The position numbers and the translations under genes are program-made. Positions 1 through 64,000 of a stretch of 64,000 nucleotides of DNA are shown piece by piece (position 1 is the first letter of the stretch; the number at the start of each line of letters is the position of its first letter). This DNA comes from Prorocentrum cordatum (lineage: Eukaryota; Sar; Dinophyceae; Prorocentrales; Prorocentraceae). The notes beneath the pieces are model-generated. The model saw only the letters and a program-made list of their open reading frames with translations. It searched no databases and had not been told where the DNA came from. Location of the stretch: assembly GCA_963575745.1 (NCBI GenBank), contig CAUYUJ010014562.1, forward strand, positions 198,123 to 262,122, written 5' to 3'.

Positions 1-45
1 ACTACTACTACTACCACTACTAACAATATTACTACTACCATTACT

Positions 46-93
<48 letters not shown>

Positions 94-136
94 GATACCA
101 CTACTGCTACTACTATTACTATTTCTACTACTACTA

Positions 137-178
<42 letters not shown>

Positions 179-188
179 TACTACTACT

Positions 189-222
<34 letters not shown>

Positions 223-384
223 ACGACCACTACTACAGCCGTTATTATTAGTAGTAGTAGCAGAATCATTATTACTACTACTATTACTACTACTACTACT
301 ACTACTACGGCTACAACGGCTGCTACTGATACTACGACTACTACTACTATTACTACTGCTACGACTACTACTACTACTACTACC

Positions 385-455
<71 letters not shown>

Positions 456-529
456 ACTCACTACTACACTTGCCACTACTACTACTAGTACTACTACTAC
501 TACTACTACTATAGCTACTACTACTCTAG

Positions 530-560
<31 letters not shown>

Positions 561-582
561 CACAGCTAATACTTTTACAGCG

Positions 583-617
<35 letters not shown>

Positions 618-632
618 GATTACTACTACTAT

Positions 633-692
<60 letters not shown>

Positions 693-718
693 CACGACGA
701 CGACAACGACGACGACGA
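1..718. repeat. Imperfect (ACT)n microsatellite, about 0.7 kb
   Basis: Almost the whole stretch is ACT triplets with scattered substitutions, reaching the left edge of the window. It ends in a short (ACG)n run at about 694-718. Long open frames on either strand here are homopolymeric (Val on one strand, Ser on another) and are artefacts of the triplet period, not genes. Confidence 0.97.
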
Positions 719-2267
719 TATCTCATTTGTTTGTTTTTGTGCGGATAGCTGAGATTGCGTATGGCCCGTTGGTCCAGCGAATTGTGTGTGGGTTGCGTAA
801 TGGGGGGGGAGGGGGGGGCGATACATAAGGGGGCAGCGAGGGCTGCATGAAAGGGGCCATTTCGGTCCCCTCAAGGGGCCTTCTCAGGCCCAGCAGGAGG
901 CCTCTAGGGCCCGAGCAGTCTCATTTCATTATCGCCCTCACCTAAGCGACGCCCAGACTTGTTCAGGCTATAAGGTTTCAATGTCTAGCACCATGGCTGG
1001 CAACACAATGCCTGATGGTACTCTGGGCCGCTTGCTCTAAAGTGCCGCGCAGCGCTCCACTGGGCCCTCGCCCTTCCTGAATCACCCGTGTCCTTCCAGG
1101 GCAACTTGAGATCACGGGTTGATTCTCCCTCCCCGTTGATGCCAGCTTCCTCCTGCAATGACCGGTCCCTTCTTTGGATCCCCCCAGGGCTCTCCTTGAT
1201 CCCTCCCTTTCTGACCCGTCCTCTTGGATCCATTCCTTCTCTGACCTCGTTTCACCCCCTGGACCACTGGCTCCCCCCACTCTCGAACCCTCCCTCTTCA
1301 TCATGAGATTCCCATGTGACCCTGGAGCCTCTTCCTGCATCTCTTTCAATGGTCGACGAAAACGACGACGACGACCAGCATCATCTTCCGTCTCTAGAGG
1401 TCGCAAGGGGCCCCCAGAGGCTTCCAGAGGCCCCACAACAAGGTCCGAAAACAACCCCCCAAATCCTCGATCTTCGAACGCACGGCGGCGGCGGCGGCAA
1501 CGGCATCGTCGACAACGACGACCACCACAGCGGCTGCAGCGGCGGCGACGGCGACGGCGACGGTAACGGCGAAGGCGACGGCAACGACGGCGGCGGTGAG
1601 GAAGCGGAGAAGGAAGAGGAGAGCATGATGAGCAGGAGGACGAAAGGAATGAGGGAAGGAGAAGCCAAGATGGAGGCGGGTGGAGCATGGAGCATGGATT
1701 GCAAGAACCACCCACAACGCTGTTCATCGTGGCGTGGGCCCTTGTGTTGTTTTCCGTTTCTTTTTTTGTTGTTTCGTTTCGTGTTCCGTTGTTGTTTTAA
1801 GCGCCCCGTTCCGTCGCTCGCTTCCGCTTGGCACCAGCTTCGTCTTCAGCGTTCGTTCGAAACGCTGGGCCTCTTTTGGCTGCTCGTTTTTAGCGCCGTT
1901 TGTGTTTGATCATCGTTGTGGTCGGTTCCTGATGGATTGGCATGGGTCCGAAGGCCTGGGTCTATCGGAGGTTGATAAGCCTCCTACCCTGACCCGTCGA
2001 TTAGCGAATTGGCCGTTTTCGGTTCGTGGGAGGGCGTCGCGGCCGTCATTGTTGCGGGTCCAGGTCCGTCAGTTTCGGTCCCAGGCCGTTTTCACTACAA
2101 GGGGTGGTTTATGTACTAAAAGGAGGTTCGTTCACCGCAAAGTCTAGAAAAGGCGGCGGCGGCACACGAGCAAATCATGCAGCGCCCTGCGCAGGGAAGT
2201 GGGCCGTGCGGCTCGCGGGGCGGGCCGCCTCCTTTCTCGGCGTCGCCGAGGTTCGGGGAGAAGGGCG
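719..2267. other. No recognisable gene; mostly unique GC-rich sequence
   Basis: Nothing here gives a convincing protein. Within it, 1490-1610 is an imperfect GGC/GAC triplet tract, which accounts for the Gly/Asp-rich and Arg-rich open frames across 1316-1909. The stretch 1730-2140 is T-rich on the plus strand and shows no conserved domain in any frame. Confidence 0.6.
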
Positions 2268-2765
2268 GAGGAGCGGGACGAGGAGGAGGAGGAGACGGAG
2301 GAGGACACTGAGGAGGAGGAGGAGGAGGAGAGGAAGAGGAGGCGGAGGAGGAGGTCAAAGAGGAGGAGGGGGAGGAGATGGAGGAGGAGGAGGAGGAGAG
2401 GAGAGAGGAGAAGGAGGAGGAGTAGGAAGAGGAGGAGGAGGAGGAGGAGGAGGAGGAGAAGGAGGAGGAGGAGGAGCAGGAGGAGGAGAGAGAGAGGAGG
2501 AGAGGGAGAAGGAGGGAGAAGGAGGAGGAGGGGACGAGATGGAGGTAGAGGAGGAGGGAAGAGGAGGAGGAGGAGGAGAGGAGGGATGATGAGGAGGAGG
2601 AGGAGGAGGAGAGGAGGAGGAGAGTTGGAGTTGGAGAAGGAGGAGGGAGGAGGAGGAGGAGGAGGAGGAGGAGGGGGACGAGATGGAGGTGGAGGAGGAG
2701 GAGGAGGGAAGAGGAGGAGGAGGAGGCGGGGACAGGAGGGGGGAGGAGGTGGCAAGAGGGAGGGG
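2268..2765. repeat. (GGA)n purine tract, about 0.5 kb
   Basis: The plus strand is almost all G and A, built on GGA with interruptions. Overlapping open frames are poly-Glu/Gly/Arg on the plus strand and poly-Ser/Pro/Leu on the minus strand, an artefact of composition. A polypurine tract this long could form triplex DNA. Confidence 0.95.
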
Positions 2766-3225
2766 ACAGGAGGGAGGAGGCGGGAGGGAGGAGGCAGGCT
2801 CTGGGAGGGGCAGGGCGGCTCAGGGCAGGTCTGCGCCGCGTCTGCGCGGCGGCGACCCCCGCGCGGGCGGTCGAGGCCGAACGCCGCCGGTGGCCCAGCG
2901 TCGGCCGAGGTCGAGCGATCTGAGCCATCCGTCAGAGAGCCGCGCCCATTCCAAGTCACCAAACCACCAAGCCACCCGAACCCACCACCCGAAGGCCTCA
3001 ACCTGCCCTCCATTTTCCAGTGGGGGGGCGGGGGTCGGGGAGCATGGAAGAGACACGTGGGCCCCGCACCCCCCCCGCAGCCCGAAACTCGAGCCAAGCT
3101 CGGGTCTTCGGGTCGGGTCGGGGGTTGTCTGGCTGGTGGTCGTCGGGGTCGAGCGGTCCGCGCGGCGCCGGAGACCGGCGCCCGCGGCCGCGCGACGCGA
3201 GCCCGCCGCGGGAGCGGAGGGGGGC

Positions 3226-3358
3226 TTGGCATCGCTCGAACGCGTGCACTTTTCCTTCGGCGAGGGCCATCGAGGAGCATCCTTGATCATTTGGCGAAGA
3301 AGCCACGCACGACACCGAAGAAAGCGCAGGGAATGGACGTCCGAGCGATGGCCACGGG
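3226..3358 (+). repeat. Dispersed repeat, copy 1 (pairs with 6522-6656)
   Basis: About 130 bp starting 'cttggcatcgctcg' and including 'gaggagcatccttgatcatt' recurs at 6522-6656 in the same orientation with modest divergence. No protein or terminal inverted repeat was seen. Confidence 0.85.
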
Positions 3359-3555
3359 GGCGGGGGGGCGGCGGCGGCGAGACGCCCTGCGCCCCGGAGG
3401 GGGGCCACCGCGCGGCCTGCGCGGCGCTGCTGAGGCACCCAGGCGCCTCGCCGCGGCCTGTCTGCCCCCGCCGCAGCGCCCCCCGCGGCCGCCTCCGCCG
3501 TGCAGGCCTCGTCGAAAGCAAGTCGACGCGCCGTTCAGGATCGAGGCGCTGGGTA

Positions 3556-3692
3556 TATGAGGAGGGAAAAAACACACAGACATAACTCATCGTCGATTCC
3601 CCAGAAAAGATGGACAAATATGGGAAGGGGGGAGAAAGCAAGACCCAGAAAATATGGGACAATATGGGGAATCCTGTGATTCGTGTCTATTT

Positions 3693-3697
<5 letters not shown>
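3556..3697 (+). repeat. Dispersed repeat family R1, copy 1, leading into (TG)n
   Basis: An A-rich segment ('aggagggaaaaaacacacag', then 'agaaaatatggg' repeats) ends in a TG microsatellite. The same order recurs at 30035-30180 and 30411-30520. The constant position of the TG run at the right end suggests the microsatellite is part of the repeat, as in retroposons with simple-sequence tails. No coding potential is apparent. Confidence 0.8.

Positions 3698-3787
<90 letters not shown>
3698..3787. repeat. (TG)45 microsatellite
   Basis: Uninterrupted TG dinucleotides over 90 bp, forming the right end of the R1 repeat copy. Confidence 0.98.
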
Positions 3788-3790
<3 letters not shown>

Positions 3791-4205
3791 GCCCCTTCCA
3801 TATAGGGGCACGTGTCGGAGAGCGCGTGCTGCAACGCTACGAGGGCATCTGCCGCGATTTTCGGGCACTCCTGCGTCAGAATTGGAGCAGCGCCGACTGC
3901 GCAGGCACCGAGCACAAAAACCGTCGGATTATCTTTGACGAGTCTTGCAGTCGACGACGGCGAGCGCCGTCGACCTCGCCGCCGCCGCCACCGCCGGCGT
4001 GGTCGCCATTGCCGCCGCCGTGCCAGACATCCGACGATGTCGTTCACTGCGCGGGACCAGAGCTTTCGACCCGTCACTCGTCCCTTGCCCAGGCCCGCTA
4101 ACGCGCCCCAGTCGGGCCTGATGATGCGCCCCAGAGGCCGAAATCAAGGAAAAGCACCGGGATTGACAAACATAATGTCGTCGATGATTTGGGATCACCA
4201 CAGCC

Positions 4206-4450
4206 GCCAGCGTGGTCGCCGTCGCCGCCGTCGCCGTCAGCAGTCGGGGACCGAGGCTCGAGGCCTCTGGGAGTCTCCAGACCTCTTTGGGGCCTCCAGG
4301 GGAGACCGACGAGCGTCGCCGTCGTTGTCGGTGTCGTCGTTGCCGACGTCGTTTCTGCCGCTGCCGCCGTCGTCACCGTCGATGCCGTCGTCATCACCGT
4401 TGTGGTCGTCGATGCCGCCGTCGTCGGTCCGCAGTCGTCGTCGTCGTCGG
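4206..4450. repeat. Imperfect CGT/CGC triplet tract
   Basis: Plus-strand triplets of the form CGN/GTC with interruptions. They produce Arg-, Val- or Asp-rich frames depending on phase. Not coding. Confidence 0.8.
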
Positions 4451-4959
4451 AGTCGGAAGAGAGAAGGGGGGACGGGCGGGAAAGGGAGGGACGGACGGGG
4501 AGGGCGAGGAGGATGGGGGGGGAGGGGAGGCGAGAGCCCTGAGCGCAGCAGCACGTGCGGTGTGAATTTTGAGCCGGCGCGGCCCCGCCAGTGCACGCAC
4601 GGCTCACCCCTCTCCTGGCTGCGCTCGGCACGAGGAGGGCCGCGCCCGGCTCCACGTCCGCTTCGGCACCTTCTGGCGGAGAGGCGGCAAAGAGGGGGGT
4701 GGTGACTATAGGGGGGGGCGGATATCATGGCGGGGGCCATGACATTTCCCCAGATTTTATAGCGCCTCTTCTTATGCCATGACGTCCCTGGCCCCCCCGC
4801 TGGGCCGCGCACATGCCGCCGGTCATGATCTGCACCCCCCCCTCTTGGACACCCCCCTCTCTGCCGCTCCCGATTCTGGCGGAGAGGCGAGGGTCAGCGC
4901 AACGGGAAGGGATGGGCGGGCGGGGTGGGACGTCAGACGTGGCGCGGGCCGACAGTCGT

Positions 4960-5127
4960 CGTCATCCGGTCGTCGGTCGGCGTCGATCGCCGTCGTCGCC
5001 GATCGTCGCCGCCGACCGTCGTCGGCGGTAATCGTCGTCCTCGTTGTCGTGGTCGTGGTCGTCGTCGTCGTCGTCGTGGTCGTCGTCGCCGTCGCCGTCG
5101 CCGTCGTCGCCAATCGTCGTCCCCGAG
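4960..5127. repeat. (CGT)n microsatellite, imperfect
   Basis: CGT/GTC triplets dominate, with CGG and CGC variants. Confidence 0.9.
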
Positions 5128-5654
5128 GACGTGGCGCGAGCGCGCCTTCTTTGTCGCAGGCCTCGAGGTTGACACCAACACCAACATCGGCGGTGTGCCT
5201 TCACCGAGGGCAGAAAATCCCGATCCCGGCGATGGTGGTCGCATTCTGGCTTTCAATCAAGGGCATGAAAAACGCCCCTACCCTGGTTTACACAAGGCGC
5301 TGTGCGCAAAAATTCCTGTGGGCTGACGGGGTAAACCCTGCGTGATGTGCCGCGTCCAGGCGGCTCTAGGCTATCCGGGTTCCCAGGAGGTGTCCAGACC
5401 ACGCACTTGTAACACAGGGTAGGGTCGTTTTTTTTCATCCCTCATCCAATGTGACCGAAACCTTCTTACCAACACCGAGATCTAGATCACCTTCCCCCTG
5501 TGGAGGCAGCCCCCCTGTCCTGGTGCTGGTGCCCACTTCCAGGCCGCCAATACCATGTCCCTGGCCCTTCCCTGCTCTGCCTCGGGCTCTGCGGGCCCCT
5601 GGCTGCGCGGGCCGCCCTGCGCTTGCCCGCGCTATTGCGGCGTAGCGGGCGGGC

Positions 5655-5745
5655 GGGACGCCGACGACGACGACGGCGGCGACGACGACGACCACGACGA
5701 CGACGCCGACGCCGACGCCGACGCCGACGACGACGCCGACGAAGG

Positions 5746-5781
<36 letters not shown>

Positions 5782-5995
5782 TCGACGACGATCGACGACG
5801 ATTCGTGACGACCACGACGGCGACGATGACGACCCCGACCCCGACCCCGACCACGAATACGACCACGAATACGACCACGACCACGACCACGACCACGAGG
5901 ACGACGATTACCGCCGACGACGGTCGGCGGCGACGATCGGCGACGACGACGATCGACGACGACCGACGACCGATGACGACGACTGTCGGCCCCCG
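5655..5995. repeat. (CGA)n/(GAC)n microsatellite, imperfect
   Basis: GAC triplets with GCC, CCC and TAC variants over about 340 bp. Arg-, Asp- and Val-rich frames here are artefacts. It is near the reverse complement of the CGT tract at 4960-5127, so the two could be an inverted pair. Confidence 0.9.
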
Positions 5996-6521
5996 AGGGG
6001 CGAGAGGCGAGGGACCGGGAAGGAGATTGCCGCGAGACGGCGCCACCTGAACGAGGCGAGGAAGCGAGAACACGGCCTCGGGAGCGCGGATCGACGACGG
6101 AACCCCTTCCCGGGGCAGCATCGGCGCGCTCCGTCGCCAAATCGGGCGTTCTTGGCCTCAGGTTTCCCAGGGCACCTCCCCATCCACGAAGCTGGCGCCC
6201 ACACCGGATCAACGGATCCGTGATCTGTGCCAGCCTGTGCCCGACAGGAGTTTTTGCCCTGGCTGGCCGCTCTGGCCTGCTCGTCGCGGAACCCTTCCGC
6301 GTCTGAGCGCTTCCCCCCTCCCCCCCCCTCGCGCGGCCGCCCTCGTCTTCGCCCCTCCCTCCTGCTTGCCGGACATAATTCGCCTGTCGGTGGCCCCGAT
6401 GAGCCCCGCGCTGGAGCGGACTGCCTCTGCCTCGCCGCCGGCGAAAAAAAAGTGTCGTGGGGCACCTCCCCGATCCATGAAGCCGGCGCCCACCCCAGAT
6501 CCACGGATCCGCAATCCATGG

Positions 6522-6656
6522 CCTTGGCATCGCTCGGACGTGCGCGTTTTTCCTTCGGCGAGGAACATCGAGGAGCATCCTTGATCATTTGGCGAAAAAA
6601 ACCACGCACGAAACCAAAAAAGACACACAGGAAATGGACGTCCTAACGATGGCCAG
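6522..6656 (+). repeat. Dispersed repeat, copy 2 (pairs with 3226-3358)
   Basis: Same sequence as the copy at 3226-3358, including 'catcgaggagcatccttgat', with a few substitutions and small indels. Confidence 0.85.
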
Positions 6657-6770
6657 TGGCAGCGTGTGCCCGACGGGAGACGCGGTGGAGCGGAGGCCCG
6701 ACGCCAGAGGCTGCCAGCCGCCGAGGAGCGAGCAGTGATGGGCCGACTCCTGACCACAGCTACCATAGGT

Positions 6771-6846
6771 GGGGGAGGGAGGAGGGGGAGGAGGGGGAGG
6801 AGGGGGAGGAGGAGGAGGAGGAGGAGGAGGAGGAGGAGGAGGAGGA
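6771..6846. repeat. (GGA)n microsatellite
   Basis: GGA triplets with GGG variants, followed by four 'accttg' hexamers at 6845-6868. Confidence 0.92.
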
Positions 6847-6868
6847 CCTTGACCTTGACCTTGACCAG

Positions 6869-8488
6869 CTTCGGACCCCTGCTGAGTCGACTACTCTGGG
6901 CCCCACTGCGCTCCCTAGGCGCAATCGAGATCTGGCCGAGATGATTATGTACGGTTTTCGTGGGATTGTTTGCGGCGTTCGTGGGACTGTTTGCAGCGGG
7001 AGCTCGCGTCAAATTTCAGATCGGGCCTCGTCATTTTCACGATGGCCCCGTCGGGCCAGTCCGAGTCTCCCGAACCCGAGTCTCACGTCTCCCCGACTTG
7101 GAGCACGCGCCACGGGACTCCACGGGAAGCCCAAGTGTTCAGACTCGAAGTGTTTCCAAGAAGAGGCAGCTGCAAAAGCAGGCATTCAGAGATCCGTGCG
7201 GATTTCCTTCAGGTCGGCGCTGGGAGCCCCTGGCGGCGGCTCCAGCGCCGCCCCTGGCGCGCTCCGTGCGCCAGGGAGGCGGGTCCAGCGTCGTTCTAAA
7301 ACATCTGCGCGGAGCTCCGAAAGTCGGAATCTGGAACATATACGTTGCCAGTGGCGGGCTGTTTGTCAGTCCCAGAACTGTTTGAGGGTCGGGGACGACG
7401 TCGGAATGGTGTCGTGTATAGTTTTTCCCCGTTTTCCGGGGGAAACATCGACACATGTGTACACTAGGACCCCGTATACATCAGGATCCGCTTTCCTTTG
7501 CGAGTTTCAGTGCGGGGCAGGAAAACACCGATGTATAGAGTTCGGTTCCTTATAATATGATTCAGTTGTTGTTCACCTTCTCGTGCTGGGACGGGTGCCC
7601 CAAGACCACCATTGCCCAACCCCGCTTGCACGCCAGAGGAATCAAGCACGCCGACAGACTGGACGCTGACCATGAAGGCACAGCTGGTCAAGCGGGGAGG
7701 GTGTAAGCCCTGGCCGAAGATATCCCGGAGTCGCGAGTGGCGAAGTTGCAACAGCGCAGAGACCAGACCAAGAAGGAGCTCCAGGTGAAGGTACAGGAAA
7801 GAGAGGAGCAAGCACGCACGCCAGTAGAGCACACGGGATAGACCTGCGTTGGCCAGAAAAGCACTCGGATGTCAATGTTACCACGCAGTAGGACTAGCAG
7901 CAACAACACACCTTGGGACCATATTCAGCGTGGCGTCTAGGGGCCCAAGGACTCCGCCGTATGCCCGAAGGGTCTTCCGAACTACTTCCCGCTGGCGGCG
8001 ACGACGACGGAGCTAAGGGGCCGAAAGCGTCCAGAATCTTCGATCCTCCATTGCCATGCCCGCGACAACCGCGGCGACGACGATGGACCTACGACCATGG
8101 CGGCGACCGAAGACCGACGACACCCGATCGAGAACGACCGACCTCGCGCTTTCACCCCAGATGCGATCACTCTCCACCGGCCTCTGGAGGGCGGCCTCCA
8201 AAGGCTTCCCGGGGCCTCCCCAAAGAGAGCCGAAGCCGTGCATTGCCAGCGACCGCGGCGACGACGTCGACGTCGATGCCCCAGGGGCCCGATCCTCAAC
8301 CATCGATCCTCGACCGTTGACGGCAGCGGCGACCACCACGACGACAACGATGACGGCGGCGGCGACGACAACGACGACGAGGCCGACGATTCCTAGCCGC
8401 GAGGCCTCGGCGCCAACGCCCAGGACCACGAGGGCTGCACTGCGCTCCACTGCGCCGCGGCGCTTGGGCATGCCGCGGTCCCACCGGA
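6869..8488. other. No recognisable gene apart from a foldback repeat
   Basis: All six frames are short or compositionally biased. The only structured element is the foldback at 7188-7319. The stretch 7380-7910 is less GC-biased than its surroundings and may be unique host sequence, but I see no domain. Confidence 0.55.
7188..7319. repeat. Degenerate foldback element, related to 16414-16724
   Basis: The left half (about 7190-7240) and the reverse complement of the right half (about 7250-7318) share the order tccg-cgcagat-like, cgctgg, ccc, ctggcgc with roughly 70% identity by eye. The same motifs form the core of the better preserved foldback at 16414-16724, suggesting one MITE-like family. 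Confidence 0.55.
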
Positions 8489-8765
<277 letters not shown>

Positions 8766-9089
8766 TTTCGGATGTTTCGCGCGGCGCCCAGCGTCGGCCC
8801 AGGGCTCCACCGCTCGGCGGGCGCCCCGCGCGCGGCGCGTGCAGGCGCCCAGCGTTCAGCCCGCGCCCGCGCGGGTGCCTGGCCCCCCTTGGGCACGCCG
8901 AGAGTGGGCTCGGGGCAGAGGCGCCGCCTGACACGGGGGGGGCTTCACAGAGGGTGGCCCCGAGCCTGCCGCCGTCCAGGCCCGCCCTCACCGGCGGACC
9001 GTCCCGCCAGCTCCACGGCGGCCGCCCCCATCCTGCCTGCGGGCCCAGTCGTCGCGGGCCGCGCCGCGCCCGCGCCCCGGAGCGCCCGC

Positions 9090-9834
9090 CCGCAGGCCGC
9101 TCGTCGGAGCTCGCCTGCACGCCGCGGACCTGCGTCACCTGCTCCTTGGCGTCGTCCGCCCCGTCCGCGTCCTCCGCCGGCTCGTCCATGGCCGCCAGCG
9201 CCGACGCCTTCAGGTCGGGCGCCGTGCTGGACTCCAGGACGGCCTGCCGCCACTCCGCCCGCAGGGACGGGTCCCCGCAGGCGGCGTCGAACCCGCGGAG
9301 CAGGGCACGCCCCTCGTCCCCCTCGGTGTCGTCCTCCGCGGGCGCCAGGGCGTCGGCGAAGTTGCCCCTGGCCACCTCGCGCTCCTCCCTGGCCTGTGCC
9401 TCCTCCTGCTGGGCTTCCTCTCCTGCTCGTTCCTGATCTGGCCCAGGATCCCCTGCTGCCAGCCCTCGATGAACCCCCGCCGGTCGAGCTCCTCAGCGCC
9501 CTCCGTCACCTCCGCCCATGTCGCCGTGCGCCTCCTCCGCCAGGTGCCGCGCCGTCGACCACCCGCCGCAGCCGTCGAGCCTGGCCTCGTCGGCAGGCCG
9601 CGGCCGCGCACGCGCCGAGTCGGCAGCGGCGCCGCACGCCTGACCTGCAGCGCCTCCGCGAGCCCGGCCTGCCTCTCGGATGGCCTCGGCGAGGGCTGCA
9701 TCGTCGTGCCTCTCCCGTTGGGCTTGCCACGGTCGCCCCTGCCCGCGCCCTGGCCGCCCTGCCTCGCCACCTGCTGCGCACGCCGCCGCCGTGGCGGCTC
9801 GCCGACACAGCCAGCCCCTCACGCTCCGTTGCAC
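9090..9834 (-). CDS. Possible minus-strand coding segment, unknown product
   Basis: Read on the minus strand, three successive frames give Ala/Glu/Arg-rich sequence with normal-looking composition. They are about 9834-9493 (with 'AALAEAIREAG'), about 9560-9430 ('EELDRRGFIEGWQQGILGQI') and about 9440-9090 ('GNFADALAPAEDD', 'RAEWRQAVLES'). Together they look like a helical, charged protein broken by frameshifts or by introns I cannot place. I recognise no family. The plus strand over the same region is Pro/Arg/Ser-rich and less protein-like. It is flanked by CGA repeats and has no visible promoter. It may equally be a decayed mobile-element gag. Confidence 0.3.
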
Positions 9835-9905
9835 CAGTGCCCGCCGCCTTGCCCCGCCGCACCCCCGTCACGGGTCCGCCTGTCAGCCTCCGCCGCTGCC
9901 CATGC

Positions 9906-9914
9906 CTCCGCCGC

Positions 9915-9963
<49 letters not shown>

Positions 9964-10320
9964 CGACGGCGACGGCGACGACGGCGCCGCTCCCATCGTT
10001 CCCCTCGACTTCTCCCTCCCCTCCCGCCTGGCTGTTACCTTGGCTCTGGCGCTGGAGACCTCCGGCACACCGCCCGGGGAAGCTTCGTTTCCTCCTCGGC
10101 GGAGCGGTGGGGCAGCGTTGGCGGCGGCGGCGGTGACGGCCGCGACGAGCGCGACGGCAGCGGCGACGGCGATGGCGACAGACCTGCGACGGCGCACCGA
10201 CGACGACGATGATGACAACGACGACGGCGGCGGTGACCACGACGGCGGCGACCATGACGACGGCGGCGGCGACAGCTACTGCGATGGCGGCGACGACGAC
10301 GACCCATATCAGAGTGAGGG
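9906..10320. repeat. GAC/GGC triplet tracts, interrupted
   Basis: Two GAC-rich runs (9915-9985 and 10130-10305) separated by about 140 bp of unique sequence. Confidence 0.85.
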
Positions 10321-10439
10321 GGCCGAACGGTCATTCACTGTCCCTGGGTGCGTGGCTGAAGTGGGATTCCGCGTTGCGGATTTTGTTGTCGGTTTGTTGA
10401 TGTTGTTGCTATTGTTGTTGATGCTGAAGTCTCACTATT

Positions 10440-11234
10440 GAAGATCAACTATTGTTGACCTCCTCCCATCGGGGCACATGATATGTTTCAACTAATGTGC
10501 TCCTCCTGGTGATCGCACCCTATTTATTACAAGGGAAAATGAAGGGTCACCAAACTGGGCCCCCGAGGTACAACTACAGCGGCTCCCGCCTGATACTTCC
10601 TCAGAATTTATTCCCAAATTTCGCTCTCACGCGGGACATCCACACAATGTATGCAGGAATCGCTCTCTCGCGTGAGACTTCCTTTCAATGTATTCAGACG
10701 CCGCGCCCTCGACACTCAGGAATCGCGCTCTAGCTGTGGATTTCCTTACGATTTACTTGGGAATCGCGCTATCGCTAAAGACTTTCTCGCGATTCATGCA
10801 GGACGCACGCTTCAGCAACCCGCCTGCTCGACCTGGCCGCCTGGGCCCGCCTTCGCGACCCGCCCGTTTGGGTCTGCTCCTAGCCCCCCTCCTGCTCCCT
10901 CTCTTGCTCCGTCCTCCTCCCTCCCCCTTGTCCTTTCCTTCCATCCGTTCTCTCCTCCCCTGCCGTAGGAGCTGCACGAAATACACGTTGCAGGTAAGAC
11001 AGATATGTCTCCCAAGGGCGTACGGTCGAAGACGAAGAGGGCGGGTGTCGAGGTCTTTTGATCTGCTTATCGCATGGCCCGCGAGCACATAAGAGCGAAC
11101 AGCATTAAACTGATAGGTGCTGTTGTTGGTGCTGGCGTCGTTGCTGCCATTGTTGTTGGTTTTGTTGTAATTGTTGATGCTGCTGTTGTTGCTGTTGTTG
11201 TTGGTGTTGTTGCTGTTGTTGAGCTCTCACTTTT
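10440..11234 (+). repeat. Long tandem unit U, copy 1 of 4
   Basis: About 0.8 kb. Order of landmarks: 'attgttgacctcc', a segment with 'ggctcccgcctgatacttcc', several phrases of the type 'aatcgcgctctcgc', a C/T-rich stretch, 'ggtaagacagatatg', 'gaagacgaagagggcggg', 'taagagcgaacag', then a (TTG)n tract. The same order recurs in the next three units. No frame is open along a unit, so it is noncoding or long dead. Confidence 0.9.
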
Positions 11235-13310
11235 GAAGAATAATTGCTGTTGATCCCCCTCCGGTGACCATTCTAGTTTTCAATTGAAGTGCTTCCCCCG
11301 GGGCTCGCACCCTGGTTTTTTTATCCGGAAAAATCGCAAGGGTCAAATTGCGTTGTTGGCCCCCGGGTTAGAACAACAACGGCTCCCGCCTGAAATTGGT
11401 TCACAATTTAGACAGGACCCCCCCTCCCGCCTGAGACTCCTCGCGTTTCAGTCAGGAATCGCGCTCTCGCTTGGAACTGCCTTATACTGTATTCAGGAAT
11501 CGCTCTCTCGGCGATCTGGAGTCGCGCTCTCGCTGGAGACTCGCTTGCAATTTGCTCAAATATCGCGCTCTTGCGCGGGAGAACCTTGCAATGCATTACT
11601 CAACCTGCGCGCTCCCGACATTCAGGCACCCAGGAGACGCGCTCACGCTTAGGACTCCCTTACAGCTTATATCGGAATCTCGATCTCGCTGCCCTCCGTG
11701 GCTCCGTTTCAGCCCTTCGTGGCCCCCATCGCTGCTCTTCGTGGCCCCATTGCAGCCCTTCGTGGCCCCCTCGCTGCCCTTCGTGACCCCGTTGCAGCCC
11801 TTCGTGGCCCCCTCGCTGCCCTTCGTGGCCGCGTTGAAGCCCTTCGTGGCCTTTTCGCTGCCCTTCGTGGCCCCATATGCATGCCCTTCGTGGCCCCTCC
11901 GCTGCCCTTCGTGGCCCCATATGCATGCGCTTCGTGGCCCCTCCGCTGCCCTTCGTGACCCCGTTGCAGCCCTTCGTGGCCCCCTCGCTGCCCTTCGTGA
12001 CCCCGTTGCAGCCCTTCGTGGCCCCCTCGCTGCCCTTCGTGACCCCGTTGCAGCCCGTCTTGGTCCCCTCGCTTCCCTTTGTGGCCCCGTTGCAGCCCTT
12101 CGTGGCCCCCTCGCTGTCCTTCGTGGCCGCGTTTAAGCCCTTCGTGGCATTTTCGCTGCCCTTCGTGGCCCCGTTGCAGCCCTTCGTGGCCCCCTCGCTG
12201 CTCTTCGTGACCCCGTTGCAGCCCTTTGTGGCCCCCTCGCTGCCCTTCGCGGCTGCGTTGAAGCCCTTCGTGGCCTTTTCGCTGCCCTTCGTGGCCCCAT
12301 ATGCATGCCCTTCGTGGCCCCTCCGCTGCCCTTCGTGGCCCCGTTGCAGCCCTTCGTGGCCCCCTCGCTGCCCTTCGTGGCCTCGTTGCAGCCCGTCGTG
12401 GTCGCCTCGCTGCCCTTCGTGGCCCCATATACGCATGCCCTTCGTGGCCCTTGCTCGTTGGCGCCCTTCGCGGCCCCATATGCATGCGCTTCGTGGCCCA
12501 GCTGTCGCCCTTCGCGGCCCTGCTGTCGCCCTTCGTGGCCCCCTCGCTGCCCTCAGTGGCCCCGTCCTTGCCCTCTGAAGCCCAATATTCGCATGCCCTT
12601 CGTGGCCCCGCTCGTTCGCGCCCGTCGTGGCCCCATATGCATACGCTTCGTGGCCCCGATGTCGCCTTTCGTGGCCCCCTCGCTGCCCTTCGTGGCCCCC
12701 TCGCTGCCCTACGCGGCCCCGTTGCTACCCTCAGTGGCCCCGTCGTTGCCCTCTGTGGCCCCCGAATTATCTGCCCTTCGTGGCCCCGCTCATTCGCGCC
12801 CTTCGTGGCCCCATACGCGTGCCCTTCGTGGCCCCGCAGTCGCCCTTGGCCCCCTCGCTGCCCTTTATGACCCCATCACTGCCTTTCGTGGCCTCGCTCT
12901 CGCTTCCGGTCGTCGTCGTTGCCGTCATCGTCGTCGCCGTCGTCGTCGTGGTCGGTCCCTTGTCCGTCCCCCTTTGGGTCGGGTTGCCGCTGGTCAGCAT
13001 TACCGCTGGCCAGGCCGACGGTCCGCGGCCGCCCCGTCGCTAGCCGGGGCCCGGCCTGCAGGGAAGAAAAATATACCCCCCAAAGGGGGGTACCATCGAA
13101 GACAAAGAGGGCGGGTATCGAGGGTGTGGGAAATACACGTTGGCTGACATTCGAGCAGGTAAGAACGACCAGTCTTAAAATAAGTGTTGATGCTGTCGTT
13201 GTTGCTATTGTTGCTGTTGGTCTTGTTGGTGTTGTTGGTGGTGTTGTCGGCGTTGTTGTTGTCGCTGTTGTTGTCGTCGTCGTCGTCGGTGTTGTCGAGT
13301 TCTCCGTACT
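11235..13310 (+). repeat. Long tandem unit U, copy 2, interrupted by a minisatellite
   Basis: The left part (11235-11687) and right part (about 12900-13310, with 'accatcgaagacaaagaggg' and the TTG tract) match the ends of copy 1. The middle is replaced by the 1.2 kb minisatellite at 11688-12900. Without it this copy would be about 0.86 kb, close to the other units. Confidence 0.8.
11688..12900. repeat. Minisatellite of 21 bp modules, about 1.2 kb
   Basis: Built from variants of 'tcgctgcccttcgtggcccc' alternating with variants containing 'gttgcagcccttcgtggccc'; pairs form 42 bp higher-order units. Interspersed 'catatgcatgcccttcgtgg' variants occur at about 11873, 11919, 12296 and 12475. Since 21 is divisible by three, several frames stay open on both strands (Pro/Phe/Val/Ala-rich on the plus strand, Gly/Arg/His-rich on the minus strand). 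These are probably not genes. Confidence 0.93.
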
Positions 13311-14136
13311 GAGGAATGATTATTGTTGATCCCCCCTCTGGTAACATATGTGTATTTCAATTGAAGTGCTCTTCCAGGGGGGTCGCACCCGATTCTTTAA
13401 CTAGGAAAGTACTCCTCAATCTGCGCTGTTGGCCCCCGAACTACAACAACAACAACAACGGCTCCCGCCTGATACTTCCTCACAAATTATTCCCAAGTTG
13501 CGCTCTCGCGCAGGATTTCCTCTAACTGTACTCAGGAGTCGCGCTCTCGCGTGGGACCTTCTCACACTTATTCAGACGCCGCGCCGTCGATATTCAGGAG
13601 TCACGTTCTCGCTGCGGATTTCTTCGCGATTGATTTGGGAATCGAGCTGTCGCTCGGGACTTCCTTGCGATTCATGCAGGACGCACGCTTGAGCAACCCT
13701 CCTGCTCGACCTGGCCGCCTGGGCCATCCTTCCCGACCCGCCTGGTAGGGTCTACCCGCCCGATCTGCCCGTCTGGTTCTGCTACGTGCTTTCTGCTCCT
13801 AGCCCCCCACCTAGTCTCTCTCGTGCTCCATCCTCCTCCCTCCCCATGTCCTTCCTTCCATCCGTCCTCTCTTCCCCTGCCGTAGTGGCTGTACTAAATA
13901 CACGTAGCACGTAAGAAAGATGTACCCCCAAGGGGAGATTGTCGAAGACGAAGAGGGCGGGCATCGAGGGTTCGGAATATACGTGTTGAGTGGCACGCCA
14001 TCAGAACAGAGCGAACAGTCTTAAAATGATTGTTGTTGTCGTTGTTGCTGTCGTTGCCGTTGTTGTCGTTGTGTTTGTTGTCGTCGATGTTGTTGTTGGT
14101 GTTGTTGGTGTTGTTGTTCTTGAACTTTCACCTTTG
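13311..14136 (+). repeat. Long tandem unit U, copy 3 of 4
   Basis: Repeats the landmarks of copy 1, including 'ggctcccgcctgatacttcc', 'gtaagaaagatgtaccccca', 'gaagacgaagagggcggg' and a terminal TTG tract at about 14025-14120. Confidence 0.9.
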
Positions 14137-14893
14137 AAGAATAATTATTGTTGGCTCCCCTGCCTGGCGCACATGGTTTTCAATTGAAGTGCCCCTCACG
14201 GGGCTCGCACCATTAACAAAAATCAGGGACAGTATTTGGCCTCAAACTGCGCCCCTGGCCCCCGAGTTACAACAACACCGGCTCCTGCTTTCTATTTCTT
14301 CACCATGTATTGAGAAATCAGGCTCTCGCGCGGGACGCCCTCCCAATTTATGCAGGAATCGTGCTCTCGCGTGGGACTTCTTCGCAATGTATTCAGACGC
14401 CGCGCCCTCGACACTCAGGAATCACGCTCTCGCTGTGGATTTCCTGACGATTTACTTGGGAATCGCGCTATCGCTACGCACGCTTCAGCAACCGGCCTGC
14501 TCGACCTGGCCGCCTGGGTCCGCCTTCGCGACCCGCCCATCAGGGTCTACCCGCCCGATCTGCCCGTCTGGTTCTGCCACGTGCTTTCTGTTCCGAGACC
14601 CCCTTATGCCATTCTTTCTCGTGCTCCACCCTCCTCCCCCTTGTCCCTCCCTTCCATCCGTCCTCTTTTCCTCTGCCGTAGGGGCTGCACGAATAACACG
14701 TAGCTGGTAAGAAAGCTGTACCCCCAAGGGGTACGGTCGAAGACGAAGAGGGCGGGCATCGAGGGTTCGGAAGGTACGTGTTGAGTGGCACGCGAGCAGA
14801 TAAGAGCGAACAGTCTTAAATTAATGTTGGTGTTGGTGTTGTTGTTGTTGGTGCTGTTGTTGTTGCTGCTGATGTTGTTGTTGCTGCTGCTGT
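14137..14893 (+). repeat. Long tandem unit U, copy 4 of 4
   Basis: Same landmarks as copy 3, with the terminal TTG/TGC tract at 14823-14893. Copies 3 and 4 are the most similar pair, sharing 'gcgggcatcgagggttcgga' and 'gtgttgagtggcacgc'. Confidence 0.9.
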
Positions 14894-15039
14894 GGAGGAA
14901 GGGAAAGAGGGAAAGCGATAAGGAACAAGGCGGAGGGACGAGGAAAGGAGGAACGGAGGAAGGAGCGGAGAGAGGTCGGAAGAGTGAGGAGGGAGGCGGG
15001 AAGGCGAGGTGGAGGGATCCAGGGATCCGATGTCTTGCT

Positions 15040-15190
15040 TTCTTGGATAACGGTGTCCCCGGAAGTCCGAGCCCCTTCCACAGGACCGGCTTTTTGTTCT
15101 GAGCAGTTGTTTGACGGTCCTGCAGGCTTGCCGAGGGCCTCCACGGCCCGGAAATTACCGGAATCTCCGTTTCGTTTTTCCAATACTTTG
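15040..15190 (+). repeat. Dispersed repeat family R2, copy
   Basis: Matches the order shared by all R2 copies: 'gacggcgtccccggaagtc'-like start, 'ccccttcc..gggaccgg', 'ttttcgtcctgagtcg'-like, 'tttgacggtcc', 'gaggcccgg..agggcc' and 'ccg..aaa'. It is noncoding. The right half can fold on itself because 'ggcccgg' and 'ccggggcc' elements are complementary. Confidence 0.75.
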
Positions 15191-15403
15191 GAGGGGGGAG
15201 GAGGGAGGGAAGGCGAAGGAGGAGGAGGCGGAGGCGGTCTGGCCGTGCGCAGTCCGCTCTGCCTGAGGTCTAGCCTCGCGGCAGGAGCGCGGCCCATGCG
15301 GGCCCTGTCCGAAGCGCGTGGCTGAGGGCGGTTGTAAGGTGCGCCCTCAGCCACGCCGTCTGGCGGCTGTGGTGTCATAGACTCTGTGGCGCCTCAGGTT
15401 GTG

Positions 15404-15545
15404 CGCAGGAGGAGGAGGAGGAGGGAGGAGGAGAAGGAAGGAGGAGGAGGAGGAGGAGGAGGAGGAGGAGGAGGAGGAGGAGGGAGGAGGAAGAAGAGGG
15501 AGAGGGAGGAGGAGGAGGAGGAGGAGGAGGAGGAGGAGGAGGTGG
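15404..15545. repeat. (GGA)n microsatellite
   Basis: Polypurine GGA triplets with short AAG interruptions. Confidence 0.95.
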
Positions 15546-15831
15546 GAAGGAGGGAGGAGGGAGGACAGCGAAGGATGAATGGGTCACGTGCGGCCAGGTC
15601 TGCAGAGAGCTCCTGCCCGTTGTGGACCCAGAGCTGAGGACGGCCCCGACAGCACTGTGCGCCCAGGCCCTGCCGATTCGGCTTGAGGCTCGGGGGGGGG
15701 AAGGTTTCGGAAGTCTTTCGACAGTCTCTGGCATTCCAGGATGGTTTCCACCAGCTGCGCTTCGCCTAGATGGAGCTTTCTCTGTTTTTTTCCTGTTGCT
15801 TTCATTTTTCTACAGAGAAAGAGAAGCTACT

Positions 15832-15988
15832 GGCTGTCATGAAAACATGTTGTCATACAAACACGGCTGCCATGAAAAAGCACGGTTGTCATACAACAAC
15901 ACATCTGTTAAATGACAACCTGTAGTCATAAAGAAACAGGTGGTGTCCCATTTGTCTACGACAAGTGGTTTTCATGACAACCCTTTTT
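15832..15988. repeat. Small foldback with 'tgtcatgaaaac' ends
   Basis: 'ctgtcatgaaaac' near 15835 and 'gttttcatgacaa' near 15967 are inverted. Between them the words 'gttgtcataca' and 'gccatgaaaaagcacg' repeat. The segment is AT-rich against a GC-rich background, which fits a small mobile or satellite element. Confidence 0.5.
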
Positions 15989-16413
15989 GTTGACAGCCGC
16001 GTGTAAGAATCGTCCCGAACGGACGCCGGGGAGCCGAGCTATGGCCCGAACGGCGGGGGGCCGTCTCGGAGGATGTCTCGGCCAAGTGGGGTCCCCTAGG
16101 CCCCCCAAGACCGTGCGGGGCCAGACCGTGCGGTGAGGTCTTTTGGGGCTGCGAGGTCGCTGCGCGTGTTCTGTCACCGCACCAACTCGGACGGGGCTAG
16201 AATGATTATTTTTCAAATAGTTACTCATATTTGGGAGCATGTTTTGACTTTTACCTGTTTTTCTTTCAAAATCTGCCTGTAGGAGGACATGCCCGACCTA
16301 AGGCTAGGACGAGGATAGATCCGTTCCAGAGCGTGCCGGAATGCTCCCAGAGCGCTCTGGAGCGCTCTGCGAAGGCCGCGGCGCCCGAGACATTCTCCAG
16401 AGCCGCCGGACAT

Positions 16414-16724
16414 CAGAGATGTTCGATGTATTCTCAACCGATGTTATCCTCGTCTCGGCCTCGTCTTACTAGGGGAATGAACAATGACATAAACATAAAA
16501 GCTCGGAGGTTCCGCGCGGACTTCTTGGATCGGCGCTGGACCCCCTCCCTGGCGCGCGGAGCGCGCCAGAAGCGGCGCCAGAGGCGCCGCCAGGGGGCAC
16601 CAGCGCCGATGCAAGAAATCCGCGCAGACCTCCGAGTTTTTATGTTTCTGTCATCGTTCATTCCCCTAGAAAGACGAGGCCGAGACGAGGATCACATCGG
16701 TTGAGAATCCATCGAGCATCTCTG
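16414..16724. mobile_element. Foldback (MITE-like) element, 311 bp with ~140 bp inverted arms
   Basis: The left end starts 'cagagatgttcgatg' and the right end closes 'catcgagcatctctg'. Arms of about 140 bp match in inverted orientation at roughly 90%: both carry 'attctcaaccgatgt', 'cctcgtctcggcctcgtctt', 'aggggaatgaac' and 'catcggcgctgg'-like words. The centre holds 'gcgccagaggcgcc'. The element has no coding capacity. Open frames on each strand give near-identical short peptides because of the symmetry. I saw no clear target-site duplication. Transcribed, it would form a long hairpin. Confidence 0.85.
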
Positions 16725-17422
16725 AGGGCCCTTCTTACGAGCCATTGTGGCCCCCCCTGCATGTCTGCTCCTTCGCTCTCGCCCTACGGCGCGGCAGTGG
16801 TCCGCTGGCGTGGTCCAGGAGGGGCTTCGCCTTCGGCCATGTTTCCTCGCCTTCGGCAGCAGCTGGCGGGAGTACTGGACGGCGCGTCCGCCGGCGGAAG
16901 CTGCGCGGGAGCTCGGCGGAAGGCGGCGGCCATTCGGCTGTGTGTCCAGTCCGCTGCAGCGGTCTATTCTTGAGGCGGGCACGTCCCCTCACAGGAGGAA
17001 GATTCCAGAGTGATCAAAAAATAGTCTGGGGACGATTTTACGAATCTCTTGTTGGCAATGTTTTGAACAATGTTGGACTTGTTTTGAATTTTTCGTCTAA
17101 GATCCGCTCCGAGGTTGACCGCGCCACACGCTCGGGGAGCGATCAACTGAGCCGCCCGCCCCGTTCCTATTTTCCTTCGGCCGCGTCCTTTCCTCGTCCT
17201 CCTCTCGGCGCAATTCGCTCTGACGGCATCCCCGTTTAAGCCTCTCGTCGCCAGCGCAGTCACCCTCTGCCTAGCCGCCGACGCAAAAATGTGTCTAGTC
17301 CGCTGCAATGGTCTACTCGGTCTTGCCATCTCGACGTTTGCGTCGTGCGCTTTTTAACGGGCTCGTCCGTATGTGTGTGTGTGTTTGTGTGTGTTTGTGT
17401 GTGTGTTTTTTGTGTGTGTTTG

Positions 17423-17466
<44 letters not shown>

Positions 17467-19181
17467 TGTGTGTGTGTGAGAGAGAGTGATTGTGTTCGCG
17501 TGTGTGTGTGAGTGATTATGTTCGCGTGTGTGTGTGTGTGTGTGTGAGTGATTGTGTTCGCGTGTGTGTGTGTGTGCGCATGTGCGCGTGTGCGTGTGTG
17601 CGTGTGTGCGTGTGTGCGTGTGTGCGTGTGTGCGTGTGTGCGCGAGTGCGCGTGTGCGCGTGTGCGCGTGTGCGCGTGTGTGCGTGTGCGCGTGTGCGCG
17701 TGTGCGCGTGTGCGCGTGTGTGCGTGTGTGCGTGTGTGCGTGTGCGCGTGTGCGCGTGTGTGCGTGTGTGCCTGTGTGCGTTTGTGCGTGGAGGCCCGCG
17801 GCGTGCGTGTCATTCTTATGGTGCGCCATAGCCCCCGCAGGTGCGGATCATATGGTCGAGCATCAGATTAGGAGACCTCGCCCCCGAAAAGCTGGGCCAG
17901 CAGTTCTTAGCCCGCTTGTCGGAAAGCTGGCCCAATTTCTTACGCACGTTCGCTTCCGCCTTCAGCGTGAATAGCAGATGTTGGCCCAGGCTTGGTTGAA
18001 GAAGCTTCCCGGAAGCTGGTCCAGGTTTCTTACATTGTGTTGATCCTAACATCGACTATAGTGAGGAGGCTGTGGGTCGCCGGCAGCCCGAGAGGCTCGA
18101 GATCACATTTAGCCCACCGCGAGCGCCGATTTTCCCGAAGCGCTGGAAGGGTTGTACGATACATATGCGCGTGAGAAGCTACTAAGTGCGCTCATGGATC
18201 CAGAATTGGGCGGGCGACATTGCCTCTCGTGGCCTTCCGTTGCCGACCGTGCTAGTACTTGCAAAGGCAGTGTGATTGATATCATTATGGGTACTCGCAT
18301 CCGTACCAATATCAGTCATCTTCTTAGTAGTTGCCTCAGTTTTAACATTCGCATGAGCATCAGCAGTCGCATTCGTATCAGCATTCGAGTACGAGTGCGA
18401 GTATCCTCAGCATACGCAATATGAGCAGATCGTCTCTTGTTCCATGCAAGTGCCAGTCGCGATATCAGCCGCGGTGCTGGTAGTCAGTAGCTTTAGTATC
18501 GATTTCATTTTCTGTCTACCAGCACCCGAACTCGTTTCAGTAGTGGCTGTTGTGATCGCGTCGTCGTTCGTGCGAGTCCCCGCATTTGTATTAACCTCAG
18601 CCATCGTAGCAGTAAGATTGAGCAGTTGGACTGACAGGTTTAGCCTTACCTTCAGCATCAGATTATTCGTATTGTTGCTGGGCGTGGCTTTCGAAGAGAA
18701 CGTCGCCTTGCTTCTGTACTCTGTAGGCGGCTTGCCCGCAAGGGCTCCTCACCAGTTCCCTAAGGGCCCAGAGGTGGACGGTCAGGTCCCCGTGCAGCAG
18801 GCTCTGGAAGGCCTTCAGCCGCAACGGCGTCACTCTACACATTACAAAGCGAGTCTGCCGCCGGCGCCGAGTTTCGTCAACGCAGTGTGGGTGGGTGGCG
18901 GGTGGGCCGTCGCGGGCGGGTCGCGGGTGGGTCGCGGGTGGGTCGCGAGTGGGGCGCCCGTGCTTCTGCATAACAAGTGCAGCATGGTGCATAGAGCGGG
19001 GGGGGGCGCCACAATCCGATCCGCATTTGCGAAGGCGCTACGGCGCCTTAACATCGCTCTGTTGCGTCGCCGCGGCCGGGCTGTGCTCAGGAAGCTGGCC
19101 CCGAAGTGGCCCTCTGTTCGGCAGCGGCGAAAGAAGGTTGCTGTGCTGCCGGCCCGCTGCCTCGCTCCGAGCTCGGAGCCC
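16725..19181. other. No recognisable gene; TG/GCGTG tract in the middle
   Basis: 16740-17230 and 17800-18150 show no domain. 18150-18720 is unusually AT-rich for this window and carries degenerate trinucleotide phrases ('agtagc', 'gcatcagcag'). One frame there is hydrophobic for about 90 codons (18444-18720), but it sits in this degenerate repeat and I do not call it a gene. Confidence 0.5.
17369..17795. repeat. (TG)n/(TGCG)n compound microsatellite, about 0.43 kb
   Basis: Alternating TG, TGCG and TGTGCG units. All frames on both strands are open (Cys/Val on the plus strand, His/Thr/Ala on the minus strand) purely from composition. The alternating purine/pyrimidine sequence is of Z-DNA-forming type. 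Confidence 0.96.
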
Positions 19182-19487
19182 GAGCCCGCTCCGCCTCCGG
19201 GCTGGCGGCGCTGGAGACTCTTGCGCAGCGGTCAGCGCGCGCCTGCGAGCTCCACGAGAAGCCTCCATGGCGCGCGGCGGCCTCGGTGGGCGAGGGCGGG
19301 CGGGCGTCGGCGCGGGATGCTCGTGCTCCGCGGCCGAGCCCGCTCCGCCTCCGGGCTGGCGGCGCTGGAGATTCTCACACGGCGCGCGCCTCCGAGCGCC
19401 ACGAGACGCCTCCGTGGCGCGCGGCGGCCCCTGTGGGCGAGGGCGGGCCGGCCTCGGCGCGGGGCGCTCGCGCTCCGCGGCCCCAGC
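19182..19487 (+). repeat. Tandem duplication, period 153 bp, two copies
   Basis: 'gagcccgctccgcctccggg' starts at 19182 and again at 19335. Each is followed by a similar ~150 bp body ending in 'gctccgcggcc'. Divergence is moderate. Since 153 is a multiple of three, a 51-residue repeat appears in open frames here; I see no known domain. Confidence 0.8.
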
Positions 19488-19584
19488 CTCGACCCCGCCA
19501 GCGCGGCCGTCCTCGCCGAAGTGCCGGGCGAGCGGCGCGGGGGAGTGGCCCGCGACGGGCAGAGTCAGCCACGTGGCCCCCCCC

Positions 19585-19700
19585 TCCCAGACCCCCGGCG
19601 TCACGAGTTTTTCCTGGCGTCGGCTCTCAGAGGTTTCGGCCCGTTCCCCAGGGCCGGCTTCTCATCCCGAGTCCTCTCTTGCCGGTCCTGAGGCCCGGCA
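19585..19700 (+). repeat. Dispersed repeat family R2, copy
   Basis: Starts near 'cccagacccccggcgtca' and continues through 'ggtttcggcccgttcccc', 'ccggcttctcatcccgag', 'cggtcctgaggcccggcaag'. It is truncated on the right relative to other copies. Confidence 0.75.
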
Positions 19701-19999
19701 AGTCAAGCAGTGGCGAAGCGTTCTGGCTCGCCTATAGCCCTACCAAACAATGTCTAAGAACTTGTTGTGGTTCCCACGAAATGTTCCTAGAACATTTCTG
19801 GCTGGGAGTGTCTTGTTTTAACACATCGGGGCTGTATTCTGAGAGGATGGTTTCTGTTCGTAGGATTTTTTAAACGCTCTGAGAACACTTCGTGGCAGGA
19901 CTACAGGAACGCCGGGACGGCCGGTCCCTGCTCAAGCCAGGGCCCCCAGAGGCCGGAAATCATGAAACAGTGTCCGCCGTGGTTTTTGCATGGCTCGAG

Positions 20000-20165
20000 C
20001 CCAGACATGCGACGTCCTGATTGTTTCAGGACGGCGTCCCCGGAAGTCCCGGCCCTTTCCCCGGGGCCGGTTTTTCGTCCTGAGTCGTCTTTTGACGATC
20101 CCGAGGCCCGGCAAGGGCCCCCCGAGGCCGAAAATATTCAAAAACCTCCCGTCCTGATTTTCTTA
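20000..20165 (+). repeat. Dispersed repeat family R2, well-preserved copy
   Basis: Contains 'gacgtcctgattgtttcag', 'cctttccccggggccggt', 'cgtcctgagtcgtcttttga' and 'gaggcccggcaagggccccc', then 'aaaacctcccgtcctgattt'. The shared first and last words ('gtcctgatt') suggest a short direct repeat bounding the unit. Confidence 0.8.
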
Positions 20166-22144
20166 CGACGCGATCATGCCTGGGAGGGGGTCTGGGCTCC
20201 GAGGTCGGCCTTATAGGCGGCGGCGGCAGCCTCCGCGGCGGCGCGGCCGATCCGCAGGCAGAGCGGCCAGGCGCCGGGGCGACGCTGCGCGAACGGGCTG
20301 CTCCGGGCGCGCCGCGCCCGCGGCTGCGCGAGCTGCTCCGAGCTGCGCGAGCTGCGCGAGCTGCTCCGAGCTGCTCCGAGCTGCTCCGAGCTGCGCGAGC
20401 TGCTCCAGGCTCCGGACGCTGCGCGAGCTGCTCCGAGCTGCTCGAGGCGGCGTTCCGGGTGGGGCCGTGGCCGGTGGGCTAGCGGCACGCCGCCTGCCAG
20501 GGCTGCCCCGCCGGGACCTCCCCAGCACGCCGGGCTTCCGCGCGGCCACGGCGCGCAGAGCTCCCCGCTCTCCTCACACCGTATTCCGGCCCGCCGCGGT
20601 GCAGTCTCAGAGGAGCCCTCCAGGATAGGCTCCGGCTCCTTCGAGGGCCTCGCCGCCGAAGAAGGCAGCAGGAGCCTGGGGAGAACGAGGGGATGCGTGA
20701 TGAGGTGGAGCCGGTGGCATTCGGCAATGTGCCGACGTTCACAGGTGCCCCCCCATAAATACGCCCCTTCAGGTATGTCTTCCTTTCCCCAACATCGATC
20801 GAGCCAGGTGGGGAGACACAGACCTCATCCTAGCTTAAGTCAACTGGGCAGATCGTCACAGCCACGGCGCTGCGGCAAGGGCCGAGAGAGAGCCTCGCGC
20901 GGGGCACCCCGGTCGCGGCCGCGACCCAGCTGACGGCCGCGATTGCCAAAGAGCCCACGCGCCCCCGCCCGAGGAGGCAGAACAGCTCGCCAGGGCGGCG
21001 CTCGAAGCGGCGCGCGCGCCTCCGCGCTGCAGGGCCTGCGCGCGGCGTGCGGGCGCGCGCGCGGCGGCGCGAAGAGCTGCTGGAGCACGCGGCCAGGCGA
21101 ATGCCGCTGGTGACGAAGGAACAGCACACACACAGGTGGATCGGAGGGAGGAGGACCAGCCATGGACATGGGTGCAGGTTTTCGGATCACGGGGGAGGCC
21201 CCCGTTTTGAGCGGGGACCCCCCATCCGACAACACGCACCCCATAGCCCCTTCCGTCCCCCACGGGTACACTGGAGACCCATGCCAAGAAACACCCTTGC
21301 ATAAGCATGAACGTTACGAGGACCAGACTGATTTCTTGGGCCTGCGCTGCACAAAGAGGGACAACGACCCATCGACCCCGCTTCTGCCCGCCTCCCCTGG
21401 CGTCACCGTGCGGTGAGAGATTTGAGGACTTCGAGGTCACCGCACGGTCCGTCACCTCGCCGCTTTGGGGCCCAGACCTGGGCAACCGAGCCCTCGGCAG
21501 CAGGCGCGGGTGTGACTCCTGAGAATTTCACTGTCCGCCTTGTCAGGAGTTTGCGCGCCGACGCTTTCGGGGAGCAGGTGGCCAAGCACTCCAACCACAT
21601 TCAGACCGACGTCGCGTGGGAGCGGTGGTGGTGCAGGGGCGCAACCTTGGCCCGCTCTATCTTGAGACCTGCGAGTGGCGCCCTGGTCCCCAGAACTCGG
21701 GGGCGCCGATTCCTTCGCGGCGTGAGCCCGAGAGCTCCCGGCACCTCAGCTACCCGGATGCGCACGTTCTGAAACGCAGAGCGCACCGTGGTCAAGACGT
21801 ATGTGGTAACACGTCGCGTGTTGGCTCGAAATGTTTGGCTGCGTTTTGCGCCGCTTCGACCGGCACCTGCTGGCATCGTGCCCGCCTGCGCTTGTGGGTT
21901 CAGAAGTTCGCCCACGCGTTTTAGCGAACGCATCGCGCCAAACGTACGCATTCGCTCTTTTTGTTGAGCCACGTGCCACCACGCTACGGTTGCGTGCTGC
22001 GTGTCGAGGCGGCTGAGCTCGACACCATCCGCAGGACCGGGATGATGGTCCAGCGGCCAACAAGTGGGCCCCATAGGTCGTCATGTTGCTTGCTAGGGAG
22101 AGCGAAAGACATGGTGATTTCCAGCGCGGGCCCCGAACCGCATT
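20166..22144. other. No recognisable gene
   Basis: GC-rich sequence with a short minisatellite at 20325-20455. Plus-strand 20860-21120 reads in one frame as an Ala/Glu/Arg-rich stretch and minus-strand 21600-21960 as a moderately protein-like stretch. Neither shows a family signature or supportable boundaries. Confidence 0.45.
20325..20455. repeat. Minisatellite of 'gctccgagctgcgcgagctg' type
   Basis: Irregular repeats of 'gagctgctcc' and 'gagctgcgc' (9-10 bp) over about 130 bp. Confidence 0.85.
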
Positions 22145-22480
22145 TTGTTACACTATGAACTTGCAAGGTGCAAGCCGTGCGTTGCAATGTATACGGTGCA
22201 CGTTGCGCGGCTTAAGTTTGGAGGGGCCAGTTATGTGGTGCAACTCATGCGGCGCAAACGATGCGGTGCAAGCTATGTGGTGTAAGGCACGTGATGGAAG
22301 CCATGCGGGCCAATCTATGCAGTACAACACATGTGGTGCAAGCTATGTGTTGTAAGCTGTGTGGTGTGAGCTATGTGCTTCGAGTTTTGTGGTGTACGGT
22401 ATGTGGTCGAAGCCACATGGTGCAAGCCATGTTGCGCTTTCTCTGTGGTGCAAGCTGTGTAGTGCAAGCTATGCGGCCGT
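22145..22480. repeat. Degenerate ~10 bp repeat ('atgtggtgcaagct')
   Basis: Words such as 'gtgcaagctatg', 'gtggtgcaa' and 'gcggtgcaa' recur every 10-20 bp over more than 300 bp without an exact period. It looks like an old, diverged minisatellite. Confidence 0.75.
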
Positions 22481-22720
22481 CCAGCACACGAGGCGCCCAC
22501 GAGGCGCCCACAGGTGGCCACGGGCATGCACCACGCGAAACCTCTCCACACGCACCATGCGCACTTGGCGCCAACGAGGCGCCCACGACCTGGCACCAAC
22601 AGGACACCAGGCGAACCTCGACAGATCCGCCTCGCGCACGGGGCGCCCACGAGGCGCCCACGACCGTGCACCAACCTGGGCACCAGGCCAAGCCTCGACA
22701 GAGTCGCCCAGTCCTTCCAA
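22481..22720. repeat. Imperfect repeat of 'cacgaggcgcccacg' phrases
   Basis: 'gaggcgcccac' occurs at about 22489, 22501, 22577, 22643 and 22655. 'caccaggc' and 'cctcgacaga' phrases follow in two larger units of about 75-80 bp. Confidence 0.7.
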
Positions 22721-23289
22721 AAACCAGAGACAGAACCCCCTCAGAGCAGACACGGTTGAGAAACGTCAGCCTCGACAGACTCGTCCGATTCGTTCAAGAT
22801 TCAGACAAGAAGCCTTGCAGCAGGGCGGGGCGGTGGCTCGACAGCCTTTTTATCGCGCGGAGCTCACCTGGAACGCGCGCGCGCGCCGACGCCGCAGCGG
22901 GGCTTTGAGGCAGAGTGCGGCAACACAGGCAGACAAGCCTTGCTTAAGAGATCATCCACTCCTCCTGCCCGTCTTCCCCTGCCTCATCGTTCCCCTCACC
23001 TCCGCCCCGCCTGGGGAGCACGGCATGCCTATTTCTACTCGTCCTTCCTCCTCTTCCTGCTCCTCCTCTTCCTCCTCCTCCTCCTTTCCCTCGTTCCCCT
23101 CCACGCATCCCGTCCTCCGTCCCGAGGAGAACAACCACGACGACGGCGGCGACAGCGACATCCCCCTTCCCGACGACGGCGGCGGCGCCAGCGAGAACGA
23201 CGGCGGCGACGACGACGATGGCGGCGTTCAGCGAGGGAACAGTCGGGGGCAGCGACGGCGGCCTAGGCATCGTCCGATATGTTTAGTTG
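22721..23289. other. No recognisable gene; C/T-rich and GAC/GGC-rich patches
   Basis: A pyrimidine-rich patch at 23036-23100 (TCC/CTC triplets) and a GAC/GGC patch at 23130-23265 explain the Ser-, Asp- and Arg-rich frames. Confidence 0.6.
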
Positions 23290-23425
23290 TTCACCTTGCG
23301 GCCCCAGAGCTCCCGACCCCTTCCTCAAGTCCGGTTGTTTGGGTCCCAGATCCATTTCTGATGGTCCCGAGGCCCGAGAAATACCCGTGGCCCCGAAATC
23401 GCGCAGCGATTTCCAGGGCAGTGAA
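23290..23425 (+). repeat. Dispersed repeat family R2, divergent copy
   Basis: Shares 'cccgaccccttcctcaagtc', 'tggtcccgaggcccgagaa' and 'ccccgaaatc' in the family order. Confidence 0.6.
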
Positions 23426-23721
23426 ACTTGAGGAGACCAGTTCTCCCCATCTCGTTGCATCGTGGCCTCGTAACCTCACACCTGGCGCTCTGCAAGGAGC
23501 GGGCGGTGTCTCTCACGCGCCCTTGCGCTCTGGTGGAGCGAGTCTCCCATGAAGACCCCGTCCAGCTGCACGGGGCCTAGCTGCCCACTGCGTGTGTGGG
23601 AGCGCAATGCCAGGGAGTGGTGACGATCAATGTTACCAGTGGCCGACATGCAGGAAGAACGCGGGGATTAAACAAATCAGATCGTCGGAGATCTGGGGGA
23701 CGGCGGCGACCGGCGGCGGCG

Positions 23722-24162
23722 GCGATGACGACGCCGACGACGGCGGGCGGCGGCGGCGACGTCGAGGGCGCGCAGCTCCCCAGGAACAAGTGGGGGCAGC
23801 TGGCGGCGCACGTGGCGCGCGGCGGGGCGGCCTCGGCGCTCGGCGAGCGAGCGCCGCCTCCGCGCGCGGCTCGCGGCGCCAACAAAGGCCGAGGGGCGAC
23901 GACGCCCGCGCCGCTGGCGACGTCCTCGCGTCGCCAGGAAGGCCAGGTCGGGCGAGAAGGGTTCGAGGTTCTCTGTTCCCGCGCGTTTTCGACGCCTCTC
24001 GGCGGTTTTCCCCAGCATCGGGATGCTTCCCAGCAGCTGCGCCTCGCCGAGGGCGTGCCGGGGGTGCCCAGATCGTCCCGAGCAGCCGCCGGAGACCCGA
24101 TGTATGGACCCGACAGCCAGACGACGCCCACGCGCGCCGACGACGCAGACGTCCTCACCTGA
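23722..24162 (+). CDS. Possible ORF, unknown product
   Basis: An open frame runs from an ATG at about 23725 to a stop at 24160-24162, with mixed composition and words such as 'EGAQLPRNKWGQLAAHV' near the start. I recognise no domain, signal peptide or membrane segment. Both strands and other frames are also open over much of this GC-rich stretch, so it may be spurious. No promoter, splice site or spliced-leader relic marks it. Confidence 0.2.
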   Translation, partial: AMTTPTTAGGGGDVEGAQLPRNKWGQLAAHVARGGAASALGERAPPPRAARGANKGRGATTPAPLATSSRRQEGQVGREGFEVLCSRAFSTPLGGFPQHRDASQQLRLAEGVPGVPRSSRAAAGDPMYGPDSQTTPTRADDADVLT

Positions 24163-24242
24163 CGTCCGTTGCTCTCCGCCAGCGGCTTGCGCTCGCACGC
24201 TCTCTCGGACTTTCCTGCTATGTTGTTACGCACACAGTTGCC

Positions 24243-24445
24243 GAGGTAAAAGTGTGCGCGTGCGTGTGAGCGTGTCTGTGTGTGTGTGTTGTGTGTGCGT
24301 GTGATTGTGTTTTGTGCGTGCGTGCGTGCGTGCGTGCGTGCCCTGCGTGCGTGCGTGCCTTGCGTGCGTGCGTGCCTTGCGTGCGTGCGTGCCTTGCTTG
24401 CGTGCGTGCGTGCGTGCCTTGCGTGCGTGCGTGCGTGTGGGAACG
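24243..24445. repeat. (GTGC)n/(TG)n microsatellite with 'cttgcgtgcgtgcgtgc' units
   Basis: A TG run at 24276-24310 leads into GCGT repeats interrupted by CCTT about every 20 bp. Confidence 0.95.
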
Positions 24446-25092
24446 TGTCTGCGTCTGTGCGTCATTGGTGTGTTGCGATTGCGTTTGTGGTTGATGTGTT
24501 GCGCCGTGTTGCTGCGGCTGCCTGCGCTCGTCATGCGGATCAGATGTTAAATTTGACGCGCGTTGCCGTGCTATTCCAGTAAGTGTAGCCCGAGCAGACG
24601 GCAGTATGCAACATCAAAGTTGAGTGAGGTGCGACTTGCCGCGATGCTTCTCAGTCGTAAACCATCTGAAAGCGTGGTAACCATTGAAGGTGGCATCAAC
24701 GCAGATACCACGTTGCAGCAGATCCTTGCCCTCGCCGCTAGAGTATTCGGCATCGTGTTATTGTTATTTCTCCTCCCACGCCTCATCATCATGATCCTCT
24801 TACGCCTTCTATTGTTGCCGATACTCTTCCTCGTCGATGCTATGCCTCCGCGTCGTCATCGTATGTTCTCGCGAGTGCACGCGGTTCTCTCTCTCTCTCT
24901 CTCTCTCCACAAATGTTTTATTTGCCCCGCTCGGTTGGAACCGCTTCCTCCGTGCATGTAAGCGCAGGTCTCCGCGGCCACTGCTCTCAAGGTTTGTCCG
25001 CATTGGCAACATCGCGTATCGAACTACTCTATACGTACACTGACGACTCGGCGAGGCATCGCGTCTCTTTCGGGCAGGAGATGGAGCAACTT

Positions 25093-25166
25093 CCTCCTCC
25101 TCCTCCTCACCCTCCTCCCCCTCCTCCTCCTCAAAATCCTTCTCGTCCTCCTCCTCCTCCTCAGTG
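25093..25166. repeat. (CTC)n microsatellite
   Basis: CTC triplets with CCC and AAT interruptions. Confidence 0.93.
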
Positions 25167-25314
25167 ATGCGATGGCCAGGTACAGAGGAAGGACGAACAT
25201 GAATGGCAGGGCGTAGGGTTTGCCGAGGCGAAAATGAGGCAGACATGCACCACGATGCGTGCCATCATATGCGCGCGTTGTCAAACATCGGCGGGTGGAT
25301 TGTTGGTGCACGAC

Positions 25315-25508
25315 GCTCCTCCTCCTCCTCCTCCTCCTGCTCCTGCTCCTCCTCCCCCTCCCCCTCCTCTCCCCTCCCCTCCCCCCTCCTCCTCCTCCCC
25401 CTCCTCCCCTCCTCCTCCTCCTCCTTACCCTCCTCCTCCCTCTCCTCCTTCTCCCCCTCCTCCTCCTCCTCCTTCTCCTCCTCCTGCTCCTCCTCCTGCT
25501 CCTCCTCG
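25315..25508. repeat. (CTC)n microsatellite, about 0.2 kb
   Basis: Polypyrimidine CTC triplets with CCC, TGC and TAC variants. Confidence 0.95.
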
Positions 25509-25879
25509 TAGTTGGATGGTCTGCGCCACGCATTGTTGTGGTTGGCCTGCTGGGCGGCAACCGACAACGGCATGTAGCAGCAGTGCGTCACGCGCCGACA
25601 GAGGGGTAGAGGGAGGGCGGGCGGTGGCCGCCGACTGGCATGCCTGGAAGGGTCGGCAGCTATAGACAAACATCGTTTTAGCTCGGCGGCGCCGTGTGAA
25701 ATTAGGCGGGACATTGGAGGCGATCGTCCAATTGACGCAGCCATGGCAGGATAACCCACGAAAGCAGAACTAGATGCTGTGGTGGGAGTGGTTGCTGTAG
25801 CTCCAGAACAACTGCCGTACTCCCGCCAGCTTGGTGGATGTGCAGAGGGGGCAGAGATACAGGCGGAGATGATGGGGTC

Positions 25880-25990
25880 GGAGGGTCGCGCCGCATCGGC
25901 GATGCCTCGGCGATGTGGCTGGATTCAGATGCCGATTTTATCCGTCCTGAAGTCGCCGATGCATCGGCGATGCCTCGGCGATCCCACGAC
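25880..25990. repeat. Dispersed palindromic repeat ('gatgcatcggcgatg'), copy 1
   Basis: Starts 'gtcggagggtcgcgccgcat' and contains several 'cggcgatgcctcgg' units and 'cgccgatgcatcggcgatg', which is palindromic around 'atgcat'. The same start and palindromes recur at 31535-31680. Confidence 0.75.
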
Positions 25991-26310
25991 CTCATTCATT
26001 CCTGCAACATGTGGGTGGCATCCAAGAGAAGGAATGGAAAGTAGGATGAAGTGATATTGATCGCGACATGGTTTCCTTTACCGATCTCCGGCCTGAACAG
26101 AGCAGGGACCGCGCTACACCGTTGTTCCATCCCGCTTGGGGTGAATGCCACGGCCAATGCGAAGCCGTCCGGCCTTGGCCCTGCCATTCTGGGGCTCTGG
26201 GGAGTCTTCTTAAAAGTGTTAAGGAGAATCTCAACACGGCCTTGGCCATTGCAGCGTTCAGTCTTGGTCATGGTTACCATTTTTCCCCTCCGCCACACCA
26301 TCCAAAATCG

Positions 26311-26485
26311 GAAGCTGGGCGAGGGCTGGCAAATCCGTGGCTGCTAAAACGGTCTTCCAGGAAGAAAGCAACACATTCCCAGAATGAAGCCCAGCGCGCT
26401 GAATCGTACAATGGGCTGCTCCCCGAAGCAAACATCCTGGAGCTCCGTTTTAGCAGCCACGGGTTTGTCAGCCTTCGCCTGTGAC
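26311..26485. mobile_element. Foldback (MITE-like) element with ~48 bp arms
   Basis: The left arm, with 'gtggctgctaaaacggtctt', and the reverse complement of the right arm, with 'gtggctgctaaaacggagct', match over about 48 bp at roughly 85%. A 72 bp loop separates them. No open frame and no clear target duplication. Confidence 0.7.
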
Positions 26486-28871
26486 ATGACCTCAAGCTTC
26501 GCGCGGCCCGCTTAGTTTCGACCGGAAGAGGTGCGCTCTCGACCCGCGAATCAAAAAAACTGTGACATGACCTCGGATCCCCTCTCGGCGCCCCAGGTGG
26601 CTGCGCGGCACACTCCACGCCCCAGAGAGCCACAGGCCCCTCGGCCGTCGTTGAGGGCAGGCTGAGTCCGGCCTCCCTCCCGGGGCTCGCGCCGCGCACG
26701 CGCACGCCAGCGAGGCCGACAGGGCCGCCTGCGATCCGATGTTCGGTCTGCGGGCCGGGCCCACGCTGCCCATTCGACCGGTTCTGGCTCCGGGAACGGG
26801 CATCGGCCGGGGACGGCCGGAGCCGGGCGCAGCGATCCGCTTCGAGCCGTCGATTCGGGAGGAGCCGGTGGCGATGCGATGCGCTCCCGATGCGATGCGG
26901 CTTCGCGGTTCGATCCGGCCCTGGCTTGCCCGAGTGGCTCGCTAGCGGCCGCTCAGTGAGGGGTCTGGTGGTCAGCAGCCCTACAGCACGAGGCGTTGCA
27001 ACCTTACTGTGCAGCCGAGCATTCCACTCTGAGGTCGCACGGGGGTGACTACAAGCCACGAGCTCAGCAGAGGCATCCACAACGGTGCTTCCTCATGCGG
27101 AGGGAATGATCACGGTGACTACAAGCCACGAGCTCAGCAGAGGCATCCACAACGGTGCTTCCTCATGCGGAGGGAATGATCACGGTCACCGACCGCATCA
27201 TCGTTTATGTGGGCGTTGATTTTGTTGATAGGCTGGGCAAAAGAGAGCGAATACATTTGAGCACAGGTTGCGTACATCCTTCTGTGGCTAGTTTGCCCAA
27301 TCCAGGGCAGGCCAGAGCAGCCCACATCAGTCAACAACATTATGGACATCTGAATGGGCCGCGGAAGCAACTTCTGGAAGCGTCGCAGCAGCGCAGGAAC
27401 GATGGTACCCAGCACTCTGCGCAATTTGGAGATGGGAAGCCCAGACAGCTCCCTGGGCCCTCATATCTTTTGCCTGGTAGCTGGGCCCAGCAATTTCACT
27501 GCCCAGCCCCCGCCCGGGACAGCCCCACTACACCATGCTGCAGCCATGAGGCGCCAACAGCGGTCTCCCACAGCCTTCACACGTCTCGTTCACAACTCCC
27601 TGCTCGAAGAGGGGCCTCGGCGAGGACGCGCAGGGGTGACCCTGCCAGTATCCGACTTGATATGTTCAATCCGCGACCCGGGAGCTCTCCCCTGCCCCGG
27701 GAGTAGTTTTGCGCCCCGGATCCATGGTTGGTTGCCCCACGGGTCGATCGTCTATAAGCAGGAACACGCCCATGCGGGAAGCAGCGTACCGTCGGAGAGC
27801 TGGGGATACGGAGGGGGACGGGACGGGGGGATGCGAGCTGTGCGTGCAAGCCTCGGGTGCTGCTGCGGAGAGTGCGCGGCCATAATTACCACCTTGGCGT
27901 CTGCGACACGGCACGCCCCCCCCCCACGGGCGTGGCTGCGTGGCGGGAGGCGGCGAGGGCCGGCAGTCGAGCTGGAGGCTCCCCGGTTGCAGCGCCCAAG
28001 CGCTGCAGACCAGGCGGCCCCAGGGAGCACCCAGCCCCCAGTCGAGCGGGTGCAGCAGCACGACCCGCGGGGCACCTTCTGCCCCCATCGGAAGCGAGAC
28101 GTCCCACGGCCCGCCTCCCCCTCCTCCCCACCCCTCCTGCTGCGGGGTGTCCCTCGGGCCTGCCCGGCATCCCCTCCCTCTCGGCCGTGCGCTTCTCCTC
28201 GGCTCTGCGAACCAGCCCAGTTCACCATCGTACGTTCGAGCCTGGCCTTCTACGGTGTAAGGCGGTGGGACCTCGTCTTTCTCGTCGCTGCCGTTGCTGC
28301 CTGCGTGCCCCCCCACGCCCTTGCGGTGGAGTGTCGCTCCTCCCGACCTCTCCTCGCCATCCTTCCACCGCAGCACCGGCACACGCCCAGCCCTGAAGTG
28401 CGGGGCCACCAGGGCTGGGCGCGCGCGCGTGCTTGCCAGTCCAGCCCGCGACCTGCCACGGCGGGCGGCTCATCCTCACCCTCCCCTCATCACCATCTCA
28501 CATCGTTCCATCAGCAGCGCAATCACCGTACCACCACCACCAGCATGACAATCGTCAGCATCCTCACCATCATCAGCAGCATCACCAGCAGCATCGCCTC
28601 CCCTCTGCCTGCTGCCTTCCTCTTTCTGCTTTTGCTGCTGCTGTCCTCCGCGTGGCTATGTGCTCTGCTGCCGTGCCAGTACCGCTAAGGCGTGCAGGAG
28701 GGGCACGTCGGTCCACAGCATGGTTGCGAGAGTGCCTGGCTGCCGTAGGAAACAGCAAAAAAAACATCCCCCTCTCGCCCCGCCCCGTCTCCCCGCCCCC
28801 GCCCCGCTCCCCGTCCCTCTCGCCACCCGTTGGCGCCGACGCCCCCCCCCGCCCCCGCCCCTCTCAGCTCC
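26486..28871. other. No recognisable gene
   Basis: GC-rich sequence. 28490-28620 carries degenerate CAC/CAT/CAG triplets. Open frames over 200 codons (for example across 27354-28688) are Pro/Arg/Ser-rich, overlap on both strands and show no domain. Confidence 0.45.
27045..27184 (+). repeat. Perfect 70 bp tandem duplication
   Basis: Copy 1 spans 27045-27114 and copy 2 27115-27184. Both start 'gtgactacaagccacgagct' and end 'gggaatgatcacg', with no differences that I can see. This implies a very recent duplication or an assembly artefact. Confidence 0.93.
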
Positions 28872-29040
28872 TCCCCAGACCCCCGACGTCGCGATTTTTC
28901 ACAGCCTCGACCCCCGGAGGTTTGGACCCCTTCCCGGGGACCGGTCTATATTCTCGAGTCATTTTTGGACGGTCCCGAGGCCCGGGAAGGGCCCCAATGG
29001 GGCCGAGAGTGGCGCAAAACCTCCCGTCGTGATTTCTTCC
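28872..29040 (+). repeat. Dispersed repeat family R2, well-preserved copy
   Basis: Contains 'cccagacccccgacgtcgcg', 'cccggaggtttggacccctt', 'ggaccggtctatattctcga', 'ggacggtcccgaggcccggg', then 'aaaacctcccgtcgtgattt'. The R2 copy at 41465-41635 has the same boundaries. Confidence 0.85.
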
Positions 29041-29393
29041 TTGCTCGAGGAAGCCTCGGTCCCTCTCCCCCCCCCGCTGGAGCCGCCGGCCCTCCCCCCC
29101 TGCACCCGCCCCTCCCTGCGCCTCTCCCCGCGCCTGCAGCGTCCGCCCTGCCCCTCCCCCCGCCCCTCCCTGCCACCCCGCCCCTCCCTGCCCCTCCCCC
29201 CGCCCTGCCCCTCCCCCCGCCCCCGCCCCTCCCTGCCCCTCCCCCCCCGCGCCTGCAGAGCCCCTCCGAGAGAAGCCCCCCTCCGAGAGCCTCTCGGCGG
29301 GGCGCTGCCGCCGTCGCTGCTGCCCACTCTTTCGCTTCGCCCTCCGCCCGGCGGGCCTGCGCTCCCCCGCCGCCTCGCCGCCCCCCGGGCCCG

Positions 29394-29560
29394 GGAGGAG
29401 GAGGAGGAGGAGAAGGAGGAGGAGGAGGAGAATCTTAAGGAGGAGGAGAATCTTAAGGAGGAGGAGGGGGAGGGGGAGGGGGAGCGGGAGGAGGAGGAGG
29501 ATGAGGCGGAGGCGGAGGAAGAGGAGGAGGCGGAGGAGGAGGAGGAGGAGGAGGAGGCAG
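29394..29560. repeat. (GGA)n microsatellite with two 'aatcttaag' inserts
   Basis: GGA triplets throughout. 'gaggagaatcttaag' appears twice at about 29426 and 29444. Confidence 0.94.
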
Positions 29561-29589
29561 GGCAGACATCCAGCGTCTCGAGACAAGCG

Positions 29590-29775
29590 GGACGGATGCT
29601 TTTCGTAGTTTTCTGCCTCCCCGGGTCCTTGCTGGGCCCCGTGGGCCGTCAAAAAAACGCCTCGGGGTGAAAGACTGGCCCGGGGGAAGTGGTCGAGAGG
29701 TCGGGGGCCCGCGTTGCGGAAAAACCGAGACTTTGGATGGTTTGGGGGCCGCACCTCCTCAATGCTCGCCTCCCC
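29590..29775 (-). repeat. Dispersed repeat family R2, inverted copy
   Basis: Read on the minus strand it gives 'ccgacctctcgaccacttcc', 'ccgggccagtctttcacccc', then 'tttgacggcccacggggccc' and 'gcagaaaactac', matching the R2 order. It lies in the opposite orientation to the copy 550 bp upstream, so the two could pair. Confidence 0.7.
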
Positions 29776-30034
29776 CCCCGGGCCCTCGCGGCCCGGCGAG
29801 AAGCGCGCGCGGAGGCGCCCGGATCCCCCGCGGGCACACATGGCACTGGAAGGCGTGTCGCCGCGCCCGCGCGCCCCTTCCCACCGATCCCCGGGCCTCC
29901 TCGCCCTCGGTCCTCGGTCCGCGCTCCTCGCCCCCTCCCTTTCGCACAGCACCGGCGCCCGCGAAAATAGAAGACGCCCGCCCGTAGAGGTGCCGTGAAG
30001 AGTCGCCCTGGACCCCCGCATCTCGATCCATCTC

Positions 30035-30180
30035 AGGAGGGGAAAAAACACAGACACAATTAATCGGCGATTCCTAGAAAATATGGGAAAATATGGGAAG
30101 TGGGGGGGGAGACAAGAACCCAGAAAATGTGGGAAAATATGGGGGATATGTTCATTTGTGTGTATTTATTTGTGTGTCCC
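30035..30180 (+). repeat. Dispersed repeat family R1, copy 2
   Basis: 'aggaggggaaaaaacacaga', 'caattaatcggcgattccta', repeated 'aaaatatggg', then a short TG run. Confidence 0.85.
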
Positions 30181-30410
30181 AGTTCCCCTTCACCATCGCC
30201 CTCCTCGCCCGCGCCCTCCTCCCCCTCCTCGCCCTCCTCGCCCTCGCCCGCCCCTCGCCCGCCCTGTCGCGCAGAAAAGCTCTGGGCCTCCAGGGCGAGC
30301 GGCACGAGGGGGCGGGCCGAGCGAAGGGCGGCCAGGGGGCGGAGGCGTCGGCGCACGGCGCCGTGGGCGGGCTCCAGCGAGCTCACGTTTTGAGAGCTGC
30401 GTCTAGTCAG

Positions 30411-30520
30411 GAGGGAAAGAAACACACAGACACAATTAATCGTCGATCCCCAGGAAAAAATTGGGAAAATATGGGGCATGTTGTTATCTGTGTGTATTTA
30501 TGTGTGTGTGTGTGTGTCCT
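30411..30520 (+). repeat. Dispersed repeat family R1, copy 3, ending in (TG)n
   Basis: 'aggagggaaagaaacacaca', 'caattaatcgtcgatcccca', 'aaatatgggg', then a TG run at about 30490-30517. Confidence 0.85.
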
Positions 30521-31237
30521 GGGGCCCCTTCATTTATGTCGGGCGTGTCCCTCTCTGGGAGGAATATATGCAAAACTAGTCCAGACATGGTCTGGGGACG
30601 ATGCCTCGAATATTTGTTTGGGCATGTGCTGTGCAGTCTTGGGCCATGTCTTACTTGTGGTCCCAAGTCTGCCTGTAGGGGGGACATGCCCGACCTAAAG
30701 CTGCGTGCCAAAAGCAGAGCGTCCGAATGTTTAGATTTTTTTGTGTTCGCGCTCGACTCTGGGCCGTGCTTGCTCTCCTTGAGCAGCGCACCGACAGCAA
30801 GGCCCCTGTTCACCACCACCACCACCCCGACCCTCCTCGCCCTGGGGTTCAGTCGGGCCTGTACCCCTACAGGGGGAAGGTTCAAGCGCAGTCCAAAGAG
30901 ATAGTCTGGGAACGATGTGCTGATAAGTTGTTGAATCGGTTTGCACATCTGTTTGGCTATCTGTGATTCTTCGCCGACAAAACCCTTGTAGGGGGACGGG
31001 CCCGACCGACACTGACAGCAGGGCCACTCACTGCTCACCACCACCGCCCCGGCCCTCCTCGCCCCGGGCCCTGGATCCGCACCTCCTCGACCCCCCCGGC
31101 CGCACCGCAGCTCTGGGCCTCCAGGGTGTGCGCGGCGCAAAAAAAAAACGGAGTCGACTGCGCCGACGACATGGACGCACCAAGCTGCCCGCGTAGGGTC
31201 GCACGCGAGCGCCCTCGTCTCCACACGGAGTCGACTG

Positions 31238-31345
31238 CGCCGAGGAGGAGGAGGAGGAGGAGGAGGAGGAGGAGGAGGAGGAGGAGGAGGAGGAGGAGGA
31301 GGGAGGAGGAGGAGGAGGAGGAGGAGGAGGAGGAGGAGGAGGACA
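31238..31345. repeat. (GGA)n microsatellite
   Basis: Nearly pure GGA triplets over about 105 bp. Confidence 0.97.
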
Positions 31346-31534
31346 TTGGTGCGCAAGTTGCCCGCGCACGGTCGCGCGTAAGCGCGCTCGTCTCCAGTCG
31401 GTTGCGCCGACATTGGCGCGCAAGCTGCCCGCACAAGGTCGCACGCAGGCCGCTGCGTCAGGTCTCCAGGCTATACCGCGTAAGACCCGTTTCTTCTCGT
31501 CTCGTCGCCTTGATAGGGGTCCGAGTAGGTGGGG

Positions 31535-31680
31535 TCGAAGGATCGCGCCGCATCGACGATGCATCGACGAGTCGGCTCGATGTGGGGCCCCATTTTCTTT
31601 GCGCTGGCGTCGCCGATGCACCGCCAACGTCGCCGATGCATCACCGATGCATCGGCGATGCATCGCCCTCCGACCCCTTC
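31535..31680. repeat. Dispersed palindromic repeat ('gatgcatcggcgatg'), copy 2
   Basis: 'ggtcgaaggatcgcgccgca', then several 'gatgcatcg' units, including 'accgatgcatcggcgatgc', match the copy at 25880-25990 with extra internal units. Confidence 0.75.
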
Positions 31681-32295
31681 TGCTCCGACCTCATTTCGCA
31701 AAGTTTCCTCGGGAGGTCTTTGATGTTGCAGGGGACCCCCTAAGTTTTCCGCTGGCAGTGGAACTGGTCCTTCCCCTTCTCGTCCTTCTCCTCCTCAGGC
31801 CTCATCACCACCAGAGGTCCTCATCTCCCTCACCATCGTCAGCGGTGGCCGCCGCGGGGGAATACGCCCTGCCGCCGTGAGTGTGGACGGAGCGGAGGGG
31901 GGGGGCAGTAGCCGCTGGCGGCGTTTGGGCCACGAATGTTCTCAGAACATTTCGGCGGAGTTTTCCCGCAACGTTCTGGTCGCGGACGGGCTCCGTCTGG
32001 GACGAAGTGGTCCTGTAGCATCTTGGCTCGGGCTAGCTTCGCTCCCCAGGGGAGTTTGGCGTGCGCGCAGTTCTCATCGGGACTGGCGCCTGAGGGGCCC
32101 GCTCCCTGCATACAGTCAACCCGCACAGTAAGGATGGGCAACCCTCCCAAGGGCATACCCTTGCATCCCGGCCCCTTCGGCCCATCCTTAGCGCATTTCG
32201 ATGGCCAGCCTCGGTCGAAAAACGTTGACATGGCCCTCCGAGGCCCTTGCATCCTGCCCGCGCGTCCTGATACGGGCCGCCGAACCCAGACCCCC

Positions 32296-32404
32296 GAGGA
32301 GGAGGAGGAGGAGGAGGAGGAGGAGGAGGAGGAGGAGGAGGAGGAGGAGGAGGAGGAGGAGGAGGAGGAGGAGGAGGAGTGGGGAGGAGGAGGGGGAGGA
32401 GGAC
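32296..32404. repeat. (GGA)n microsatellite
   Basis: Nearly pure GGA over about 85 bp, then GGA/GGG. Confidence 0.97.
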
Positions 32405-32424
32405 GACCACGACGGATTTTTTCC

Positions 32425-32580
32425 TCACGCCGACCGCCCGAGGCCTCGGCCCCTTCTCCTCGGGACCGGTCTCTCGCCCCGATCGCCGTTCTCGGACGGC
32501 CCCGCGAGGCCCGCCACGGGCGCCCGGGGGCCGCACGCGGCGAAACGCCTCCCGCCGTCCCGCCGTGACTGTTGTCGCTG
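32425..32580 (+). repeat. Dispersed repeat family R2, copy
   Basis: Contains 'cctcggccccttctcctcgg', 'gaccggtctctcgccccgat', 'cggacggccccgcgaggccc', then 'gcgaaacgcctcccgccgtc', in the family order. Confidence 0.7.
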
Positions 32581-32877
32581 CTCGAGGGGGGGGCCTGGGG
32601 ATCTGCGGGTCGACGGCGCGCTGCCGCCGAAGGGCGGCGGCGGGCGCCGCAGCGCCGGGCCCGCCGCGGCCGCGGCCCTGTGGGCCCGCGGCGCGGCCCG
32701 GTGGGAGGGCGGGCGGCCAGGCGTCCCCCGCGTGCCATGCCTCGGGGCCCCCCCGGCGCGGCCGCGGGCCTGCAGGCCGACGAGGCGCAAGAGTGACCCT
32801 TCGACGGCGTGGCCTCTGGTGCGGGCCCAAGGGGGTCCCCCGATCTGGGGGGTTTCTCCGAAGGGCTTGGGCGACCC

Positions 32878-33000
32878 GTCTTCTCTCCTCTCTCCTCCTC
32901 TCTCCTCTCTCCTCCTCTCTCCTCCTCCTCCCCTCCTCCTCCCTCCTCCTCCTCCTCCTCCTCCTCCTCCTCCTCCTCCTCCTCCTCCTCCTCCTCCAAA
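32878..33000. repeat. (CTC)n tract at the left edge of the LINE fragment
   Basis: CTC triplets with TCT variants run directly into sequence with LINE ORF2 similarity at 33001. The junction is abrupt. Confidence 0.95.
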
Positions 33001-34790
33001 GCATCGAATTCTACAACGTCGCCGCCATCACCTGCCTCTCCTACATCGGCCAGCTCTACCCGCCTACGCCCTGTTTTCTAGCCAAGGAGCTCCACGCGCT
33101 GCTCAATTTTTTTTTCGAGCAGCCCCTTCCAGTTTCACGAAACTGGACATTCTCTCGTTCAAGCGCTGGACTGGAGTGGAGACACCACAAGGACTAGAAG
33201 CGCTTCTCTCGGCTACCATCTGGCGCACAGCCTCCACAACACGTATATTTTGGACGCGCCTTCTTCGTGAACGCCAAGCTGTTGCCGAAGATCGATTGCC
33301 AGTCTGCCAAGTTGTCCTCGGACATTGGTGCGCCGATTGCTGGGAGGACACACATTCCATCGCGCAGCGCTTCGAGCAGATCGTGACGGGCCAGCTCTAC
33401 CCAATATGCAATGGTTCCATCCACAAGTCTCTGGAGCGCTCGCTCGGCACCCCGCAACGTGCGGCCCACGGCTGCTGCTGGTCGCCAAGCTATCATAGAC
33501 AAAGACCGCGACAGAGCCCAGGACACGGGTCACCTGATCGATCGACTTGACGAGGAGGGTCGTGGCAAGGCCCATGGCAAGGGAACGGAAGCCAAGCGCA
33601 AATCGCCGCAGTCCGCCTACTTGCACGAGCTGCAGTCCGCACTGTACATCGACACCTTCGACATGACCATCCTCAAGCGCCTCTAGTCATGGTTCCCGCT
33701 TCTCGGCATGCTCTCCCATCGGCTCGCTCCTTTTCAAGAAGTTGTTCAAGATTCGCCCACGCATCCCACTACCGCTAAGCCTTCGCAGACGCCCACCGCC
33801 GAGCAATCCATTGCATACATGAACGAGCGTGCTGAAGCATGGGCAGCCCGCTGGATCCCGAACGTCTTCCATGACCCCAACTACGACGACGACCGCGACT
33901 GGATGGAGTGGTGGGTCCCGTACCTCACGAGCTGCCTTCGCCGCCGACAGTTCGACATCATGTTCGACATCAACATCAGTCCATGGAACAATGGTGGGCG
34001 CTGCCACACTGTCCCTCTTGAGATCTGCGACCGCCGCTGGCACAGCTCATCACGCGCACGCAGCCGACGCTACACCATCTACCAGTCCGCCCATCCTTCG
34101 GCAGCCACACAGCGAAAACGTGACGAAGAAACCAGAGAGCACCGTGCCCGCCGCCGCTGGTTATCCCCCCATGACGTTCGTGATGAAGACAACTGGCTCC
34201 CCGACGACACTGCTAACGGGGGCAATAACGACCAACCGAAAGACCTGCTTGGCATCGACGACTGGCCCGTCTCCCTGGCGAACAGATGGGCAGCACTACG
34301 TCGCCATCTCGCTCGAGCTCCTCCATCCGCGCTGTGGCCCGCGCTCAAGACACTGGCGGGCGCCTGGGCGACCAGCTACCGCATGCACGTCTAACCGCAC
34401 AAGCGCCACTGTCTCTTCGGCTGCCCGATCTCCGAGCCCAAGCGCAACATCGTGCCCAAGGATGCAGAGCCACCTCTGCTTGCCTCGCGGACAAGTCTAC
34501 AACGATATCCTCGCACGGATGGGCCTTCCCGGCGAGCAGAGCGACGACAACCGCATCGACCACACTATCACTCACCTCGCCGTCGCCTTGAAGACATGCA
34601 ACTTTTTCCGAGCCCAGCCGTCTGACTACGGCACCGCGACCTCCTGCCGCGAGTTCAGGGCGCCCGCCGACGGCAACATCAACTCCTACAACATGAGCAA
34701 GGCGGCTGTCGCCGCTTCGCGTCGCGCCCTGAGGCTGCCTGTTTGCCTCGCGGGAAGCGCGGGGCCGCTCGGGCGTCCGTGAAGGTGAAG
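33001..34790 (+). pseudogene. 5'-truncated LINE ORF2 fragment (post-RT region and C-terminal zinc knuckle)
   Basis: The first residues, with 'FYNVAAITCLSYIGQLYPP', align with 'FNMLCMSVLSCAGQLCAPA' in the neighbouring LINE at about 39010, just after the reverse transcriptase domain. Further on, frames change repeatedly. One open stretch at 33708-34394 ends 'TLAGAWATSYRMHV'. After its stop the same frame gives 'HKRHCLFGCP', resembling the C-terminal zinc-knuckle region of dinoflagellate LINEs. The catalytic RT and endonuclease are missing, so this is a dead, 5'-truncated copy as target-primed reverse transcription often leaves. The middle part (33708-34300, Trp/Asp/Arg-rich) has no family match I can name. 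The left edge is a (CTC)n tract and the right edge runs into another. Confidence 0.6.
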
Positions 34791-34812
34791 ACGTCTCTTC
34801 CGAGGGACGTTC

Positions 34813-34859
34813 GCTCCTCCTCCTCCTCCTCCCCCTCCTCCTCCTCCTCCTCCTCCTCC
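34813..34859. repeat. (CTC)n tract between the two LINEs
   Basis: CTC triplets fill the gap between the end of the truncated LINE fragment and the spliced-leader relic that opens the next LINE. Confidence 0.95.
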
Positions 34860-34878
34860 GTTGCCATTTTGGCTCAAG
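34857..34878 (+). other. Relic of the dinoflagellate spliced leader
   Basis: The 22 bases starting 'tccgttgccattttggctca' and ending 'ag' match the conserved dinoflagellate spliced leader at 21 positions; the one difference is T for A at position 6. The leader is added to mRNAs by trans-splicing. Finding it in DNA at the exact 5' end of a retrotransposon means the copy was made from a trans-spliced transcript. It follows the (CTC)n tract with no gap. Confidence 0.9.
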
Positions 34879-34987
34879 TTGGGGACAGGCCCCCTTTGAG
34901 CGCGGCAGCTCTCTTCAGAGGGCAATCTGGGGTCAGACCCAGGCGGGCGCTCCATCTCCCCAGCCGCCTCATTTTGTGAGCGGCCAC

Positions 34988-35965
34988 ATGGCGGGCAGCG
35001 CAGCGACGGCTCCTGGCGATGACACGCTCGCTCGCGTACTCTCGGGCATCGAGGGGCTTGGCACGCGCGTGACCCAGGTCGAGGGCCACCTCGGCGACAG
35101 GAAGGCCATCAGGGAAGAGGTCTTCGCGCTTCATCAGAAGTTCGAAGTTCTCGCCGAGCAGTTGGCTAGCGTGCAGGCCACAACGGACGCGATGAGCGAC
35201 GCGCCGGCAAATCTAGGGGAATCCGACGTCATCAAGAGACTGCAGACCCAAGCCGACACCACCGCGCTGCAGCTGAAGGGGTTGGCTGGACAGGTGGCCA
35301 ACGACACTCGTTCTACTGCCAGTGGGTCCACTCTCGCGTCTACGCTGGGGTCTAAGAGGGCTCGCACCGCAGGTCCTGAGACTTATAGTGGCACTGCGAC
35401 GCCTGGGAGCAATCCGTGCAAGGTTTGGATTGGCGGATTTCCTCGGCCTGTCCTAGCTAAGGTGATGATCGCCTTCGCCGACACGATCAAGAAGCAGGGG
35501 CTCGCGCCGCAAGACGTGCCCCTCTCGACGCGGGCGCGCAACCTCGACTCCTCCTTCAGCATCGAATTCGAATCTGACATGAACGCCAGGGATTTCGTGG
35601 ACCAGGTTCGGGCCAAGGGCATGCACTGGGCGGACCCGAAGACATTCGTGCAGACTCCCATGCGCGCGCGGCTGGACGCCCCATCGTCGGTCAGGCGCCG
35701 TATCAAGGCGCTCGGATTGCTGTGGACGCGTGTTTCTGACCATCTTCGAGAAATCAACGGATGGCGCCAGGGCATGAAGCTGGGATCTCAAGGCTTCAAG
35801 GGCACCCTTTTCTTGATTGAGAACGATGAGTGCAGCGTGCTCTTCCAGGTTGAGGAGCTTGAGCAGAACCAGTTCGACGTGAAACCTGAGCTGGAGAACT
35901 TGGCGGCTATCGGCATCGACCAGCGCGAGGCCGAGTCCATGGCGGCCGTCATCATTCCACGCTAG
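34988..35965 (+). CDS. LINE ORF1 protein (RNA-binding, coiled coil plus RRM-like)
   Basis: Intact 325-residue ORF. The first ATG in frame is at 34988; the frame is open slightly further upstream only through a GTG. Residues about 10-110 have a heptad-like pattern ('SGIEGLGTRVTQVEGHLGD', 'LQTQADTTALQLKGLAGQV') consistent with a coiled coil for trimerisation. Residues about 135-230 start 'CKVWIGGFPRPV', which resembles the RNP2 strand of an RRM, and may be the RNA-binding domain. By position and length it fits LINE ORF1 proteins that coat the element RNA and assist reverse transcription. It ends 52 bp before ORF2, in a different frame. No CCHC knuckle is seen. The assignment rests on layout and motifs, not on a search. 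Confidence 0.72.
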   Translation: MAGSAATAPGDDTLARVLSGIEGLGTRVTQVEGHLGDRKAIREEVFALHQKFEVLAEQLASVQATTDAMSDAPANLGESDVIKRLQTQADTTALQLKGLAGQVANDTRSTASGSTLASTLGSKRARTAGPETYSGTATPGSNPCKVWIGGFPRPVLAKVMIAFADTIKKQGLAPQDVPLSTRARNLDSSFSIEFESDMNARDFVDQVRAKGMHWADPKTFVQTPMRARLDAPSSVRRRIKALGLLWTRVSDHLREINGWRQGMKLGSQGFKGTLFLIENDECSVLFQVEELEQNQFDVKPELENLAAIGIDQREAESMAAVIIPR

Positions 35966-36017
35966 GAAACTACCTTGCTGTCTCGGACATGTACTGGGCT
36001 ATTCCTCTACACCCGAG

Positions 36018-38531
36018 ATGGGCAGGCCCCATGCGGCCGACTCTGGTGTACCTATGGGTGCCGCTTTGCAGCGCGGTCACGAAGTTGTCACGTCGAGCAT
36101 TGCAGCGTCTTCCCTTCCTGCTCCAGCGGCACGCATGGATCCTCCTCGCTTTGCGGGCGCTGCAGGGGGTGACGTGCCGACCTCTGAGGCACGCCCTGCC
36201 AGCCTTGCGAGCATTGAGGTAGGCGAAGTACCGACCGCTGGGGCTGACAATGGCATTGTCCTGTCTTCCCAAGCCCTTCAATTACATGAGAGACGTACTG
36301 AGAATTCAAGGACCAGCGACAGCACGAGCTCGTCCACTTCGTCTTCTTCTTCCTGCTCCCCTGGTTCTTCGTCGAGTGCCACTGCATCTGGGGCTTCTTC
36401 CTCCCCATCTACGCGTGGGTCCGCTGGGGGCAGGCCTGACTTCGAAGGGCTCGCGCCTTTCGTGCCTGACCAGCCTTTCGCGATCTGTGCGTGGAACGTG
36501 CGTTCCCTTTTCGGTGCCACCTATGCTCCCCAAGCCTCTCACCGTGCTAAGTACGATAAGATAGTATCACTCTGTTCCAGATATGACATTGTCTGTATCC
36601 AGGAAGCTCGTGGGTCTCAGGAGCATCTTGAATATCTTTGCAAGGCAGTTTATCAAGCTTTGGGATTTGGTACATTTTTGGATTCGACGACGTCTGGAGG
36701 CTGCTTTATCCTTCTTCACCCCAAACTCCAGAGGCTGTTCCGTCACGCTGAGCACGTAATTATTGAAAAAGGCCGTATACATAGCCTCACGCTCTACAAC
36801 AACAAACACTGTCTGCAAATCATCAACATGCATCTCGACCACAATCATCAGCCCAGTATCAAGCAAAATCAACTTCGACGCGTTCGGCGGTCTCTCGTTC
36901 CCGCGAGGTGTTGCTCGCAGATTTTACTCGGCGATTTCAACTTTGCTGCCAGAGGTGAAGGGTCTCACCATGCTGACGGACGTTTCGTCAGCAGCGGCCA
37001 GGGCACGGCTAAGGAGTTCGATAGGCTCTTTCCCCACCTCGCTGAGGTGGACCAGGCTTCTTTCACGCGCAGGGTCGAGGGCTGGCAGGATGAGCGCAAA
37101 ATTGTTGTGTCTCTGGGGCGCCTGGACCGCATCTATGTGAGCTTTCCTGCTGGTGATCTTTGTGATCTCCACCAGGCGTCCAAAACCCTCGGCTCCCCGG
37201 CGGGCCTCAAGGAGTTGTCCGATCACATCCCCGTGGCGCTCTCGCTCCAGCCTTCTACCAGTTGCCCAAGTCGCATCCCGTCCTGGGTCACCAAGCACCC
37301 GAGGTACCCCGAGGTTGTCGAGGCCACTATTGCTGATGCTGGTGGCCTGTCCGAGGACCTGTTAGAGGCCAGTATCGAAGTTCGTGACTGTCTGGTTGGG
37401 GCCGCCAAGGCCCTTAAGCGGGACCTAGAGGAGTTGGGAGCTGTTTCAGAAGCCAGTCGTCTTTCGTGGGCTCTTGCAGCTCTTCGCGCGGTCAGGTCTG
37501 GCAACTCTGCGGTTCTCTACAGGGCCCTGAAGGCGCACCCGTTGCTCGACTCTTTCTTTTGCTTCAAAAACTGCTGCCTTACTAGACATACTGAATTTCA
37601 TGCGTTTCTTGGAGGTCTTCAGAACCAGGTTTTAGATGCGGAGATGGAGGAGATCAGGCAGAATGAGCACATCTCAGAGGCTAAGAGGGTTGGCAATATT
37701 AACTCCCTGTACGCGTACAAGAGTGTCTGGAGGACCAAGAACCGCAAGCATGGCCTTGGCGCTGTTTCAGACCCTGCAGGCTCACCTCTGTTTGAAGCTG
37801 ACGAGACTTGTCAGGAGCTCGCCAGGTACTGGGGCCAGGTGCACAAAAAGGTTGTTGTCTCACGGGACGCTTCGAGGTGCTTTGAACCGTTCGTCCAAGA
37901 GGTCCCCCCCGAGATCCGCTGGGAGCTGTCTTTCGACCAGTTCTTGGATCTGATGGAACGGATTCCAGACAGTGCGCCTGGACCCGACGGTATTCCGCTC
38001 TCTGGATGGGCTCGTGCGGGCGACACGGCCACCAGGACACTTTATTCGCTCTACCTCCACATTCTCCAGGCTGGCTCCACCCCCCTCAACTTTAACGATG
38101 CCATGGCAGTCTTTCCCGCGAAGGGCGACGAACCCGCCGACGCGAGCTTCGTGGTTCGGGCTCCAGAGAAGACACGACCGATTTCTCTCATTGACACGGA
38201 CACCCAGATTGTGTCAGTTGCGATCAATATTCCTCTCGGGACCGTTTGCCAACGTGTGGTTTTTCAGCAACAACGGGGCTTTGTCAGGGGCCGTCAGATG
38301 CTAGGAAACATCTTGGACCTGGAATCCAAGTGTCTTCGCTGGCTAGTCCAGCAGAGTATGCAGAAGTGCGGCTACGTCTTTTTCGATGTGAAAGCCGCGT
38401 TCCCCAGCTTGAGTCACGCGGCCCTCATGTTCACCCTGCATAAGATGCGATTTCCAAGGCATCTCATAAAAGCGATCCAGGCCCTGCACACCAATGTTTT
38501 GCATCGCCGTCTCTTTCAGGGGCAATCGTAA
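36018..38531 (+). pseudogene. LINE ORF2, part 1: endonuclease and first half of reverse transcriptase
   Basis: Open for 837 codons from an ATG 52 bp after ORF1. Residues about 153-410 carry the endonuclease/exonuclease/phosphatase motifs in order: 'WNVRS' (156), 'QEAR' (195), 'NMHLDHN' (270), 'LLGDFNF' (303), 'RLDRIY' (368), 'SDHIPV' (401). This enzyme nicks the target DNA to prime reverse transcription. Residues about 650-837 begin the reverse transcriptase: 'SAPGPDGIP' (652), 'RPISLIDT' (721), 'QRGFVRGRQ' (752), and motif A 'FDVKAAFPSL' (788) with the first catalytic Asp. The frame then hits a stop at 38529, although RT similarity continues in another frame. A Ser-rich linker sits at residues 95-135. 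Confidence 0.85.
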
Positions 38532-38920
38532 GCACGGTTTCATCCTGGCCATGGGGCATTAAGCAGGGGTGTCCGATGTCGGGCTCGTTATTTGCTCTGG
38601 CGCACGATCCCATCTTGCGCATGCTGGCTTGCAAGCTGCCGAGACCATTGCACGAGCTCGGGGCCTTCGCTGACGATTGCGGCATGGCCAGCAGTAACCT
38701 CGAGGTGTCTTTCCCGATCGCTATCGATATCTGGGTCTTGGCTGGAGCGGCCTTTGGGCTGCGCATTCACATCGAGAAAACGGTCGTCGTCTCGGCGGGG
38801 AAATACTCGGAGCAGGAGTTTCGGAAATCGACAGCTCGCCTAGGGAAACTTGCCAAGTGTCAGGTCACAACGGTCGCGAGGTACCTGGGGATCATGATGG
38901 GGGACAAAGGGGTGTTCTGA
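38522..38920 (+). pseudogene. LINE ORF2, part 2: reverse transcriptase catalytic core
   Basis: A different frame from part 1. It opens with the conserved RT motif B region ('IKQGCPMSG') and carries motif C 'FADD' at 38666-38677, the catalytic Asp pair. Then 'RIHIEKTVVVS' and 'RYLGIMMG', typical of motifs D and E, lead to a stop at 38918. The frame change relative to part 1 falls within 38517-38531. The only lesions seen in this RT are the frameshifts that bound this part; the catalytic residues are present. Confidence 0.85.
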
Positions 38921-39590
38921 AAGCTGGGCCTGGCCTGTGGCCAAGTTCAGGGAGCGTTCGCACATGGTCCAGGGGCTCGACCTAGGGCTCGCGAAGTCCA
39001 TCTCGCACTTTAATATGCTCTGCATGTCTGTTCTGTCCTGCGCCGGGCAGCTGTGCGCGCCCGCGCCCGAGGTTCTTAAGGAAGAGGAGAGGATGCTTCA
39101 GGTGATCGTCCGTGGGCCCTTCAGTGCCATCCCGTCCCAGGACCTTCAGAACCTTCAGAGGATCGGGTTTCCGATCCAGGCTGCGTCTGTGCGCGTGCGC
39201 AGTCAGGCTGCTCGTTTTCGCGTTGCTGAACGCGTTGAAGCTTTCTCTGAGGCAGTGGAGCTCCTTTTCAGCTTCAGCACCACTGACGAGTGCTGTATTG
39301 CATGGCAGAATCACCCGTTGTGGAAAGGCAGCGCGATGAAAAACCTGCGCGACAATTACTCGGCGCTCACCAGCATCCCTGCCGCCCCGAAAGAGGCCCC
39401 GCACATCCAGCGTGCCATGGAAAAATATTTCACCAGCCTGAACAGCCAGAGCCCCCTCATCACGATTGTGAAGCGTGTCGAAAAGCTGGGTGAGCCTCTG
39501 AGTAGGGGGGAGGGCCAAAATCTTAGGCTCGCTTTTTTCAGGATCAAGGATAAGGTCCCATCCTGTGTTCTCTCGGTGTTTTTGTTTTAA
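38907..39590 (+). pseudogene. LINE ORF2, part 3: post-RT region
   Basis: Returns to the frame of part 1; the switch lies within about 38905-38918. It is open for about 220 codons to a stop at 39588. It includes 'FNMLCMSVLSCAGQLCAPA', which matches the start of the truncated LINE fragment at 33001, and a helical, charged region with no named domain. Comparable LINEs have an uncharacterised connector here between RT and the zinc knuckle. Confidence 0.75.
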
Positions 39591-40053
39591 ATCGCTTTGT
39601 ATTTGTTGGACGTGCAGCGGGCGCTTCAAGGGTGCCATCAAACCATGTATAGCGTGCGGGCTCGACCAGGGCGACTCGCTCAAACATATTATCGAGTGCC
39701 CTCGTTTTTCGGTTGCCAGATTCTTTCTCCCTCTCCTCCCGTCGGCCTTCATCTACTGCTCGTCTGTCCAGAAGCTTCAGGTGTATCGACTTTTCCCGAT
39801 CCCGACAGATGCCTTAGTCAGTGTTGCTCTGTATTTGGACCTTATATATAGCGTTTACCATCATCTCAAGCATCGCTCGTGCACGTCGCAGGCTATCTTT
39901 TACAGCACCAAAGCCCGAATATCGCAGCTCGCTCGTCGTCAGAGTAATCTGTCTAGATTCTTCGGACAGGTTCACTGGGGGCCCGTCCCAGGCAGGATCC
40001 AGCGTCATCGGCAGGTCGCTCTGCCCGCTGGACACGCAGGACGGCCGCCCTAA
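39591..40053 (+). pseudogene. LINE ORF2, part 4: C-terminal zinc knuckle
   Basis: A third frame (change within about 39560-39590). It contains 'CIACGLDQGDSLKHIIEC', a C-x2-C-x9-H-x3-C knuckle as found near the C-terminus of many non-LTR ORF2 proteins, where it helps bind nucleic acid. About 110 further residues, hydrophobic at first, reach a stop at 40051. The (CTC)n tract begins about 50 bp later. Confidence 0.72.
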
Positions 40054-40103
40054 GGTTTCGAATGCAGGTCATAGCATTCCTAGCCTTCCCCCGATGCGAG
40101 TTC

Positions 40104-40262
40104 CCTCCTCCTCCTCCCCCTCCTCCTCCTCCTTCTCCTCCTCCTCCTCTCCCCCCTCCTCCTCTCCCTCCTCTTCCTCCTCCTTCTCCTCCTCCTCCTC
40201 CTTCTCCTCCTCCCCCTTCTCCTCCTCCTCTTCCTCCCCCCCCTCCTCGCCCTCCCCTCCTC
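40104..40262. repeat. (CTC)n tract at the 3' end of the LINE
   Basis: Polypyrimidine CTC triplets with CCC and TTC variants over about 160 bp, directly after the LINE 3' end. Confidence 0.96.
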
Positions 40263-40338
40263 GGGTCGCCGACGGCCCCGGGAGAAACCGTGCACCCCCG
40301 ATCGCCGAACGCGATGCGATGGCAGCTGCTTCCGGGTT

Positions 40339-40582
40339 GACCCAAAAAGTGGGTCCAGCGGCGAGAGGGTGGTGCAATAGATTTGTTGCGATAGATTTGT
40401 GAGGGCGCAGTGCGTTTGGGGCGCGCAGTGCATTCCGGGGTCGAGATGTATTGTTGGATTTTCGCGAGCAGTGCACGAGTTGCAATACAATGCGATACAG
40501 TTGTCCTGCACAATAAAGTTGCAGTTCAAATGGCCAAAATCTATTGCGCCACCCACTTGCAACTGGATCCCCATTGTGGGTC
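40339..40582. mobile_element. Foldback (MITE-like) element, 244 bp
   Basis: The left arm, starting 'gacccaaaaagtgggtccag' and including 'gggtggtgcaatagatttgt', matches the reverse complement of the right arm ('gacccacaatggggatccag', 'gtgggtggcgcaatagattt') over about 48 bp at near 80%. The internal part is AT-richer than the surroundings. No protein. Confidence 0.72.
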
Positions 40583-40934
40583 ATCCACATGCTTGCGCGC
40601 TTGCGTTTGGTCCCCCCCGCGGCCCCCAAAAAGCCGCGCACCCGAGGTCACTCTTATCCAGGGTCACTCTTGCGTGTAGTCGATGCGGGCAGCCAGGCGT
40701 CCCCGGGACGGGGCGCCCCAGCCCCCTGCTGGGGCCTCGTCCGCGCGCGGGGTTTCCCGACCCCTGGCGTCCCGGAGAGGTCGAGACGGTGGTCTTGCAG
40801 CTTCCTCGGCCTCTCTCAGCGTCCAACAGCGACTCGGGAGGAGAAACGGGTCCCGGGGAGGCGGCACCGCGAGAGGTCGTGAGCCCGCGTCTCGAGAAAA
40901 TTGAGACACCGGCTGTCTGGGCTCGCAGCTCGCA

Positions 40935-41455
40935 GAGGGCCTGTATGAGCGCGCTGCCGACCAGATCCGACCAGCATGCCCGCGGCGCGACCTTGCCCAA
41001 AGACGCGGTGAGTGAGGACGATTTGGACAAGTTGCTCCGGGAGGCCTTCGTGGACAGGGCGATGAGGACATGGGTGTTCTTTCAGCCCCTGCCCGAGCGC
41101 ACATCGACCTCGCAGTTTCTTGCGCGCCAGTACCTGGGTGTGCTGCTCCAGAAGACCATGCAGGAGATGCAGCGGTAACTGGCACCTCCAGGGGGAGGGG
41201 GTGGAGTCCGCAGCGGCGAGCAGCGAGCAGCAACACGGCAAGATCACGCATGACCTCATCAGCGTTTTATTCCAGTCCTACGGCCCGGAAGCGGTCGGCA
41301 CCCGCAACGCGTGGGAGTTCCGCGCGATCAGCGAATAATTGGACGCGCTCCTGGACGGGAGCCCCCGGCGGCCGGTGGGAGACGTGCCGGTGCAGGGGTT
41401 CAAGGTTTTGGGCACGGCGGTCAACGACAGCGTCCGGTCGATCTCGCGGCACTAG
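40935..41455 (+). pseudogene. Coding-like remnant, unknown protein
   Basis: Frame 1 reads 'SEDDLDKLLREAFVDRAMR' and continues through 'LARQYLGVLLQKTMQEMQR' to a stop at about 41176. The next frame reads 'HGKITHDLISVLFQSYGPEA', then an in-frame TAA at about 41336, then 'FKVLGTAVNDSVRSISRH' to a TAG at about 41453. The composition is protein-like and unlike the surrounding GC filler, so I infer a decayed gene. I cannot name the family. It is followed at once by an R2 repeat copy. Confidence 0.4.
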
Positions 41456-41464
41456 GAGCTCATC

Positions 41465-41635
41465 CCCAGCCCAGACCCCCGACGTCATGATTTTTTGATG
41501 ACGTCGACCCCCGGAGGTTTCGACCTATTCCCCAGCACCGGTGTTTCGTTCCGAATCGTTTTCTGACGCTGCTGAGGCTAAGGGCCCCCAGAGGCCGAGG
41601 ATGGCGAAAAACCTCCTTTCGTGATTCCCCATCTC
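41465..41635 (+). repeat. Dispersed repeat family R2, well-preserved copy
   Basis: 'cccagacccccgacgtcatg', 'cccccggaggtttcgaccta', 'ttccccagcaccggtgtttc', 'ggcgaaaaacctcctttcgt' match the copy at 28872-29040. Confidence 0.85.
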
Positions 41636-41689
41636 CAAAGATGGGGCTCTTGTTCCCCGTCTTCTAAGATGGGGTTATTGTTATTACTC

Positions 41690-42010
41690 GGACGCCGCCG
41701 ACTCCATAGAGAGAACACACCTACTCATACACAGACTTACTCATACTCAGACCTACTCATACTCATACCTTCTCATGGTATGACTTACTCAACACACAGC
41801 ATGCAGGCCTACTCATACTCAGACTTACTCATGTTGGGACTCCTTCATACCCAGACTTAATCATACCCAGACTCGTCCCCAGACCTACGCATACACAGAC
41901 TTATTCATACTCAGATCTGCACATACTCAGACCTTCTCATACTTGGAGTTACTCAACGCACGGACTGAGACCTACTCATACTCAGACCTAGGCATAGTCA
42001 GACTCGCAAA
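41690..42010 (+). repeat. Block X, copy 1: 'actcatactcagaccta' repeats
   Basis: About 320 bp of imperfect 'ctactcatactcagac' phrases, beginning after 'ttattactcggacgccgccg' and ending 'agactcgcaaagggagccg'. The whole block recurs at 43797-44130 with about 85-90% identity by eye. Confidence 0.88.
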
Positions 42011-43330
42011 GGGAGCCGCCAGGGGTGTTTTCACGGGCCCGTTCGCAGCCAGTTTATGGGGTTGTCTCAAGCGGTTTGCTTGTTTTCATGCCCAACATCC
42101 TTTGCTTTCATAGCAGATTGTGAGGATGTCTCAGGCGGGGTGCTGGTTTCAGCACCCCTCAGGGGAGCCGCCAGGGGTGTTTTCACGGGCCCGATCGCGG
42201 CCAGTTTGTGGGGTTGTCTCAGGCGGTTTGTTCTGTTCGTTTGCATGCCCAACATCTTTGGCTTTCAGAGCAGATTTTGAAGATGTCTCAGGGTGGGCGC
42301 TGGTTTCAGCACCCCTAAGGGAAGCCGCCAGGGGTGTTTTCGCGAACCCGTTCGCCGAACAGTTTGTGGGAATGTCTCAAGCGGTTTGCTTGTTTTCATG
42401 CCCAACATTTTTGGCTTGAAGATCAGATTCCGAGGATGTCTCAGGCAGGGTGCGGGTTCCAGCACCGTAAGGGGAGCCGCAAGGGGTGTTTTTACGGGCC
42501 CGATCGCGGCCAGTTTGTGGGGATGTCTCAGGCGGTTTGTTCTGTTCGTTTGCATGCCCAACATCTTTGGTTTTCAGAGCAGATTTTGAAGATGTCTCAG
42601 GGTGGGCGCTGGTTTCAGCACCCCTAAGGGAAGCCGCCAGGGGTGTTTTCACGAACCCGTTCGCCGAACAGTTTGTGGGAATGTCTAAAGCGGTTTGCTT
42701 GTTTTCATGCCCAACATCTTTGGCTTGAAGATCAGATTCCGAGGATGTCTCAGGCAGGGTGCGGGTTCCAGCGCCCTAAGGGGAGCCGCAAGGGGTGTTT
42801 TTACGGGCCGTTCGCGGCCAGTTTGTGAGGATGTCTCAGGCGGTTTGTTCTGTTCGTTTTCATGCCCAACACCTTTGGCTTTGCGAGCAGATTGTGCGGA
42901 TGTCTCAGGCAGTGCGCTGGTTTCAGCACCCCTAAGGGGAGCCGCCAGGGGTGTTTTCACGGGCCCGTTCGCTGCCAGTTTGTGGGGATGTCTCGGGCGG
43001 TTTGCTTGTTTTCATGCCCAACATCTTCGGCTCGAGTATCATATCCCGAGGATGTCTCAGGCGGGGCGTTGGTTGCAGCACCCCCAAAAGGAGCCGCCAG
43101 GGGTAGGACACGGGAGCGTTCGCGGCCAGTTTGTGGGGATGTCACAAGCGGTTTGCTCGTCTTCATGCCAAACATCCTTGGTTTTCATAGCAGATTGTGA
43201 GGATGTCTTAGGCGGGGCGCTGGTTTCAGCACCCCTAAGGAAAGCCGCCAGGAGGTAGAACACGGGCCCGTTCGCGGCCATTTTGCAGGGATGTCTCAGG
43301 CGGTTTGCTCGTTTTCATGCTGCGAGGAAT
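42011..43330 (+). repeat. Satellite of ~153 bp units, about 8.5 copies
   Basis: 'gagccgccaggggtgttttc' or close variants recur at about 42013, 42165, 42321, 42473, 42630, 42783, 42938, 43091 and 43241, spacing 150-157 bp. Each unit also has 'gtctcaggcggtttg' and 'catgcccaacatctttggct'. Alternate units are more alike than neighbours, suggesting a higher-order dimer. Short open frames inside are artefacts of the repeat. Confidence 0.92.
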
Positions 43331-43349
43331 GAGATGAGCGTGCTGTTCC

Positions 43350-43680
43350 GTTCCCTTGGGTCGTGGTCCGGCACGTACCCTCTGGGACGCACGGAGGAAG
43401 GAGTCGAGGCGTGCTGGTGCCTTGGGTCGTGTTCGGGCACGTACCGTCTGGGACGCACGCGGGAAGGAGTCGAGGCGTGCTGGTCCCTTGGGTCGTGCTC
43501 GGGCACATACCGTCTGGGACGCACGGAGGAATGAGTCGAGGCGTGCTGGTCCCTTGGGTCGTGCTCCGGCACGTACCCTCTGGGACGCACGGAGGAAGGA
43601 GTCGAGGCGTGCTGCTCCCGTGGGTCGTGCTCCGGCATTTACCCTCTGGGACGCTTGGAGGAAGGATTCACTCGTCTTCG
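43350..43680 (+). repeat. 66 bp tandem repeat, five copies
   Basis: 'ggcacgtaccctctgggacg' variants start at 43370, 43436, 43502, 43568 and 43634, exactly 66 bp apart. Since 66 is 22 codons, frames stay open on both strands; the peptides are low-complexity. Confidence 0.95.
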
Positions 43681-43796
43681 TCGGCTCTGTCGCCCATGTG
43701 GACGCGCTATTATAGTCAAGCGCTCATGAACAAACGCTCACTCAGGCATGGCATAAAACATGAGGTGCACATATGGGGAGCTCCACGCAGTGAGTA

Positions 43797-44173
43797 ATTA
43801 TTGCTCGGACGCCACCGATTCCAGAAAGAACGCACCTACTCATACACAGACTTACTCATACTCGGACCTACTCATACTCATACCGTCTCATGGTCTGACT
43901 TATTCAACACACAACATGCGGGCCTACTCATATTCAGAATTACTCATGCTGGGCCTCCTTCGTACCCAGATTTACTCATACCCAGGCTCGTTCCCAGACC
44001 TGCTCATACACAGACTTATTCATACTCAGACCTACACATAATCAGACCTTCGCATAGTTTGAGTTATTCAACGCACGGACTGAGACCTACTCATACTCAG
44101 ACCTAGTCATACCCAGACTCGCAAGGGGAGCCGCCAGGGGTGTTTTCACGGGCCCGTTCGCGGCCAGTTTGTG
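43797..44173 (+). repeat. Block X, copy 2, ending in a partial 153 bp satellite unit
   Basis: Repeats 'attgctcggacgccaccgat', then the 'ctactcatactcagac' phrases of 41690-42010, then 'gggagccgccaggggtgttt' through 'gcggccagtttgtg', the start of a satellite unit, where it breaks off. Confidence 0.88.
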
Positions 44174-44275
44174 CGCTGCGCGCGCCCCGATGGGCTCTGA
44201 GCGGCGCCCGCGCCGCAGCGCGGCGATTCGCATCCAAAGGGAAACGCAACTAAAATGATGCAGTCTACTCCGCCT

Positions 44276-45594
44276 TCACTTCCCGAGCTCCCCCCTCAGC
44301 CTCCGGGCCGCCCGCGCCGCTGCGCCCTCCTCGGAAAGCCCGCCATCGCCCGTCAAGGACATTGCTTCGCGGCCGACGGCCCGCATGGCACCCGCGTCGC
44401 AGTCCTTGCGGCGCGCGCCCCCGCTGGGTGCCACCTGTCGCTTCGACTCGAACTTCTGGCGCGCTGCAATGGGTCCATGCTTCTTGTGGAACATCTCCGC
44501 GCATTTCACGCCGTGGCCAGCTGGCCCTCTGGGCGCCGCCGCGGCCTTGGGCTTGGCCTCGGCTCTGGGTTTGGGCGAGCCCTTCGCCTTCGTCTTCTCC
44601 GCGCCCCCCCACCCCCTTCCCCCATCTCGTCGTCTTCGTAGCCCTCGTCGCGGGGCCTCGCCTTGACGGCTGCCTTGGCTTTGTCCCTGGAAGTCCGCTC
44701 GGCAAGCAGAGTCTCCTTCTCGTCGAGCGTGGGATTCGGCATCTCTGCGGCGATCGTCTCGCCGCCTCCGACATCCGCCGCGCAGAAACCTTGGTCGTCG
44801 CGCGCCGGGGGATATTCGCGCCTCCCCGAAGCGCTTTCGACAACGAACACGACGGCGTCGTAGTCCGCGCGCGCCGCGCGACTGCCCTCGCCCTGGCGGC
44901 ATAAAATGTACACGCGCGCGCGATCTGTGCGCGCGAGTGCATGCATAATTATAAGCGTACATATGTAGACATGGCACGAGACAGGACAACGAACGAACTG
45001 TTGCGGCAGCGCTCCTGCAGGCGCGCCCGCGGATGTGGGGCTTGCGACAGGAGGTCCACTGGCGGCGGCGAGACCAAGTCCACGAAGGCTGGCGGCCTCT
45101 GTTTCTCGGGCGTCTTGGCCGCGCGCCTGCGCAGCGACGCAGCCGCGCGCGCCGCGTAGATGCCGCTGCCCGCGCTCGAGGATCTCGGAGGCGCTGCCGC
45201 GGCAGAGGCGCGCGCGGCATCTGGCGACGGGGATGGAGTTACACGCGGCCCATCTTGCGCAGACGGGTCCTGGCGTGGGGGGGATGAATCTCTCTCGCCT
45301 GTCGCCGCGTTGCGCTCCTTGCCGCTCGCGTTGCTCGCAGCGCGCGAAGTCGCTGCCCCGCGCCTCTGCGCCTGCCCCTCCCCCGGCACCGTCTTGACCG
45401 ACGTGGCCCTGCTCGGCGGCGCGCGCCCCGCCCTGCGGGCAACGTTCATCAGAGACCTCATCGAGCCCATGTTGTGCTTGATTGTGCATTATGCATCGCC
45501 CTGCTCCGTCTTCGCCTCCTCGATCTCGGTGACGCGCTCGAGCGCCGTCGCCTGCGGGTCATCGTCCGTGAGCTCGCGCCTCGCGCGGGGCGTG
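44276..45594 (-). pseudogene. Minus-strand coding-like region, unknown protein
   Basis: On the minus strand, 45594-45500 reads 'RRELTDDDPQATALERVTE' and ends at a TAA (about 45509). The same frame then continues from an ATG at 45470 for 173 codons, Ala/Arg/Ser-rich with 'PPAFVDLVSPPPVDLLSQ'. Further on, other frames read 'MPNPTLDEKETLLAERTS' and, across a poly-C tract at 44602-44623, 'HGVKCAEMFHKKHGPIAAR', ending at 44276. The composition is acidic or basic and protein-like. The breaks may be introns or lesions; I cannot place splice sites. No family is recognised. Confidence 0.4.
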
Positions 45595-46239
45595 GTGGTG
45601 AACCGAAAACGCTACGCGCGTGTTGGTCCTCGAGTCGCGATGCCTTCGGGATGCAGGCGCCACGTTGCCTTGCTGACCCCCGCTTCCAGCAGCCCCCTTC
45701 CACGGGGGGGCATTTTTTCGAGGGGCGGAGGGGTGGGGGTCAGGGCGACGACAACCAAGGAACGAAAAGAGGACGGATGCGTTGACAGACGCACGATACG
45801 CGCGCGCGAACGAGCTCGATGGAAATTATCCAGGCGGAGCCGGCGCTAATCGTCAGCCCTAATTAGAGCGGAGCCAGCGCTGATCATTTCTGAACGAATC
45901 AGCACTAATAAGCGCATGCGATTAGTGTTGATAGCTAACGCGCGCAGATCGGAAGCTCGTGATAGAATCTACCCCTCGCCCGGGATTATCCGCACCCGTT
46001 GCCGCGTTGGAAATTTCATGCCATTCTGCCCCATCGCCCATTCTAAATGTGAGCTCGGACCATCCCAGCCAGGCCAGTATCGACGCGCCCCGTCACCCGC
46101 TGCCCATACAATGTGCGTGCACACCCGTTTATCAATTACCCTGGCGACGTACCCTACCCCTGCGCAATGCGGGGCATGAGTAGCTTCGGAGATGTTACAC
46201 GGAGGTGGTGACGTGACATGGGCGCATATACTTCTGCGA
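45595..46239. other. No recognisable gene; short repeats
   Basis: 'gcggagccggcgctaatc' and 'gcggagccagcgctgatc' occur at about 45835 and 45870. A ~100 bp segment at 46005-46110 ('ctgccccatcgcccattcta') is related to 49240-49360 ('ttgccccattgtccatccta'), a further dispersed repeat pair. Confidence 0.55.
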
Positions 46240-47830
46240 GCGGCAGTCGTGAGGCTCGCAGCCCCCCACGGATTGACGTGTCCCGCTCAGATCTGCCTGG
46301 TGCCTCGCTCCGCTGGCCCCACCAGCAGCCTTCGAAAGTGGCGATAGTTTCGCAGATCGCAGCCCCCCAGAGACGGCGATGTCCCGCTCGGGTCCGCGCG
46401 GTGCCGCGCTCCGCCGGACCGTCCCGCTCGGGTCCGCGCGGTGCCGCGCTCCGCCGGGCCCGCCGGCAGCCTTCGAACGTGGCGACAGTTTCGCAGATTG
46501 CAGCCCCCCAGGGACGGCGAGGCCCCGCTCAGATCCGCGCGGTGCCGACCCACCAGCAGCCCTCGAAAGTGGCGACAGTTTCGCAGATCGCAGCCCCCCA
46601 TGGACGGCGAGGCCCCGCTCAAACCCGCGCGGTGCTTCACTCCGCAGGACCCACCAGCAGCCCTCGACAGCGGCGACAGTTTCGCAGATCGCAGCCCCCC
46701 AGGCACGGCGAGGTCCCGCTCAGATCTGCGCGGTGCCTCACTCCGCTGGACCCACCAGCAGCCCTCGAAAGTGGCGGCAGTTTCGCAGATCGCAGCCCCC
46801 CTAGGGACGGCGAGGTCCCGCTCAGATCCGCGCGGTGCCTCGCTCCGCAGGACCCACCAGCAGCCCTCGAAAGTGGCGGCAGTTTCGCAGATCGCAGCCC
46901 CCCTAGGGACGGCGAGGTCCCGCTCGGATCCGCGCGGTGCCTCGCTCCGCAGGACCCACCAGCAGCCTTTGAAAGTAACGACTTTTTCGCAGATCGCAGC
47001 CCCCCAGGCACGGCGACGTCCCGCTCAGATCTGCGCGGTGCCTCACTCCGCTGGACCCGCCAGCAGCCCTCGAACGCGGCGACAGTTTCGCAGATTGCAG
47101 CCCCCCAGGGACGGCGAGGTCCCGCTCAGATCTGCGCGGTGCCTCGCTCCGCAGGACCCACCAGCAGACCTCCAAAGTGGCGACAGTTTCGCAGATCGCT
47201 GCCCCCCAGGGACGGCGAGGTCCCGCTCAGATCCGCGCGGTGCCTCACTCCGCAGGACCCACCAGCAGCTCCGAGAGCGGCGACAGTTTCGCAGATCGCA
47301 GCCGCCCAGGGACGGCGAGGTCCCGCTCAGATCTGCGCGGTGCCGTGTTCCGCAGGACCCACCAGCAGCCTTCGAAAGTGGCGGCAGTTTCGCAGATCGC
47401 AGCCCCCTAGGGACCGCGAGGTCCCACTCAGATCCGCGCGGTGCCACTCCGCAGGGCCGCCAGCAGCCCTCGAATGTGGCGACAGTTTCGCAGATCGCAG
47501 CCCCCCAGGCACGGCGAGGTCCCGCTCGGATCCGCGCGGTGCCTCATACCCCAGGACCCACCAGCAGCAGCCCTCGAAGGCGGCGACAGTTTCGCAGATC
47601 GCAGCCCCCCCATGGACGGCGAGGCCCCGCTCAAACCCGCGCGGTGCCTCACCCCCCAGGGCCCACCAGCCGCCTTCGAAAGTGGCGACAGTTTCGCAGA
47701 TCGCTGCCCCCCAGGGACGGCGAGGTCCCGCTCAGATCCGCGCGGTGCCTCACTCCGCAGGACCCTTCGAACGTGGCGACCGTTTCGCAGATCGCAGCCC
47801 CCGCAGCCCCCCAGGGACGGCGAAAACAGG
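46240..47830 (+). repeat. Satellite of 101-102 bp units, about 16 copies
   Basis: 'tttcgcagatcgcagccccc' recurs at about 46580, 46681, 46782, 46884, 46986, 47087 and so on to about 47785, spacing 101-102 bp. Units also carry 'cgctcagatccgcgcggtgc' and 'ccaccagcagccctcgaaag'. Units of 102 bp keep a 34-codon repeat in frame, so a frame of 569 codons is open from 46218 to 47927. It shifts phase at 101 bp units, so I treat it as a satellite, not a gene. Confidence 0.93.
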
Positions 47831-47929
47831 GGGGGCGGGAGAAGGACGCGACCACGCCCCTCTATTCAAAATGAATACCCAACCAAGGAGGGTTGGGACA
47901 AATCAGCAGTTTCAAAATATCCCTTAAAC

Positions 47930-48320
47930 ATATGGGACGAAGTGCATGCGCGCGCGTCGTCGCGCGCGCATGCCGAAATCATTCAACAACCGTAAATGTC
48001 GAAAGGGTGCCACAATGGAGTGTCGAACAAACGCAACGACGTGTGGTTTCGGAACAGGGATGTTCAAACAAAGCTTGTGCTCGCGCTCCTGCGCATTCTG
48101 GGGAAAACCATAAGTTTTCCAATTTCATGAAATGCTACCAATATGGTTTCGCGCGCGTGCATGTCGACATCGCTCGAACGCCCTGGCGCGCGCACTTGCG
48201 CAATAATCCTCTGCAACGAACGGGGCGAAGTGCACGCGCGCGTCGCCGCGCGCGCGCATGCCGCAATCCGTCAAAAACCTTAGGTGTCAAAACTGAGTGC
48301 CCGAAAACCATATAAAAACA
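47930..48320 (+). repeat. Repeat family with 'gcgcgcgtcgtcgcgcgcgc' cores, left cluster
   Basis: Units combine 'gggacgaagtgcatgcgcgc', a GC palindromic core, and 'atgccgaaatcattcaacaa', then AT-richer sequence with 'gtgtcaaaactgagtgccc'. Copies begin at about 47933 and 48226. A partial unit lies at 48418-48465. Confidence 0.7.
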
Positions 48321-49375
48321 CATGTATCAGCAACGGCAGTTTTGAAAACAACCTGCGCTCGCGCTGGTGGGAATCCTTAAGAAGACAATCTTTTTCAACA
48401 TGTTCATAGAATTTTGTCTCTCGCGCCGCATGCCGAAATCATTCGAGCGCCCTTGCGCGCGCGCTGGGGGGGGGGGGGGGGGGCATCTGCGTGAACGAGA
48501 CAACGCGGGCCACTCTCGCGCGTCGGCCGCGCGCGCATTTATCTTTCATCACCGACGCGAGGACGCCGTCATCGTAGTCGGCGTAATCAGCTTCGGCGCC
48601 GTCATTGGCCGTGTCGTCGCCGCTGTTAGCATCGTTACAATCGCCGCTACTAGCATCATCGTGTCTACCGTTCTCGACGTTGCCATGGTACCGCCCCCTC
48701 CAAAACCGTCATCGCCGACGCGAAGACGCCGTCATTGTCTCCGGCGTGATCAGCATCGGCGCCGTCATTAGCCTTGCCGTCGTCATTGCCACCTTCGTCA
48801 CCATCGCTACTCTCGTAATCGTGTCTACCGCTGTCCGCGTCGCCGCGATACCGCGCCCGCCCAAGTCACCGACTCGCACTGACGTGCCCGCTGGGAATAC
48901 CACGCGGTCAGCGCCACTGCGGCCGCGCCGGTCGCGCCAAAGTAGCCGGCCGCTGCGCGCGCGAGCGTGCGCGCGTTAACGCGGCCGCAAGGATGCACCA
49001 GCCAACGCCAAGCACTCATCGCCATCGCCGCCGCGTGGGTTTTGCAAAACAAGTCGCGGGTGGGTGGGTGAGATGTTTTCAAGAGCATCGGAGGTGGTCA
49101 AGCGCGGTGCAAGGAGCAGCGGAGTCAGCGCTTTGTAGTTCGGCAGGGTGAATTGCACCACGTACATTTTCTGGTCGAAAAAGAATTTGCATTTCACCCT
49201 CCTCCAGACTTAAAAGTGCAACTTTTCGCATTGCAATGTACGTGTAATTTTGCCCCATTGTCCATCCTAAATATGAATTCGTATCATCCCACTTAAACGA
49301 GTATCGCCCCCCCCCGCCTAATCCACCGCAGAAGCTACGATGCGCGCGCATTCGTTGATCCCAAATCATAAAATG
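48321..49375. other. No recognisable gene; G-run and a 163 bp tandem duplication
   Basis: An 18-base G homopolymer sits at 48466-48483. A tandem duplication is at 48550-48875. The remainder shows no domain. Confidence 0.5.
48550..48875 (+). repeat. Tandem duplication (~163 bp) with a hydrophobic frame in each copy
   Basis: Copies start 'ccgacgcgaggacgccgtca' and 'ccgacgcgaagacgccgtca' about 163 bp apart. In each, one frame encodes a hydrophobic stretch ('EDAVIVVGVISFGAVIG' and 'EDAVIVSGVISIGAVIS'). The offset puts them in different frames, so they do not form one protein as the sequence stands. Confidence 0.65.
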
Positions 49376-49800
49376 TCATGAATCCTCTGCAACGAGTAAG
49401 ACGACATGCACACGCGCGCGTCGTCGCGCGCGCGTCCCAGAATCCTTCAAGCACTTCGATGTCGCGAGGATTTCAAGTCCGTGCGTCCACAAAACATATA
49501 GAGCACATGTTTCGCAACACGAAATGTCAAGAAAAGCTTGCGCGTGCATTCTTGCGAATTCTTGCGAAACCCATCGGTGTTTCAAAATTTTCAGAACATT
49601 ATACCAAGCGGGTTTGGCGCGCGCGCAGGTCGAAATCGTTCGAGCGCTTTGGCGCGCGCGTTGTCGCTATAACCGTTTGCAAATGGGACGAAGTGCGCGC
49701 GCGCGCTCGCGTCGTCGCGCGCGCGAGCCAAATCCTTGCAAACAACCGTTGTTTGGTCAGGTTTTCAAAACCGAGTGTCAAAGCAAATGCTGCAAACACT
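49376..49800 (+). repeat. Repeat family with 'gcgcgcgtcgtcgcgcgcgc' cores, right cluster
   Basis: Units at about 49381 and 49683 share 'cctctgcaacgagtaagacg' or 'gtttgcaaatgggacgaagt', the GC core, and trailing 'cttcaagcacttcgatgtcg' or 'cttgcaaacaaccgttgttt'. Same family as 47930-48320. Confidence 0.7.
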
Positions 49801-49904
49801 GGGTTTGGCAACAAGGATTGCGAAGTCCTTGCGGCCGGGGCCCCCGACCCTGGATGGGGAACGACGACAGCGGCGGGGCGGTGACGACGACGATGTTGAC
49901 ATGG

Positions 49905-50812
49905 GTCAGAGTCCTCATGGATGCTTCTTTGGGGCCTCTTGGGGGCCTTTTGGGGGTCTCTGGGGGCTCGCTGCGGGCCTCTTCGGGGCCTTCTGGGGCC
50001 TCTTGGGGGCCTCGGGGTCCTTCCTGGGGGCCTCTCGGGGCCGAGGGCTCGGAATGTCCGTTGTGGTCCCTCGTGTGGGCACCCTCTTGGAGCCGTCTTG
50101 GGGGCCTCCTGAGCCGTCTTGGAGGAGTTTGGGGCCGTTTTGGGACCCTCTAAGGCTGTTTTGGGTCCCTCCTGGAGCCCTCTTGGGCCGTCTTGGGGCG
50201 ATATGGGGAGCCTCTTGGGCCGTCGTGGAGCGCCTGGAAGCGGTGGGGGCGAAAACGTCGAAATGCTTCAAAAACGAGTAGGACATTATATGTATCCTTT
50301 TGGGGCTTTCTGGGGAGCGGGTGTTCGTGGAGGCCTCTTGGGGCGTCTTGCAGGGCCCTTGGGCCGCCTGGAGGCCGCCCAGGCGGCCAAGGGCATCCAA
50401 GACGCCCTCAGAGAGCCCAAAAAGGCTTCCAACAGGCCCAAGAGCGCCCCAAGATTGCCCAGAAGGACCCCGAAAGGACCCTGAGGAGGCCAACGACATT
50501 TATTTTAAGTTGGTTTTTGTATGTTTCTGGACTCTCGCCTTCCCGGGCTTCCGACGGCCCAGGACGGCTTGAGAGACCCCGAAGATCTTCCCAAGAAGCC
50601 CCCGGGGGCCCCAGAGGGTCCCAAAACGGCCCAAGAGGGCCCTTAGAGGCTCCCGAAGGAGCTTCAAGTGGGTCCATGAGGCCCCCAAGAGGGTCCCAAG
50701 CGGCCCCGAGGAAAGCTCCGAGATTGCCGAAGGCCTCCAAGACGCCCAGAGACGGCCCCAAAGGGCCCCAGGACGGCCCAAGCGGGCCCCAAGAGGGGAG
50801 GCATGTGTGTGC
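49905..50812. repeat. Degenerate 'ttgggggcctc' repeat, inverted at its centre
   Basis: 49905-50275 is built of 'tcttgggggcc' phrases. 50365-50812 is built of the complementary 'ggcccccaagag' phrases. The two halves are inverted relative to each other around about 50300. The centre holds a palindrome 'ttgggccgcctggaggccgc' with its inverse. A related C-rich segment occurs at 63360-63520. Confidence 0.65.
50490..50620 (+). repeat. Repeat D, left copy (just outside the outer YR element)
   Basis: 'gtttctggactctcgccttc' and 'cgggcttccgacggcccagg' match 63335-63450 ('gtttggattctcgcttcttc', 'cgggcttccgacggaccagg') in the same orientation. Confidence 0.7.
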
Positions 50813-50895
50813 GGGGCACGTAATTGCTTGAGCCCCTTTTGAGATGTTGCAGCCCCTTCAGAAGCAGTCCCTCCGCCGCTGCTGGGGCTCAAGCT
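50801..50895 (+). repeat. A1 repeat (left split direct repeat of outer element)
   Basis: About 95 bp from 'gcatgtgtgtgcggggcacg' to 'gctgctggggctcaagct', matching A2 at 63048-63144 at about 90%, including 'acgtaattgcttga' and 'gcagtccctccgccgctg'. Confidence 0.9.
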
Positions 50896-50905
50896 TTCAG
50901 CGGGT

Positions 50906-51733
50906 ATGCTTCCGAAGCAGTGCCCGGCCAGCTTGCTCGGGGCCGTGCTCACCTTTTGGGCAGCCTTCACGGTCCGCGGGGGATTCGGCCCCTTGGCCCC
51001 GGCGGCGGACGTTGAGGGCTGGCAGCGGACCGGGCCAGGCCACGAGCTGGAGGCCAGCTCGACAGCTACCACCACCACGCTGCTGTCCACGACCTCGACG
51101 GTGGGTGACTGCAGAAGCCCGGCGCCTGTGGCGCCAGTGCCGGCCGCGCCGCAGCCGCTGCGGGTGGTCGGAGTTGGGCTGACGGCCACGGTGGAGGTCC
51201 CGCGCGCCGCGCTGGTTGGAGCCGCGGCCGCTGGCGCCTGCGGCGCCGCCTGGAGGCAGCTGACGCGGCGCTGCTCGGCGAGGATCGCCCTCGAGCCGAT
51301 CGGCGAGGCCAGGATCCATGTGGCGCAATGGCGGCGCCGCTGCCAGATGCGGCCGCTGGGCTGCTGATTTTGGTTCAGTACGAGGAAGATGCGGGCTGGA
51401 CTCACGAGAGGTTGCTGCTGTGGCCGAGTGCCGCCGATGGCTCGGAGTGGATGGTGTACGCGGCGGGGGCCGACTTGCATGCAGAGGCCTGGACGGACTA
51501 CCGCTCCGCAGTGACGTGGACGGGCAGGAGGCGTTCCCCCACCTCGCGTTCGGAACGTTGTCGCGTTCAACAGGCCTCTGCTCGACGCCGAGGTGATCAG
51601 CCTCCTGAGGCGCGCTCGGGGCGAGGTCGTGCTGGAGCATGGCAGCGATGCCGCGGACTGGCGGGCGCAGGGCGCAGTTGACTGGAACGGTGGGCGGCTG
51701 GCCGTGCCTCCCGCGACGGCGGTGGAGGTGCCA
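50906..51733 (+). pseudogene. Outer element gag-like ORF, N-terminal part
   Basis: Starts at 50906, 11 bp after A1. The first frame (to a stop at 51365) has a hydrophobic N-terminus ('LLGAVLTFWAAFTV'). Similarity then continues in the next frame from about 51328 ('LLILVQYEEDAGWTHERLL') and returns to the first frame at 51554 ('NVVAFNRPLLDAEVISLLRR') up to a TGA at 51734. I recognise this as the gag-like protein that precedes RT in dinoflagellate YR elements. Its function is presumed to be structural; no nucleocapsid knuckle is visible in this part. Confidence 0.6.
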
Positions 51734-51736
51734 TGA

Positions 51737-52858
51737 GTGCGGCGGCGGTTGCGGCGCAAGCACTCGGCGGCCCAGACCGAGCCCGCCGCCTTGCCGCTCG
51801 CCGACGGCGGGGTGCCGCCGCCTCTGCCGCCTGAGTCACAGCCCCCCGGGTGCTGGGTGCTGGCGTCGATGGATGCCGGCGACGCGTTCGGGCGCGAGCT
51901 CGAGCTGAGTGCCGCTGCGATCCTTCGAGAGCGACGCGGGCTCGACCGAGGCGCCGATGGTGAGTGGGTTCCGATCGAGTGCGTCACGACAGAAGAGATC
52001 GAGAGCTGGCGCGGCGCCGAGATCGCGGCGGCCGATCGGCTGAGGCCTGCGAGGGCCAGGCTGGACGATCGCTTCTTCCGTGCTGGTTGGGTTGGGGGCG
52101 CTCGCGCGCCACCCGCGGAGCCTGCTGGGGCAGGCGCCGCAGCTGCTGACAGTGCTGGACAGGGCGACCTCCGCACTTGTTGGATCGACGTGGACGAGAC
52201 GGGAGCCCGTTTCAAAGAGTGGCGCAAGGTGGTGCAGGAGAGAATGCAGGAGGCCTTCTCGGACTCCAGCTTGCGCGGACCGCCCGCCCGCTTGGAGGTG
52301 CGCCGCAAGATGTGCCGCCGCGGCGGCGCGCCGAAGATCTGGTTCCAGGAGTGGTGCAAGGAGGCAGGGATCTCTCGGCGAGACCGAGCATACCACGAGG
52401 TGCAAACACTCATAGGGTGTTCGTACCTCGCGGGCGCCTACGGCCAGGTGAACATGGGGGCGCTCGCGTCTCTGGAGGTGGTCGCTCGCCGGCTGCTGGA
52501 GTGCACGGGGGCCTACGCGCGCGGGGCGGACCGCGCCAACTGGGCCGCGGCGAAGCACCTGGCGGGGACTACCAACCCGCAGGACTTGGTGCCGGACGCG
52601 CTGCGGAGCTTCGCGAGCCGGCTCAGCAAGGAGGAGCGCAAGCTGGAGGCGCGTCGGGCGCGCGCCAAGGCCCCTGGCGGCGCGCCAGGCGACGGCGGCC
52701 GCGGGGCTGCTGCGGCGGCTGCAGGAGCTGGTGGGCTGGCGCTCCCTGGAGGCGGCGCGGCAGGAGAGGGCGCTAAAGATGGCGGAGACGGTGGCCGCGG
52801 CCGCGGCCGCGGACGCAGTGGCGGGCGGGGCTGCGGGCTTCGCCCGCTGGACACATGA
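51737..52858 (+). pseudogene. Outer element gag-like ORF, C-terminal part
   Basis: Continues in the same frame after the TGA at 51734-51736, with no ATG at the start, so the stop is a lesion or a read-through site. It includes 'TCWIDVDETGARFKEWRKVV', 'KIWFQEWCKEAGISRRDRAY' and 'NMGALASLEVVARRLLECTG', conserved features of this gag-like family. The tail is Gly/Arg-rich (from about 52690), likely for nucleic-acid binding. The stop codon overlaps the start of the next ORF (ATGA at 52855-52858). Confidence 0.65.
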
Positions 52859-53470
52859 CGCCCGGGGCCGTGGCCCAGCTCGCCAGGCTGCCGGATGACT
52901 GGCGCGAAGGCCTCAGCGCGGCCCGGCGGCGGCGGTGGCTTCGCGACGGCAGCGCAGCCTGCGAGAGCTTGAATTGTTTGCACGGCGGCGTTCATCGAGG
53001 TGATCGCGCGCCTCCGAGCTTGATCAGTCAGCTCGAGATGGACTCCGCCAGGGCGGACGTGCAGCGGCGCGTCTTCTCGGCGGCCCGCCGCTGGATAGAC
53101 GTTGACGGCGCCGTCGCGGAGGAGGGGGCCCTCGCCGGGCTTCTTAAGGGCAAGGCGGGGTATGCCCCCCTTGGCTCGACCAGCATGGGCTCCTGCGAGT
53201 ACTCGCGGGTGAGCTTGCCAGACAGCGTCGCCGACGCGCCGAGCTTGGCCACCATGCTTCCCGCGCAGGCGAGGCTCTATCTCGAGGAGTTCGCCGCCAG
53301 GATGCTGCTCCCGCCTTGGGAAGCTGCACTAATGCGGGAACTTGACGGACTCCCAAGTTGCCATGCCGATCCTTTGCTGCTGCAGCGACCGAGGGCTACG
53401 GGAAGTTCGTGCGGCGCGCGCTCGCCATCGGCCTGGTCAGCCTGACCCGCCGACCTCTGAGCGCGCTCCC
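52855..53470 (+). pseudogene. Outer element pol, N-terminus and start of RT
   Basis: The ATG at 52855 overlaps the gag stop. The frame runs to about 53445 ('YLEEFAARMLLPPWEAALMR'). Similarity shifts frame near 53385 and continues as 'YGKFVRRALAIGLVSLTRRP', the segment that in related elements stands just before 'VGLFxVxKKxGxxRL' at the start of the RT palm. That continuation is absent here and is found at 59055. The break at about 53470 is where the inner element begins. Confidence 0.6.
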
Positions 53471-53766
53471 GAGAAGGCGCGCGGGGCGGGCGGCGCCAGC
53501 CAGCCGTGGCGCGCCGCGCAGAGCTGGAGCAGGAAGGTACGGACGCCGCCGCGCCCGGCGCATCGCTGAGCGCCGCCCTGGCAGGGCGCGCGCGAGCCCC
53601 CGTAGGGGTGGGGCCCCTTCAGCCGTCAGAACGGCTCGCGCGCAAAAGCTTGCCTCCGCCCGCGCCGGGTCGGGGCCGTGACCCGGGCGCGCCCGATAGT
53701 TCTACGCTTTGTCGCTAAAAATGGCCCCGTGCGCCGTGCGCAGGACCCCCACTCGCGTGCTGGGAC

Positions 53767-54849
53767 ATGCCGCGTGCGCTGTTGCCGCGGAGGCCGCTTC
53801 GCTTTCCGCGCCGCGCTGCGGGTGCCTGGCTTGGCCGCGGCCAGCCTGGGCGGGGCGTGCGGGGGAGTTCCGCGGGGCAGCGTGCGTTCCGAGGGCGCTT
53901 TTCGCTACGCTTTGGCGCCTTGTCCACGTCCGCGGTTTGCAATCTTGCGCAATGCCTGCCGTGCCGGTGCCGCCCCCGCCGCCCGCATCTGGCGCGCGAA
54001 AGCGGGCGGCGCCTGGGGCTGCATGCGTCGTCGCCGAGTCTCGCAAGGCGCGCTTTCCCGGCTCTCGGTCGCGCGCGAGCCAGCGGCGCGCGTCAGGTGA
54101 TGCCGGCGCCGCCAGCGCCACCAGGGCCGCAATTCAGGAGCGATTGGTCTCGGCGTTGCAGCGACAGCGCGTGGCGCGACATCTGCGTCGCGGCCGGCGG
54201 CTGTAGCGGCGGCGACGCGGAGAAACTTACCTTTCTGGCAAGGGCGCTGGACGGCGACCCCGCGCTCTGGGGCAAGTGGCGGCCCGCCGCGGCCTCGGCT
54301 TTGCCGCCCACGGCCGCTGAGGCAGTGCGGTGGGCCGCGCAGACCGCCCCCGCCGACGTGGTGGCTTTCCGCGAGGGCGAACTCGCGGCGCTTCGCGAAA
54401 GGGATCGGGCTCTCCGGGCCAGTGGCGCCGTGGAAGAATGGTTCCGGGGGGTGGACCCCGCCATGCGGCGCGTCGCACAGCACGTGAACGGGCCTCTCTG
54501 CGCAGAGATCGCGGAGCGCATTGCCTTCTGCGACCCAGGCTGCGTGGAATTCTTCAGGACGGGGGCGCCCCTCGTCGGCGAGCTCCCGCGGTCGGGCCAC
54601 GGCAGCCCAGAGGTGTTCCCTCCCCGTCTGGGCATCGCGGAGCTGCTCGGCAACGCCGAGTCGACAAATCGCGACATTTCCTGTGGCCTCCGCGACGGCG
54701 CGCACGGCGACGCCATCCTCCGCAAGACACGGGACGAGGCCGAGCTGGGGCGCATCAGTTGCCCGGTGCCGCTCCGCGACGCGTGCCTGGACGGGGCCGT
54801 CATCGCTCCGAGGTTTGCGGTTGAGCAGCTCCGTGAAGACGGGTCCTCG
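53767..54849 (+). pseudogene. Inner element pol N-terminus
   Basis: Open from an ATG at 53767 to a TAA at 54850. The first ~120 codons are Arg/Ala-rich and may not be real. From about residue 130 the sequence is conserved in type: 'CAEIAERIAFCDPGCVEFF', 'RTGAPLVGELPRSG', 'DEAELGRISCPVPL', 'FAVEQLREDGSS'. The RT domain follows in the same frame after the stop. The stop interrupts a conserved stretch, so it is a lesion. Confidence 0.7.
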
Positions 54850-54852
54850 TAA

Positions 54853-54955
54853 CTCCGGTTGGTCGACGACGTGACCAAGGCTAGGATTAACGAGGCGACG
54901 CGGCCTCAGGAGCGGCTCCACCACGATGCCGTGGACGCGCTTTTCGAAGCAGCTC
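54853..54955 (+). pseudogene. Inner element RT, first fragment
   Basis: Directly follows the TAA in the same frame: 'LRLVDDVTKARINEATRPQE' and 'HHDAVDALFEA', the fingers region of this RT family. The frame then changes within about 54935-54960. Confidence 0.72.
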
Positions 54956-54956
54956 C

Positions 54957-55541
54957 GTCTTCCAGGAAGTTGCGGGGCGGGCACCCGCCCTCTGGACGGC
55001 AGACATCGACGCTGCCTTTCGTCGCGTGCCCATTCGCGCAGAGCACCGCCGGTTCGCTTGGATCGTGTTCAGCGCCGCCGGGCAGGTCTGGGCGGCGCAG
55101 CACGCGGCAGCGCCCTTCGGGGCCACGTCGTCGGTGCACAGCTGGGCGCGAGTGGGTGCCTTCATCGCGGAGGCGGCGCGCGTGCTCTTGCGGATCGCCG
55201 CGCTGCGATACGTGGATGATTATTTTGGGCCGGATCACCCCGAAGTGGTGGAGCACGCAGCAGCGCAGCTGGCGGAGCTAATTCAGCTGATGCTCGGCCC
55301 AGGCGCGGTGGCGCCGGACAAGATCGCCTGGGGGTCCCCGCTGGTCATCCTCGGCCTCGAAATCAAGGCGGGGCGGCCTTGGAGCGACGCGCCGGCCGGC
55401 CGGCTGCGCGCATCGCCAGGTGCTGCCACGCGCGTTCTGCGCGCGTCCCGCACCCGCGAAGACCGCCAAGTGGCAGCGTGTCATCGGCGAGGCGCTCGCG
55501 ACGCGCGCCCTCGCGCCAGGCGGCTCGCGCGTCCCCCCTAA
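54957..55541 (+). pseudogene. Inner element RT, catalytic core
   Basis: In this frame 'LWTADIDAAFRRVPI' carries RT motif A (Asp in 'DID'), 'PFGATSSVHSWARVG' is motif B, and 'LRYVDDYFG' (55206-55230) is motif C with both catalytic Asp residues. 'VILGLEI' follows as in motif E. All three catalytic Asp are present. After about 55400 the similarity moves to another frame. The YVDD form is typical of LTR- and DIRS-like RTs, in contrast to the FADD of the LINE in this window. Confidence 0.88.
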
Positions 55542-56090
55542 TGTGTCGGGACCTTGCGTTCGCTGTGCAGGCGCATCGTCCAAGCTGGCCGGGGGCTTGG
55601 CCTGGGCAGCGTCGCATCTCTTCCGCCGCCTGGGGCGCGCCCTCCTCAGGCGCGGCGCTGCCCCCGCGCGCCCGGGGGGGCGGGGCGCCGCGCTTCGTGC
55701 TCGCAGGCCGTTGTACGCGCAATCGCATCGCGGGGCATCGAAGGCCCATGAGCCGTTGATGCTTGCCCTGCAGTGGTGGCGCGAGGTCTTGGCCATGGAC
55801 TTGTGCCAAGCGCGGCCGTGGGCCGACAAGGCGCGGCCTCGCGCAACTCTCTTCGCGGGCGCGTCGGGCCAACCACCGCGCGTGGCCGCGGTGCTCGTCG
55901 CCGCCACGGGCATCCGTTTCACTTCCATGGTCGTCCCGGATTCCTTGATGGCGTCGTTCCAGCGTCGCCGGGACAACCAGATTCAGGGGCTGGAGCTCCT
56001 GTCTATCGCGCTGGGCATGTGCACCTTTGCAGGCATTGCTTTCGCGCGCGACTGCCCGCGCCGGCGGGCAGGTCCGGCCCCTCGTCTTCG
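55420..56090 (+). pseudogene. Inner element RT thumb and start of RNase H
   Basis: In frame with the tail of the open stretch 55420-56463: 'KLAGGLAWAASHLFRRLGRA' (thumb), 'ALQWWREVLAMDLCQARPW', then 'ATLFAGASGQPPRVAAVLV', where the first RNase H acidic residue would be expected but Ala-Gly is read, and 'RRRDNQIQGLELLSIALGM' with the conserved 'QGLELLSI' Glu. The frame then diverges near 56050-56100. Confidence 0.68.
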
Positions 56091-56330
56091 CTGCGCTCAG
56101 GGGAAGTGCAAGGTCGCGACTTGCATATTTACAGCGACAATACCGGCGCGGAGTCTTGCCTGCGGAAGGGCGCCGCGAAATCCTTCGACCACTCGTGCAT
56201 CGTCCACTCCATGTGGAGGCGCGCGGTGGAGCTCGACGTTGACCTCGCGGTTTTCCGCGTGCCCACGGCTGAGAATCTGGCCGATCTGCCTTCTCGGCGC
56301 GCCCGCGCGGTGCTGCGGGCTGGCCGCGGG
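56091..56330 (+). pseudogene. Inner element RNase H, C-terminal half
   Basis: A different frame: 'DLHIYSDNTGAESCLRKGAA' carries the conserved Asp of 'SDN', then 'DHSCIVHSMWRRA' and 'FRVPTAENLADLPSRRA', the usual 'RVPTxxNxADxPSR' ending of YR-element RNase H. RNase H removes the RNA strand after reverse transcription. Confidence 0.82.
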
Positions 56331-56842
56331 CGCAGCGTGTCGCAGGGGGGACGACGAACTCCTGCTACGCATCGGCGCGGTGCGCACGCGCCCGTGGCTC
56401 GACGAAGAATTCTGGCACGCGGATGCCTGGGGCGCTCTCTCTGTGGCCCGCCTCTTCGGCTAAACCGCGCGCCATGTCGCGCCCGGGTGCCACCTTGTGC
56501 GTCGGGGCGTCGCGATACTTCAATTTGGGCGCGGCAAAGCGTTCGGCGCGCCGCCGCGCTTGTCATCCTAGGGCCCCGCGTTTTGTCGCAAGCGGAGTGC
56601 ACGCGGCCAGTGCCTCAGGCGCGTCGCTCGCATTGTCAGGCGTGCCGCGCGGCATCATGTCGTCATTCCTTGAATTGTGTTCCTTGCGCCCGACAGCGCC
56701 CAGGACGGCCGTCGCCTGGGCTGCTGATTTCCTGGCTGAGAACGGCTTCGCACGAGCCTGCGAGCTCACCAGTGCAGACGCCGCAGACCTGGAAGGTTGG
56801 CCGGTCACCGCGCAGGCCAATGTCGAAGTCCTGCACGAATGA
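56331..56842 (+). pseudogene. Inner element RNase H to YR linker
   Basis: 'WLDEEFWHADAWGALSV' ends at a stop at 56461. In the next frame 'FLELCSLRPTAPRTAVAWAA' and 'SADAADLEGWPVTAQA' resemble the linker between RNase H and YR in related elements. At least one frameshift separates the two pieces. Confidence 0.5.
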
Positions 56843-57089
56843 TTCAGAGCCGCGAAGATTGCTGCGCGCCGAGGCTCGGCTGCGCGAGGGTTTTTGGCGC
56901 GCGCGGCCCCCCCCCCCCGCCGCGCGTGCGCCTCGCAGGCGCGCCCGTCGCCGTGGGCTCGGCAGTTGGGGGGCGCGCGCCCGCCCGCAGCCGGTCGCCG
57001 GCGAGACGCGCGGCGCCGAGCGCCCCGGGGTCACCCCCTGGGCCGCCACAGGCGCGCGCCATCGGCCCCGCGCGCTTGCGCATGCCCGC

Positions 57090-58215
57090 GCGCCGTGGCT
57101 CGCGAGGCGCCCGCCCCGAGCGTCCTCGACCAGCTGGGCGCGCCGGTCGCGCTGCCAATAACGCGCGGGCCCCGGGCGGCGCTCGCCGAGGCCGCTGCTC
57201 GCCTCCGCAGTCCGGCGGACGCGGCCCGCTGGCGGGAGGAGGAACGCGTTCGCGCTATGCTGCAACCATGCGCACGGTCGCTCCCAAGCGTGAGAAGCGG
57301 CCTCAAATGCTGGGAGGCCTACTGCATCAGAATGTTGAAATACCCGTGCATGCAGCTCCCGCCAGCCTGCGCGGACCTGGTCGCCTGGAGCGCCCTCTTT
57401 CGCTGCGGGGAGACGTGCGCAAATTACTGCAGCTACGTTAAGATCGGCTGCCTCCTGACTGGGGTCTGCGTCGCCGTGTTCGACCGCCCCGAGGTCAGGC
57501 GTGCGCGCGCCGCCGTCCGGGCGCGGGCCGATTGGACTCCGCGCCCGCGCTTGTTCATCCGTAAGAGCGCGGTCGCCGCGCTGGTCGAGTTGGGCGCGCG
57601 CCGCCCCGAGTGGCTCCGCGCGTCGATGCTTTTCCTTTTCGCCTACACGTTCTTGTTGCGTGTTCCCAGCGAGGCGTTGCCGGCCGTGCGCGTGGCCGAC
57701 GCCGGCGACGCGCCGCCCTTTCAAGCGGCGCTAGTGCTGGGCAAATCGGAGCTCACGCTGCTGCTGCGGCGGCGGAAGAAGCGGCCGCAGGGCAGTCGCC
57801 TGTCGCGGAAGTGCTGGTGCTCATCGTGCCGCGCCACGTGCCCCGTGCACACCCTGGGCCCCTGGGTGGCGCGTTGCGGGCTGGGCCGCGGGCTCTTCGG
57901 AGGCATCTCGGCGGCTGCTGCGCTGCAGACCCTGCGCGAGATGCTCGCTGCCCTCGGTGCCCAGGGGGCGAGCCTGTTTCGGTTGCATGACCTCCGCAGG
58001 GGCCACGCCGAGGACCTGCAGGAGGCTGGCGCGACGCTGGCCGAGATTCTCGCGGCCGGGGAGTGGCGGTCCTGCGCTTTCATGGCGTATCTCGACCGTG
58101 ACGATCTGGAAAGGGACGCGGTCGTGGAGGCGGGGCCACGCGCCCTCCGCCCGCGCCGCGGCGCGCTGCTCGCGCCAGGCGCACATGCTGGAGTCGGATT
58201 CGGACGAGGGTGCCT
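57090..58215 (+). pseudogene. Inner element tyrosine recombinase
   Basis: Part of a frame open from 56894 to 58522. The recombinase-like part starts about 57090 ('LDQLGAPVALPI'). The SAM-like N-terminal domain includes 'SVRSGLKCWEAYCIRML'. In the catalytic domain 'LFAYTFLLRVPSEAL' (57635-57680) holds the first Arg, 'CWCSSCRATCPVH' is a Cys/His cluster, 'LFRLHDLRRGHAEDL' (57976-58020) holds the H-x-x-R motif, and 'SCAFMAYLDRDDLE' (58070-58110) the nucleophile Tyr. R-HxxR-Y are all present, so the enzyme looks catalytically intact. It would integrate the circular DNA copy. The frame past 58215 enters repeat B1 and is probably not protein. Confidence 0.88.
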
Positions 58216-58370
58216 GCTAGGCGCCGGCGGCCAGCGCCGCCACGTTTCGCTTCTGTGCGTGGGCGGGTGCGCGCGACGGCGCCCGTGCTCTGCCCCCGCG
58301 CGTTCGGCAGCGGGTGGGCGCGCGTTGCCGGCCCGTGTCGCCTGCGTGCCGTGTGGCATTGGGTCTGCAC

Positions 58371-58518
58371 GCAGGCGTGGCGCGAGGCCGCCCAAGCGGC
58401 GGTGCGTCGGGCCTGGGCCCGTCGCAGCCGCCCGCGGGGGGCAGCCTCGCGCCGCGCCGCTCCCACCGACGGCGGCAGCAGGCGGGGTCGAGGCCCTGCA
58501 CGCGCGGCTCGATTTGTG
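58371..58518 (+). repeat. 148 bp direct repeat, copy 1
   Basis: From 'gcaggcgtggcgcgaggccg' to 'ggctcgatttgtg'. No mismatch seen with 58907-59054. It lies about 155 bp after the end of the recombinase domain. Confidence 0.95.
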
Positions 58519-58668
58519 GTAGGCCCACGGCGGCAAGTCCGCTCGCAGACGCGGACGTTCACCGTTGTGGGCGGGCACAAATCGGCCACGGTTGCGCGTA
58601 GGTCGCGCGCGCGGCAGTGCGACGCGACCGCGGCCTCGCTGCGCAGGCGCGGGCCATCGCGCCGTCGC

Positions 58669-58808
58669 GCGCCAGGGTTGCGCGTCGCGGGGGGGGGGTC
58701 GCTGCCCCGCGGCGCGTGCGCTTCGCAGGTGATTTGCTAGCGCCGGGGTTGCGTCGCCGCGGGGGGGGGTCGCTGCCCCCGCGGCGCGTGCGCTTCGCAG
58801 GCGATTTG
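58669..58808 (+). repeat. ~70 bp tandem pair between the 148 bp repeats
   Basis: 'gcgccagggttgcgcgtcgc' to 'cttcgcaggtgatttgc' is followed by 'gcgccggggttgcgtcgccg' to 'cttcgcaggcgatttgc'. A related 27 bp phrase, with 'cgtgcgcctcgcaggcg', occurs at about 56917. Confidence 0.85.
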
Positions 58809-58906
58809 CATTTGGAGGAGGCGCCGCGCGCGCGCCCCGCGCGCGCGCGCGCGGGTGCCTCCCTGGCGCGCGTTCTTTCCCCCACCCTCCGCCCTGTCTG
58901 CTGCGC

Positions 58907-59054
58907 GCAGGCGTGGCGCGAGGCCGCCCAAGCGGCGGTGCGTCGGGCCTGGGCCCGTCGCAGCCGCCCGCGGGGGGCAGCCTCGCGCCGCGCCGCTCCC
59001 ACCGACGGCGGCAGCAGGCGGGGTCGAGGCCCTGCACGCGCGGCTCGATTTGTG
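58907..59054 (+). repeat. 148 bp direct repeat, copy 2
   Basis: Identical to 58371-58518 by eye, 536 bp downstream. The outer RT resumes directly after it ('tgtggagaagaaggatggtg'). Confidence 0.95.
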
Positions 59055-59763
59055 TGTGGAGAAGAAGGATGGTGCTCGTCTTCGTCTCATCGTGGGCTGC
59101 AGGAGGAGCAACGCCTTGTTCCGCCCGCCCGCGGGCGTCGACTCGCTGTCGGGCGAGGGGCTCGGTCGCATAGAGATGCCGATCTTGTGGGGGGCCGACC
59201 ACTCACCACTCTGCGCTGTGCCTGGGGTGGGTGACGTTGCCGATTGCTTTCGTGGGATGAAGTTAGACTGTGATATCAGACGCCATTTTTGCTGGCCGCC
59301 GCTGGGCGCTGCCTTGACAGGGGAGACGCTGGCGCAGGGCCGCCCCGCGAAAGAAGGCGAACTGGTTTGGCCGATGAGCCTTCCCATGGGCTTCTCGCCG
59401 TCGCTGTACTTCGCTCAGGCTGCCAACCAGTCGCGGCTTGATCGGCAGCCTTCGCTGGTCCATAGCCTTCGACTGAGCAGTCGCGAGCCGCCGCCGGTAC
59501 TGCGCGGCGTCGAGGGGCCGGCCATGGGGCATTTCATGTACGTCGACAGTGCTGGCGTCCTCGGGCTGGCGGAGGCGCGCGCGCGATCGGCGCTTCTGGA
59601 AGCCCGGGCGGACTTCGAGAAGGACCGCCTGGAGTTCCACGAGGTTGAGCTGCTGCCTGAGGGGCGCCGCAGCTTGGGCTGCCACGTGGATGGCCAGCGC
59701 CGCGCTGCTCGGCCGACCGACGAGAGGTTCGCCATGGTGCGAAAGTTCGCAGGCGCTTGCTGA
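59055..59763 (+). pseudogene. Outer element RT core
   Basis: Open frame with 'CVEKKDGARLRLIVGCRRSN' (RT start), 'SLSGEGLGRIEM', 'VGDVADCFRGMKLD' (motif A position, Asp present), 'WPMSLPMGFSPSLYF' (motif B) and 'GHFMYVDSAGVLG' (motif C, 59530-59568). The usual second acidic residue or Asn of YVD[DN] is Ser here. It ends at a TGA at 59761; similarity continues one frame over. Its N-terminal continuation lies 5.6 kb upstream at 52855-53470. This RT is of a different subfamily from the inner one. Confidence 0.82.
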
Positions 59764-60646
59764 AGCGTCGAAAGGTCGCAGGCTGGCAGCTGGAGATGGC
59801 ACTGGGCCACATGGCGTGCATGGCCTTGGTTCGCCGCGAGATACTGCCCATTTTTCACGCATTATACGCTTTCGTGGCGCAAAGTTACCAATATTCACGG
59901 TGCTGAGGCCGTCTGCGCGAGAGGGGCCGACCTACAACCTCGGTATCATGGCGACGCTAGAGTCGAGCTGGACCCACGCGTGGGCGCCTGTGGTCTACCC
60001 GACGCGAGCCTCTACGGCTACGGCGTCGCCGAGGCGAGCTTCGACCCAGAGACCGTGGCAGAGGTCGGGCGCATCTCAGAGCTGTCGCGGTGGCGCCAGC
60101 GCGCTGGGCTCGCGAGGCAGCGCGCCTTCGAGTGCGCCAGCCTCCTGCTCGACAGCGAGGCGGGCGAGGTCGTCCGCGATGCCAGCGGGGCGCCGCGCCA
60201 GCTGGGCGCCGAGCTGCGGCGCGTGCTGGCCAGCGAGCGTTGGGAGGTCGATCCCAGCTTCCCGGAGGTGCCCAGCCAGTTGTTGCATGATTCCCACTGG
60301 GCCGCGGCGATGGCAGACAGGTGGGTCTTTTCAGACGATATCCTTAGATTGGAGGCACGGGCCTCGTGAAGGCTGCGTCTCGTGCTGCGCGCTGTCAGCC
60401 TGTAAAAGAATGCCGCACTCTTCTTTTGGGAGATGCCCTCTCCGTCGTGCCGTGTTTCTGCCGATTCTGGTCCAGGGATTTTCGGCTTTGATTTCAGGTC
60501 CATATTTTGCAGCTCTGTGCCTTGCGAGAGACATTCAGTCTGTGGTTCGCTGGATTCCGAGCGATTTCAATTCTGGCGATGAGGGAAGTCGCAGATTCGA
60601 TCCTGGATATGATGCCAGCAAGACCTTCGTCGCCCACGTTGGCTAA
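59760..60646 (+). pseudogene. Outer element RT end and RNase H, in four frames
   Basis: 59757-59903 reads 'GWQLEMALGHMACMALVRRE' (RT thumb) to a TGA at 59904. 59980-60369 reads 'LPDASLYGYGVAEAS' with the first RNase H Asp, and ends 'FSDDILRLEARAS' with the conserved Glu. 60372-60510 reads 'RTLLLGDALSVVPCF' with the next Asp. About 60510-60646 reads 'VVRWIPSDFNSGDEGSRRF', the usual closing motif, to a TAA at 60644. Every acidic position I can identify is present, but four frames are used. Confidence 0.75.
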
Positions 60647-60649
60647 AAC

Positions 60650-61099
60650 TTGGTTTCGGCCGAGGTTGCTTCTGGCATTATTTATGCTTCCTTGGCGATC
60701 GCCGCCCGACCGCGAGGGGTCGCGGAGGCGGGCGCTGACGGGATTGCTGTGCCATTGGACTCGCCCGCGACCGAGGTGGGCCGCAGGCGCGCGCGGGCGC
60801 TGAGCGCGGGGGGGGGGCCGACTGGAGTCGCCGGGGGGGCCGCCCGCCTAGAGGGCGCGCGCGCTGGATTTCAGCCGCGGGCTCGCTGCGGGGTTGGCGG
60901 TGAGACAGCCCGTGCAGGGGCCCCCCCGGGCGAGCGCGGGGGCCCGCCTGGAGCTGGGCCAGCGCCGGGGCCTTCGACCCCCAGCGGGCGCCGCCGTCCG
61001 CGCGGGCACCGCGGCCGGGGGCGAGAGCGCGAGCGTGGAGAGCAGCGGCGCCGAGGAGGCCCCCGCTGCGGGCAGCAGTTCGAGGCGGCTGGAGACGCG
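60650..61099 (+). other. Outer element linker between RNase H and YR
   Basis: GC-rich stretch giving Gly/Ala/Arg-rich low-complexity peptides in several frames. A disordered linker is expected here in related proteins. No domain. Confidence 0.5.
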
Positions 61100-62019
61100 G
61101 GGGGGGGCCCGCGCTCGAGACGCTGGAGACCTCAACCGATGCCGAGAGCGACGAGAGGCTGGGGATCAGCTACTTCGAGCGGCGGTCAGTTGGGGCGGCC
61201 ACGCTCGAGACCGATCGCCCGCGCGTGCTCGCGTTCTGCGCCTGGGCCCGCTGCTCGCTGGACGCGCCGCCAGAGCCCGCGGAGCTGGGCGCCCACCTGG
61301 AGGGCTACATGAACGCTGAAGTCTTGCAGGGGGTGAAGAGCTGGCGGGGCGAGAAGCTCATGGCCGGCTTGATGTTCTTCCACCCAGACTATGGCCGCCT
61401 GGGGGGGCTGCACCTGCCGCGGGCCATGCGCTGCCTCGAGGGGTGGGAGATGCTTTCACCATCTCGCTCTCGGAAGCCCTTGGTGTATGCGATCTGGGCG
61501 GCCATGGCAGTGGAGCTGTGCTAGCTGGGAGCGCCTCTGGCGGGCACGATGGCGCTGATCGTGGCGGAGTGTTACCTTCGGCCAGGAAAGATGCTGGGTT
61601 TGACCGGCAAGTCGTTCTTGGCTCCGAACGAGCATGCTGTCCAGAGCTGGGTTGCGCGGCTCGTCCCAGAGTCGGGCACGGCCCGGAGTAAGGCGGGGTC
61701 GGCCGACGACGCGATGCCTTAGGATTCGGGAAGGTGCCCCTGGATGAGCCGCATCTTGTGGGCCCTGAAGGACAAGGGCTCGTCAAGGCCCCTCCTGGGT
61801 TTGAGCGGCCCGCAGTTCCTGTGCCTCTTCCAGAGAGCGGCTCTGGATATCGGCGCCGATGTCGTCCCCTATCAAGGCCGACGCAGCGGGGCGCCGCTGG
61901 ATCGGGCAACAGGGCGGCGCTCTCTGGAGGAGGTGCAAAAGAGAGGGCGGTGGGCTGCGCTGTCGCCGGTAAAGAAATGCGAGAAGTCGGGTCGCCCAAC
62001 GAGAGCTGGAAGGCCCTGA
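61100..62019 (+). pseudogene. Outer element tyrosine recombinase, catalytic residues lost
   Basis: One frame from about 61100 to 62019 with two in-frame TAGs (61522 and about 61720). The N-terminal domain: 'VLAFCAWARCSLDAPPEP', 'GEKLMAGLMFFHPDYGRLGG', 'PLVYAIWAAMAVELC'. The C-terminal catalytic region reads 'PYQGRRSGAPLDRATGRRSL' and 'VQKRGRWAALSPVKKCEKSG'. Related elements have 'LRHSG' and 'RYEK' at these places. Here the His is Arg and the nucleophile Tyr is Cys. The Arg of the first motif ('ECYLRPGKML') is present. The protein cannot be active as a recombinase. Confidence 0.8.
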
Positions 62020-62137
62020 CAGAAGAGACGAGGAGTCACTGCGCGGTGGCTCCACGACAGCTGGAGGGCGCGCTGCTACAGGGGCGAGCCGCGCCAGCGC
62101 CGTCGTTCGTGCGCCGCGGGGCCTCACGCGGGTCCCA
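62020..62137 (+). other. Outer element YR to methyltransferase linker
   Basis: Similarity continues from about 61990 in another frame ('NESWKALTEETRSHC', 'APRQLEGALLQG'), then moves again before 62138. Two frameshifts within 150 bp. Confidence 0.5.
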
Positions 62138-62494
62138 GTGAACCAGGCTATATTGCACCAGGCGCGCCCGTTCCTGCTAGATCTGTCTGCAGGCGGCAGA
62201 GGCGTTGGTGGCGCGGCCAGGCGATTTTGGGTAGATTCGATATCTTTGGATCTCGAGGAGGGGCCTGGCCAAGATGTGTGCAGCTCCCTCAATCTGAAAA
62301 TGATCGAGCGGCACTTTAAACTTGGTCGGGTCCTCGGTGCGATGCCGGCGCCACCCTGCTCGTCTTTCTCGCTGGCTCGGAACCGATATCTTGTGAGGAG
62401 TGCCGAGAGACCAGAGGGGCTCGCTGTTTTGCGTGACAACGATCGGGAGGCGGTGAGAGTCGGAAACCTATGTAAGCGAGTGGTGGTTTTGTGA
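62138..62494 (+). pseudogene. Outer element methyltransferase-like domain, N-terminal half
   Basis: 'FLLDLSAGGRGVGGAARRF' resembles the SAM-binding motif I of DNA cytosine methyltransferases (DLFSGxGG). 'LGAMPAPPCSSFSLARN' resembles motif IV (PPC with the catalytic Cys). Many DIRS-group elements carry a methyltransferase domain after YR, usually an adenine type; the PPC-SSFS pattern here looks more like the cytosine-5 type, which is inference. The frame ends at a TGA at 62492. The next half is in the overlapping frame. Confidence 0.6.
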
Positions 62495-62862
62495 TCAAAT
62501 TGTGCCGTTTGCATAATGTGCCGTACGCTCTGGAGAATCCCGAGACATCGTATATGTGGAAGTGCTCAAACATGACCACTCACGTGATGCCCCACAGCCG
62601 ATTGCTGGACTTGCATCAGTGCGCGTTTGGATCGAAGTGGCGGAAAGCGACCCGGGTGATTTTCGGCTGTGCGACTGAAGCTGGGGATTTCGCCCCGGTT
62701 TACCACGGGCGCCTGCGGCGTCTTGGGAAACGTGGTTTCTGCAGCTTTCGACCTGGGAGAAAACGCATGGAATTCGAGGGGAAGGCTATGACGTCCGTTT
62801 CAGCTTCGTACCCACCTCGCCTTGCTGTGTGTCTGTGTAAAGCTCTGCTGAACCTGTCTTGA
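62491..62862 (+). pseudogene. Outer element methyltransferase-like domain, C-terminal half
   Basis: 'LCRLHNVPYALENPETSYMW' carries an 'ENP' motif like motif VI, and 'CAFGSKWRKATRVIFGC' resembles the target-recognition side of the fold. It then runs to a stop at 62860. The end 'SYPPRLAVCLCKALLNLS' matches the usual closing segment of this domain in dinoflagellate elements as I remember it. B1 starts about 95 bp later. Confidence 0.6.
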
Positions 62863-62957
62863 GCAGAAAGGTTGCACACTTGGTGATTTCGAGGGTCGAC
62901 GCCTTCTCCGCCTGAGAATGGTCCTGCCGCTTCGCTGTGAACTTCGACTTTGCGAAA

Positions 62958-63050
62958 CATATGGGGTTTGGCCTGTCCGTCGCACGTCCCATAACCCCTG
63001 GGCGCGACCACTGTGGCATCAGACTTCGCCACTGAAAAGGTGATTAAGCA
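62958..63050 (+). repeat. B1 repeat (right end of outer element)
   Basis: 93 bp from 'catatggggtttggcctgtc' to 'aaaaggtgattaagca'. About 89% identical to B2 at 63223-63315, with no indel. It abuts and slightly overlaps A2. Confidence 0.92.
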
Positions 63051-63144
63051 TGTGTGTATGCGTGGCACGTAATTGCTTGAACCCCTCTTTAAATGTTGCA
63101 GCCCCTTCAGCAGCAGTCCCTCCGCCGCTGCCGGGGCTCAAGCT
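63048..63144 (+). repeat. A2 repeat (right copy of A)
   Basis: 97 bp from 'gcatgtgtgtatgcgtggca' to 'gctgccggggctcaagct', matching A1 at 50801-50895. Confidence 0.92.
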
Positions 63145-63222
63145 GTCCCACCCTCTGCCACCCTGGACCTGTCATTACATAGCGCGCGTCTGATTTAACT
63201 GTTCTAACACTTCCACTCCGCT

Positions 63223-63315
63223 CATGTGGGGTTTGGCCTGTCCGTTGCTCGTCCCATCACCCCTGGTCGCGACCATTGTGGTATCAGACTTCGCCACTGA
63301 TAAAGTGATCAAGCA
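63223..63315 (+). repeat. B2 repeat (right terminus of outer element)
   Basis: 93 bp from 'catgtggggtttggcctgtc' to 'ataaagtgatcaagca', matching B1. Confidence 0.92.
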
Positions 63316-63319
63316 AAGA

Positions 63320-63530
63320 ACACGTATTTCCCTTAGGTTTTCGTGAGTTGTTTGGATTCTCGCTTCTTCGGGCTTCCGACGGACCAGGACGGCCCAAGAG
63401 GCCCCCAAGATCGTCTTAATATCGCACCAGGAAGGCCCAATAGGTCCCCAAAAGGGGCCCCCCAAAGACGCCCGCCCGTCAGGGCCCCATGAAGGCCCAA
63501 CAGGATCCCCAAGAAGGCCTGGAGACGCCA
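63320..63530 (+). repeat. Repeat D, right copy, and C-rich tail
   Basis: Starts 21 bp or less after B2 and matches 50490-50620, then runs into 'ggcccccaagatcg'-type phrases related to 50365-50812. Confidence 0.7.
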
Positions 63531-63539
63531 AGCTCGTAA

Positions 63540-63925
63540 CACCAGCGCTCCCCAGAGCGAGCGGTGACGTAATCAACTCTGAGCACCAAGGCTCCCAAGA
63601 GCCCACAGTGGCGTGACAAAGTCTTAAAACCAAGGCTTCCCAGAGCGAGCGGTGACACTACAAGCTCTGAAGACCAAGGCTCCCAACAACGAGCGGTGCC
63701 GTAAAAAGGTTTGAACACCAAGGTCCCCAAGAGCCCACAGTGGCGTGACAAGCTCTTAAAACCAAGGCTCCCAAGAACCAGCTGTGACCTTACAAACTCT
63801 GAACACCAAGCCTCCCAGGAGCTCACATTGACGTGACAAGCTCTTAACATCAGGGCTCCCCAGCGCGAGCGGTGACGTGACAAGCTCTTAACACCAAGGC
63901 CCCCAGGAGCAAAGGGTGCCATGAG
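63540..63925 (+). repeat. 44 bp tandem repeat, about nine copies
   Basis: 'accaaggctcccaaga' variants at 63584, 63629, 63673, 63717, 63761, 63805, 63849 and 63893, spacing 44-45 bp. Units alternate 'agcgagcggtgac' and 'agcccacagtggc' types. Not coding. Confidence 0.95.
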
Positions 63926-64000
63926 CCATCTCGGGCAAGTCCCTGCATCGCTCTTTCCGTTCCCGTGCCAGCCCAGATGACGGAATGAGCGAGGTACGAG

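Follow-up and report, generated by a model that had tools for sequence, protein, structure and literature searches.

In an APE-type LINE superfamily of the dinoflagellate Prorocentrum cordatum, the 5′ terminus is probably a spliced leader that is encoded in the genome and mostly inherited, and what we observe here is most likely a known kind of relic that has turned into part of a LINE's own 5′ end. The copy under study lies on the plus strand of the window, by which we mean the whole stretch of 64,000 nucleotides analyzed here (GC content of 63%). When up to three mismatches are allowed, the canonical leader DCCGTAGCCATTTTGGCTCAAG matches the window only once, at 34857 to 34878, where TCCGTTGCCATTTTGGCTCAAG forms the first 22 nt of the element and differs from the canonical sequence by the single change A6>T (21 of 22 bases). 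None of 100 shuffles contained a match to DCCGTAGCCATTTTGGCTCAAG, and a chance match was also ruled out by reversed-pattern controls (9 versus 34,639, 0 versus 466, and 0 versus 14,218 matches). The leader is directly adjoined by a (CTC)n array that TRF places at 34814 to 34859, the part before the leader (34814 to 34856) being a (CTC)n/(CCT)n pyrimidine tract that forms the 5′ target flank. The first three leader bases, TCC, also fit this microsatellite, leaving the boundary uncertain by 3 nt when this copy is considered alone; across the family, 19 of 38 insertions have TCC in phase with the repeat, and the start is blurred in about half of the copies. The observation that a leader relic matching at 21 of 22 bases sits at the 5′ end of this LINE, next to a microsatellite, is therefore real and agrees with the earlier note.

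The element behind the leader is ∼5.25 kb long, is set between (CCT)n tracts, and has the organization of an APE-type LINE, with endonuclease and reverse transcriptase (RT) in one ORF2 and an ORF1 upstream. ORF1 (34976 to 35965) encodes 329 amino acids without a confident Pfam family, and no known ORF1 domain was found in it by Pfam. ORF2 (36018 to 38531) encodes the APE-type endonuclease and the start of the RT, with Pfam matches to Exo_endo_phos (E = 5e-11) and RVT_1 (E = 8e-9) that both exceed the curated cutoff. A search of a large protein collection returned twelve relatives of ORF2, the best with 30% identity over 99% of the query, and the best relatives of the RT with solved structures are R2 and L1 ORF2p. 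The RT frame breaks near 38531 and continues in other frames, so that the window copy is a broken element; the remainder of the RT domain lies at 38522 to 38920 in a different frame. Two further open pieces (38937 to 39590 and 39565 to 40053) without a Pfam family are taken, by their position, as the C-terminal part of ORF2. The element ends at ∼40103 and is followed by the (CCT)n tract of the 3′ target flank (40104 to 40262).

We used the first 444 nt of the element to search the assembly (4.13 Gb in 21,875 contigs) and obtained 41 matches, comprising the window, 38 other copies, and one further copy that matched in two pieces. This copy number is a lower bound, with the best 40 of 248 candidates scored, and the counts describe copies found through a 5′ query, 5′-truncated copies lying outside them. 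A leader stands at the beginning of 38 of the 39 other copies fetched, in decayed form in L069, L070, L075, and L087. Because the query holds the leader, detection was aided by it in the 17 of 39 copies that matched over only about the first 90 to 120 nt, and among the 22 copies matched over most of the query, 21 begin at the leader. The lone leaderless copy, L066, is rearranged in this region. These counts rule out a one-off insertion, which the earlier note had held open. In the 200 nt compared upstream, no copy extends beyond the leader into family-wide sequence, and the copies extending upstream without a leader that would have spoken against the original observation were not encountered: shared upstream sequence is limited to the pair L079/L081, a single duplication with an identical 200-nt flank, and a ∼50-nt repeat in L065, L066, and L080. 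This repeat, centered on ACCACCACCACCA and lying past the CCT tract (L065, positions 99 to 160; L066, positions 146 to 200; L080, minus strand), occurs in copies of different subfamilies and is perhaps another repeat whose CCT tail serves as a target.

The flanks indicate a consistent target. In 36 of 38 distinct insertions (the window included, L066 and L081 left out) a (CCT)n tract lies directly upstream of the element, and in one an (AGG)n tract does; only 38 of 3,197 sixty-mers of the window reach the CCT level of these flanks. At the other end, 13 of 16 fetched 3′ ends were readable and terminate at GATGCGAGT(TC), followed by CCT-type tracts. Target site duplications could be read by eye in two copies (L051/L090 and L052/L091), while elsewhere both flanks are CCT repeats. 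Elements of the SLACS/CRE type insert into spliced leader (SL) RNA genes; here, both flanks are of the (CCT)n type in nearly all copies seen.

Base 6 of the leader provides a clean marker to distinguish inheritance from re-addition. The A6>T change turns TAG into TTG and thereby abolishes the AG ending at position 7, the site after which dinoflagellate relics are known to be cut (PMC3229502). Across 39 aligned copies (including the window, without L066), 31 have T at position 6, 7 have A, and 1 has C, and 4 of the 7 A6 copies are stacked copies; restricting the comparison to the 35 single-leader copies (window included, the four stacked rows and L066 set aside) gives 31 T, 3 A, and 1 C. A pattern blind to base 6 recovered 23 sites, largely the same copies, with T6, A6, and C6 in the proportion 18:4:1. 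Genome-wide, by comparison, leaders with A number 14,218, those with T 466, and those with C or G 603, a T6 enrichment in the family with a Fisher P value of 5e-24 that is overstated since the copies are related. Plain decay of position 6 was rejected as an origin of this pattern, as the family has 18 T, 1 C, and no G against 466 T and 603 C/G in the genome (Fisher P = 3e-6, again among related copies). Given that a fresh leader would carry A6, the shared T6 implies that the leader is mostly inherited, and the differing flanks of the copies imply that T6 was transmitted through RNA. Copying by DNA duplication is seen only in L079/L081. The superfamily accounts for 9 of the first 13 listed T6 sites, and the 5′ module described below recurs in diverged form at 7 of ten additional T6 sites, indicating that T6 mostly marks one old superfamily. 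Among the first 45 listed T6 leaders, none lies atop an exact relic versus 3.7 expected (P = 0.02 only), in keeping with T6 destroying the AG used for relic cutting.

A minority of copies carry what appear to be newer leaders. In L058 and L059 a canonical leader is stacked on CCATTTTGGCTCAAG, a relic truncated after nt 7 that is absent from the window copy, and stacked leaders also occur in the duplicate pair L079/L081, whereas L051, L065, and L068 have single canonical leaders. The stacks show, and the canonical single leaders suggest, that fresh leaders occasionally arrive. In a 17-copy tree from which L068 is absent, canonical and stacked copies are interspersed among those with T6. Each copy contributes 179 to 669 nt and supports range from 69 to 99, so leader switches can be counted only roughly, and A6 may be ancestral in places. 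The upper leader of the L079/L081 stack, near position 200, reads GCCAAAATGGCTCAAG and looks as if the TTTT of the near-palindrome CCATTTTGG had flipped to AAAA.

These observations refine the earlier interpretation that the RNA of this LINE was trans-spliced before being copied back. Because the A6>T of the window is shared by most relatives, we assign the trans-splicing to an ancestor rather than to the cycle immediately preceding this insertion; neither the window nor the other T6 copies received their leader by trans-splicing in the last cycle. Most copies agree with the suggestion that the leader has become the 5′ end of the element itself, with 38 of 39 headed by a leader and T6 predominating, while the alternative that each copy receives a fresh leader holds for the stacked and single canonical copies and fails for the T6 majority. 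Aligning the 5′ ends, the comparison the earlier note had proposed, returned mostly single leaders, as either inheritance or re-addition with removal would give, together with a few stacked ones.

Directly behind the leader lies a conserved and structured 5′ module (34879 to 34950). The module is ∼70 nt long, and leader and module together span ∼95 nt. Divergence among copies (L066 left out) is 2.1% at leader positions 8 to 22, 10% over the next 68 nt, and 30% at positions 121 to 200; leader positions 1 to 5 are less conserved, with 9 of 175 bases differing in single-leader copies. The low divergence of positions 8 to 22 could reflect renewal as well as constraint. The dinucleotide after the leader is TT in the window and TT, TC, AT, or AC in close and middle copies; a distant subfamily mostly has GT there, yet it runs into the same conserved module (L087 was left out of this comparison). 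The window sequence does not have the form of an SL RNA gene, in which an intron with a GT/GC donor follows the leader.

Two hairpins of the module show compensatory changes, which indicates that the RNA fold is conserved. Hairpin Ai (34881 to 34893, GGGG-ACAGG-CCCC) has such changes in diverged copies: its pair 1 is GC in 32 of 41 copies, CG in 4, GU in 3, CC in 1, and UA in 1, the lone UA being L057 read in a shifted register. For hairpin C (34926 to 34943, TCTGGG-GTCAGA-CCCAGG) we compared 40 copies, in which pair 3 is UA in 33, AU in 5, GC in 1, and GA in 1; pair 5 is GC in 33, CG in 4, UG in 2, and AU in 1; and pair 6 is GC in 24, AU in 7, UG in 4, GU in 1, and unpaired in 4. The covariation script chooses the best loop length or register for each copy, and in L113 hairpin Ai is not clear and hairpin C was left unanchored. 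The case for structure rests on these compensatory changes, since single-sequence folding of the window copy was no better than that of shuffled sequences (z = −1.07; 26 of 200 shuffles as good).

Three stretches of the leader are able to pair with conserved strands of the module. Leader positions 4 to 9 could pair with GGCAGC at 34904 to 34909 (element positions 48 to 53), where U6 faces A51 in 30 of 34 copies, leader positions 1 to 4 could pair with CGGG at 34944 to 34947 (element positions 88 to 91), which is CGGA in most copies, and leader positions 16 to 22 could pair with element positions 39 to 45. All three pairings stay proposals drawn from complementarity, as the leader is nearly invariant and covariation cannot probe them. 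Pairing of UCCG through CGGA was also considered for other leader-headed families and rejected, being available at 15 of 52 sites versus 16.5 expected; with a broader set of words the count was 21 of 52 versus 13.8 expected (1 of 200 shuffles as high), or 11 of 31 versus 8.2 when one site per cluster was counted.

We propose that the mRNA of an ancestral LINE was trans-spliced and would then have been copied into a (CCT)n tract by the element's own RT. The A6>T variant, which marks most copies, removed the AG at position 7, the normal site of re-splicing, and the RNA of T6 copies would start at or near leader base 1, such that new insertions into CCT tracts are again headed by a T6 leader. Renewal would occur in a minority of copies, as is visible where a canonical leader is stacked on CCATTTTGGCTCAAG, and single canonical leaders may arise when the relic is spliced at its CAAG end. 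A 3′ splice site requires a pyrimidine tract, which the CCT target would supply, and this may account for stacking in copies with an intact AG. The leader and module, whose fold is conserved, would act as a folded 5′ untranslated region, perhaps for RNA start or processing or for binding an element protein. A fuller version, which we put forward tentatively and rate as somewhat less than an even prospect, is that the RNA of the LINE begins at the leader with no trans-splicing involved, the AG having been lost and the leader serving as a strand of the conserved fold, that the (CCT)n tract acts as a fallback acceptor context, and that the same machinery retroposes dinoflagellate genes.

The rival explanations differ in where the leader comes from and in what sets the 5′ end. 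If the LINE RNA were trans-spliced in every cycle, with the old leader removed at its CAAG end, one would expect the single canonical leaders and stacks described above, the abundance of canonical leaders genome-wide, and the pyrimidine tract that immediately precedes the leader. Leaders added anew would carry A6, however, and T6 is found at 18 of 23 sites and in 31 of 35 single-leader copies, making pure re-addition very unlikely. A variant SL RNA with T6 could supply such leaders in trans, and low-level T6 leaders in other families (L031, L114, L115, and L116) are in line with this. Yet T6 occurs in only 2 of 78 leader+GTA sites (GTA donors being those searched), about the rate of the genome, giving no sign of T6 SL RNA genes; small groups of leader+GTA sites on the same contig (such as those on C3764, C9786, C11806, C19578, and C20935) are A6, and T6 is concentrated in one superfamily, so that we regard this source as highly improbable. 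For the stacks in particular, a derivation from tandem SL RNA genes, as argued for Fugacium (PMC6616646), could also apply.

Other explanations leave the leader inherited and place the true start of the RNA farther upstream. A self-cleaving ribozyme formed by leader and module could trim a longer cotranscript, as in R2 and L1Tc, which would suit the precise inherited 5′ end and the covarying hairpins right behind the leader, and in another lineage that trans-splices, L1Tc is described as having HDV-like ribozymes at its 5′ end (PMC4035085 and PMC4748587). We nevertheless consider a ribozyme unlikely. Rfam gave no match at E values up to 1 in 12 copies (2,845 bases scanned) and only five unrelated weak matches at E values up to 10 in the window, with no HDV-like covariance model match in either; moreover, in our reading the strands misfit the HDV layout: pairing of positions 4 to 9 would put the cut before base 4, yet TCC is kept in L085, L060, L082, L056, and L077 with out-of-phase upstream bases (L074 and L080 read CCC and TCT, respectively). 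Alternatively, RNAs might start anywhere upstream, their own (CCU)n lead merging with the (CCT)n target and hiding the true start. The prevalence of (CCT)n flanks and the phasing of TCC in half of the insertions point in this direction, but the same five copies start at TCC despite other upstream bases, and L052 has target-derived CTG units directly upstream that match its 3′ flank; such trimming by homology is accordingly quite unlikely.

The leader-headed element shares features with several known systems. Slamovits and Keeling reportedly described in 2008 dinoflagellate spliced leader relics in retroposed genes, attributed to mRNA recycling. The LINE resembles such retrogenes in that the retroposed unit is headed by the same 22-nt leader and in its stacks, where CCATTTTGGCTCAAG, cut at AG after nt 7, lies beneath a canonical leader; it differs in that the unit is an autonomous-type LINE, that its leader has passed through many rounds of inheritance together with a diagnostic change abolishing the AG, and that the leader runs into a conserved RNA fold. 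R2 elements have a restriction-like endonuclease. Relics in retroposed dinoflagellate genes are also reported in PMC3229502 and PMC12014239. In trypanosome L1Tc/ingi elements, Pr77 is a promoter and HDV-like ribozyme of ∼77 nt, and the RNAs are unspliced (PMC4748587 and PMC4035085). These are likewise LINEs of a trans-splicing organism with a conserved module at the very 5′ end; in the P. cordatum element the 5′ end is the leader itself, and there is no HDV match. R2 non-LTR elements have a 5′ HDV-like ribozyme and insert into 28S rRNA genes (PMC3774820), sharing with our element a precise 5′ end with structured 5′ RNA, unlike it in endonuclease type (APE here), target ((CCT)n here), and the Rfam ribozyme match that is missing here. 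Non-LTR elements that target microsatellites exist as well (PMC4640811) and similarly insert into simple repeats; the features distinguishing ours are the (CCT)n target and the frequent phasing of the leader's TCC. No earlier report of a leader at the 5′ end of microsatellite-targeting elements was found, nor one of leader-headed LINEs in the open-access literature, from which most subscription papers are missing.

Dinoflagellate retrogenes are recognized by leader relics, and the present case implies that finding a 5′-terminal leader is not by itself a sign of a new trans-splicing event and that relic counts read as "cycles" can mislead when leaders are inherited. A 2018 review gives the element that copies back dinoflagellate retrogenes as unknown, with Ty1/copia favored (PMC6050394). 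LINEs become direct suspects for this role, as they carry the leader and many leaders genome-wide lie in the same kind of target. The 14,218 canonical leaders of the assembly may be set beside 496 and 244 putative leaders in two Symbiodinium genomes, obtained by another method (PMC8045281), and exact double stacks number 1,254. Directly upstream of the canonical leader are 13 pyrimidines in 4,007 of the 14,218 cases and 13 purines in 1,345, together 38%, against an estimated random expectation of about two (2^-13); the pyrimidine-preceded leaders listed with their letters show mostly CCT repeats. On this basis CCT/AGG tracts seem to serve generally as sites where leader-bearing retrocopies land.

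We sampled 20 leader stretches of ∼9 kb (one of 4 kb) at listed plus-strand sites and found LINE signals downstream of at least 10 of the 20 leaders, a floor because the 20 chosen open reading frames scanned did not come from every stretch. Pfam LINE signals at E values up to 0.01 occur in L032, L033, L035, L036, L041, L044, and L050, only L032 and L044 exceeding the curated cutoff, and L037, L039, and L049 have a LINE signal by similarity to the proteins of the window. In L044 (positions 493 to 7101), an open frame of 2,203 codons runs from the canonical leader onward and has endonuclease and weak RT signals.

A canonical leader stands atop an apparent second, diverged leader, for example, TCCGGAGCCGTTTTGGCACAGG, in L018 (position 1501), L041 (501), L006 (1501), and L021 (1501), in each case on the plus strand, and L041 carries a LINE endonuclease signal; inherited leaders may therefore exist in other families too. 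Three leader sites on one contig (L043, positions 501, 5742, and 8778) have near-identical flanks on both sides, like a tandem array formed after retroposition, and 13 listed sites with C6 (CCGTCG) in one orientation on one contig (C982, positions 7281 to 76424) probably form an array through which a single mutated leader spread. Finally, an AT-rich IMG/VR contig (L106, positions 2746 to 2913, minus strand) holds two canonical leader sites. One of them immediately precedes a reading frame of host-like appearance, judged by eye, and a leader-tagged gene may have entered a virus.
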